Positions 1 through 38,634 of a DNA stretch of 38,634 nucleotides are shown here, in pieces. The stretch is from the IMG/VR virus record IMGVR_UViG_3300027777_000071, positions 1 through 38,634 of that record; one strand, 5' to 3'. A program made the translations under genes and the position numbers. This DNA is from a virus. Position 1 is the stretch's first letter; each line of letters starts with the position of its first letter. A model generated the notes under the pieces. It saw only the letters and a program-made list of their open reading frames with translations. It was not told where the DNA came from and did not search any database.

Positions 1-228
1 GTCACGCAGGCGACGGCCAACGACATCTTGCGCTATGCTCTTCGTTCGCTTGACGCAGAGGGGTTTGAACCCGTGCTGCACGTCCACGACGAGATCGTGC
101 TGGAGACGACAGATCCTGAAGCCGCCGAACAGGCAATGCAGCGCGTCATGTGTACGCCGCCTGCATGGGCCGCCGGTCTGCCGCTGGGGATTGAGACGCA
201 TACGATGACACGCTATGGGAAGGGGTAG
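1..228 (+). CDS. DNA polymerase family A, C-terminal end (partial)
   Basis: The frame is open from base 1 to the TAG at 226-228 and encodes the last 75 residues of a Pol I-type DNA polymerase. The helix 'QATANDILRYAL' and then motif C 'HVHDEIVLE' (Asp30 of the visible part, a catalytic metal ligand) are typical of the palm domain. The N-terminal part of what is almost certainly the same gene runs off the right end of the window (37415-38634, stopping just after motif A). In E. coli Pol I motifs A and C are about 177 residues apart, so roughly 140 residues or more are missing between the two window ends. The next gene starts 3 nt after the stop. Confidence 0.93.
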   Translation, partial: VTQATANDILRYALRSLDAEGFEPVLHVHDEIVLETTDPEAAEQAMQRVMCTPPAWAAGLPLGIETHTMTRYGKG

Positions 229-234
229 GACATG
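219..234 (+). repeat. 16-bp direct repeat, copy 1 (stop/RBS/start junction)
   Basis: The sequence GAAGGGGTAGGACATG holds the polymerase stop codon TAG (226-228), a Shine-Dalgarno AAGGGG and the ATG of the PAPS-reductase-like gene. An identical copy lies at 986-1001 in front of the primase gene, so the two copies bracket the gene at 232-987. Confidence 0.9.
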
Positions 235-987
235 GTTAAAGATGGGGATGCGATAGCTGTTTGGTTTTCTTGTGGCGCGGCGAGCGCCGTTGCGGCGAAG
301 ATGACCGTAGAGAAGTATGGCGCGCGGTGCGCCGTTCGCGTGTTAAACAACCCAATCAAAGAGGAAGACGACGACAATCAACGGTTTCTCCGCGACGTAT
401 CCGATTGGGTAGGTCGCCCGGTTGAAACCGTGACGGCTAACAAATACCCGGCGTCAAGTGTTGTAGAAGTGTGGGATACGCGCAAGTTCATGAGTGGGCC
501 GTTGGGCGCGCCTTGCACCATCGAGTTAAAAAAAGTTGCGCGGCAAGAATGGGAACGCAACAACCGCGTTGACTGGCACGTTTTGGGGTTTACCGCAGAC
601 GAACGGCGGCGGCACGATAGGTTTGTGCTTACCGAACGCGACAACGTATTGCCCGTATTGATAGACGCAAACATAGCCAAACAGGATTGCTACACAATCC
701 TTAAAAATGCTGGTGTGCGCCTTCCGCACATTTACAGTTTAGGTTACCCAAACGCAAATTGCATTGGCTGCGTAAAGGCCACATCACCTACATATTGGAA
801 CCTTGTGCGAAAGACGCACCCTGAAGTTTTTGCCGCGCGGGCCGAACAATCTCGCAGGCTGGGCGCGCGGTTAACGCGGGTCAAAAACGAGCGCATGTTT
901 TTGGATGAGTTGCCTGTTACCGCCAAAGGTCGTTCAATAAAAAATTTAGATTTTGAATGTGGGATCTTCTGCGAAGAACGAAACTGA
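232..987 (+). CDS. PAPS reductase-like / adenine nucleotide alpha hydrolase (PP-loop) protein
   Basis: The 251-residue product looks like the phage and plasmid 'phosphoadenosine phosphosulfate reductase' family. Near the N-terminus 'WFSCGAAS' (residues 11-18) sits where the PP-loop SGGxDS ATP-binding motif belongs. 'PCTIELKK' (Cys95) and 'NANCIGCVK' (Cys177, Cys180) give the conserved cysteines of this group. Members activate a substrate with ATP. The substrate is unknown here: sulfate metabolism, thiolation of nucleic acid, or another modification are all possible. No Dnd-type or tRNA-thiolation partner is seen in the window. The start has a strong AAGGGG site. The gene is visibly less GC-rich than both neighbours and is bracketed by a perfect 16-bp repeat, both suggesting late acquisition. 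Confidence 0.85.
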   Translation: MVKDGDAIAVWFSCGAASAVAAKMTVEKYGARCAVRVLNNPIKEEDDDNQRFLRDVSDWVGRPVETVTANKYPASSVVEVWDTRKFMSGPLGAPCTIELKKVARQEWERNNRVDWHVLGFTADERRRHDRFVLTERDNVLPVLIDANIAKQDCYTILKNAGVRLPHIYSLGYPNANCIGCVKATSPTYWNLVRKTHPEVFAARAEQSRRLGARLTRVKNERMFLDELPVTAKGRSIKNLDFECGIFCEERN

Positions 988-1001
988 AGGGGTAGGACAT
1001 G
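986..1001 (+). repeat. 16-bp direct repeat, copy 2
   Basis: This copy is identical to 219-234. It contains a TAG at 992-994 that terminates neither neighbouring gene (the PAPS-like gene stops at 985-987), so it looks like a leftover of the polymerase stop codon. The copy supplies the ribosome binding site and ATG of the primase-helicase gene. Confidence 0.9.
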
Positions 1002-3332
1002 CAAGAGCAACAATTTATCGACTACATCGTGGGGCTCGCACCAGAGGGCGAGACGGCGCTGCTGGTGCGCCAAAAGCCCGTCATGCGGGGTAATGAGCAG
1101 CAGACGTTTTTGGATGGTTCGTTGAAGTACACTTGGCCTGCCTACATGCCCATCAAGCCCCGCAAGGCTGACGAGGCGTGGTATCTCAATACCGGCTCGT
1201 TCATGACCGCGCGGTTCCTTGACGGCAAGCCCAGCGCCAGCGCCGCCAACTGCGACTACGTTCTTGCCATGATGCTGGATGACATTGGCACCAAGTCCAA
1301 GATCCCGCCCCTGCCGCCGACTTGGATCATGGAGACCAGCGAAGGGTCGTTCCAGTGGGGTTACGGTTTCAGCGACCAGCCGTCCAAAGGTGAGTTCAGC
1401 GCGGCCATCACCGCCATTGCCGTGGCGGGCTACACGGACCCCGGCGCAACCAATCCAGTACGTAATTTCCGCATTCCTGGATCAGTCAATCTGAAGCCGG
1501 GGCGCGCTGCTTTCCGGGCGCGTCTGATCGAGTTCCACCCTGATCGCGAGTACACGCTGCCGCAGATCTGCGAGGCGCTGGAGGTGACGCCAGCGGAGGC
1601 GGACACCGCGCGTAACTTGAATTTCAAACTGCGCGACACCGGCATGGACACCGTGCTGGAGTGGTTGAACGACAAGGGTCTGGTGCTGTCCAACGTCAAC
1701 GGTGAAGGCTGGATGGGCATCGTGTGCCCCAACCATGCACAGCATTCAGACGGCCAGATCGGAGCCCGCTACAAGCCTCTGGATCGCTCGTTCTGTTGCT
1801 ACCACGGCCACTGCGAGGGCTTCAACACGCAGGCGTTTCTGACGTGGGTGCATGACAACGGCGGCCCGCGCGTCTCGCTGGGTCTGCGCGACGAGTTGCT
1901 GGCGCAGCATATGCAGTCCACGCTGTCCAAGTTGTCGCCCACAGAGGCGTTCCCTGACGAGGCTGCGCGCATCATCGCCGAGGTGGATCGCAAGGAAGTC
2001 GGGCGCGTTGACAAGGCGGGCTGGTACGAGCGGTTCGCCTACGTCATCGAAGACGACGCCTATTTCGATCTGGACGCCCGCACCGAGTTGAGCCGGGGCT
2101 CGTTCAACGCCATCTTTCGCCACGTCAACTGCAAGTCGATCCATATGAGCGGCAAGAGCGCCCGCAGGATCGAGGCCAGCGTCTGCTATGACGAGAATCG
2201 CGCCGCCGCCAACGCCAGGCTGTTGCGCGGCATTACCTACGCTGCCGGTGACGGCGTCCTCGTCTCGCGCGACGGCGACGTGTACGGCAACCGCTGGCGC
2301 GACGCGCGGCCCGATCTGACCGGCGTGGCTCCCGGCGACGTGTCGCGTTGGCTCGACCACTGCCGGGCGCTGGTGCCAGAGGAGGCCGAGTTGACGCATT
2401 GCCTCGACGTGATGGCCTACAAGCTCCAGAACCCTCGCGTCAAGATCAACCACGCGGTGCTGCACGGCGGCGACGAGGGGTCCGGCAAGGATACGATGTG
2501 GGCGCCCTTCATTTGGGCAGTGTGCGGCCCAGGTCTCAAGAACCGGGGTCTGGTGGACAACGACGGGCTCAACTCGCAGTGGGGTTACGCGCTGGAGAGC
2601 GAGATCCTGATCTTGAACGAGTTGAAGGAACCGGAGGCGTCGCAGCGCCGCGCGCTTGCCAACAAGCTCAAGCCCATCATCGCCGCCCCACCGGAGACGC
2701 TGCCGATCAACCGCAAGGGCTTGCATCCTTACGACATGGTGAACCGCATGATGGTGCTGGCGTTCACGAACGATCCCGTCCCGATCTCGATCTCGTCTGG
2801 CGACCGCCGCTGGTTCTGCGTTTGGTCGTCCGCCGGGCGCATGGACCCAAGCGCAGCGCAGGACATGTGGCGCTGGTACCGCGCGGGCGGTTTTGAGACC
2901 ATTGCCCGGTGGCTGGCTGACCGCGACGTGTCCAAGTTCAACCCGTCTGCGCCGCCCATGTGGACCGAGTTCAAGGAGAACCTGATCGAGAACGGCATGA
3001 GCATGGCGGAGAGTTTCATCCTCACGCAGATACGCGCCAGAACGGACGAGTTCAGGCGCGGCATCATCGCCACGCCCTTCTACGGCATCTGCGACCGCCT
3101 GATGGCGGCTGGCCCCGCAGGCGTCAAGATCCCGCCGTCTGCGCTGCTCCACGCCCTCAAGGAGGCCAAATGGATCGACCGGGGGCGCGTGGCGTCTGTG
3201 GAGCATCCCAGCAGGCGGCATGTGTTCGTCGCGCCTGAATACGCCAAGGAGCGCAAATCTGTGCTGCGGAACATGCTGGAGTCTACTGGCGAGAGCGGCA
3301 AAGTGATCGACTTCCCCGGTCGCACAGCCTAA
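999..3332 (+). CDS. Primase-helicase (AEP-type primase, zinc motif, SF3-like helicase, DUF5906)
   Basis: The 777-residue protein combines replication activities. The N-terminal part has the archaeo-eukaryotic primase acidic motif 'MMLDDIGTK' (Asp94-Asp95) and the later 'RIPGSVNLKP' (from Arg158) typical of RepB/NrS-1-like primases. Residues 243-272 hold a Cys/His cluster (CPNH ... CCYHGHC) that probably binds zinc. The C-terminal half has Walker A 'GGDEGSGKDT' (about 490-499), Walker B-like 'ILILNELKE' (about 536-544) and 'MVLAFTNDPVPI', matching the DUF5906 / virulence-associated-E-like helicase group. It would prime and unwind for the phage polymerase encoded just upstream. The ATG lies in a GAAGGGGTAGGACATG initiation cassette. 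The gene is GC-rich, and long reading frames on its other strand are shadows. Confidence 0.9.
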   Translation: MQEQQFIDYIVGLAPEGETALLVRQKPVMRGNEQQTFLDGSLKYTWPAYMPIKPRKADEAWYLNTGSFMTARFLDGKPSASAANCDYVLAMMLDDIGTKSKIPPLPPTWIMETSEGSFQWGYGFSDQPSKGEFSAAITAIAVAGYTDPGATNPVRNFRIPGSVNLKPGRAAFRARLIEFHPDREYTLPQICEALEVTPAEADTARNLNFKLRDTGMDTVLEWLNDKGLVLSNVNGEGWMGIVCPNHAQHSDGQIGARYKPLDRSFCCYHGHCEGFNTQAFLTWVHDNGGPRVSLGLRDELLAQHMQSTLSKLSPTEAFPDEAARIIAEVDRKEVGRVDKAGWYERFAYVIEDDAYFDLDARTELSRGSFNAIFRHVNCKSIHMSGKSARRIEASVCYDENRAAANARLLRGITYAAGDGVLVSRDGDVYGNRWRDARPDLTGVAPGDVSRWLDHCRALVPEEAELTHCLDVMAYKLQNPRVKINHAVLHGGDEGSGKDTMWAPFIWAVCGPGLKNRGLVDNDGLNSQWGYALESEILILNELKEPEASQRRALANKLKPIIAAPPETLPINRKGLHPYDMVNRMMVLAFTNDPVPISISSGDRRWFCVWSSAGRMDPSAAQDMWRWYRAGGFETIARWLADRDVSKFNPSAPPMWTEFKENLIENGMSMAESFILTQIRARTDEFRRGIIATPFYGICDRLMAAGPAGVKIPPSALLHALKEAKWIDRGRVASVEHPSRRHVFVAPEYAKERKSVLRNMLESTGESGKVIDFPGRTA

Positions 3333-3339
3333 CGAAAGA

Positions 3340-3363
3340 CCCCCGGTGCTTTCGCGCCGGGGG
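3340..3363. terminator. Strong hairpin between convergent genes, probable bidirectional terminator
   Basis: CCCCCGGTGC (3340-3349), loop TTTC and GCGCCGGGGG (3354-3363) form a 10-bp stem with one G-T wobble. It lies 8 bp after the primase-helicase stop and faces the end of the leftward gene at 3447-3818. On the lower strand it is followed by TCTTTCGTT, a weak T tract. On the upper strand no T run follows, so rightward termination may be partial. Confidence 0.6.
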
Positions 3364-3393
3364 CAAGTTGCGTTCGACACACAGAGACTAGAC

Positions 3394-3455
3394 CATCAGA
3401 CAACCGGTCTGATGCGCCGGGGCGGATGCCCCAACGATCCGGCTTGTCACCGGAT
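3394..3455. other. Two further hairpins in the convergent intergenic region
   Basis: CATCAGAC (3394-3401) pairs with GTCTGATG (3407-3414), 8 bp with a 5-nt loop. ATCCGG (3437-3442) pairs with CCGGAT (3450-3455), overlapping the stop codon of the leftward gene. Together with 3340-3363 they give three hairpins in about 115 bp. No coding capacity is evident from 3333 to 3446. Confidence 0.45.
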
Positions 3456-3818
3456 AGGTTTAGCGGCATGGGCCGCAAATTCATCATCTTCGCGCAGCGT
3501 GTTGGTCGCTTCCGTCCACGCCGCGTCCCGCTCGCGGGGTGGCAGGCGCTCGATGGCGCGCAGACCAGCGCGAAGGTTTTCAATCCGATATTCCAGCGTT
3601 TCAATCCGCTCGTCAATCGCGTTGGTGCTAAGGTTGTCGTCAACGCCCAGCAAAGTCAGCAATTCATCAATCTCGCGTTCCATCTCTTCATGAAACTGCG
3701 TCTTGCGGCGCCCGTCGCAGTAGTAGGCCAACAGCGCCGCTTCGTGGATCGCTTTGCCAGCGATCTGGATCTTCACATACGCTATTGCATCGTGTTCGTT
3801 GATACCGATCTTGAACAT
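3447..3818 (-). CDS. Small phage protein of unknown function
   Basis: The 123-residue product is read leftward from an ATG at 3816-3818 preceded by AGGGGAGTCTGAC, a good Shine-Dalgarno site; an upstream in-frame ATG at 3848 lacks one. It is rich in Glu, Arg and Leu and mostly helical in appearance. The middle ('EEMEREIDELLTLLGVDD', 'IDERIETLEYRIENLRAGL') looks like a coiled coil. No enzyme motif is recognised. It stands alone between two rightward units, with a hairpin cluster behind it and a dyad 26 bp in front of it. Confidence 0.7.
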   Translation of the reverse strand: MFKIGINEHDAIAYVKIQIAGKAIHEAALLAYYCDGRRKTQFHEEMEREIDELLTLLGVDDNLSTNAIDERIETLEYRIENLRAGLRAIERLPPRERDAAWTEATNTLREDDEFAAHAAKPIR

Positions 3819-3843
3819 GTCAGACTCCCCTAGTTGACGGTGA

Positions 3844-3867
3844 ACCATCGCACGTCAGCGCGATGGT
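3844..3867. promoter_or_regulatory. Dyad ACCATCGC-N8-GCGATGGT in a divergent intergenic region
   Basis: A perfect 8-bp inverted repeat lies in the 142-bp gap between the leftward gene starting at 3818 and the rightward metallophosphoesterase gene starting at 3961. It could be a repressor operator shared by the two promoters, or a 5'-leader hairpin of the leftward mRNA. The rest of the gap (3868-3945) is AT-rich and must contain the promoters, but no confident -35/-10 pair was picked. Confidence 0.45.
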
Positions 3868-3960
3868 GTAAAGCATTATTTAGCATATAAAGGAAAATGT
3901 GGATTACTTTTATCAGTCATGTTTCTGTGTTATTTCGAATCATCTTCTGAGGGTTTGTCC

Positions 3961-4956
3961 ATGTATCTGACAGCCAAGCAGGTCGAGGAACTTTATGACC
4001 ATCACGGATCAATCCGTCGCACAGCCGATTTTCTCGGGATACCAGAGCGCACCCTGAGAGACAAAGTAAAAGATGGCCGGGACATCAAAGTGTCGGAAAC
4101 CGTTTTCCGCGTGAAGGATCTCGAAGACGAGATAAATACGTTAAGACAAAAGCTTTCTTTGATCTCCACCATTAAGCCAAGATATGTAGCGGGCCGCGAG
4201 GATGAAACTAGAGTTGTGGCGATAGGCGATACGCACGACCAGCCAGGTATGGACAAGGATCGGTTCAGGTGGATCGGTCGCCATTGCGCCAAGGTCATTC
4301 CCCACCGAATAGTTCAAATCGGCGATTTCTGTTCGTGGGATTCGGTCTCGACGCACGACGCGCCAGGCAGCGTGTCGCACTCGATGCGTCCGTCATTCAA
4401 GACGGATCTCGAAAGCTGCGAAGAAGCAATGTCCTTGTTCTTCAAGGAAATCAAAGACTTGACGATCCCTATGGAGTTGACGGCGGGGAACCACGAAGAC
4501 CGGATCGCACGTTTTGAGAACAAAAACGCTGAAACTGTTGGAACTTTGTACATACAATTTGAAGAACTTTGCGCCCGTTACCGCTGGCGCCTGCACACAT
4601 ATGGGCAGTGGTTATTTATCGACGGCGTTGGGTTTACGCATGTTCCCAAAAATATAATGGGCAAGCCCTACGGCGGCCAGAACAGCGAAAACGCAATAGC
4701 TAACCACGCTACGCATGGCGTTGTTTATGGTCACACGCATAGGTCAGCCTTTCGTAAAGCGCCGAAGATCGGCATCAACAACAGCATTGAGGTCTTGAAC
4801 CTAGGCAGCGCCATGCCTGACGGCTACGTTGCCAAGTATGCTGGCACAGCCACCAGCGGATGGTCATATGGCATTTATGAACTGTCCCTAAAGTCAGGTC
4901 ATATAACATCCCACAGGTTTATCAGTATGCGCGAGCTTCGGGAACTGTACGCTTGA
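3961..4956 (+). CDS. Calcineurin-like metallophosphoesterase with N-terminal helix-turn-helix
   Basis: The start ATG at 3961 has GAGGG seven bases upstream; an earlier in-frame ATG at 3919 lacks a site. The 331-residue product has the full metallophosphoesterase motif set: 'GDTHD' (Asp90, His92), 'QIGDF' (Asp122), 'GNHED' (Asn177, His178) and 'GHTH' (His258, His260). Two metal ions would sit between these ligands and hydrolyse a phosphomono- or diester. Residues 16-38 ('GSIRRTADFLGIPERTLRDKV') resemble a recombinase- or terminase-like HTH that reads DNA, followed by a short coiled coil near residues 50-65. Substrate unknown; nucleic acid processing is the simplest guess. It heads a three-gene rightward unit. 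Confidence 0.88.
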   Translation: MYLTAKQVEELYDHHGSIRRTADFLGIPERTLRDKVKDGRDIKVSETVFRVKDLEDEINTLRQKLSLISTIKPRYVAGREDETRVVAIGDTHDQPGMDKDRFRWIGRHCAKVIPHRIVQIGDFCSWDSVSTHDAPGSVSHSMRPSFKTDLESCEEAMSLFFKEIKDLTIPMELTAGNHEDRIARFENKNAETVGTLYIQFEELCARYRWRLHTYGQWLFIDGVGFTHVPKNIMGKPYGGQNSENAIANHATHGVVYGHTHRSAFRKAPKIGINNSIEVLNLGSAMPDGYVAKYAGTATSGWSYGIYELSLKSGHITSHRFISMRELRELYA

Positions 4957-4967
4957 GGCTCGACAAG

Positions 4968-5225
4968 ATGCACCCCTTCGCGGAGGAGCTTTGCGCAATG
5001 TTCCGCACCAAGCACGGCGTGATGGACGCCGAGAACGAAATGGCCCGAGAGTTGATCGCGCTCAACCTCCGCTTGATGGAGCTTGAAGGCCGTTTAAAGG
5101 TGCTTGAACGCGATAGGCTTCGCTCGTATCATCGAGAGCCTAGCATCCACCACATGAAGACCCTGTCGCGTCCCATTGATGACAACAATTGGTTTACACC
5201 TGAGAAGGATGACGGCGATGCGTGA
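4968..5225 (+). CDS. Small coiled-coil phage protein
   Basis: The 85-residue product is read from ATG 4968 with GAGG nine bases upstream. An alternative TTG start at 4953 would overlap the metallophosphoesterase stop by TTGA. Its centre, from 'MARELIALNLRLMELEGRLKVLERDRLRSY', has leucines in heptad spacing and is a probable coiled coil. The tail is hydrophilic and acidic. It is probably translationally coupled to the metallophosphoesterase gene, and a role with that enzyme is only inference. No family recognised. Confidence 0.65.
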   Translation: MHPFAEELCAMFRTKHGVMDAENEMARELIALNLRLMELEGRLKVLERDRLRSYHREPSIHHMKTLSRPIDDNNWFTPEKDDGDA

Positions 5226-5448
5226 TGACGACGACGACATCGTGGAATTGGTGGAAGACGAAATGCCGATCTTCGACGACCCCGTCTCCCAGCGCGCCTA
5301 CGCTTTTGTCCATCTTGCCAGGTTTGCGGAGACTTGCGCGGATGAGACCGCGCGGGATCTTACCTACACGATGATGCGCAAGGTCTGCCAGTCGATCAAG
5401 GCGACATCCACGGCAGACATAAAGATTCTGGACGGCGGGAAGAGTTAA
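5218..5448 (+). CDS. Small acidic phage protein
   Basis: The 76-residue protein starts at ATG 5218, eight bases inside the end of the previous gene, with GAGAAGGA upstream. The N-terminus is very acidic ('MRDDDDDIVELVEDEMPIFDD'), followed by a helical region ('SQRAYAFVHLARFAETC'). No domain recognised. Its TAA at 5446-5448 overlaps the stop of the leftward operon at 5445-5447 within a palindromic TTAA, so the two transcription units meet tail to tail without a gap. Confidence 0.65.
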   Translation: MRDDDDDIVELVEDEMPIFDDPVSQRAYAFVHLARFAETCADETARDLTYTMMRKVCQSIKATSTADIKILDGGKS

Positions 5449-5645
5449 TCCTTCTCGTCCAACGCTTCCAAGATGATTGTACGCGCCAAGGCGCTTGTGC
5501 CCCATTCGCCGAGGCTAAACACATCCCGCAGCCCGTCCTCCAGCTTTTCGATGCGGTCGGCGGCTTCCCATTTAATTGGCTCAACAACCTTGCCAAAGAA
5601 CGGATCATCCAGTGGTTCGCGCAGCCGCTTCACAAGATCAGTCAT
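5445..5645 (-). CDS. Small protein, paralogue of the next upstream gene ('ADRIEKLE' family)
   Basis: The 66-residue product begins 'MTDLVKRLREPLDD' and contains 'AADRIEKLEDGLRDV', a short helical signature widespread in small proteins of alphaproteobacterial phages. The start has a strong GGAGGGGAAAA site. The ATG overlaps the stop of the preceding gene in ATGACTGA, the same junction seen one gene upstream. It shares a 28-bp identical DNA block with that neighbour. It is the last gene of the leftward operon. Function unknown; the helix could mediate dimerisation. Confidence 0.75.
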   Translation of the reverse strand: MTDLVKRLREPLDDPFFGKVVEPIKWEAADRIEKLEDGLRDVFSLGEWGTSALARTIILEALDEKD

Positions 5646-5802
5646 TTTTCCCCTCCAGTGCGTTGCGGGCAATTCGTTTCCGCTCGCTAAATACTTCGCA
5701 AAGCTCCACAAGAGCTTCCCAGTCACTTTCGAATATCGGGCTATCCCAATTTTTACAGACCTCCCGCAGCGCCGCCTCCAGCTTTTCGATGCGGTCGGCG
5801 GC
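5537..5802 (-). repeat. 28-bp identical block shared by the paralogous pair
   Basis: Positions 5537-5564 and 5775-5802 are identical over 28 bases and encode the 'AADRIEKLE' core in both genes. A shorter block encoding 'LVKRLR' and the ATGACTGA start/stop junctions (5638-5645 and 5867-5874) are also shared, while the sequence between is diverged. The feature spans from the first copy to the second. Confidence 0.85.
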
Positions 5803-5874
5803 ACTCTCAAGCAAGCCCCAAGTGCTTTCGCCGCAGTCCCATTGGCGCAACCGCTTCACAAGATCGTCAGTCAT
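5638..5874 (-). CDS. Small protein, 'ADRIEKLEAAL' family
   Basis: The 78-residue product starts 'MTDDLVKRLRQWD' and carries 'AADRIEKLEAALREV' followed by an acidic and aromatic helical tail. GGGGAGGAAGATAG precedes the ATG at 5874. It is paralogous to the following gene at 5445-5645: the same start, the same central motif and a diverged C-terminus. The two probably arose by tandem duplication of a roughly 230-bp unit. Function unknown. Confidence 0.78.
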   Translation of the reverse strand: MTDDLVKRLRQWDCGESTWGLLESAADRIEKLEAALREVCKNWDSPIFESDWEALVELCEVFSERKRIARNALEGKND

Positions 5875-6067
5875 CTATCTTCCTCCCCATCGTCGGATTG
5901 TTGCGTCCGCGCACTTGCGTGTTAGGCCAGACCCAGATCTCGCCAGTGTCGTCTTGAATGCAGACCCATAATAGGTGATGCTCGTCGCCGTTGTCGATCA
6001 GGAAGTGCGCCAGCGCCCGCCCTAGCGGCGTGGTAAGCGGCATAGTCGGGTTCAGTTGCAGCATCAT
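5867..6067 (-). CDS. Conserved small phage protein of unknown function
   Basis: The 66-residue product ('MMLQLNPTMPLTTPLGRALAHFLIDNG' onwards, then 'LLWVCIQDDTGEIWVWPNTQVRGRNNPT') matches a small protein type seen in many tailed phages that is normally annotated hypothetical. A compact beta-strand fold is likely from the alternating hydrophobic pattern. The ATG at 6067 overlaps the upstream TGA as ATGA, with GGAG upstream; the adjacent ATG at 6064 is an alternative. It is translationally coupled on both sides. Confidence 0.78.
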   Translation of the reverse strand: MMLQLNPTMPLTTPLGRALAHFLIDNGDEHHLLWVCIQDDTGEIWVWPNTQVRGRNNPTMGRKIDD

Positions 6068-6330
6068 GACTGGGGCTCCGTTAGCTCGCGCACGGCCAGT
6101 TCGAAGTAGCCCGCGCCGTCCTGCCAGTGGTCCACAAAACCAGGGTCGCCGCACAGAATGCGCGCCATCTTGTCAGCGATCACCTCCAGCGCCTGCGCCT
6201 GCGTCACGTCCAGCCGATCCCAATTGCGCGAGGTTCGCATCAACCGTTTGATAGTTTGCGAGTAGTCCGCCATTTCGCGAAACAGCCCATGGGTCTGCTC
6301 GCGGTCGGATAGGATCTGGTCAGTGTTCAT
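6064..6330 (-). CDS. DUF6378-like small phage protein
   Basis: The 88-residue product starts at 6330 after AAAGGAAAGCAA. The pattern 'REQTHGLFREMADYSQTIKRLMRTSRNWDRL', then 'QAQALEVIADKMARILCGDP' and 'DHWQDGAGYFELAVREL', is that of the DUF6378 family common in phages. The protein is all-helical and its function is unknown. It overlaps the downstream gene by ATGA and the upstream DnaA-like gene by 4 nt, so it belongs to the coupled leftward operon. Confidence 0.82.
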   Translation of the reverse strand: MNTDQILSDREQTHGLFREMADYSQTIKRLMRTSRNWDRLDVTQAQALEVIADKMARILCGDPGFVDHWQDGAGYFELAVRELTEPQS

Positions 6331-6758
6331 TTGCTTTCCTTTCTTGCGTGGTAGCGTTGGACGCTGGTGATGATGGTGGTGTGGTCGCGCCCGCCCATGA
6401 GCGCGCCAATGCGAGGATAGGACCATCCACGCTCGCGCAGCAAGACGTAGATCTCCGCGCGGGTGTTGGCGTGGACGTGGGCGTTGCTGCGGGCGTTGGC
6501 CTGCGCCCAAGTCATCCCAAGCCGGTCCAACACTGCGGCGATGGCCCGCTTGGTGTCGGGCGAGCATGTGACGCCCGGTAGCGGGTCGGGCGGCGGTGGT
6601 GGTGGTGGCGGCGGCAACGGCAACGGCAACGGCGGTGGCGGTGGCGGTGCGGGCGGTGCGGGCGGTGCGGTGAAGGTTAGGCGAGGCGGCGCGCGCCCGT
6701 CCAGCCTAGCGCGCACGTCCTTGTAATGTTGCACGAGGGCGCTAACGTAATCCATCAT
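6327..6758 (-). CDS. Pro-rich protein with DnaA domain IV-like DNA-binding C-terminus
   Basis: The 143-residue product has three parts. There is a short helical N-terminus (1-25), a proline-rich linker (about 29-62, long runs of Pro with a few Leu and Ala), and a C-terminal region (about 65-143). The last contains 'GWSYPRIGALMGGRDHTTI', which resembles the DnaA domain IV signature; Asp125-His126-Thr127-Thr128 corresponds to the residues that in DnaA read the CACA/TGTG half of its box. There is no AAA+ ATPase domain. The start at 6758 overlaps the upstream stop by ATGA, with GGAG upstream. It is likely a sequence-specific DNA-binding protein for replication or regulation; a binding target in the 8646-9258 region is inference. 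The proline run would require EF-P for efficient translation. Confidence 0.78.
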   Translation of the reverse strand: MMDYVSALVQHYKDVRARLDGRAPPRLTFTAPPAPPAPPPPPPLPLPLPPPPPPPPPDPLPGVTCSPDTKRAIAAVLDRLGMTWAQANARSNAHVHANTRAEIYVLLRERGWSYPRIGALMGGRDHTTIITSVQRYHARKESK

Positions 6759-6949
6759 GGGACCATCTCCATCAGCCAAGCGCGCGCGTCGCGCTCGTTT
6801 GCAACATATCCCAGCGCGCCTAGGACGCTCACGCAGCGCCAGGCGCGTGAGCCGGTGCGCTTGTAACGCACGGGGCCGTAGTGGCCCAGCAAGCGCCCGT
6901 AGTAGGACACGGTGCGCGTGCGGTCGTCGTGTATTTCGGTTGTGATCAT
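6755..6949 (-). CDS. Small phage protein of unknown function
   Basis: The 64-residue product starts at 6949 after CGGAGAGCGTGAC. It is basic, with strands suggested by 'RTRTVSYYGRLLGHYGPVRYKR' and a helical end ('NERDARAWLMEM'). No family recognised. It is one base downstream of the previous gene's stop and overlaps the DnaA-like gene by ATGA, so the two are probably co-translated. Confidence 0.68.
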   Translation of the reverse strand: MITTEIHDDRTRTVSYYGRLLGHYGPVRYKRTGSRAWRCVSVLGALGYVANERDARAWLMEMVP

Positions 6950-6950
6950 G

Positions 6951-7220
6951 TCACGCTCTCCGATTCTGAGCGCGCACGGCGCGCAAGATCTCTTGCCCAT
7001 CGCTCGCCCATACGCCGCTGGCGCAGGGGCACGGGTGCGAGGGCAGCTCACGCGCCAGCTCGCGCGCCTGCAGGGCGCGTATGGCGCTTAGGACCGCCTG
7101 CCCATACGCGCGGCGGTCGGCGTCGGGGTTGCGCCTGTAACGGTCCAGCCCGGCGAGCTTGGGATAGGGTTTCTGATTTTCCGCTGCGTCGCGGTCGAGG
7201 TAGGATTTGCGCTTAGCCAT
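6951..7220 (-). CDS. Small basic phage protein of unknown function
   Basis: The 89-residue product starts at 7220 with GAGG seven bases upstream. It opens with a charged stretch ('MAKRKSYLDRDAAENQK') and has a helical middle and a 'CPC' near residue 64. It is rich in Arg and Ala. No domain recognised. It is part of the leftward operon. Confidence 0.6.
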   Translation of the reverse strand: MAKRKSYLDRDAAENQKPYPKLAGLDRYRRNPDADRRAYGQAVLSAIRALQARELARELPSHPCPCASGVWASDGQEILRAVRAQNRRA

Positions 7221-7222
7221 TG

Positions 7223-7405
7223 TTACACCTCAATATCTATATAAAGGCCAGGGCGATCATCGCCCCTGCGATTGCTAGGCCGGTGATGGTCAGGATTGCT
7301 TCGATGATGGCGATCATGGTGCGGATCTTTCGGCGGTTGCGGCGTCGGGCGCCTGAGCGGTGTGCGGGCGGGTGGCGTGGTCGGGGTGACAGGAGTGATG
7401 CGCAT
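7223..7405 (-). CDS. Possible Pro/His/Arg-rich small protein
   Basis: A 60-residue reading frame starts at ATG 7405 with AGAGG seven bases upstream and ends three bases before the next gene. Its composition (Pro, His, Arg) is unusual and may only reflect GC-rich DNA. A shorter hydrophobic frame (7237-7317) lies inside it in another frame, and only one is likely to be real. The good ribosome binding site favours this frame and the protein-like sequence favours the other. Confidence 0.35.
   Translation of the reverse strand: MRITPVTPTTPPARTPLRRPTPQPPKDPHHDRHHRSNPDHHRPSNRRGDDRPGLYIDIEV
7237..7317 (-). CDS. Possible 26-residue single-pass membrane peptide
   Basis: ATG 7317 to TAG 7237 encodes MIAIIEAILTITGLAIAGAM followed by IALAFI, which would form one transmembrane helix. 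The same frame extends upstream without an ATG through an Arg-rich stretch ('RRRNRRKIRT'), which would act as a positive-inside anchor if a non-ATG start is used. No clear Shine-Dalgarno precedes the ATG. It overlaps the Pro/His-rich frame at 7223-7405. Confidence 0.35.
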   Translation of the reverse strand: MIAIIEAILTITGLAIAGAMIALAFI

Positions 7406-7464
7406 AGCGTGGCCTCTATGGCGTCGGGATGACGCGCGCTTACTGTAGCGCGCGCCGGTTAAGC

Positions 7465-7794
7465 TTAGGTTAACGCGGGCGCGTTCCATTTACGGGGCGT
7501 CGGGTTGCGCTCCCATGATTGCTTTGCGTAGGTTTCAAGCGAGGCCCACGCCGGGCGGGGCGCACCGTTGTCGTAAGTTGGGCGGCGGCGGATATCTTCG
7601 CGATACGCCGCCTCGCCTGGCGTCATAACGCCAAGCGCCAGATCCAAGGCGTCCCACGCTGCTTGTTTGGTTGACCATACGCCGTCAGTCTTGCGGATTA
7701 GGTCGAGCCCAATGCGTTCGCGCGCGCTTGTCAAACATTCGATATACCAATCGCCGCTTGATCCTTGGTAAACGTAAAAGCCGGGGTTGTTCAT
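7465..7794 (-). CDS. Small phage protein of unknown function
   Basis: The 109-residue product is read from ATG 7794, which has AGAAGGA eleven bases upstream; an upstream ATG at 7872 would run back into the preceding gene and lacks a site. An N-terminal 'GFYVYQGSSGDWYIECLTSA' suggests beta strands with aromatic residues. A helical region 'STKQAAWDALDLALG' follows. No domain recognised. It lies in the leftward operon between the DUF7227-like gene and the smaller genes. Confidence 0.7.
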   Translation of the reverse strand: MNNPGFYVYQGSSGDWYIECLTSARERIGLDLIRKTDGVWSTKQAAWDALDLALGVMTPGEAAYREDIRRRPTYDNGAPRPAWASLETYAKQSWERNPTPRKWNAPALT

Positions 7795-7868
7795 GGCGTG
7801 GGTTCCTTCTATTGCACTAGAATCTTTTACAGCATGGCGCTTGCGTTGACAAGCGCCATGTTCGCGCG

Positions 7869-8645
7869 TCACGCGTTAGCGAAGCGCCGCGCCGTTGCGC
7901 CGTGGGCGTTGATGACCATCGAAGCCTTGGCCTTTGCGCCAGTCCCGCCGCAAGCGCGGCAATCGGCGCAAGTTGTCTTGGCGCCAGCCTCTTTCGACGC
8001 GGGACACGTCGCCTCGCCAGCAAGGCGAGGCGCGTCTGGCGTCTTGACGCGGAACGTGCGCCAGCCCATGGCGTGGGCGGCCGCGTGGTCGGCTTCGCTA
8101 TCGGTGCTCGCCATGCAAAGCAACTTAAACGCGGCGAATTTCTTGTTTCGCCATTGATGCGAGTAACCATTGATTGCGCTGGCGTTGACGGTAGCACGAC
8201 GCCAAGTTTGGAACGGTGCTGCCGTGGGATCGCCATATGTCCCGATCCGAAACGCCAGAGCGGCGAACAACGCGGGGATGATGCGCGCGTCAAAATCGAC
8301 GCCAGCGCGCGCGTATCCCCCACGTTTGAATGCGCCATACACTGACATGACGGATCGCCCAACGTTGACATAGCAAGAACCGTTGTTCGCAGGGCGATGT
8401 TGGCAATCGCCGCAAACGCTAGCATCGAAACCGGTCTTAAGCGCGCTCAACGGATCGATGTCAGATCGAATAATGAAAGTCTGAACCATTGCGCCAGTCT
8501 TGGCGTTCGTGCTCGCCGCAGTAATGCGATTCGCGATTACGACAATCGGCGCGCCATCAAGCGCGCTTGCGCCTTCATATAATATCACGCCGGTGAATTT
8601 TGCGCGCTTGAGCGCCTTAAGCATGTCTTGAGCCGTCTTAATCAT
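7869..8645 (-). CDS. DUF7227-like phage protein with cysteine clusters
   Basis: The 258-residue product is the first gene of the leftward operon. 'VILYEGASALDGAPIVVIA', 'NAKTGAMVQTFIIRSD', 'VCGDCQHR' (Cys78, Cys81) and 'CYVNVG' (Cys91) match a protein family common in tailed phages and plasmids and annotated DUF7227 or hypothetical. A second cluster 'CPASKEAGAKTTCADCRACGG' near the C-terminus looks like a zinc ribbon. A nucleic-acid-associated role is plausible but unproven. The start at 8645 is preceded by AAAGG. Because it is promoter-proximal, it is probably made early. Confidence 0.8.
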   Translation of the reverse strand: MIKTAQDMLKALKRAKFTGVILYEGASALDGAPIVVIANRITAASTNAKTGAMVQTFIIRSDIDPLSALKTGFDASVCGDCQHRPANNGSCYVNVGRSVMSVYGAFKRGGYARAGVDFDARIIPALFAALAFRIGTYGDPTAAPFQTWRRATVNASAINGYSHQWRNKKFAAFKLLCMASTDSEADHAAAHAMGWRTFRVKTPDAPRLAGEATCPASKEAGAKTTCADCRACGGTGAKAKASMVINAHGATARRFANA

Positions 8646-8663
8646 TTTGTGTGCCTTTCGCGT

Positions 8664-8685
8664 TCGGCGCTCTGATCGGCGCTCT
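8664..8685. repeat. 10-bp direct repeat TCGGCGCTCT, twice
   Basis: Two copies, 8664-8673 and 8676-8685, lie 12 bp apart (about one helical turn) just downstream of the predicted leftward promoter's -10 element. They would fall at about +1 to +25 of the transcript, a position typical of repressor operators. Confidence 0.55.
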
Positions 8686-8692
8686 ATAAATC

Positions 8693-8720
8693 AATGTAAA
8701 CGATTTTCGAGCATGGTCAA
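8693..8720 (-). promoter_or_regulatory. Predicted leftward promoter of the small-gene operon
   Basis: On the lower strand TTGACC (8720-8715, five of six matches to -35) is followed after 16 bp by TACATT (8698-8693, four of six matches to -10). The first gene's ATG is at 8645. It is the best sigma70-like pair found upstream of the leftward operon. Confidence 0.5.
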
Positions 8721-9002
8721 CGGAAAAATGCGAAATTGCAGAAAAAATTGATTAGAAAAAGCGCCAGCGTCGCCAAGGTGAAAATGGGGCGAAACGCGGG
8801 GATTGTCAGGGATTTTAAGGCGAAATTGCATTTATATACACCTCTACTGTATTTAAATGGAAAAACTTAATAATTATACATATATAGAATGTAGGATAGA
8901 CTGACACGTTTGGCGAACGACTTAAACCTAGTGTGCAATTAGGACAATCGTGCAATTTCGCCCACGACGCCCCCACGCACTCTGGCGAGCGCACACTGCA
9001 GG

Positions 9003-9097
9003 GTGACATGCTCGCCATGTGCTCATTTGTGCAATCGCCCCCAAGGCGCGATGCATGGCGTGACATGCTCGCCATGTGCTCATTTGTGCAATCGCCC
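9003..9097 (+). repeat. 38-bp direct repeat, two copies, each with a dyad
   Basis: Positions 9003-9040 and 9060-9097 are identical over 38 bases, separated by 19 bp (period 57 bp). Each copy contains ACATG-CTCGC-CATGT, a 5-bp inverted repeat around a 5-bp spacer, and ends in TGTGCAATCGCCC. Protein-binding sites are the simplest explanation. Confidence 0.9.
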
Positions 9098-9110
9098 GTT
9101 GCCCCTGCCC

Positions 9111-9155
9111 TATTGCCTAGGTCATGTAGCTATTGCCTAGGTCATGTAGCTATTG
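9111..9155 (+). repeat. 20-bp tandem repeat, 2.25 copies
   Basis: The unit TATTGCCTAGGTCATGTAGC occurs at 9111-9130 and 9131-9150, followed by a partial TATTG. The unit contains the palindrome CCTAGG. It lies about 110 bp before the terminase small subunit gene, where packaging recognition sites are often found. Confidence 0.9.
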
Positions 9156-9258
9156 TTCTGTTTATGTTTGGAGGGGGGGTAGGGCCTGCTGCCGCCCGGT
9201 CACGGTCACGGAGGGTCCGCAAAAAATTTTATTTTTTTTACCAAATTCATGGTGTAGA

Positions 9259-9708
9259 ATGCTTTACATGACCTGGCACACGCTCCCCCACGAACCGCGC
9301 AAACTTCAAGCGACTGAGGCGCGATTGAACGCAATTTATCACGCCGCGCGTCACGGCTTGAAAGGCGACACGCTGGCGTTGGCTGCGGGTATGCAGCCGG
9401 TCGAGTACCGCCAATTATGCCAATTTGACCCATTGGCGGAGATGGCGGAACAGAAGGGCCGCGCGGACGGCGAGATGGAGATCTCGGCGCAACTGCACGA
9501 GGCGGCGCGAGCGGGCGACGCCAAGGCGGCGTTGGCGATCTTGCAGCACACGCATGGCTGGACGGCCAAGCAAGAGATTACCATTGACGTTTACCAGAAG
9601 ATCAGCATTACTCAGGCGCTGGCGGACGCTCAGTCGCGCTTGATCGAGCATGACCCTGCTGAGCCGATCAACCGGGAACTGATGTATGGCGCAACTGCCG
9701 ATCTATAA
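9259..9708 (+). CDS. terS: Putative terminase small subunit
   Basis: The 149-residue product lies directly before and overlaps the terminase large subunit gene by 23 bp. The pattern 'HGLKGDTLALAAGMQPVEYRQL' suggests an HTH in the N-terminal half. The later helical stretch 'ISAQLHEAARAGDAKAALAIL' and 'HGWTAKQEI' are typical of phage small terminases ('A..GD..A...L'). It would recognise the packaging site, probably near the repeats just upstream. The start is uncertain: ATG 9259 or ATG 9268, neither with a strong ribosome binding site. Upstream in-frame extension to 9133 runs through repeats and is not protein-like. Confidence 0.75.
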   Translation: MLYMTWHTLPHEPRKLQATEARLNAIYHAARHGLKGDTLALAAGMQPVEYRQLCQFDPLAEMAEQKGRADGEMEISAQLHEAARAGDAKAALAILQHTHGWTAKQEITIDVYQKISITQALADAQSRLIEHDPAEPINRELMYGATADL

Positions 9709-11212
9709 ATCCAATGAAGAACAACTGTTGATGTCGCAGTTGTGGTCGCCTGGCATAGCGGACGATCCTGAAAAGTTTGTGCTGTTTGCGTTCCCGTGGG
9801 GCAAGCCCAACACGCCGCTGCACAAGTTTAAGGGCCCGCGCACCTGGCAGCGCAAGGTGTTGCGGGAGATCTCCGACCACATTAAGGCCAACAAAAACCA
9901 AGTGCAAATGGACACGCTGCGTAAGGCGGTGGCGTCGGGGCGCGGCATTGGCAAGTCGGCGCTGGTCAGTTGGCTGATCCTGTGGATGCTCTCGACGCGC
10001 ATCGGATCGACCAGCATCATCTCGGCTAACTCAGAGGCGCAGCTTAGGTCCGTGACCTGGGGGGAGTTGACCAAGTGGACGGCCATGATCATCAACTCAC
10101 ACTGGTGGGAGATCAGTGCGACCAAGTTAATGCCCGCCAAATGGCTGTGCGAACTGGTCGAGCGCGATTTGAAGAAGGGCACGCGCTACTGGGCGGCGGA
10201 AGGCAAGCTGTGGTCTGAGGAGAACCCCGACAGCTACGCGGGCGTCCACAACCACGATGGGATGCTGCTGATCTTCGACGAGGCGAGCGGCATACCGGAC
10301 CCGATCTGGGCGGTGGGCGCGGGGTTCTTTACCGAGAACGTGCTGGACCGCTACTGGTTTGCGTTCAGCAACCCCAGGCGCAACCAAGGGTATTTCTTCG
10401 AGACGTTCCACGCCAAGCGGGCGTTCTGGAACACCACGTCGGTAGACGCGCGGACGGTAGAAGACACCGACAAGCAGGTGTACGACCAGATCATTGCGGA
10501 ATATGGCGAGGACAGCGGCGAGGCCAAGGTCGAAGTGTACGGCGAGTTTCCGTCCGTGGGCGACGATCAGTTCATTTGGCCGCTGCTGGTGGACGACGCC
10601 ATGAAGCGGGACCGGTACAAGGACATGACCGCGCCCATCATCATGGGGATAGACCCGGCGCGTGGCGGGGCCGATTCGACCGTCATCGTGGTGCGGCAGG
10701 GACGCGACATCGTCGCCATCAAGCGGTACTCTGGCGAAGACACCATGATGATCGTGGGGCGAGTAATCGACGCTATCGAGGAGTTCAAGCCAACGCTGAC
10801 GGTCATCGACGAAGGCGGGCTGGGATACGGCATCCTTGACCGGCTGAACGAACAGCGGTACAAGGTAAGAGGGGTTAACTTTGGCTGGAAGGCCAAGAAC
10901 TCCATCATGTGGGGCAACAAGCGCGCCGAGATCTGGGGCGCAATGCGGGACTGGCTCAAGACAGCGTCCATCCCGCTGGACCGGCAACTGAAGGCGGACC
11001 TGACAGGTCCAACCAAGAAGCCAAACTCGTCGGGTACTATTTTCCTGGAAGGGAAAAAGGAAATGCGGGCACGCGGATTAGCCTCACCTGACGCAGCAGA
11101 CGCGCTGGCGGTGACGTTCGCGTATCCTGTAGCATCCCGCACTTACGTTGAAAAACCCCGCTACGCTTACAGCTCATTGTCTAACGTCACCAACTCTTGG
11201 ATGGGATCGTAA
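9686..11212 (+). CDS. terL: Terminase large subunit
   Basis: The 508-residue packaging motor has an N-terminal ATPase with Walker A 'GRGIGKS' (about 85-91) and Walker B 'LLIFDEA' (Asp198, Glu199). The C-terminal RNase H-like nuclease has acidic residues in 'GIDPARGG' (Asp323), 'VIDEGG' (Asp375) and 'SPDAADALA' (Asp469, Asp472). It translocates DNA into the prohead through the portal and cuts the concatemer. It overlaps TerS by 23 bp. Length and motifs are complete. Confidence 0.96.
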   Translation: MAQLPIYKSNEEQLLMSQLWSPGIADDPEKFVLFAFPWGKPNTPLHKFKGPRTWQRKVLREISDHIKANKNQVQMDTLRKAVASGRGIGKSALVSWLILWMLSTRIGSTSIISANSEAQLRSVTWGELTKWTAMIINSHWWEISATKLMPAKWLCELVERDLKKGTRYWAAEGKLWSEENPDSYAGVHNHDGMLLIFDEASGIPDPIWAVGAGFFTENVLDRYWFAFSNPRRNQGYFFETFHAKRAFWNTTSVDARTVEDTDKQVYDQIIAEYGEDSGEAKVEVYGEFPSVGDDQFIWPLLVDDAMKRDRYKDMTAPIIMGIDPARGGADSTVIVVRQGRDIVAIKRYSGEDTMMIVGRVIDAIEEFKPTLTVIDEGGLGYGILDRLNEQRYKVRGVNFGWKAKNSIMWGNKRAEIWGAMRDWLKTASIPLDRQLKADLTGPTKKPNSSGTIFLEGKKEMRARGLASPDAADALAVTFAYPVASRTYVEKPRYAYSSLSNVTNSWMGS

Positions 11213-11214
11213 CC

Positions 11215-11625
11215 ATGTCCACCAGCACCAAATCAATCGGCGTCGCTTTTGAAGACCAGAACATCATCGGTTCTGATTTTGTTTTGGCTGGCGGTCAGCT
11301 TGGCTACTCGACCGACGCGCAGGGCGCGGTCACGCAGCTCACCAGCAAGTCGACCGGCGTGACGCTGGACAAGTCTTGCGGTCAAATTACCATGAACAAC
11401 GCGGCGTTGGCGGCTACGACTAACGTGACGTTTACGCTGACCAACTCGCTGATTGGCGTCAAAGACGTGCTGGTGCTGAATGTGTACGGCGGCACTTCTG
11501 GTTCGTACAACGTGTGGGTCAGCGGTCTGGCTACTGGATCGGCCACCATCACCGTGCGTAACATCACGGGCGGTTCGCTGTCTGAAGCCATCGTGATCAA
11601 CTACGCCATCATCCACGGACAGTAA
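11215..11625 (+). CDS. Putative virion protein, beta-rich, unknown function
   Basis: The 136-residue product starts at ATG 11215, two bases after the terminase stop. It is rich in Thr, Ser, Gly and Val with alternating hydrophobics ('ALAATTNVTFTLTNSLIGVKDVLVLNVYGG', then 'TGSATITVRNITGGSLSEAIVINYAIIHG'), typical of beta-sandwich decoration or fibre-tip domains in phages. No signal peptide. Its place between terminase and portal suggests a head-associated role, which is inference. Confidence 0.7.
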   Translation: MSTSTKSIGVAFEDQNIIGSDFVLAGGQLGYSTDAQGAVTQLTSKSTGVTLDKSCGQITMNNAALAATTNVTFTLTNSLIGVKDVLVLNVYGGTSGSYNVWVSGLATGSATITVRNITGGSLSEAIVINYAIIHGQ

Positions 11626-11626
11626 C

Positions 11627-11881
11627 ATGGCAAAGTCTGTCTCCCTATCAGTCGGACGCGGGGAAAAACTGCCTGTCAGCAAGGGTGCTGGCCTGACTGC
11701 TAAAGGGCGTGAAAAGTACAATCGGGAGACGGGCTCTAATCTCAAAGCGCCCGCTCCCAGCCCTAAGATCGAAGCAGACAAGGGCCGCAAAGCTTCTTTC
11801 TGCGCGCGAATGGGCGCAGTAGCAGCCAATGCTAAAGATGGTGATCGCGCTAAAGCGGCGCTCAAACGGTGGAAGTGCTAA
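11627..11881 (+). CDS. DUF6321-like small phage protein
   Basis: The 84-residue basic protein has 'LSVGRGEKLPVSKGAGLTAKGREKYNRETGSNLKAP' near the N-terminus and ends 'KASFCARMGAVAAN ... ALKRWKC'. This pattern is the widespread DUF6321 phage family found next to terminase and portal genes. Function unknown. The ATG follows the previous stop by one base. Confidence 0.85.
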   Translation: MAKSVSLSVGRGEKLPVSKGAGLTAKGREKYNRETGSNLKAPAPSPKIEADKGRKASFCARMGAVAANAKDGDRAKAALKRWKC

Positions 11882-11882
11882 C

Positions 11883-12035
11883 ATGGCTACCAAACCTGGG
11901 CTATACGCCAACATCAATGCAAAACGCGAACGCATCAAGGAAGGCTCTGGCGAAAAAATGCAAAAGCCCAGCGCGGCTGGCGCACCGACCGCCAAGGCGT
12001 TCAAAGAGTCAGCCAAAACTGCAAAGAAGAAGTAA
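11883..12035 (+). CDS. Small lysine-rich phage protein
   Basis: The 50-residue product starts at ATG 11883 ('MATKPGLYANINAKRERIKE') and ends in 'KESAKTAKKK'. Very similar short basic proteins accompany portal genes in many podoviruses and prophages; function unknown. The stop is immediately followed by the portal ATG. An in-frame upstream ATG at 11829 lies inside the preceding gene and is unlikely. Confidence 0.8.
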   Translation: MATKPGLYANINAKRERIKEGSGEKMQKPSAAGAPTAKAFKESAKTAKKK

Positions 12036-14231
12036 ATGGATTACTCAGGCGTAGCAGCAGCGGGCCGCGTGTCAAGCGGTGGCGGGTCTCGTAAAAAAGA
12101 CCCTGCCACCGTTATGGACACAATGCGTAGTCGTCTGACGATGGCTATCGCCGCGTATTCCGAAAGCCGCGAAGATGAGTTGGACGACCTGCGCTTCTTT
12201 GCCGGGTCGCCCGACAATCAGTGGCAGTGGCCTGCGGACGTGCTGGCTACCCGTGGCTCTGTGCAAGGGCAGACGATCAACGCCCGGCCTTGCCTGACCA
12301 TCAACAAGTTGCCTCAGCACGTTAGACAGGTGACAAATGATCAAAGACAAAATCGACCAAGCGGTAAAGTCATTCCTGCTGATGACAAGGCAGATGTGGA
12401 GGTCGCTGAAATCTATGATGGTATCGTTCGCCATATTGAGTATATCTCGGATGCAGACGTGGCTTACGATACTGCTTGCGAAAATCAAGTAACGTATGGC
12501 GAAGGCTACATTCGACTGCTCACGGAATATTGCAGCGATGATACATTTGATCAAGACATCCGCATCGGGCGCATTCGCAACTCTTTTAGTGTCTACATGG
12601 ACCCCACCATTCAAGATCCATGCGGATCTGACGCCAAATGGTGCTTTATCACCGAAGATCTTACAAAATCTGAATACGCCCGGCTTTTTCCAGACGCCAT
12701 GCCCATCTCGTCTATTCAGCAGCAAGGCGTTGGCGACGAAAATTTGTCCAACTGGCTGAACGAAGATGTAGTCCGCATTGCGGAGTACTTTTACATCGAA
12801 TACGAACCCGCCAAGCTCAATCTGTACCCTGACAACCGCACTGCATTCGAAGGTAGCCGCGAAGACGCCATGTTCAAGGCGTCTGGATTGATCCCGCTCA
12901 AGAGCCGCCAAGTAGACCGCAAGCGCGTCAAATGGTGCAAAACTAACGGCTACGAGATGCTGGAGGAAAACGATTGGGCAGGCCAGTGGATTCCGGTCAT
13001 TCGCGTTGTCGGCAACGAATTTGAGGTCGATGGACGGCTTTTCGTGTCTGGATTGGTGCGAAACGCTAAAGATGCCCAGCGAATGTACAATTATTGGGTG
13101 TCTGCTGAGACCGAAATGTTGGCGTTGGCCCCCAAAGCGCCGTTTATCGGTTACGGAGGCCAGTTTGAAGGTTATGAGCAGCAATGGAAGACCGCAAACG
13201 TCAACAATTGGCCCTATCTGGAAGTCAATCCTGACGTTACGGACGGCCAAGGAGCGGTATTGCCGCTTCCGCAGCGGTCTCCTCCGCCTATGGCGCAAGT
13301 TGGGCTTATACAAGCCAAAGCAGGCGCGTCTGACGACATCAAATCGACCACTGGTCAATACGACAGTAGCCTTGGCGCGACCAGCAACGAGCGGTCAGGC
13401 CGGGCCATTTTGGCTCGCGAAAAACAAGGCGATACGGGCACATATCATTACGTTGACAACCTAGCCCGCGCCATCCGCTACACAACCCGTCAGATCGTAG
13501 ACATGATCCCCAAGATCTACGACACGCAGCGCATCGCCCGTATCATAGGTATGGACGGCGAAACGAACATGGCTAAGATTGACCCCATGCAGCAAGAGCC
13601 GGTCAAAAAGATTGTCAGCCCTGAAAACCCCAACATTGTAATTGAAAAAATCTACAATCCCGGCGTTGGTAGGTACGATGTGTGCGTTACGACTGGGCCA
13701 AGCTACATGACCAAGCGTCAGGAAGCTCTCGACTCCATGTCGCAACTTCTTCAGGCCAATCCGGCTCTTTGGGCTGTTGCGGGCGATCTGTTTATCAAGA
13801 ACATGGACTGGCCTGGCGCACAGGAAATGTCTGCGCGGTTTGCCAAGACCATTGACCCCAAGCTTTTGGAGACGGACGACAAATCCCCGGCGCTTCAGGC
13901 TGCTGAACAGCAGATGCAAGCGATGGGTCAAGAGATGGAAATGATGCACAAGATGCTTCAAAACGTTCATCAGTCCGTTGAAATGCAGGATCTTGAGCGC
14001 AAAAATTTTGAGGCGACAATCAAAGCGTTTGACGCCGAGACCAAGCGTCTTTCTGCTGTTCAAGCATCCATGTCCCCTGAGCAGATCCAAGACATCGTCA
14101 TGGGCACGGTTCACGGTATGATCACCAGCGGCGATTTGGCGGGCGAAATGCCCGGCCAAGAGTTGCCAGGCGAACAAATGCCTATGGAAATGCCGCCCCA
14201 AGGAACGCCACCGCAGGGAATGCCGCAATGA
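12036..14231 (+). CDS. Portal protein, P22 type
   Basis: The 731-residue protein matches the P22-like portal family in length and pattern. It has an N-terminal acidic helix ('ESREDELDDLRFFAGSPDNQW'), 'RPCLTINKLPQHVRQVTNDQRQNRPSGKV' at about residues 87-115, and the stem/wing region with 'DPCGSDAKWCFI'. A long helical, Met- and Gln-rich barrel-like C-terminus follows, ending in a Pro/Gly/Met tail. As a dodecamer it forms the DNA channel at the unique vertex and docks the terminase. The start follows the previous stop without a gap, with AGAAG as the likely site, and the stop overlaps the next gene by ATGA. Confidence 0.94.
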   Translation: MDYSGVAAAGRVSSGGGSRKKDPATVMDTMRSRLTMAIAAYSESREDELDDLRFFAGSPDNQWQWPADVLATRGSVQGQTINARPCLTINKLPQHVRQVTNDQRQNRPSGKVIPADDKADVEVAEIYDGIVRHIEYISDADVAYDTACENQVTYGEGYIRLLTEYCSDDTFDQDIRIGRIRNSFSVYMDPTIQDPCGSDAKWCFITEDLTKSEYARLFPDAMPISSIQQQGVGDENLSNWLNEDVVRIAEYFYIEYEPAKLNLYPDNRTAFEGSREDAMFKASGLIPLKSRQVDRKRVKWCKTNGYEMLEENDWAGQWIPVIRVVGNEFEVDGRLFVSGLVRNAKDAQRMYNYWVSAETEMLALAPKAPFIGYGGQFEGYEQQWKTANVNNWPYLEVNPDVTDGQGAVLPLPQRSPPPMAQVGLIQAKAGASDDIKSTTGQYDSSLGATSNERSGRAILAREKQGDTGTYHYVDNLARAIRYTTRQIVDMIPKIYDTQRIARIIGMDGETNMAKIDPMQQEPVKKIVSPENPNIVIEKIYNPGVGRYDVCVTTGPSYMTKRQEALDSMSQLLQANPALWAVAGDLFIKNMDWPGAQEMSARFAKTIDPKLLETDDKSPALQAAEQQMQAMGQEMEMMHKMLQNVHQSVEMQDLERKNFEATIKAFDAETKRLSAVQASMSPEQIQDIVMGTVHGMITSGDLAGEMPGQELPGEQMPMEMPPQGTPPQGMPQ

Positions 14232-14593
14232 AGAAAGCTTCTGATTTTGTAGGGTATCTGTTCCTTGGCCGCGATGTAGCTCATTCGGTCCATCTCAATA
14301 CCCGCAGCTTTGCTAAACACATGGCGTTGCAAGGGTTTTACGATGGTATCGTTGACTTGGCAGACAAGTTTGCGGAAGCCTACCAAGGCCGTCATGGCTT
14401 GATTGGCGGCATCAGTCTTCAGACGGCCAAAAAAACTACTAACGTGGTTGAGTTTTTGGAAAACCAGCTTGAAGAGATTGAAGCTTGCCGATACGAAGTG
14501 GTAGACGAAAAAGATAGCGCGTTGCAAAACATCATTGACGAGATTGTAGGGTTGTATCTGTCAACCTTGTACAAACTCAAGTTCCTGTCGTGA
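14228..14593 (+). CDS. DUF5856-like helical phage protein
   Basis: The 121-residue product ('YLFLGRDVAHSVHLNTRSFAKHMALQGFYDGIVDLADKFAEAYQG') resembles the DUF5856 family. It is all-helical with conserved His, Asp and Glu residues in a ferritin/Dps-like pattern. Whether it binds metal is not known. It overlaps the portal stop (ATGA), so it is translationally coupled to the portal. Confidence 0.8.
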   Translation: MKKASDFVGYLFLGRDVAHSVHLNTRSFAKHMALQGFYDGIVDLADKFAEAYQGRHGLIGGISLQTAKKTTNVVEFLENQLEEIEACRYEVVDEKDSALQNIIDEIVGLYLSTLYKLKFLS

Positions 14594-14600
14594 GGCGCTA

Positions 14601-15017
14601 ATGCCCACCGCTTCTTACGTTAAATATACGGCTGCCATTGAACCTCTTTTGGAGGGTATCAACGCTGGCACGGATACATGGAAGATAGCCCTTGCGGCAA
14701 CCGTTAATGCCGCCGACACCACGTTTACGGCAGGCACTACGGATCTGGCGACGGGAGGCGGATACACGGCGGGCGGCAATACGGCCAGCATTACGTCCGC
14801 TACCCAGACGGCAGGCACGTACAAGTTAGTGCTGGCAAGCCCCACTGCATGGACAGGAACGGGTGCTGGATTTACGTTTCGATATGCGATACTTTGGGAT
14901 GCTACAACAAACACCCCGGTAGCGTATTGGGATTATGGGTCCAGCGTAACCGTGGCGTCTGGCGATACCGTTACCGTTACTCTTGACGCTACAAATGGCG
15001 TGTTCCAAGCTACCTGA
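14601..15017 (+). CDS. Putative virion protein, beta-rich
   Basis: The 138-residue Thr/Ala/Gly-rich product begins 'MPTASYVKYTAAIEPLLEGINAGTDTWKIALAATVN' and continues in alternating hydrophobic strands ('FRYAILWDATTNTPVAYWDYG', 'VASGDTVTVTLDATNG'). Similar proteins are found in tail and fibre modules of many phages without an assigned role. It opens the fibre block and precedes the first fibre gene by 12 bp. Confidence 0.72.
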   Translation: MPTASYVKYTAAIEPLLEGINAGTDTWKIALAATVNAADTTFTAGTTDLATGGGYTAGGNTASITSATQTAGTYKLVLASPTAWTGTGAGFTFRYAILWDATTNTPVAYWDYGSSVTVASGDTVTVTLDATNGVFQAT

Positions 15018-15029
15018 TAGGATAGATCT

Positions 15030-16667
15030 ATGGCCTTCATAACCGCAGATCGTGTTAAGGACACATCTACCACGACCGGCACCGGCAACATCATAGTGTC
15101 CGGATCTGCGCCGTTTGGCTATCGAACTTTTTCTACGGTTTTGAGCGTTAGCGACACATTTTATTATTGCATCCAAGGCCAAAGCACTTCCGAATGGGAA
15201 GTGGGGCTTGGAACCTACGTCAGTTCTAACCAATTTGCTCGTACAACCGTTCTATCATCGTCCGCCAGCGGCAGCGCCGTGTCATTTTCGTCCGGCACCA
15301 AAAACGTGTTCATTACGTTGCCCGCTAACAAAACGCTTCAATTTGATGTTAGTGGCTCACCTACGGCTGGCGGCATTTTGTATGGAACGGGTTCCATGCT
15401 TGCCTATTCTACGGCAGGTACCGCCGGTCAAGTTCTTGTATCTGGTGGAACCGGCGCGCCAACATGGTCTACCGTAATCGGTTTAGGCACTGTTACTAGC
15501 GTCAACGTCAGCGGCGGATCTACGGGGCTTACGTACAGCGGCGGTCCTATTACATCGTCTGGCACCATTACTATGGCGGGTACGTTGGCCGTTGCCAATG
15601 GCGGTACTGGTTTGACCACCACGCCTGCTAACGGTGCGTTGGATATTGGAAACGGTACTGGTTTTACCCGCACAACGCTGACGGCAGGCAGCAATATTAC
15701 CATCACCAATGGCGCAGGGTCTGTTACCATTGCCTCTACGGGCGGTAGCGGAACACCTGGCGGCTCTACTACGCAAATTCAATACAATAGCGCAGGCGCG
15801 TTTGCCGGGTCATCAAACTTGACGTTTGACGGCACTAATTTGACGTCTGGCGGCACCGTTGTTATGGCGTCCAGCTTTAAACGTAATATTTTAATTAACG
15901 GCAATTTTCTTATTAACCAGCGCGTTTATGTCAGCGGCACCGCAACTGCTTCTGGCACTTACATGCACGACCGTTGGAAATCCACAACCACCAGCAGCAA
16001 TTACACATTTACGCAGGCAACGCCCGACACAACAATTACTATTGCGGCGGGCACTATCGCGCAGATTGTTGAAGACAAAAATGTTGTTGGCGGCGTCTAC
16101 ACGCTTTCATGGACTGGCACGGCTACCGCTAGAATTGCCATCAACGGTGGTACAACAAGCGGTGCTTATGCGGCAAGCCCTATCACTACATCTAGCGCCA
16201 CAGCAGGTCAGCAGATAACTGTTGAATTTAGCACCGGCACATTGGGTAGAGTTCAGCTTGAACCCGGCACCATTGCTACACCTTACGAGCGGCAAATTTA
16301 CAACGAACAGTTGGCACAATGTCAAAGATATTGCTACGCCAATACGTATGCTAGTGGTGGAGAACGCTATACCGGGCTGGCAAGCTCTACAACGCAAAGC
16401 TATATATTTTACACATATCCTGTTACTCCTCGCGTTCCATTTACGGGAATAACGGTTTCTTCTGCCGCGCATTGGAGCGTGGTCAATTACGCAAACACAA
16501 CCAACGGTGCTACTTCTAGCATAGCCTATACATGTTCCGGTATTAATACGGGAACTGTGCAAGCAACAACAACTGCCGGTGCGCCGACTATGACCGCCGG
16601 TAATCAAATTGCTCTTTACCCTACGAATGCGTCAGCTTTGATAATATGGACGGGGGCAGAATTATGA
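15030..16667 (+). CDS. Tail fibre / receptor-binding protein 1
   Basis: The 545-residue protein has three parts. Residues 1 to about 108 are an anchor module ('FITADRVKDTS', 'YYCIQGQSTSEWEVGLGTY', 'GTKNVFITLPANK') shared with the protein at 16858-18411. Residues of about 110-285 are a Gly/Thr/Ser shaft with the fibre repeat 'ANGGTGLTTTPANGALDIGNGTGF'. From about 289 ('KRNILINGNFLINQRVY', 'YMHDRWK') there is a carbohydrate-binding-like jelly-roll region containing 'YNEQLAQCQRYCY', typical of receptor-binding tips. It is less GC-rich than the head genes. It is likely attached to the tail through its N-terminus and binds host surface sugars with its C-terminus. Confidence 0.85.
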   Translation: MAFITADRVKDTSTTTGTGNIIVSGSAPFGYRTFSTVLSVSDTFYYCIQGQSTSEWEVGLGTYVSSNQFARTTVLSSSASGSAVSFSSGTKNVFITLPANKTLQFDVSGSPTAGGILYGTGSMLAYSTAGTAGQVLVSGGTGAPTWSTVIGLGTVTSVNVSGGSTGLTYSGGPITSSGTITMAGTLAVANGGTGLTTTPANGALDIGNGTGFTRTTLTAGSNITITNGAGSVTIASTGGSGTPGGSTTQIQYNSAGAFAGSSNLTFDGTNLTSGGTVVMASSFKRNILINGNFLINQRVYVSGTATASGTYMHDRWKSTTTSSNYTFTQATPDTTITIAAGTIAQIVEDKNVVGGVYTLSWTGTATARIAINGGTTSGAYAASPITTSSATAGQQITVEFSTGTLGRVQLEPGTIATPYERQIYNEQLAQCQRYCYANTYASGGERYTGLASSTTQSYIFYTYPVTPRVPFTGITVSSAAHWSVVNYANTTNGATSSIAYTCSGINTGTVQATTTAGAPTMTAGNQIALYPTNASALIIWTGAEL

Positions 16668-16858
16668 ACGAGCCAGCTTGGATTTTGTTGCCCCCATCGT
16701 TTTTCCAAACAGAATTTGTTGTTTGGCGTGAATGGCCCGATGGCAAACAAGAAAGTCGTCTTGTTTCTACGTTTACGCTGGACGATCCTGATTACGCCGA
16801 CATTGCGGCTCTTGTTGCCGCTAACAAGTTGATCGTCGCGCCCGTTGAAGGTGGCTAA
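16664..16858 (+). CDS. Small protein between two fibre genes
   Basis: The 64-residue product starts at ATG 16664, overlapping the first fibre stop (ATGA), with GGGGG upstream, and its TAA overlaps the second fibre ATG (TAATG). The sequence is aromatic-rich at the N-terminus ('AWILLPPSFFQTEFVVWREWPDG') with an acidic middle. Position and coupling suggest a fibre assembly chaperone or accessory, an inference only. Confidence 0.7.
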   Translation: MNEPAWILLPPSFFQTEFVVWREWPDGKQESRLVSTFTLDDPDYADIAALVAANKLIVAPVEGG

Positions 16859-18411
16859 TGGCTTTTGTAACCGCCGACCGCGTTCTTGATAGCTCCACGT
16901 CCACTGGCACGGGAGCCTTTGTCGTGTCTGGTACGCCTGCGGCGGGGTACCGGACATTTTCAGCGGTCATGTCGGTTGGGGATACTTGCTATTATTCAAT
17001 CCAAGGACAGACAACCAGCGAATGGGAAGTGGGGCTCGGTACTTACTCGTCCACCAATACGCTTACCCGCACAACAATCTATAGCTCCTCTAATTCAGGA
17101 TCTGCGGTTACGTTTTCAGCGGGCACCAAAAATATATTCATTACGATGGCAGCGGCTAAATCTCCGCAATTAGACCCTACGGGCAATGTTACTGCTCTTG
17201 GTACGCCCGCATCTGCTACTCTTACTAATGCTACGGGGCTTTCACTAACCACAGGTGTCACAGGAATTTTGCCACCGGCTAATGGTGGATCGCTTGCATG
17301 GCAAACTGTTCAAACGACCGGATTTACCGCCGTCGCTGGCAACGCTTATCCCGTCAACACTACATCCGCTGCAATCACTGTCACGCTCCCCGCCAGCCCG
17401 TCTGCGGGCAACATTTTGCAGTTAACAGATTATGCCGGAACTTGGGCTACCAATTTTGTAATGGTAAACCCCAACGGTAAAAATCTTAACGGGTCAACAA
17501 ACACCCTATCTCTTGCAACACGAAGAGAATCAATAGCTTTTGTTTATGTTGACGCTACACAGGGGTGGCTTGCTTTTTCTGGTGTTAACACTTCCAGCTA
17601 TGTAGCAAACTATTTGGTTGTTGCTGGCGGCGGTGGTGGTGGAACTTGGGTTGGCGGCGGCGGCGGCGCAGGTGGTTTGTTATCGGGAACCGCATCATTA
17701 ACTTTGGGTACTATCTATTCTATTACTGTTGGCGCTGGCGGGGCGGGGGCCGCAGCTCGCACAGCTTCTGGAGTTAATGGAAACGACTCAGTATTTTTTG
17801 GGAATACCGCAACCGGCGGCGGCGGCGGCGGATCATATACGGTTAGCAATGCCCCCACAACGCCAGGCAACGGCGGTTCTGGCGGCGGTGGTTCTGGTTT
17901 TGTTACTGGCTCTTCACCCGGCGGTTCTGGAACTTCTGGGCAGGGAAATACTGGCGGCGCGGGCGCAAATACAAGTCCTAACAGCGGCGGTGGTGGGGGA
18001 GGAGCAACCGCAGCGGGCGGCACCCAAAGCGGAACGGTTGGCGGCGTTGGTGGCGCGGGAACACCATCATCTATTACTGGTTCATCTGTAACCTATGCTG
18101 GCGGCGGCGGAGGAGCGCCAACTTTTAGTGCTGGCGCAACTGGTGGCGCTGGCGGAGCTGGTGGCGGCGGAGCAGGCGGAAACAGTAATATCGTTGGAAC
18201 GGCAGGGACTGCAAATACGGGCGGCGGCGGCGGCGGCGGAAGCAACAGTGGGTCCGTTCTTCGCGCTGGAGGTGCTGGCGGTTCTGGGGTTGTTATCTTG
18301 TCAATACCGACATTTAACTATACAGGGGTGATAACAGGTTCGCCAACAGTAACTACATCTGGCAGCAATACAATTATTACATTTACCGCTTCAGGGAGTT
18401 ACACGGCATGA
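16858..18411 (+). CDS. Tail fibre / adhesin 2 with polyglycine-rich domain
   Basis: The 517-residue protein begins with the same anchor module as the fibre at 15030 ('FVTADRVLDSS', 'YYSIQGQTTSEWEVGLGTY', 'GTKNIFITMAAAK'), then a short beta domain to about residue 245. Residues of about 251-478 start 'NYLVVAGGGGGG' and are dominated by runs of glycine broken by Ala, Ser and Thr, ending 'GGSGVVILSIP'. This is the glycine-rich domain seen in many phage fibres; in the phage S16 gp38 adhesin such runs form a polyglycine-II sandwich that carries the receptor-contacting loops. The last about 35 residues form beta strands. Probably an alternative or second receptor binder. Confidence 0.87.
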   Translation: MAFVTADRVLDSSTSTGTGAFVVSGTPAAGYRTFSAVMSVGDTCYYSIQGQTTSEWEVGLGTYSSTNTLTRTTIYSSSNSGSAVTFSAGTKNIFITMAAAKSPQLDPTGNVTALGTPASATLTNATGLSLTTGVTGILPPANGGSLAWQTVQTTGFTAVAGNAYPVNTTSAAITVTLPASPSAGNILQLTDYAGTWATNFVMVNPNGKNLNGSTNTLSLATRRESIAFVYVDATQGWLAFSGVNTSSYVANYLVVAGGGGGGTWVGGGGGAGGLLSGTASLTLGTIYSITVGAGGAGAAARTASGVNGNDSVFFGNTATGGGGGGSYTVSNAPTTPGNGGSGGGGSGFVTGSSPGGSGTSGQGNTGGAGANTSPNSGGGGGGATAAGGTQSGTVGGVGGAGTPSSITGSSVTYAGGGGGAPTFSAGATGGAGGAGGGGAGGNSNIVGTAGTANTGGGGGGGSNSGSVLRAGGAGGSGVVILSIPTFNYTGVITGSPTVTTSGSNTIITFTASGSYTA

Positions 18412-18779
18412 GCCATTTTGCCAAAGTTCTGGATGGAAGGGTTATTAACGTCATTGTTGCAGAACCTGAGTTTTTTGACACGTTTGTGGACTCATCCCCT
18501 GGAACATGGCTACAAACTAGCTACAATACCCGTGGTGGAGTCCATTACGGTGCGGACGGCCAGCCAGATGGCGGCGTGGCTTTGCGCGGCAATTACGCCG
18601 GAATTGGGTATATCTATGACGCAACCAACGATATGTTTTACGCGCCCTCGCCTTTTGCAAGCTGGGTGCTAGATCAAACTACATGGTTGTGGGACGCGCC
18701 CGTACCATACCCCGCCGACGATCAGAGGTATGTTTGGGATGAAGTTACGGTTGGTTGGAAACTTGTGACCGAAGGATAG
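18408..18779 (+). CDS. Conserved fibre-associated protein
   Basis: The 123-residue product ('MSHFAKVLDGRVINVIVAEPEFFDTFVDSSPGTWLQTSYNTRGGVHYG', later 'LRGNYAGIGYIYDATNDMFYAPSPFASWVLDQTTWLWDAP') belongs to a protein type very common after fibre genes in aquatic phages. It usually carries no function. It starts inside the fibre stop (ATGA). A role in fibre assembly is plausible from position alone. Confidence 0.78.
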   Translation: MSHFAKVLDGRVINVIVAEPEFFDTFVDSSPGTWLQTSYNTRGGVHYGADGQPDGGVALRGNYAGIGYIYDATNDMFYAPSPFASWVLDQTTWLWDAPVPYPADDQRYVWDEVTVGWKLVTEG

Positions 18780-18788
18780 GTTAATTGA

Positions 18789-19088
18789 ATGGCTTTCGCT
18801 CTTACTGGATATGGTTTGGGATCGTTACCGATTGCAGCCGGACCTTTAGCGGGAAGCCCCCCGGCTATTTCTGTTGCCTATACACTTACGGCATCCAACG
18901 GTTCATACGCACTTACGGGGAGCGATGTAACCATTACAAGAGGCTTCTTGCTTTCTACGCAAAACGGTCTATATTCGTTAACCGGGCAGGTTGTAAACAT
19001 CACGTATACCCCCTTTACGCCGCCGGTTACGGGACCAACGCAGTACTTCATAGAAATTCGGTCCTTCACGGAATCTAGGAGAATATGA
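18789..19088 (+). CDS. Small virion-like protein of unknown function
   Basis: The 99-residue product has AAGGATAGG upstream of ATG 18789. It consists of repeated Ser/Thr/Gly/Tyr strands: 'YTLTASNGSYALTGSDVTITRG' and 'STQNGLYSLTGQVVNITY' look like two copies of one short motif ('G.YxLTG..V.IT'). It may be a small fibre or decoration protein. The stop overlaps the next start (ATGA). Confidence 0.65.
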   Translation: MAFALTGYGLGSLPIAAGPLAGSPPAISVAYTLTASNGSYALTGSDVTITRGFLLSTQNGLYSLTGQVVNITYTPFTPPVTGPTQYFIEIRSFTESRRI

Positions 19089-19393
19089 TGTCGATCAACC
19101 TGAAAGCCATTACAACCAGGTTAGGCTATCAGCAGATCACCTCTCTCAGCTCCTCCACGGCGCTGACGGTGCCCGCCGTAGATCTTAACGGTTTGAATTG
19201 CCGCCCTGTGATTGCCCTCATTACCCCCGAGGGTCAGGCTGTTCGTTGGCGCGACGACAATATCGCCCCGACAGCTTCAGTTGGGATGCCGCTTGCCGTA
19301 GGCGTCACGCTTCAATATGACGGTGATCTGACCATGATTCGGTTCATTGAGCAGGTGGCCGGAGCCAAGCTCAACATCAGCTATTACGCCTAA
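19085..19393 (+). CDS. Conserved virion-associated phage protein
   Basis: The 102-residue product contains 'ALITPEGQAVRWRDDNIAPTASVGMPLAVGVTLQYDG' and 'RFIEQVAGAKLNISYY', a pattern recurrent in phage head modules and annotated hypothetical or structural. A beta-sandwich is likely. The start is ATG 19085 (overlapping the previous stop) or the adjacent ATG 19088. Confidence 0.75.
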   Translation: MMSINLKAITTRLGYQQITSLSSSTALTVPAVDLNGLNCRPVIALITPEGQAVRWRDDNIAPTASVGMPLAVGVTLQYDGDLTMIRFIEQVAGAKLNISYYA

Positions 19394-19402
19394 AGGTGGC
19401 TT

Positions 19403-19891
19403 ATGAACGTCTCACAGGATAACGCCCCAATGGACTACATGGACTACTTTACAAACCAGCTTCCCAAAAACTTGGCTACGATGGCCGCGTTGCGGGACGA
19501 ACTGGCTATTCGTCAGGGCGCGCTGTCTGCGGCTCAAGACGCCGTTGCGGATCGCGCCAAAGCTGCTGATGAATTCGCCGCAGCCAAAATTGCTGCCGCT
19601 GAACTGGTTGCCGGGGCTAAGGAAGCCAAAGCGGCGCTAAAACAGGATCAGGCCCAGCTGAAAGCTGACCGAGCGGCGTTTGACGCCGCCAAGGCGGACA
19701 ACGACGCGGCGCTTGCCGCCCGCGCAGATCTTCTGTCTCGGCAAGAAGCTTCTTGCAACGCTACCGAACTCCGTCAGGCTGCTACGGCGGCGTCTCTCGA
19801 CGCCCGCGCTGCTGATCTGACATCCGCTACGCAGGCCCTTGAGGCCCGTGTGAAGGCTTTCCAAGAGAAAGTGGCTGGCCTTTCTGCTTAA
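19403..19891 (+). CDS. Ala-rich coiled-coil protein
   Basis: The 162-residue product starts after AAAGGTGGCTT. From about residue 30 to the end it is an Ala/Lys/Asp/Glu-rich helix with heptad-like repeats ('AAKIAAAELVAGAKEAKAALKQDQAQLKADRAAFDAAKADN') and is probably a long coiled coil. It sits directly before the scaffold and coat genes, so a head-assembly role is plausible. No family recognised. Confidence 0.72.
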   Translation: MNVSQDNAPMDYMDYFTNQLPKNLATMAALRDELAIRQGALSAAQDAVADRAKAADEFAAAKIAAAELVAGAKEAKAALKQDQAQLKADRAAFDAAKADNDAALAARADLLSRQEASCNATELRQAATAASLDARAADLTSATQALEARVKAFQEKVAGLSA

Positions 19892-19929
19892 CCGACTGGC
19901 CGGTAGCCAGGCACTCCTCGGAGTAACCC

Positions 19930-20697
19930 ATGAACGACGACAACACGCTTGCCCCAGTGGACACCTCGGTGCCCATGCCAGAACAGGAAGCTACGGCGGC
20001 TCCAGTTGCTGATGATACAAGGCCGGAAGATCAAACGACTGAAACGCCCAAATCTTTTACTCAAGAAGAGTTGGACGCCATAGTCGGTAAGCGCCTCGCA
20101 AGAGAGCAGCGTAAATGGGAACGGGAGCAAGCCCAGCGGGCGTCTGCTCCTGCGGTGCCTTCTGAATTACCGCCGCCCGACCAGTTTGATTCGGTCGAAA
20201 CCTATGCGAAAGCATACGCCGAACAGATGTTGCGGGAACGGGAAGTTCAAAAGCAGCGGTCTGAATACGTAGAAGCCTACCACGACCGCGAAGAAGATGC
20301 GCGGGGCAAATACGATGACTTTGAACAGGTCGCGTACAACCCCAACCTCCGCATTACGACCGTGATGGCCGAGACGATCCAGACCTCTGATGTTGGTCCT
20401 GACGTAGCATATTACCTAGGGTCCAACCCCAAAGAAGCAGATCGCATTTCTCGTTTGTCGCCTATCTTGCAGGCCAAGGAGATCGGTAGAATTGAAGCCA
20501 CCTTGGTTTCAAACCCGCCGGTCAAGAAATCTTCGAGTGCGCCCACGCCTATTTCGCCTGTCACTGCCCGTAGCAGTGGCGCTCCCGCTTTCGACACCAC
20601 TGACCCACGGTCGATCAAAACGATGACCACGTCAGAATGGATTGCCGCAGAGCGGGCGCGACAGGTAAAGAAGCTGGAAGCCTCGAAATTCCGCTAA
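19930..20697 (+). CDS. Putative capsid scaffolding protein
   Basis: The 255-residue protein lies immediately before the coat gene, the usual scaffold position. Its N-terminus is acidic and Pro/Thr-rich, followed by 'FTQEELDAIVGKRLAREQRKWERE', the characteristic scaffold helix, then a helical charged middle and a basic C-terminus ('EWIAAERARQVKKLEASKFR'), which in P22-type scaffolds contacts the coat protein. It would direct prohead assembly and leave before packaging finishes. GGAG precedes the ATG. Confidence 0.87.
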   Translation: MNDDNTLAPVDTSVPMPEQEATAAPVADDTRPEDQTTETPKSFTQEELDAIVGKRLAREQRKWEREQAQRASAPAVPSELPPPDQFDSVETYAKAYAEQMLREREVQKQRSEYVEAYHDREEDARGKYDDFEQVAYNPNLRITTVMAETIQTSDVGPDVAYYLGSNPKEADRISRLSPILQAKEIGRIEATLVSNPPVKKSSSAPTPISPVTARSSGAPAFDTTDPRSIKTMTTSEWIAAERARQVKKLEASKFR

Positions 20698-20722
20698 TCC
20701 TCTACGCCTGAAAGGCTGACCA

Positions 20723-21937
20723 ATGGCTAATAGCATTCTTACAATCGACATGATCACCAGGAAGGCTCTGGAGATCCTTGAAAACAACCTGGTGCTTTCG
20801 CGCAACGTGAACCGCCAGTACGATGACAGCTTTGCCGTCGAAGGCGCGAAGATTGGCTCCACGCTGCGTATCCGCCTGCCCGACCGCGCTCTCGTCACCA
20901 ACGGCGCTGCGCTTCAGGTTCAGGACGATAACGAGCAGTACACGACCCTGACTGTTTCTACCCAGAAGCACATCGGCGTGAACTTTACCTCTGCCGAACT
21001 CACCATGCAGTTGGATGACTTCGCAGAGCGCGTTCTGAAGCCCCGCGTCAGCCAGCTTGCTGCCAGCGTGGATGCGGACGTGGCAAACGCCTACCAGAAC
21101 ATCTACAGCTCGGTTGGCACCCCCGGCACGACTCCGGCTACTTCGCTTGTCCTGCTTCAGGCCCAGCAGAAGCTGAACGAGTACGCCGTTCCTATGGACC
21201 AGCGTTACGCCACTGTGAACCCCGCTGCCAACGCCGGTCTGGTCGAGGGCATGAAGGGCTTCTTCAACCCCACCAGCACGATCAGCCGTCAGTTCAAGAC
21301 CGGCATGATGGGCGAAGGGGTTCTTGGCTATGACGAAATCAACATGTCTCAGTCCATCGTGCAGCACACGACCGGTTCGCGTTCCACCTCGGACACGATC
21401 CTCGTCAACGGCGCTGTCACGACGCAGGGCGCGTCCACCATCAGCCTCGATGGCGGCACCGGCTCGGCGACCATCAAGGTTGGCGACGTGTTCACCATTG
21501 CTGGCGTGTATGCGGTTAACCCGCAGACCCGTCAGACCACCGGCAGTTTGCAGCAGTTTGTTGCTACCGCCACCGCCACCGCTTCCAGCGGCGCTTGGAC
21601 CGACGTGGCGATCTCGCCCCCGATCTACACCGCCTCTCAGGCGCTGGCGACTGTGGATTCGTTCCCGGCGGACAATGCTGCTGTCACCTTCCTTGGTGCG
21701 GCCTCCACCGCGTACCCGCAGAACCTGATCTACAACAAGAACGCCATCACGCTCGGCACCGCCGATCTGCTCATGCCGCAGGGTGTGGATATGGCGTCTC
21801 GTCAGGTTCATAACGGCATTTCGATGCGTATTGTTCGTCAGTACGACATCAACAATGACCGTATGCCCTGCCGTATCGATGTTCTGTACGGTTTTGCCGT
21901 AATCCGCGCGCCTATGGCCGTGCGTATGTGGGGCTAA
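20723..21937 (+). CDS. Major capsid protein, P22 coat type
   Basis: The 404-residue product matches the P22 gp5 coat family in length and pattern: 'MANSILTIDMITRKALEILENNLVLSRNVNRQYD' at the N-terminus, 'IGSTLRIRLPDR', 'VNFTSAELTMQLDDFAERVLKPRVSQLAA' (the spine helix of the HK97 fold), and a C-terminal 'MASRQVHNGISMRIVRQYDINND'. The inserted Thr/Ala-rich segment in the middle corresponds to the I-domain region. Codon use favours C-ending codons more than its neighbours, as expected for the most expressed gene. A good AAAGG site precedes it and a terminator-like hairpin follows. Confidence 0.94.
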   Translation: MANSILTIDMITRKALEILENNLVLSRNVNRQYDDSFAVEGAKIGSTLRIRLPDRALVTNGAALQVQDDNEQYTTLTVSTQKHIGVNFTSAELTMQLDDFAERVLKPRVSQLAASVDADVANAYQNIYSSVGTPGTTPATSLVLLQAQQKLNEYAVPMDQRYATVNPAANAGLVEGMKGFFNPTSTISRQFKTGMMGEGVLGYDEINMSQSIVQHTTGSRSTSDTILVNGAVTTQGASTISLDGGTGSATIKVGDVFTIAGVYAVNPQTRQTTGSLQQFVATATATASSGAWTDVAISPPIYTASQALATVDSFPADNAAVTFLGAASTAYPQNLIYNKNAITLGTADLLMPQGVDMASRQVHNGISMRIVRQYDINNDRMPCRIDVLYGFAVIRAPMAVRMWG

Positions 21938-21945
21938 CCCCTTCT

Positions 21946-21970
21946 ATCTGGGGCTGCGGCCCCAGATTTC
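21946..21970 (+). terminator. Hairpin after the major capsid gene
   Basis: ATCTGGGGC (21946-21954), loop TGCG and GCCCCAGAT (21959-21967) form a perfect 9-bp stem followed by TTCCC. The T run is short, so it may act as a partial terminator or as an mRNA 3'-end stabiliser for the coat transcript. Confidence 0.65.
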
Positions 21971-21996
21971 CCTCATCAACTCTTTAGGAGAATATC

Positions 21997-22389
21997 ATGG
22001 CTCTTCCGAATGGCGCTGGTGGTTACCAGCTTGGCGATGGCAACATCACTGAAGTTAACATGGTGACGCAGGGCACCCCTGTCGCTAAGACCGCTGCGGC
22101 TACGCTTACCGCTGCGGAACTTACTTCTGGTATCATCACGTATACGGGCGCTGCGGTTAACCTGACGCTCCCCACGGTGGCGCTTACCGAGGCTTTGGTC
22201 ACCAGCGCCAAGAACGACAGCTGCTTTGACGTTGTGATCATCAACACGGGCGCTACTAATGCGGCAACCGTTGTGGTTGGCACTGGTTGGACCATTGTTG
22301 GTGCTGCCGCCGTGTCTGCGGCTACTTCAGCTCGCTTTCTTGCGCGTAAAGTGGGCGATCTTTCGTGGACGCTGTACCGCGTCGCCTAA
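21997..22389 (+). CDS. Putative head decoration or structural protein
   Basis: The 130-residue product starts after TTTAGGAGAATATC, a strong site. It is Ala/Thr/Val-rich with beta character ('GYQLGDGNITEVNMVTQG', 'AAVNLTLPTVALTEALV', 'SCFDVVIINTGATNAATVVVG'), like small capsid-associated proteins encoded after coat genes. It is flanked on both sides by hairpin terminators, suggesting separate control of its level. Decoration is an inference from position and composition. Confidence 0.72.
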   Translation: MALPNGAGGYQLGDGNITEVNMVTQGTPVAKTAAATLTAAELTSGIITYTGAAVNLTLPTVALTEALVTSAKNDSCFDVVIINTGATNAATVVVGTGWTIVGAAAVSAATSARFLARKVGDLSWTLYRVA

Positions 22390-22395
22390 TCAACC

Positions 22396-22424
22396 AACGC
22401 CCCGTCTACGGGCGGGGCGTTTTC
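22396..22424 (+). terminator. Intrinsic terminator
   Basis: AACGCCCCG (22396-22404), an 8-nt loop and CGGGGCGTT (22413-22421) form a 9-bp stem whose 3' arm runs into TTTT. This is a good rho-independent terminator between the decoration-like gene and the head completion genes. Confidence 0.75.
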
Positions 22425-22437
22425 CACAGGTATTTTT

Positions 22438-22656
22438 ATGATCTACATGCGCCACCCGGTTCACGGCACCAAAGTTGCCACTATGGAAGCCGAAGCGATT
22501 TATGATGAAGAGAGCGGCTGGAAACGTTATACTCCCGGCGAAGCCCCGTTCTCTGACACGTCAGAGCCGGTAAATGAACTTGCACCCCGGCGGCGCGGTC
22601 GCAGGCCGCTGAATGAGGGAATAGCCAGCTATGACGACAGCCGGGGATCAGATTAA
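22438..22656 (+). CDS. Small conserved phage protein
   Basis: The 72-residue product ('MIYMRHPVHGTKVATMEAEAIYDEESGWKRYTPGE', ending in a basic 'RRRGRRP' patch) is of a type commonly found beside the gp4-like gene in podoviruses; function unknown. AGG precedes the start. Its end overlaps the next gene by 26 bp. Confidence 0.78.
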   Translation: MIYMRHPVHGTKVATMEAEAIYDEESGWKRYTPGEAPFSDTSEPVNELAPRRRGRRPLNEGIASYDDSRGSD

Positions 22657-23341
22657 CGGAGCCCTTCGCCTTTTGGGCGTTCTGGCCGAAGGTGAAACGC
22701 CGTCTGCGGCTACGTCGCAAGATGCGTTGTTCGCACTCAATCAGATGATCGACTCTTGGGGCACGGAAAAACTCTCGACGTTCACAACGCAAGAACAAGT
22801 TTTTTCATGGCTGCCTGGCCTTATCAGCCAGACGCTTGGCCCTTCCGGTGATTTCGTTGGCGACCGTCCGGTCCTTATGGACGACGCAACGTATTTTGTG
22901 GACGCCTCAACCGGCATCTCCTACGGCATCAAAATAATCAACCAGCAGCAGTACGACGGCATTGCGGTCAAAACTGTTACCAGTACTTTTCCACAGGTAA
23001 TGTGGATCAACACTAATTATCCCAACATCGACATGCACATTTATCCGGTGCCTACCAAGGTGCTAGAATGGCATTTCATATCTGCGGCGCAGTTGACCCA
23101 GCCTGCCACCATTGCTACGCCGTTGTACTTCCCGCCGGGCTACATGCGGGCGTTTCGATACAATCTGGCTTGCGAGTTGGCTCCCGAATTTGGCGTAGAA
23201 CCGTCTCCTACGGTTGGCCGCATTGCTATGGCGTCTAAGCGCAATCTCAAGCGCATCAACAATCCCGACGACATCATGTCGATTCCCTACGCCATCGTTA
23301 GCACCCGCCAACGGTTCAACATCTTTGCAGGTAATTTCTGA
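22631..23341 (+). CDS. Head completion / tail accessory factor, P22 gp4-like
   Basis: The 236-residue product resembles the P22 gp4 family: 'AGDQINGALRLLGVLAEGETPSAATSQDALFALNQMIDSWGTE' at the N-terminus, 'MWINTNYPNIDMHIYPVP' in the middle and 'AFRYNLACELAPEFG' near the C-terminus. It would bind beneath the portal ring after packaging and extend the neck to accept the next plug protein. The stop overlaps the next start as TGATG. Confidence 0.87.
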   Translation: MTTAGDQINGALRLLGVLAEGETPSAATSQDALFALNQMIDSWGTEKLSTFTTQEQVFSWLPGLISQTLGPSGDFVGDRPVLMDDATYFVDASTGISYGIKIINQQQYDGIAVKTVTSTFPQVMWINTNYPNIDMHIYPVPTKVLEWHFISAAQLTQPATIATPLYFPPGYMRAFRYNLACELAPEFGVEPSPTVGRIAMASKRNLKRINNPDDIMSIPYAIVSTRQRFNIFAGNF

Positions 23342-24873
23342 TGAAGAGCCCTATCCTTGGCTCCGCGTATGTAGCCCGCAGCGTCAACGCTGCGGACAAC
23401 CGCATGATCAACATATTTCCCGAGGTTGTGCCGGAAGCCGGAAAAGAACCTGCGTTTCTTCAACGCGCGCCAGGGTTAAACTATCTTGCCACAATGGGCG
23501 CAGGTCCGGTACGCGGGCTTTGGCAGTTTGGCAATTACGGCTACGCCGTGTCGGGTACATCGTTGTACCAAATCGACAGCGATTTTAACGTCGTGTCCAA
23601 AGGCACCGTGTCAGGCACCAGTCAAGTGTCGATGGTGGACAACGGTACGCAGTTGTTCATTGCTGCGGGCGCTACCGGCTACATTTACAACTCCAGTACG
23701 GACGTGTTCGCGCAGATCACGGACGTTGATTTTGCGGGTGCGGTAACGGTTGGGTTCATCGACGGGTACTTTGTCTACAACCAGCCTAACAGCCAGAAGT
23801 TCTGGGTTACATCGCTGTACGACGGCACGTCCGTCGATCCGCTTGACTTTGCCAGCGCCGAAGGTTCGCCTGACAATTTGGTGTCCCTAATTGTAGATCA
23901 TCGCGAAGTTTGGCTGTTCGGGCAGAACTCTACCGAAGTTTGGTATGACGCCGGTTTGCCTGATTTTCCATTGTCGCGCATCCAAGGCGCGTTCATCGAA
24001 ATCGGGTGCGCCGCGCCGTTCTCCGTCGCGAAGCTCGACAACGGCGTGTTTTGGCTCAGTTCGGACGCTCGCGGACGCGGTATGGTGTACCGTTCCAACG
24101 GCTACGCTGGCGTTCGCATTTCAACGCATTCCGTTGAATGGCAGATCCAGCAGTACGCCGACATTACGGACGCTGTGGCTTACACCTACCAGCAGGATGG
24201 TCATTCGTTCTATGTGCTGAACTTTCCCAGCGCCAACATTACTTGGGTTTACGACGTGGCAACCCAAGCTTGGCATCAACGCGCCGGTTGGCTCAACAAC
24301 CAGTTTACTCGTCATCGCGGCAACTGCCAGATGGCGTTCAACGGCCAGATTGTAGTTGGCGATTATCTGACCGGCCAAATCTACGCTTACGATCCCACGG
24401 TCTACACCGAAGCCGGGGCAGTTCAAAAATGGTTGCGTTCGTGGCGGGCGTTGCCTACTGGCACTAACAATTTAAAACGCACGACGCAACACAGCCTGCA
24501 ACTTGATTGCGAGGTAGGCGTGGGTTTGGACGGCGCAACGCCTGCAACTACAACCTATCTCAGCAGCATCTCGTCTGACGCCGCGTCCGCTGGCGCGATC
24601 AGCGGCGAATCGGAAGAAACCACAAACGAAATCATTGTGCAAGGTTCCGATCCGCAGGTCATGTTGCGCTGGTCCGACGATGGCGGGCATACTTGGTCCA
24701 ACGAGCATTGGCGGTCGATGGGCAAACTTGGTGAGACCGGGCGGCGCGTCCTGTGGCGCAGGCTTGGCATGACGATGAGGCTTCGTGACCGCGTGTACGA
24801 AGTGTCGGGTACAGACCCGGTCAAGATCGCCATAATGGGTGCAGAACTGATCGTGAGTCCCACCAATGCCTGA
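23341..24873 (+). CDS. Packaged DNA stabilisation protein, P22 gp10-like
   Basis: The 510-residue protein matches the P22 gp10 hub family: 'SAYVARSVNAADNRMINIFPEVVPEAGKEPAFLQRAPGL' at the N-terminus and repeated beta-propeller-like blades ('GTSLYQIDSDFNVVSKG', 'LFIAAGATGYIYNSSTD', 'VWLFGQNSTEVWYDAG'). Near the C-terminus is 'VMLRWSDDGGHTWSNEHW', an Asp-box-like SxDxGxTW motif often seen in this family. It closes the portal channel beneath gp4 and attaches the tail spikes or fibres. Confidence 0.9.
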   Translation: MKSPILGSAYVARSVNAADNRMINIFPEVVPEAGKEPAFLQRAPGLNYLATMGAGPVRGLWQFGNYGYAVSGTSLYQIDSDFNVVSKGTVSGTSQVSMVDNGTQLFIAAGATGYIYNSSTDVFAQITDVDFAGAVTVGFIDGYFVYNQPNSQKFWVTSLYDGTSVDPLDFASAEGSPDNLVSLIVDHREVWLFGQNSTEVWYDAGLPDFPLSRIQGAFIEIGCAAPFSVAKLDNGVFWLSSDARGRGMVYRSNGYAGVRISTHSVEWQIQQYADITDAVAYTYQQDGHSFYVLNFPSANITWVYDVATQAWHQRAGWLNNQFTRHRGNCQMAFNGQIVVGDYLTGQIYAYDPTVYTEAGAVQKWLRSWRALPTGTNNLKRTTQHSLQLDCEVGVGLDGATPATTTYLSSISSDAASAGAISGESEETTNEIIVQGSDPQVMLRWSDDGGHTWSNEHWRSMGKLGETGRRVLWRRLGMTMRLRDRVYEVSGTDPVKIAIMGAELIVSPTNA

Positions 24874-25444
24874 TAACATCACGCAGATACCGGCCCCCCG
24901 CGTTGCCATTTGGGACACGATGACAAACTACGTCACGCGGGGATGGTATCGGTATTTTTATAATCTTTACGCCATTCTCGGCAGCGGATCGCTTCGCAGC
25001 GGGGCGTTCTACGACACCACCACGCAGACCGCCGCCGCCATCAACACGGCATATGCCATCACGTTTAATAGTACCAGTTTGACCCAAGGCGTCAGCATTG
25101 GAACGCCAACGTCGCGAGTTTATGTAGACCGCACGGGCTCGTACAACATCCAATTTTCGTTACAACTGGTCAGCACAAGTGCATCAGCTAAAAACGTTTA
25201 CATTTGGGCGGACGTAAACGGCACGTCAGTAATCCAGAGCGCCACCAAATTAACCTTAACAGGAAATGGAACCGCGTTGGTTGCGGCGTGGAACTTTGTC
25301 ATCCGCATGAGTGCAGGTGACTATTTCCGGTTAATGTGGTCTACTTCGGACACAAATGTTCAGATAGCCGCTGCGGCAGCATCCGCGCCTGTGCCTGCCA
25401 TCCCATCGGTTATCTTGACCGTAGCTTCAAATATAGGTGAATAA
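24866..25444 (+). CDS. Tail or neck protein with jelly-roll-like C-terminal domain
   Basis: The 192-residue product starts with 'ITQIPAPRVAIWDTMTNYVTRGWYRYFYNLYAILG', a short conserved N-terminus often found after gp10-like genes, then a beta-rich domain ('YVDRTGSYNIQFSLQLVSTSASAKNVYIWADVNG', 'MSAGDYFRLMWSTSDTNVQI') with a C1q/TNF-like jelly-roll pattern. Probably a tail appendage. It overlaps the previous gene by 8 bp and the next by 1 bp. Confidence 0.75.
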   Translation: MPDNITQIPAPRVAIWDTMTNYVTRGWYRYFYNLYAILGSGSLRSGAFYDTTTQTAAAINTAYAITFNSTSLTQGVSIGTPTSRVYVDRTGSYNIQFSLQLVSTSASAKNVYIWADVNGTSVIQSATKLTLTGNGTALVAAWNFVIRMSAGDYFRLMWSTSDTNVQIAAAAASAPVPAIPSVILTVASNIGE

Positions 25445-26346
25445 TGGCTGTTCTCACCCCATCCCCTAAAACAGCTTTTGTTGATAATGCTGGCGAACCG
25501 TTGGTCGGCGGGCAGTTGTACACCTACATCGCCGGTACGACAACGTTGCAGGCTACCTATACGGACGCGACGGCAACGACGGCCAACACCAACCCCATCA
25601 TCTTGGACTCGCGCGGCGAGGCTAACGTTTGGCTTGGCGGCGCGATCTACAAATTTGTGCTTAAGGATGCTGACGGCGCGCTGATCTGGACAGTGGATTA
25701 TATTTCGGCCCCCACGGCTGCGGTGTCGCCCGTGCTGTCGGGCAACGTCACCATCGACTCCAACACACCGTCCCCTGCGCTTCAAATCACTCAAACTGGC
25801 ACAGGACCGGCGCTTAAGGTGCAAGATTCTGCCGATCCTGACATAACGCCGTTTATTGTTGACGCTACAGGCCAAGTGGGTATTGGCACGGCTACGCCTG
25901 TTTCTGCGTTGGAAATTGCATCGCCTGGCGTCTTTACCGGTGCTTGGGCCTATCTGCCTAGCGGCACAAAAATGCTGTTTGTGCAAACCGCCGCGCCTAC
26001 CGGTTGGACCAAATCTACCACGCATGACAACAAAGCGTTGCGCGTGGTATCAGGCGCGGCCAGCAGCGGAGGTACAACGGCGTTCACTAGCGTTTTTACC
26101 GCCCGCACCATCACCACGGCTAATATGCCTTCGCATACGCACACGTTAACTGATCCCGGACACACTCATTCAGTAAGCGCGCCAACGGTCGGCGTTACTG
26201 GATGGGGTGGAACAGGTAACATTAACAACGCAACATTTACTGTATCAACCTCCACCACAGGCATTACCATTGCCAACACTGGTAGCGGCACGGCAATGGA
26301 CTTCGCCGTTCAGTATGTCGACGTCATCATCGCAACCAAGGATTGA
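25444..26346 (+). CDS. Tail fibre with head-binding-like N-terminus and collar-like C-terminus
   Basis: The 300-residue protein begins with a domain like the P22 tailspike head-binding region ('FVDNAGEPLVGGQLYTYIAGTTT', 'NPIILDSRGEANVWLGGAIYKFVLKDADGALIWTVD', residues about 12-92). A short linker 'QVGIGTATPVSALEI' follows. The C-terminal part has 'LPSGTKMLFVQTAAPTGWTK', 'MPSHTHTLTDPGHTHS' and 'YVDVIIATKD', a tail-collar-type fibre tip whose HTH-x-DPGHTH histidines usually hold metal. It is a third appendage, attached by a different anchor from the two fibres upstream. Confidence 0.86.
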   Translation: MAVLTPSPKTAFVDNAGEPLVGGQLYTYIAGTTTLQATYTDATATTANTNPIILDSRGEANVWLGGAIYKFVLKDADGALIWTVDYISAPTAAVSPVLSGNVTIDSNTPSPALQITQTGTGPALKVQDSADPDITPFIVDATGQVGIGTATPVSALEIASPGVFTGAWAYLPSGTKMLFVQTAAPTGWTKSTTHDNKALRVVSGAASSGGTTAFTSVFTARTITTANMPSHTHTLTDPGHTHSVSAPTVGVTGWGGTGNINNATFTVSTSTTGITIANTGSGTAMDFAVQYVDVIIATKD

Positions 26347-26348
26347 CA

Positions 26349-26618
26349 ATGCAGCTCAAGAACGGATTATTCTGCCCGCTAATCAAGAAGGAATGCGTTC
26401 AGCTCCAGTGCGCTTGGTTTACGCAGTTGCGCGGGACGCATCCGCAGACGGGCGCGGAGATTGACGAGTGGATGTGCGCCATCTCGGCCATGCCCATGCT
26501 ACAGATCGAGGTCGCCAAGGAGGCGCGGCAGGGCGCTGCGGCGACCGAGAGCTTCCGAAACGAGATGGTGCGGGCGCAGGCCGAGGTGCTGCCGTCTTTC
26601 ATCAAGCAACTGTCGTAG
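26349..26618 (+). CDS. Small cysteine-containing conserved phage protein
   Basis: The 89-residue product starts 'MQLKNGLFCPLIKKECVQLQCAWFTQLRG' (Cys9, Cys16 and Cys21), then 'GAEIDEWMCAISAMPMLQIEVAKEAR' with a fourth cysteine and a helical C-terminus. Four cysteines in this spacing may bind zinc or an iron-sulfur cluster. It is a common hypothetical of aquatic podoviruses. Confidence 0.76.
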   Translation: MQLKNGLFCPLIKKECVQLQCAWFTQLRGTHPQTGAEIDEWMCAISAMPMLQIEVAKEARQGAAATESFRNEMVRAQAEVLPSFIKQLS

Positions 26619-26627
26619 GGGGTGCGG

Positions 26628-27077
26628 GTGTCGCACAAGCAGACGATCTCGGACTACTTTGCAACCGTTTTGGAGTTGCCTCCGCACGCCCGCGCTTGGC
26701 TTCTGGACCTGTGGGACGCCACCCAAGTGTTTGATGACGTGGTTGATGGCGATCCGGTGACGGGCGACGATATGCGCCGCGCGATCTGGTCTTGTATGGT
26801 GCAGATGCCGTCCAATCCATTCTTTGCCGTCAACTCGGCCAGCTTGCTGCCTGTGATGGCAACGGCGTTCCTGAAGTGGGCGGCGTCAGACGAGGCGGAA
26901 CGCGCCGGTAAAGCAGACGCCAAGTCGTTCATGTGGCGGGCGTCCTACTATGATGTTGTTCTGGCCGTGGTCATGCTATGTCATGGATACGACGCGGCCC
27001 TAGCCAAGTCGGGTGCAGTTATGGCATTGTACGGTGAGAAATACACAGACTATTGCGCGGAGTTCTCCCATGCCTGA
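26628..27077 (+). CDS. Helical phage protein of unknown function
   Basis: The 149-residue product probably starts at GTG 26628, since AGGGGG lies just upstream; GTG 26622 is an alternative. It is entirely helical in appearance, with 'LPPHARAWLLDLWDATQVFDDVVDGDPV' and 'MWRASYYDVVLAVVMLCHGYDAAL'. The acidic DD-containing motif looks superficially like prenyl synthases, but nothing else fits. It overlaps the ejection protein gene by 8 bp. Confidence 0.7.
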   Translation: MSHKQTISDYFATVLELPPHARAWLLDLWDATQVFDDVVDGDPVTGDDMRRAIWSCMVQMPSNPFFAVNSASLLPVMATAFLKWAASDEAERAGKADAKSFMWRASYYDVVLAVVMLCHGYDAALAKSGAVMALYGEKYTDYCAEFSHA

Positions 27078-27885
27078 TCCGATTTCTGCTATTGCAGGGT
27101 CTAGCGTCCTTGGCGCTGGCGCAAGTCTGTTTGGGGCCAGCAATGCCGCCGACGCCCAGCGTGAAGCTGCGGCTGCAAGCGCCGCTGCCCAGCGCGAAGC
27201 CGCCGACAAGAGCATCGCCGCCCAGCGCGAGATGTTCGACATTGGTCGGGCGGATCTTGCGCCATACCGTGAAAGCGGTACTGCCGCGCAAAATCAATTG
27301 CGGTCCTTCTTGGGTATCGGCGGCGACACAACTGCGCAAGGGTACGGCAAGTACACCAAAGATTTTGGTATGGAAGATTTTACCGCCGACCCCGGTTCAG
27401 CATTTCGTCTTAAGACGGGGCTGGAAAGTCTTGAGCGAAGCGGCGCGGCTAGAGGTATGGGTTTGTCTGGTGCGGCGCTTAAAGGCATTACGCGGTACGG
27501 GCAGGACTACGCATCAAACGAGTACCAGAACGCTTTTAATCGCTACCAGACCAATCGCAACAACCAGATCTCGCCGCTTATGGATTTCACGCGGTTGGGG
27601 CAAGCGTCCGCTGCCGGATCTGCGGCGCAGGCGCAAGGTTTGGGCACAAGCCTTGGCAACACCTATACAGGGCTGGGGCAGGGTATCGCGCAGGCGGATG
27701 TCGCGGCGGGCAATGCGACGGCGTCGGGGTACTTGAACCAAGCAAACGCGGTGACGAATGCGCTCAATCAGGGCATGAGTTCGTACACCATGAACAATTA
27801 TCTAAACAGTCGAAATCCGTATAGCGGGGGCAGCCCAATGACAACGGCTGATTATAGCCTGATCAATAGCTATTTCAAAGGGTAA
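27070..27885 (+). CDS. Putative DNA ejection / transfer protein 1
   Basis: The 271-residue product starts at ATG 27070 ('MPDPISAIAGSSVLGAGASLFG'), a hydrophobic glycine-rich segment able to enter membranes. An Ala/Gln/Arg/Glu-rich coiled coil follows ('DAQREAAAASAAAQREAADKSIAAQREMFD'), then 'YRESGTAAQNQL' and an Asn/Gln/Gly-rich C-terminus. This matches the small internal virion / DNA transfer proteins of P22-like phages, packed in the capsid and ejected into the cell envelope with the DNA. It is the first of three consecutive ejection-type genes. Confidence 0.8.
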   Translation: MPDPISAIAGSSVLGAGASLFGASNAADAQREAAAASAAAQREAADKSIAAQREMFDIGRADLAPYRESGTAAQNQLRSFLGIGGDTTAQGYGKYTKDFGMEDFTADPGSAFRLKTGLESLERSGAARGMGLSGAALKGITRYGQDYASNEYQNAFNRYQTNRNNQISPLMDFTRLGQASAAGSAAQAQGLGTSLGNTYTGLGQGIAQADVAAGNATASGYLNQANAVTNALNQGMSSYTMNNYLNSRNPYSGGSPMTTADYSLINSYFKG

Positions 27886-27889
27886 ACCA

Positions 27890-29659
27890 ATGGTTGACTA
27901 TAACGCCGCGCTTCCGCAACTCGCGCAGTTTCAAGCCCCGAATGTGTTGGCTATGGCTTCGCAGGCCAACCAGATGCAAGCGGCCAACATGCTCATGCAG
28001 CAACGAGCGCGGGAACTTGACAAGGAAACCGCGCTTAACGCGGCTGCTCGTCAGTACGGCGTCAATACGCCCGAGTTTGCAAGAGTTGCAGGTGGCCTTG
28101 ACTATGAGGCCGGGCTAAAAGCTTCTCATTACCAAAGTCAAATTGAAAACCAGAAGCGTCAAGCATTGGGTGAGGCCCGCCGCGCCGAAGTATCTAGCGC
28201 AGAACTTGCCGCCAAACATGCAGAACGCTATCGTAATTTGTTGCCCAGCGTAAACGATCAGACAGCGTGGACTGCTTGGCGTACAGAAATGGTGAAAGAC
28301 CTAAAAGGTGCGGCAGACGTTATCCCCGAACTCTATTCTCCTGAGGCTAAAGCCGCTGCTGCCATGACGGCGTCTGAATTTATTCAATCAATTAAGCCTA
28401 AAGAAGATAAAATTCTTATGGACCCGCAACTTGGCGCGGTCGCAGTTAACCCTTCAGGTACCGGGCAACGTAAAATCCCAATGATGGTGCCGGGAGCGCC
28501 CGCCGCTGCCGCCGGGGCTCCGGCTGCATTTGACATGGCTCGCGCAAAAGCCGCGTCGGCTAATATTGAGAGCGGCGGTAAATACGACGCGTTGGGGCCA
28601 ATTACCCGAAATGGCGACCGCGCTTACGGTAAATATCAGGTCATGGGCAATAACATCCCATCATGGACAAAAGAAGCATTTGGCAAGTCCATGACTCCCG
28701 AAGATTTCTTGGCCGATCCTGCGGCGCAGGAAAAAGTGTACGAACAACAGTTTGGCAAAAATGTCGCCAAGTACGGTAACGTTGCGGACGCAGCGTCTGT
28801 CTGGTTTACTGGCAAGCCCTTAGCTCAAGCCGGTAATGTGTCAGACGTTCTCGGCACCACCGCGCCTGAATACGTCAGCAAGTTTATGGCCGGGTACGGC
28901 GGCGCGGGCGGTGGTGGCGGCGCTGCGCCTCGCATGATGACCGCGCCTCAGTTTGCGGTTCCCGGCAGCGTGCCAGGGTATGTTCAACCTGCTAATGCGC
29001 TTGCGCCATTGGCGGCAGTTGAGGCGGCTAACAATCTGCGTCCGAAACAAATTCCCATGATGATTGCCGGGCAAGGCGGTTTGACTAAGTTTGACGAACC
29101 GCAAACTCGTAGCGAAGCTGAATACCAGAAATCCGTGCGCGATATAGAAGTTGCGGCTGCAACCGAAAAAACTAAAAAAGAAGCTGCGGCTCAATTTAAA
29201 GCGGGCGAAGAAGTTCCGAAATATGACGACCTGATGCGTCAATTAAGCGATGTTATTAAACCAAACGGATTGCTCGATAGAGCAACCGGCAGTGACATTG
29301 GCGCAGGCGTAGACCGCACACTGCAAGTGTTTGGGGTGTCTACGGCGGGCGCGAGAGCCAATGCGGCGCTTGAACCGCTTGCAGGCGCGTTGACCGCGTT
29401 GGTGCCACGTTTTGAAGGCCCACAATCAGATGCTGACCGTGAATCTTACGAAACTCAAGCCGGTCGTCTTGCGGATAAAAATAACACTGTTGAAACGCGG
29501 CGCGCGGCTGCTAAGGCAGTTTTAGAAATTATGAAACGTAACCGCAACGCAAACGCGGTTAAGATTGGCGTTGCGCCAATAACTGAACCTCCCCGCGCAG
29601 ACGCGTTTACACTTTCGCCCGAAAATGAGGCTATCTTTAACAAATATAGGGCTAAGTAA
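27890..29659 (+). CDS. Internal virion protein with lytic transglycosylase-like domain
   Basis: The 589-residue protein has a helical Ala/Gln-rich N-terminus (1 to about 190) and a lysozyme-like domain at about 220-340: 'ANIESGGKYDALG' (putative catalytic Glu227), 'RAYGKYQVMGNNIPSWTKEAFGK' and 'NVADAASVWFTGKPLAQ'. The C-terminal part is charged and helical. Such ejected proteins open the peptidoglycan for the DNA conduit. It lies between the other two ejection-type genes. Confidence 0.87.
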   Translation: MVDYNAALPQLAQFQAPNVLAMASQANQMQAANMLMQQRARELDKETALNAAARQYGVNTPEFARVAGGLDYEAGLKASHYQSQIENQKRQALGEARRAEVSSAELAAKHAERYRNLLPSVNDQTAWTAWRTEMVKDLKGAADVIPELYSPEAKAAAAMTASEFIQSIKPKEDKILMDPQLGAVAVNPSGTGQRKIPMMVPGAPAAAAGAPAAFDMARAKAASANIESGGKYDALGPITRNGDRAYGKYQVMGNNIPSWTKEAFGKSMTPEDFLADPAAQEKVYEQQFGKNVAKYGNVADAASVWFTGKPLAQAGNVSDVLGTTAPEYVSKFMAGYGGAGGGGGAAPRMMTAPQFAVPGSVPGYVQPANALAPLAAVEAANNLRPKQIPMMIAGQGGLTKFDEPQTRSEAEYQKSVRDIEVAAATEKTKKEAAAQFKAGEEVPKYDDLMRQLSDVIKPNGLLDRATGSDIGAGVDRTLQVFGVSTAGARANAALEPLAGALTALVPRFEGPQSDADRESYETQAGRLADKNNTVETRRAAAKAVLEIMKRNRNANAVKIGVAPITEPPRADAFTLSPENEAIFNKYRAK

Positions 29660-32572
29660 ATGCCGACATTTCAAGAGTTGGGGGCGGCGCTCGCTAACGC
29701 GGACAAGGCAGGCGACACGGAGGGGGCCAAGGCTCTTGCCGGTGAAATGTCGCGCATGATGGCCGCGCCACAAGCTACCGTTTCGGGGGGCGTTCCCGTC
29801 GGTCGCCGGTCGTGGGCGGATGTGCCGGGCGAAGCTATTTCTAACATTGGGCCGTCGGCGTCCAAGTTTGGGCAGGGGCTGTACGAGGCCGTATCGCAAC
29901 CGCTGACCACGCTTGGCGGCGTGGCGGATCTTGCGGCGGGCGGTTTACGTAACCTTGCTCAATCCACCGCAGAAACAGCGCCAAACACCATATTTGGGCG
30001 TCTTTCACGCGGGCTTTTGGCTGTTGAAAATAACATTGGCGATAAAGCGGCGGCGGAACGCGCGTCTGAACTTGCGCGGTCTGTTGGCGGGCAGTACGCA
30101 GAAGAGTACGGTAACGAAGACGCTATCAAGAACAAGATTGCTACTGATCCCATTGGTTTTGCTTCCGATCTAAGCACACTAATGACCGGCGGGTCATTGG
30201 CAACGGCTAAACTTGCACCTAAAATGTCAAGCGTTTTGCGTACAGGTGCTATTGCTACTGATCCGTTGTCGCCTATTTTGTACGGAACACAAAAAGCCGC
30301 CAACGTAGTTGCAAAGTCAACGCCGTATGGCGCGCTAGCCCGAAGGATTGAGCCATACACATCGCCTGACCGTGTGGCCGCAAATGCGCTTATGGAGGCT
30401 GAAGATCCTAACAAGCTTATCGAAGCTTTGAAAGCTTCTAGAGGAATGCAGACAACGCCTGGCGCACCCACACCTACGATGGCGGAACGCGCTATAGCGG
30501 GGGGTCTTGAAAGCCCCACGATTGCCGGGCTGGAACAAGGGCTTGGCGCGGCTAGTCCTGAATTGGCACGCAAGACATTTGCAAACCAACAGCAAAAAAT
30601 TGCGGCGATACAAGGGCAGTTGCAGCGCATTGACGCCGATTTGGCGTCACGCGTAAACACAATCGCCCCTGAAACGGTTCAACTAAAGCAAGTGCGCGAT
30701 ACCCTACTGCGTGAATTGGCGGATGATCAAGCGGCGCTTAAAACTACATCGCAAGGGCTTGTGACCGCGCTTCCCGATGTAAGCCCCGCCGAGACCGGCA
30801 AAGTCATTGCCGCGCGCGCGCAAGAAGTTAAAAAAGGATTGAAGACCGAAGTGTCTACGCCATTTGAAAAAGCTAAAGAGCTTGCGGGTGGGGCTACAAC
30901 GGACATTTCTAACATCGTATCTGAAGCGGAACGCATCCTTGGCAAACCTCTATCGCAGATAGACCCCGCTACTGCGCCTGCAACTGCGCGTCTGTTGGCA
31001 GGTCTGCAAGGCCCGCCAACGCCTGGCGCATGGACGGAGCTTGCCCCCGGCGCAGGATTTCGTGAGGCGGCGGGGGCGCCTACCGCGCCTCGCGCCGATT
31101 TGGCTACGCTTGACGCGCTGCGCGAAGCCGTGAACGCAGACGTTAAAGCGGCAAAGCCTCTTTCAACTACAGACCCAACCCGCGCTCGCGAGCTTAGCAA
31201 TTTATATGATCTCAACAAAGCCATAAGCGCTGCGGTTAAAAATAGCGATGTGTTTTCGCCTGAAGTGAAAGCACTTCACGAGCAGGGTATGGAAACATTC
31301 AGGACCAAAACCGTTCCTCAAATTAAAACGGGGCCGGTCGTTGAGATATTCCGTACAACAAAAAAGAACGAGCCGGGGCTAATGCCCGACATAACGGTGT
31401 CTAAGTTTCTTGAGGCACCGACGCGCGCGGATCAATTTTTGACGACGTTCAAAGGCGATGCCGCAGCTTTAGACGCTATGAAGACCGGCGTGTTGAGCAA
31501 GTTTCGTAATCAGATAACAGACCCGCTTACGAAAACAGTCAAACTTGAGGATGCCGCTGTATTTCAACAAAAGTATGCCAAGCAGATAGACGCGCTTGAA
31601 AAAGGCGGCGTTGATGTTCGCGCGGCGATGGAAGCAACGTTGAAAGACGCGCAGACCGTCGAAAGAGGCATGAAGGATTTGGAGTTGGCGTCTAAGACGT
31701 TTAAGGGCGTTGAAGGAAAACCTTTGAGCGCGCAGGGTATCGTTGATCTGGCGCTGTCATCGCCGGTTCAAATGACTTTTGTGCAATCCAAACTCAAGGG
31801 ATCGCCAGGGGCTATGGACGCGCTGAAAGGCGAACTTACTGACCGCGCGGTCAAACTTATTCAAGCTAATGATCCTGAAAAGGCGCTTCAGTACCTGAAC
31901 GACAACGCCAAAACGTTGAAGATTGGGTTGAAAGACGGCAAGACCTTTGACGAACTAAAGCGCATGGCCGAATATCAGCGCGACGTTCGAGAAGTTGCCA
32001 AGGGAGCGCCGACAAGCGCGCTTTCTATGGAAATCAAATTGGCAAACACATTTACTCCGGCGGAATTGACGGATCTCACAGTTGTCGCCAACGATGTGAA
32101 GCGTATGCAGCAGATCGCGGAACTGACAAAAGGTGGTGGGGCTGAACGCGGTATCGCGGCAGATCTGGCAACAGAGCAAGCGCGTAAAATGGGCACGTCC
32201 ATTAAAGACGCGCCGCAATACTTTACGCCTGTGTACACCACCATTCGTAACCGTCTTGTAAAACTGGAAGAACGCGTCAACCGCAAAGCAGCGGTTGCGT
32301 TGCACAAAATGATGGTGGAAGACCCTGATAGCGCGATAGCGGCGCTTACAAAAGCGCAAGAACGCGTTGAGAAATCTAAAGGTTTTCAACCAAAGATGCC
32401 TCCAACCGCACCCACGTCTACGGCGGGCAACGTTATTACCGGGCCTCTTTCAGCCGAAGAACTACAGCAAAGCGGTTTGGAAGACATCGCAATCCCGCGT
32501 ATGCTTACGATTCGCAGAAGTAACAATTCGTTGTCATCTAGCCGCAACCAAAATTCGCTGGCAGGTCAATAA
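29660..32572 (+). CDS. Large internal virion / ejection protein
   Basis: The 970-residue, mostly helical protein starts directly after the transglycosylase gene. Its first about 200 residues include glycine/alanine segments ('SKFGQGLYEAVSQPLTTLGGVADLAAGGLRN') that could be membrane active. The rest is a long run of charged helices with coiled-coil character ('KIAAIQGQLQRIDADLASRVN', 'VKLEERVNRKAAVALHKMM'). Size, position and composition fit the largest ejection protein of P22- or T7-like phages; no enzyme motif seen. Confidence 0.8.
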   Translation: MPTFQELGAALANADKAGDTEGAKALAGEMSRMMAAPQATVSGGVPVGRRSWADVPGEAISNIGPSASKFGQGLYEAVSQPLTTLGGVADLAAGGLRNLAQSTAETAPNTIFGRLSRGLLAVENNIGDKAAAERASELARSVGGQYAEEYGNEDAIKNKIATDPIGFASDLSTLMTGGSLATAKLAPKMSSVLRTGAIATDPLSPILYGTQKAANVVAKSTPYGALARRIEPYTSPDRVAANALMEAEDPNKLIEALKASRGMQTTPGAPTPTMAERAIAGGLESPTIAGLEQGLGAASPELARKTFANQQQKIAAIQGQLQRIDADLASRVNTIAPETVQLKQVRDTLLRELADDQAALKTTSQGLVTALPDVSPAETGKVIAARAQEVKKGLKTEVSTPFEKAKELAGGATTDISNIVSEAERILGKPLSQIDPATAPATARLLAGLQGPPTPGAWTELAPGAGFREAAGAPTAPRADLATLDALREAVNADVKAAKPLSTTDPTRARELSNLYDLNKAISAAVKNSDVFSPEVKALHEQGMETFRTKTVPQIKTGPVVEIFRTTKKNEPGLMPDITVSKFLEAPTRADQFLTTFKGDAAALDAMKTGVLSKFRNQITDPLTKTVKLEDAAVFQQKYAKQIDALEKGGVDVRAAMEATLKDAQTVERGMKDLELASKTFKGVEGKPLSAQGIVDLALSSPVQMTFVQSKLKGSPGAMDALKGELTDRAVKLIQANDPEKALQYLNDNAKTLKIGLKDGKTFDELKRMAEYQRDVREVAKGAPTSALSMEIKLANTFTPAELTDLTVVANDVKRMQQIAELTKGGGAERGIAADLATEQARKMGTSIKDAPQYFTPVYTTIRNRLVKLEERVNRKAAVALHKMMVEDPDSAIAALTKAQERVEKSKGFQPKMPPTAPTSTAGNVITGPLSAEELQQSGLEDIAIPRMLTIRRSNNSLSSSRNQNSLAGQ

Positions 32573-32805
32573 TGGATACGCAGAACATCCTGAACATGAT
32601 CAGCATTGCCGCGATTGGCGCGGGCGGTTGGTTTGCGCGCGAACTGTGGGGCGCGGTCAAAGAACTGAGATCAGATCTTCATGATCTAGAGGTAGACCTG
32701 CCTAAGTCTTACGTCCGCAAAGACGATTTGGACAAGCGCATGGACCACATCGAAGGCATGTTCCAGCGCATTTACGACAAGCTTGATGGAAAGGCCGACA
32801 AATGA
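32572..32805 (+). CDS. Small membrane-anchored lysis-cassette protein
   Basis: The 77-residue product has an N-terminal membrane segment (about 6-24, 'ILNMISIAAIGAGGWFA'), then a charged helix ('KELRSDLHDLEVDLPKSYVRKDDLDKRMDHIEGMFQRIYDKL'). It overlaps its neighbours (TAATG before, ATGA after) at the head of the holin-endolysin cassette. It could be an antiholin, a spanin-like or a pinholin-like protein; the sequence alone does not decide. Confidence 0.72.
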   Translation: MDTQNILNMISIAAIGAGGWFARELWGAVKELRSDLHDLEVDLPKSYVRKDDLDKRMDHIEGMFQRIYDKLDGKADK

Positions 32806-33191
32806 GCTTTGGAATTGACGACGCCATCGCGGCGGGCTTAAAGGTTCTCGACAAGTTTGTGCCTGATCCAGAGGCCAAGGCCAAAGCCGAAAGCGAACTG
32901 CGGTCAAGCCTCCAAGCTTGGGACAAGGCCCAGACGGATGTCAACGCCGTTGAGGCCGCCAATGCCAACGTGTTCGTGTCTGGCTGGCGTCCGTTCATTG
33001 GCTGGACATGCGGCTTGGCCTTGGCTTATCAGTATGTGCTGGCCCCCTTGGTCATGTGGGTCACGCTCACGATGGGCGTCCATCTGGCTGCGCCGCCTAA
33101 GCTTGACGACATGCTCTGGCAACTTGTGTTTGCCATGCTCGGCATGGGTGGCCTTCGCACTTTTGAGAAGATCAAGGGTGTGGCGCGGTGA
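32802..33191 (+). CDS. Holin, GTA 3TM family
   Basis: The 129-residue protein has an amphipathic N-terminal helix, then 'NVFVSGWRPFIGWTCGLALAYQYVLAPLVMW' and a further hydrophobic segment 'DMLWQLVFAMLGMGGLRTFEKIKG'. The 'SGWRPFIGW' signature is that of the holin family first defined in gene transfer agents of Alphaproteobacteria. It would form the inner-membrane lesions that release the endolysin. It overlaps the endolysin gene by GTGA. Confidence 0.9.
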   Translation: MSFGIDDAIAAGLKVLDKFVPDPEAKAKAESELRSSLQAWDKAQTDVNAVEAANANVFVSGWRPFIGWTCGLALAYQYVLAPLVMWVTLTMGVHLAAPPKLDDMLWQLVFAMLGMGGLRTFEKIKGVAR

Positions 33192-33697
33192 AAGAAAACT
33201 GGGATAGCAGCTTTGCCGCCGTCCTGAAGCATGAAGGCGGCTACGTCAATAATCCGCGTGACCCTGGTGGACGTACCAACCTCGGCGTTACGCAACGCGC
33301 TTGGGAAGCATATCTAAACCGTGATGTCACCGAGATTGAGATGCGCGGCCTGATGCCGGAGGCGGTGAAGCCCTTCTACAAAACCATGTACTGGGACAAG
33401 ATCAAGGGCGACCAGCTTCCGGCGGGCGTGGACTACGCGACGTATGATTTGGCCGTAAATTCTGGAACCCGCCGCGCCGCAAAATATCTTCAAGAAATTG
33501 CAGGTGTCTTTGCAGACGGCGTAATTGGCCCCAAATCATTAGAAGCTATCGCGGCTTGCGATCCCGCGCAGACCATTGATGCTCTCTGCGACATGCGGCT
33601 TGCCTTCCTTAAGCGGCTGACCACCTTTGACACGTTTGGCAAGGGTTGGAGCCGCCGCGTGGCCGAGGTCAAAGCCAAAGCCTCCGACATGGCCTAA
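33188..33697 (+). CDS. Endolysin, glycoside hydrolase 108 with peptidoglycan-binding domain
   Basis: The 169-residue product begins at GTG 33188. 'VLKHEGGYVNNPRDPGGRTNLGVTQ' contains the GH108 catalytic motif EGGY (Glu16). The second half ('VDYATYDLAVNSGTRRAAKYLQEIAG', 'DGVIGPKSLEAI') is the associated peptidoglycan-binding domain. It cleaves the glycan strand at lysis. No signal peptide is seen, so export depends on the holin just upstream. Its stop overlaps that of the convergent leftward gene by 4 bp. Confidence 0.94.
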   Translation: MKENWDSSFAAVLKHEGGYVNNPRDPGGRTNLGVTQRAWEAYLNRDVTEIEMRGLMPEAVKPFYKTMYWDKIKGDQLPAGVDYATYDLAVNSGTRRAAKYLQEIAGVFADGVIGPKSLEAIAACDPAQTIDALCDMRLAFLKRLTTFDTFGKGWSRRVAEVKAKASDMA

Positions 33698-33897
33698 GTG
33701 AGCGCCATCACCTCTGGCAGCGCCGCGCCACCAAGAATCTCTGCGCGCTCACGCGTCGCTCGCAACATTGTGTAGCGTTGATGCAGGCGAATCAGCACCG
33801 ATTGGCGCTGCTCGCCGTTGCGCTCGTCTTCCAACAGACGGCGGACGGCGTCCTCGTCCAGATCGGGAAGTGCCTTGTTGATCTCGCGCCAGTTCAT
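33694..33897 (-). CDS. Small helical protein of the SNF2/VRR-NUC operon
   Basis: The 67-residue product ('MNWREINKALPDLDEDAVRRLLEDERNGEQRQSVLIRLHQRYTMLRATRERAEI') is helical and charged. Short proteins of this type follow SNF2 helicases in phage replication modules; function unknown. The start overlaps the helicase stop (ATGA), so it is translationally coupled. Confidence 0.78.
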   Translation of the reverse strand: MNWREINKALPDLDEDAVRRLLEDERNGEQRQSVLIRLHQRYTMLRATRERAEILGGAALPEVMALT

Positions 33898-35234
33898 GCT
33901 GTCAGTTCCTCAAGTGCTATGTCAGAAATCGCGCGCTTGTCCTGAAGCGCAATCCATATCCGTTCGTCTATAGTTTTATTACAGATCAGCAAATAACACC
34001 AGACATCTTTGGTCTGACCGCCCCGGTGCAAGCGTCCTACTGTCTGTTCAAACAGTTCCAATGACCACGGCATGGACAGGAAGATGATCTTGCTGCCGCC
34101 AAATTGAAGGTTCAAACCGTGACCGGCAGACTTGGGGTGGATCAACAGCAGCTCGATCTCGCCCTTGTTCCAGCGTTCGATGGCGTTGAGATCGTCAATG
34201 GTGCGGGCGTGGGGATACCGGCGCAGCAACTCGGCCAGTTCCTCCTTGTAGTTGTAGACGATGATCGTGTTGTCGCGCTGGTTCTCGTTCAGGATCTCTT
34301 CGATCAGTTCAAACTTGTGCGACGAAAACCAAATGACCTTCTGTTTCATAGTGAACTTTCCCTTTTCCTCTGACGCTATCGTCTTGTTATCGTAGACAAA
34401 TCCTGACGCCATCTGCTGGAGCTTGTTCGTCACGGCGGCGGCGTTCGCCGCGATGATCCGGTCGTCGCCGTACTCCAGCACCAGGTCGCGCTTCATCTTT
34501 TCGTAGGGCTTGCGGTCAGGCATATCGCAGCGCATTTCCACAACATGTAGCTGTGGCAATTTGTCGCTGTATTCGCCTGGGTCCAGCACAAAGGTTGCCG
34601 GGCGGATGGCGTCCATGACCTGTTCCAGCGCGCCTTTGCGCGGTTGCCAGTCGCCAAAGTCACGGTTGATGCAGACAAAATACTTTTGGAGGAACGCGCC
34701 CTTGGCGCGGCCCAACAGCGTCTGGTCGATTACTTTGCATTGACCAAACACGTCTTCAAGCCCGTTGGATGTAAACGAGCCGGTCAGACCCCACCGGAAC
34801 GGGATCTTGTCGAGATGCGCCAAAAGCGCCTTGAAACGTTTGCCGCTGGGATTTTTAAGCCGCGTCAACTCGTCGAAAACAATGCCGTCAAAACCCGACA
34901 GATCCGGCAAGGATTGAACATTGTCGTAGTTGGTGACGACGATAGGCGCGGCGCTGTCAAACGCCGCTTGACGCTGCGCTGGCGTCCCAAGCGCAACGGC
35001 GATCTCGAAATCTGGAGCCCATTTCAGACGCTCGACCGGCCACACGTCCGTACAGACGCGCTTGGGGGCCAGCACCAGCCACCGCTTGACGTGGCCTTCC
35101 GCAACCATCTCGGTCATGGCCGTCAGCGTGATGGCCGTCTTGCCCGCGCCCACCGGGGCTAGGATCATGGCTCGGTTACGTTCGAATAGAAAATCAGCCG
35201 CTTCTTCTTGATAGGGTCGTAATGCGAGGCCCAT
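33894..35234 (-). CDS. SNF2-family DEAD/DEAH-box helicase / translocase
   Basis: The 446-residue protein starts at ATG 35234, after a strong GGAAGGGGTAGACGA site, and overlaps the VRR-NUC gene by 70 bp. This start keeps the 'RPYQEEAADFL' Q-like motif. Walker A is 'APVGAGKT' (26-33), motif II 'FDELTRLKN' (Asp121-Glu122) and motif III 'LTGSFTSN'. C-terminal motifs are 'GHGLNLQFGGSKIIFLSMPWSLELFEQTVGRLHRGGQTKDV' (motifs V and VI). It would move along duplex DNA or remodel protein-DNA complexes during phage replication or recombination. A later ATG at 35169 would lose the Q-like motif. Confidence 0.92.
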   Translation of the reverse strand: MGLALRPYQEEAADFLFERNRAMILAPVGAGKTAITLTAMTEMVAEGHVKRWLVLAPKRVCTDVWPVERLKWAPDFEIAVALGTPAQRQAAFDSAAPIVVTNYDNVQSLPDLSGFDGIVFDELTRLKNPSGKRFKALLAHLDKIPFRWGLTGSFTSNGLEDVFGQCKVIDQTLLGRAKGAFLQKYFVCINRDFGDWQPRKGALEQVMDAIRPATFVLDPGEYSDKLPQLHVVEMRCDMPDRKPYEKMKRDLVLEYGDDRIIAANAAAVTNKLQQMASGFVYDNKTIASEEKGKFTMKQKVIWFSSHKFELIEEILNENQRDNTIIVYNYKEELAELLRRYPHARTIDDLNAIERWNKGEIELLLIHPKSAGHGLNLQFGGSKIIFLSMPWSLELFEQTVGRLHRGGQTKDVWCYLLICNKTIDERIWIALQDKRAISDIALEELTA

Positions 35235-35488
35235 TCGTCTACCCCTTCCGTTGACCACAGGCAGGCATAGAGCTGCCCCAACCGCAGCATGTCCGCTGCG
35301 AATAACTTTTGAAGCGGCGCAAGACGCCCGCTCTTGGTTTTGAGTTCCACGAACCACGTCTCGCCGTTGGGCATACACGCAATCCGATCCGCCACACCGC
35401 GTTGCGTGGGCGACTTGAACTTGTAGGTGACGCCGCCCAGCGACTGGACGGCCCACACGAAATATCGTTCGATCTCGCTTTCTCTCAT
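35165..35488 (-). CDS. VRR-NUC domain nuclease
   Basis: The 107-residue protein is a stand-alone VRR-NUC domain: 'SEIERYFVWAVQSLGGVTYKFKSPTQRGVADRIACMPNGETWFVELKTKSGRLAPLQKLF'. The PD-(D/E)XK core is GVADR (Asp) and VELKTKSG (Glu, Lys), with Gln downstream. Such small enzymes resolve branched or flap DNA. It is the first gene of the leftward operon with the SNF2 helicase. The start at 35488 has no obvious Shine-Dalgarno site, so it may be leaderless or weakly translated. Confidence 0.92.
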   Translation of the reverse strand: MRESEIERYFVWAVQSLGGVTYKFKSPTQRGVADRIACMPNGETWFVELKTKSGRLAPLQKLFAADMLRLGQLYACLWSTEGVDEWASHYDPIKKKRLIFYSNVTEP

Positions 35489-35560
35489 AAAAAAATGTAT
35501 TGCATGTCCGTAAAAGAAAGTCTAGTGTCTGCGTTGTCAACACTCCACTGAGGTAATCTA
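35489..35560. promoter_or_regulatory. Divergent promoter region
   Basis: This 72-bp gap separates the leftward VRR-NUC gene and the rightward DUF2800 gene. A perfect TTGACA -35 hexamer is on the lower strand (35540-35535), with only a weak -10 (TCTTTT) 17 bp further. On the upper strand TTGCAT (35501-35506) and TAGTGT (35524-35529) form a weak pair. CTGAGG is the ribosome binding site for the gene at 35561. Confidence 0.4.
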
Positions 35561-36691
35561 ATGGCACAACATTCCACAATTGTCGGCGGTTCGACTGCCA
35601 AGCGCGTCATCAACTGCCCTGGCTCTGTAGCGCTCGTCGCCCAAATGCCGCCCAAGCCCTCCAGCGTCTACGCCGACACCGGCACCCTGCTGCACAACGT
35701 CATTGCTGACGTGCTGGATGGTAAGGCCACCGCGCAAGACTTCCTTGGTGTAGTCCATGCGGACGTGACGCTCGATCAAGATCTGATCGACAGCAAGCTG
35801 CTGCCCGCGTTGGCGGCGCTGAACGACATCGACCCTGATAGGCAGATGGAGTTTGAGACTGAGGTGTTAGTCGGGTTCGGCGATTTGCTGCCCGGCGTGT
35901 TCGGCTCGTCTGACATCGTTGGCCGCATCGGCGACACCGCCTACATTGTCGATTGGAAGTTTGGCGACGGTGTCACCGTCGATGTCGAAGAAAATCCACA
36001 GTTGATGTTCTACGCTGCTGCCGCCATGCGGACCCCCGCCGCGCAATGGGCGTTTGAAGGTGCGACTAAGGTGGAACTGGTCATCGTGCAGCCGCCATAT
36101 GTCAAGCGGTGGGAGACGACCCCGCGCCGCATCCAACTGTTTGAGAAGGAACTGATGCAAGCGGTGAAGATGGCCCAGCGTCCTGACGCACCGTTAGCGC
36201 AGGGTGACTGGTGTCGCTGGTGCGCGGGCAAGGCGATCTGCCCCATTATGACCGGCGCTGCTGACCGGGCAATGGTGTCCGCGCTGCAAAGCGTCGATGC
36301 TGCTGACGTGTCGCACCATCTCAAGATGGCGGACCAGTTGGAAAGCTGGATGAGGGAAGTGCGGGCGCTGGCGATGCAGACGCTGGAGGCTGGCTTGCCG
36401 GTACCCGGCTACAAGCTCGTCCCCAAGCGCGGCCTGCGCCAGTGGGTCGATGAAAACAAAGCCCTTGACGCGATGCGCGATATGGGGCTCGATGCTAAGG
36501 AATTGACGGAGACGAAATTGTTGAGCCCCGCGCAAGCCGAGAAGGTGCTGAAAAGGCACAAGTTCGCGCTGCCCGCAGATCACGTCGTCTCTGTCTCATC
36601 AGGCAACACGCTGGCAACCGAGGATGATCCTCGCCCGGCGGTGATGCAGATCGGCGCACAATTGTCCGCCGCTCTTGGTAAACTCGTCTAA
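35561..36691 (+). CDS. DUF2800 PD-(D/E)XK nuclease, Cas4/AddB-like
   Basis: The 376-residue product shows the DUF2800 pattern: 'GGSTAKRVINCPGSVAL' (Cys19), 'TGTLLHNVIADVL', 'GSSDIVG' (Asp118) and 'IVDWKFGDG' (Asp131, Lys133). 'NPQLMFYA' and 'WCRWCAGKAICP' follow. Cys19 and Cys218-x2-Cys221-x5-Cys227 have the spacing of the four-cysteine iron-sulfur cluster of Cas4/AddB exonucleases. It is probably a 5'-3' or end-processing nuclease in recombination-dependent replication, working with the DUF2815 protein encoded next. GAGG precedes the start. Confidence 0.9.
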   Translation: MAQHSTIVGGSTAKRVINCPGSVALVAQMPPKPSSVYADTGTLLHNVIADVLDGKATAQDFLGVVHADVTLDQDLIDSKLLPALAALNDIDPDRQMEFETEVLVGFGDLLPGVFGSSDIVGRIGDTAYIVDWKFGDGVTVDVEENPQLMFYAAAAMRTPAAQWAFEGATKVELVIVQPPYVKRWETTPRRIQLFEKELMQAVKMAQRPDAPLAQGDWCRWCAGKAICPIMTGAADRAMVSALQSVDAADVSHHLKMADQLESWMREVRALAMQTLEAGLPVPGYKLVPKRGLRQWVDENKALDAMRDMGLDAKELTETKLLSPAQAEKVLKRHKFALPADHVVSVSSGNTLATEDDPRPAVMQIGAQLSAALGKLV

Positions 36692-36703
36692 GGAGAAACA
36701 ATA

Positions 36704-37357
36704 ATGTCAAATCTCACAGTGTTCGGTGGTGCTAACCTTCCTTCCGTTTCGTCGCTTGCTTCCGGTTTGCGTTCGATCAACGCAGGCGTTCCTGACGGCG
36801 TAGGCTCTGTCATCCTCAAGATGGACAAGACCGGCCATTGGGTGTTCGGCGCGGAACAGACCGAGATCGACAATGATTCGTCTTGGGCCATCAACCCATT
36901 CAGTTTTGTCCACGGCTATATTGCTTGGGGCGAAGGTGAAGTTCTTGGGGAAAAGATGGTGTCAGTGCAACAGCCGCTGCCTGAGCTGGACGCTGCGCCG
37001 CCCGCCGCCAAGCGCGGTTGGGAAGTGCAGGTCGGCATGTCCCTAAAGTGCATGACTGGCGAGGACAAGGATCTGGAGGCCCGCTACACGGTTACGTCCG
37101 TGGGCGGCAAGAAGGCGGTGCAGCAGCTTGCGCTCGCCATCGCCGCCCAGGTCGATAAGGACCAAACCAAGCCGGTCCCGGTGGTGCGCCTTAAGAAGGA
37201 ACACTACATTCACAAGAGCTACGGTCGCATCTATACTCCCGTCTTTGAAGTGATCGAATGGGTCGGGATGGATGGTGAGGCTGCGGAAACCGAGGCGGCG
37301 GAAGCTGCGTCGGAAGATGCTCCTACTGAGTCGCGTCGCCGTCGTCGCAGCGCGTAA
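36704..37357 (+). CDS. DUF2815-like putative ssDNA-binding protein
   Basis: The 217-residue product lies between the DUF2800 nuclease and the DNA polymerase, the usual place for DUF2815 proteins. These have an OB-fold-like single-stranded DNA-binding core. Visible strands include 'GVGSVILKMDKTGHWVFGAE' and 'HKSYGRIYTPVFEVIEWVG'. The C-terminus has an acidic stretch ('EAAETEAAEAASEDAPTE') but ends in a basic 'SRRRRRSA', unlike the acidic tips of bacterial SSBs. TAAGGAGAAACAATA is an excellent ribosome binding site. Confidence 0.8.
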   Translation: MSNLTVFGGANLPSVSSLASGLRSINAGVPDGVGSVILKMDKTGHWVFGAEQTEIDNDSSWAINPFSFVHGYIAWGEGEVLGEKMVSVQQPLPELDAAPPAAKRGWEVQVGMSLKCMTGEDKDLEARYTVTSVGGKKAVQQLALAIAAQVDKDQTKPVPVVRLKKEHYIHKSYGRIYTPVFEVIEWVGMDGEAAETEAAEAASEDAPTESRRRRRSA

Positions 37358-37370
37358 GGAGGAGTGAACG

Positions 37371-37404
37371 CGGGCGTCAGCAGTCCTCCCCCTGCTGACG
37401 CCCG
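37371..37404 (+). promoter_or_regulatory. Strong hairpin in front of the DNA polymerase gene
   Basis: CGGGCGTCAGCAG (37371-37383), loop TCCTCCCC and CTGCTGACGCCCG (37392-37404) form a perfect 13-bp stem, followed by TTAGTATCTG and the polymerase ATG. No T run follows, so it is not a classical terminator. The only good Shine-Dalgarno (AGGAGGA, 37357-37363) is on the far side of the hairpin. The element may control polymerase translation or mRNA processing. Confidence 0.65.
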
Positions 37405-37414
37405 TTAGTATCTG

Positions 37415-38634
37415 ATGCCCATGACCATACTCTGGATCGACTTCGAGACGCGAAGCAAGTGTGACTTGCCTTCGCGGGGCGTGTACAACTACGCCCAAGA
37501 TCTCAGCACCGAGGTGCTGTGCATGTCCTACGCCTTCGATGATGGCGAAGTGACGACATGGTTGCCCGGCCAACCGTTTCCCGCTGCTGTTGCCAACCAC
37601 ACCGGCCAGATCCGCGCGCACAACGCCGCGTTTGAGCGTCTGATCTTTTGGTTTGTCCTGTGCCCCAATCAGCGTTTGATTGAGCCTAAGCCGGAACAGT
37701 TCTACTGCACGGCGGCGCAGGCTCGCGCCAACTGCGCGCCTGGCTCGCTGGAGGACGTGGGGCGGTTCGCTGGCGCGTCCATGAAGAAAGACCATCGCGG
37801 TTCGCAGTTGATCCGCCTGCTGTCCATTCCGCAGGCTGACGGGTTCTTCCGTCAGGATGCCACGCTGCTGGCTGAGATGATCCAATATTGCGAGCAAGAT
37901 GTGCGCGCCATGCGGGCGATCAGCAAGGGTATGCGTGATCTGTCCCCAGAAGAATTGACGGACTATCACGTCAATGAGCGCGTCAACGACCGAGGTGTGC
38001 GCGTCGATGTCGAATTGTGCAACGCCGCGATCCGCTACGCCGCGACCGAGTTGGACGAGATCCAACAGATCGTCCGCGATGTGACGGGCGGCGCGATCAC
38101 CAGCGTTCGCAGTCCCAAGATGCGCCAGTGGGTGTTGGACCGTGTCGGGCCGCAGGCGCTGGAACTGATGACCGTCTTCAAGGACGGCGAGGCCAAATAT
38201 TCTATCGACAAATCCGTGCGCGGCAACCTTTTAATTCTTGCTAGGGAAAATCCTGATGAAGTGCCGCCTGATGTCGCTGAAGTCATACAATGTGCGGACG
38301 ACCTATGGGCTTCGTCGGTCGCGAAGTTCCAGCGAGCCGCTAATCTCGCTGATCGAGACGATGGACGAGTGCGTGGCGCTTTTGTCTTTGCTGGGGGTTC
38401 AGCAACGGGACGTGCTTCGAGCTTTGGATTGCAGGTCCACAACTTCCCGCGCAAGTGCGCGAAAGAACCTGAATTAGTTCGCGCTGCGATGACGCAGGAC
38501 GGCGAGATCGTCCCGCAATACGGCAAGCGCGTCACGGATGTGTTGAAGCAGATGCTGCGCCCGGCGCTGCTGGCTGATCCCGGCAATGCACTAGTGGTGG
38601 CCGATTGGTCGTCCATCGAAGCGCGCGTCAACCC
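37415..38634 (+). CDS. DNA polymerase family A with 3'-5' exonuclease domain, N-terminal part (partial)
   Basis: The frame is open from ATG 37415 (or ATG 37421) to the end of the window, 406 codons. The exonuclease motifs are complete: 'IDFETRS' (Asp9, Glu11), 'HNAAFE' (Asn70) and 'YCEQDV' (Tyr158, Asp162), so proofreading is expected. The polymerase domain follows, and the visible part ends just after motif A 'VVADWSSIEARV' (Asp397). The C-terminus with motif C is at 1-228. No ribosome binding site lies directly before the start; one sits before the 37371-37404 hairpin. It replicates the phage genome with the primase-helicase at 999-3332. Confidence 0.94.
   Translation, partial: MPMTILWIDFETRSKCDLPSRGVYNYAQDLSTEVLCMSYAFDDGEVTTWLPGQPFPAAVANHTGQIRAHNAAFERLIFWFVLCPNQRLIEPKPEQFYCTAAQARANCAPGSLEDVGRFAGASMKKDHRGSQLIRLLSIPQADGFFRQDATLLAEMIQYCEQDVRAMRAISKGMRDLSPEELTDYHVNERVNDRGVRVDVELCNAAIRYAATELDEIQQIVRDVTGGAITSVRSPKMRQWVLDRVGPQALELMTVFKDGEAKYSIDKSVRGNLLILARENPDEVPPDVAEVIQCADDLWASSVAKFQRAANLADRDDGRVRGAFVFAGGSATGRASSFGLQVHNFPRKCAKEPELVRAAMTQDGEIVPQYGKRVTDVLKQMLRPALLADPGNALVVADWSSIEARVN

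Follow-up and report, generated by a model that had tools for sequence, protein, structure and literature searches.

What does a virus use a repeated six-base word for, when copies on both strands face away from an AT-rich centre between two divergent genes? The DNA analysed (hereafter the window) is the whole of one virus record, 38,634 bases long, in which homologues of terminase (terL), portal and major capsid genes were found. A PolA-type polymerase gene is split over the record ends (window 38632 / 1), exiting at one end and re-entering at the other, and its pieces are separated by ~ 540 nt in most relatives, suggesting that the record is near-complete and not closed. The closest relatives were uncultivated IMG/VR phages and MW202483, with DSL-LC05 for the terminase, while matches in bacterial assemblies were short contigs in metagenome bins. 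The locus in question is the following:

8646–9267, no strand assigned: divergent intergenic region, proposed origin; the leftward gene starts at 8645 and the probable ATG of terS lies at ~ 9268

The original prediction described six TGCAAT boxes in this intergenic, divergently transcribed region, and inspection of the sequence confirmed them at 8735 and 8825 on the minus strand and at 8934, 8951, 9030 and 9087 on the plus strand. The two left boxes face left and the four right boxes face right, as proposed, and the AT-rich core is real (78–80% AT in 40-nt windows at 8840 and 8860). The list of boxes was correct as far as it went, but it had missed GGACAAT at 8942 (plus strand), TGACAAT at 8802 (minus strand), a 38-nt direct repeat at 9003/9060 (9003–9040 and 9060–9097) carrying two of the TGCAAT boxes, and a 20-nt tandem repeat at 9110–9155. 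The array therefore comprises these elements, with distances measured from the core centre at 8866:

8735–8741, minus strand: iteron CTGCAAT, left distal, at -128 (family module -135 to -95)
8802–8808, minus strand: near-iteron TGACAAT, left, at -61; the word is the commonest box of relatives
8825–8831, minus strand: iteron ATGCAAT, left proximal, at -38 (family module -45 to -20)
8831–8890, no strand assigned: AT-rich core that includes TATATA and may act as a DNA unwinding element (78–80% AT in 40-nt windows)
8933–8939, plus strand: iteron GTGCAAT, first of the right proximal triplet, at +70 (module +60 to +105)
8942–8948, plus strand: near-iteron GGACAAT, second of the triplet, spaced 9 and 8 nt from its neighbours (family tandem spacing 8–11)
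8950–8956, plus strand: iteron GTGCAAT, third of the triplet, at +87
9029–9035, plus strand: iteron GTGCAAT, right middle, at +166, in copy 1 of the 38-nt repeat (module +135 to +180)
9086–9092, plus strand: iteron GTGCAAT, right distal, at +223, in copy 2 of the 38-nt repeat (module +210 to +255)

All four right-hand boxes read GTGCAAT. With six boxes and two near-boxes, the array is modest compared with the 8–15 boxes of many relatives.

Two further elements lie to the right of the iterons. The 20-nt tandem repeat, CTATTGCCTAGGTCATGTAG, is present in 2.3 copies (9110–9155), and AGGCAAT lies within its units, on the minus strand. Beyond it, the right end of the intergenic region holds a conserved, packaging-site-like G-rich element, GGAGGGGGGGTAGGGCC...GGTCACGGTCACGGAGGGTCCGCAAAAAATTTT, at 9168–9240 directly upstream of terS. 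This candidate cos/pac site is kept where the iterons change, and a strict pattern recovered it in 52 of the 149 listed loci, and shuffled loci gave no match.

The original prediction would have been weakened by a similar density of TGCAAT elsewhere in the genome. Six of the 19 copies in the 38.6 kb record fall within 358 nt; the remaining genome would predict ~ 0.45 per 1.3 kb, and the total of 19 is itself lower than the 29.5 that shuffled sequences average. When every hexamer was scanned, 15 words reached at least six copies in 358 nt, among which TGCAAT was the only one not common genome-wide (19 copies versus 44–152). Two words in the window displayed a perfect left/right partition, against none in 40 shuffles, and TGCAAT came first for outward arrangement when the 5.7 kb upstream of terL were scanned blind. 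The description of the region as the only repeat-dense stretch in the window holds broadly; other tandem repeats do exist, as low-complexity stretches within ORFs.

Comparison with relatives was based on 149 distinct IMG/VR loci among the matches listed, each covering the upstream region of terS as well as the C-terminus of the primase-helicase. Roughly 150 listed relatives carry, upstream of terS, outward-facing boxes of 7–9 bp around a TATA-containing core, in words that differ by lineage (TGACAAT, TGACTACA, TGCCTACA, TGTCCACA, TGCCGAA, TGCTGACA and others). Even among relatives with 80–96% identical TerL, the repeats occupy the same place and the word is mostly different. The nearest relative covering the region (L003) retains six TGCAAT boxes in unchanged order and orientation. 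The expected conservation of the boxes was thus only partly realised: exact TGCAAT does not extend beyond a few near relatives (L003, L158), and what is conserved elsewhere is the layout, together with covariation between the word and its putative reader protein. A search for exact TGCAAT in relatives was discarded as misleading, because most of them have another word.

The layout itself could be quantified by computation. With orientation-agnostic words, left boxes pointed opposite to the right-hand majority in 231 cases and the same way in 50 (85/102 loci). In 50 non-redundant loci, boxes clustered at -135 to -95, -45 to -20, +60 to +105, +135 to +180 and +210 to +255 from the core, with a tandem spacing of 8–11 nt; inverted boxes were few and lay mainly around -90 and +135. 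The window is outside this set of 50, and its boxes at -128, -38, +70, +87, +166 and +223 fit the family modules. Cores of relatives averaged 81% AT versus 54% for the region, and TATA was present in 50/50, a count to be read with the fact that the core finder itself rewards TATA. In some cases (G004, G012, L163, L292) the orientation-agnostic search settled on long tandem arrays lying downstream of the origin, and it was redone with an outward criterion. These long arrays are lineage-specific features to the right of the origin, made of 7–10 nt units in at least 12 copies (G012/L137, G004/L094 and L292). No such array was seen in the stretches read of Vibrio phages with a 27%-identical primase-helicase.

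A candidate reader of the boxes is encoded near the left end of the window and is present in most searched records that cover its region:

999–3332, plus strand: primase / SF3 helicase, 777 aa, proposed iteron reader and initiator (PF19263; fold matches)
2955–3281, plus strand: predicted C-terminal winged-helix domain, residues 653–761 (AlphaFold2 model, core pLDDT ~ 90)
3192–3209, plus strand: wing codons A732–P737 (ASVEHP), in which x = A732, x+2 = V734 and x+5 = P737; x and x+5 have the top mutual information with box class in relatives

In fold searches, the full-length model matched the helicase region of NrS-1 polymerase (6K9C, E = 6.7e-15), SaPI PriRep1 bound to dsDNA (7PDS, E = 7.7e-8; also 7OLA) and the AEP domain 6ZP9, indicating an AEP primase fused to an SF3 helicase. 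The winged-helix model consists of helices followed by a hairpin (E74-79/E88-92 in fragment numbering). Sequence-profile searches with the C-terminal domain gave no meaningful match in PDB or Pfam and none to a known origin-binding domain; a fold search with the domain alone returned weak matches, mostly to winged-helix proteins, and the P4 alpha domain was not among the matches listed.

Across relatives, the wing is hypervariable and its sequence goes with the box word. Two wing positions ranked highest for box class out of ~ 350 aligned columns, with z = 11.4 at x and z = 8.2 at x+5; the third-ranked column reached ~ 5.6. Individual residue-base links were computed in the group of words fitting TG-N-C-N-A-N, with 44 distinct wing/word combinations; this frame fits 66 of 117 confident loci, the remaining ~ 44% using words that need another register, and both wing residues and box words were taken from script-made consensus sequences. 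Within this group, residue x corresponded to box base 5 (A to A in 18/19, K to C in 6/6, M to T in 8/8, D to G in 1/1), and R at x+2 to C at base 7 in 14/18. The links remained significant (p ≤ 0.0006) under permutation confined to clusters of proteins with similar bodies. Since the rules for positions 5 and 7 had been noticed before testing, these values measure association in this set and do not amount to a blind test. Held-out prediction of base 5 across protein clusters was correct in 28/35 (baseline 21) or 36/41 (baseline 21), and the wing of the window (ASVEHPS), which lay outside the test set, agrees with the expected xxxCAAT.

Changes of word are also visible between very similar proteins. 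In G017, G018 and G023 the protein bodies are 98% the same, but wing and word both differ. Natural swaps were found in L242 (wing MCREYTA, word TGACTACA), L299 (YSREYTT, TGCCTACA), L253 (KSREYDS, TGTCCACA) and G027/L245 (AS[TS]EYMN, TGACAAT), whose bodies are 95–97% and recognition-helix segments 97–100% identical between word classes. When the origins were aligned, the right-proximal repeats were found to be rewritten in concert at matching positions, with the flanks partly kept. Mapped onto a tree built from the protein body, word class shows at least 33 changes and wing residue x shows 25. Independent pairs on well-supported branches agreed in direction with the position-5 rules (4-0, 5-0 and 2-0), too few for formal significance, and the R rule scored 3-1. 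One identical wing, AARGLES, occurs with two words (GCTCACA and GGGTACA), an apparent exception; the genomes concerned mostly interleave both words, or the variant GGGCACA, so that this points to a compound array rather than to a contradiction. In L310–L320, the sequence to the right of the core mostly interleaves CGCTCACA with CGGGTACA or CGGGCACA, often 10 nt apart, alongside a single initiator wing, which suggests compound iterons.

Could the boxes have another function, or another reader? They might be operators of a transcription regulator at two divergent promoters, a repressor or stoperator-like system whose word diversity would mark immunity groups. The divergent intergenic setting suits this, immunity systems do diversify their operators, and the leftward operon of DSL-LC05 has a gene annotated as 'repressor protein C'. 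However, no other gene family of any kind, regulators included, occurs in the interval in more than 44 of the 148 listed loci, the word tracks the wing of the primase-helicase, and outward boxes on both sides of an AT core, spread over ~ 350 nt, are unusual for operators, all of which makes a regulatory array improbable. Less probable still is a role as DnaA-like boxes read by an initiator with DnaA domain IV. A small protein of this type is indeed encoded in the leftward operon (6327–6779, minus strand; PF08299 match above the gathering score, E = 9.1e-8, with a GGRDHTTI signature), MW202483 has an annotated relative of it, and TGTG beside CAAT may be reminiscent of the CACA with which a DnaA box ends. 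Nearly all loci have the array, whereas PF08299 was detected in 6 of 50 searched records and the gene family in 22 of the 148 listed loci, and this rarity led us to reject the protein as a universal reader. No exact copy of the DnaA box TTATNCACA was present in the window, and two one-mismatch matches in the AT core belong to a total below chance. The protein itself might assist replication as an accessory factor or compete with DnaA.

That terminase recognises the array as a pac/cos site is yet more doubtful. Its position directly beside terS, which follows immediately downstream, and the presence of a separate conserved G-rich element at ~ 9168–9240 speak for this reading, but the packaging-like element is a different stretch and stays unchanged as the boxes change. 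TerS is moreover 125–127/127 identical among close relatives that use four different box words, and this computed near-invariance in the close set excludes it as the box reader; against L240, whose word is the same as that of L245, the identity is 119–121/127. Finally, the repeats could be lineage-specific and lack any sequence-specific reader, in which case layout and covariation would both be artefacts of shared ancestry. Many of the relatives are closely related and the words were chosen post hoc, yet switches are seen among 95–98% identical proteins, within-cluster permutations remain significant, at least 33 word changes map onto the body tree, and the window, used for neither the rule nor the modules, fits both. 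We consider this the least probable of the four.

Outward iterons around a melting core, read as an origin in the original prediction, thus became the best reading once relatives were compared, given a layout shared by ~ 150 listed loci and a word that tracks the primase-helicase wing and not TerS or a regulator. Judged from sequence and models, the array is very probably a phage replication origin whose iterons are bound by the C-terminal winged helix of the primase-helicase, with initiator and iterons switching together. Covariation likewise suggests that the C-terminal domain of the helicase sets iteron specificity. GC skew, which was expected to have an extremum here, had no inflection or consistent sign change at the array in the window or in nine relatives; given no consistent sign change in 10 genomes, it lends the origin no support.

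Given the fold matches to the NrS-1 helicase region, SaPI PriRep1 and the AEP domain, we infer two-sided binding, core melting and bidirectional priming. The AEP-primase/SF3-helicase encoded at 999–3332 would bind the outward iterons (mostly GTGCAAT and variants) through its C-terminal winged helix, with wing residues 732–737 contacting the variable box bases. It would then assemble on both sides of the AT core (8831–8890) and melt it, so that bidirectional, self-primed theta replication could start at the melted core and the phage PolA-type polymerase could continue synthesis after self-priming. Across the wider clade, initiator and iterons would have switched jointly and repeatedly to new words, the layout being retained. 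It is likely, although with less certainty than for the origin itself, that these genomes form a large clade of uncultivated podovirus-like phages with PICI/P4-style iteron origins, in which a few wing residues set specificity and in which joint switches of the initiator and its full set of iterons have happened in place many times (at least 33 box-class changes on the protein-body tree). The corresponding natural code at position 5 would be roughly A/G to A, M/Y to T, K to C and D/E to G, with R to C at position 7.

Such origin arrangements are known from phage satellites and have been stated to be absent from other known bacterial replicons; here they occur in widespread full-size phages. 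The clade provides dozens of natural initiator-iteron pairs differing by a handful of residues and bases, which makes it testable how a winged helix picks its bases, and how a protein and at least ten scattered sites change specificity jointly while function is kept. Incompatibility between co-infecting phages is one candidate selective force; another is escape from nucleases that target origins, for example ICP1 Odn (PMC8263062). The clade may be regarded as a natural record of initiator and origin re-tuning to each other.

Among known systems, PICI/SaPI origins have an AT-rich melting region with a set of short iterons on either side (PMC6092414; PMC7581432; PDB 7PDS, 7OLA, 7OM0), and their Pri-Rep initiator combines an AEP primase with an SF3 helicase, recognises iterons through its C-terminal domain and is paired with iterons that differ between elements (PMC6092414; PMC7581432). 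Flanking iterons, AT core, AEP-SF3 protein and iteron variety are common to both, as C-terminal recognition, predicted for the phage, would be. The PICI/SaPI origin lies immediately 3' of rep, whereas in the phage ~ 5.4 kb separate the end of the primase-helicase (3332) from the array (8735), which sits by terS. PICIs are satellites without capsid genes of their own; the phage is full-size, and its terL, portal and capsid homologues set it apart from the PICIs, despite a putative origin of PICI-like type. Likeness between the phage protein and SaPI Rep is at the fold level only.

Phage-satellite P4 uses ori1 plus crr, and its iteron consensus differs from that of the phage. The P4 alpha protein is a primase-helicase acting with short iterons, and a comparable arrangement is predicted for the phage. 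The C-terminal origin-binding domain of P4 alpha is a winged helix, as cited in PMC10516667. NrS-1 PrimPol-helicase (PDB 6K9C, 6LRB; PMC7102993) is phage-encoded and the best structural match to the helicase part; it relies on two copies of an 8-nt recognition sequence and no iteron array (PMC7102993), and its tail domain has a different fold from that of C962R, whose tail is a winged helix similar to the P4 domain (PMC10516667). In RepA_N of the PLE satellite, as in the phage clade, the DNA-binding domain covaries with origin iterons and is swapped with them as a module, and cognate pairing was shown by experiment (PMC8263062, PMC7145576). RepA_N is, however, unrelated and without a predicted helicase, and two module types are exchanged there by recombination, versus many words in the phage clade. 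Comparative residue-base rules between protein and iterons were likewise drawn for the iteron-related domain of geminivirus Rep, to judge by a title cited in PMC12548392; those are plant ssDNA viruses with rolling-circle replication, and protein and mechanism are unrelated to those of the phage. Taken together, the array most likely belongs to a general kind already known, the PICI/P4-like one, here found in a new setting, and the comparative evidence for repeated joint switching is unusually clear.
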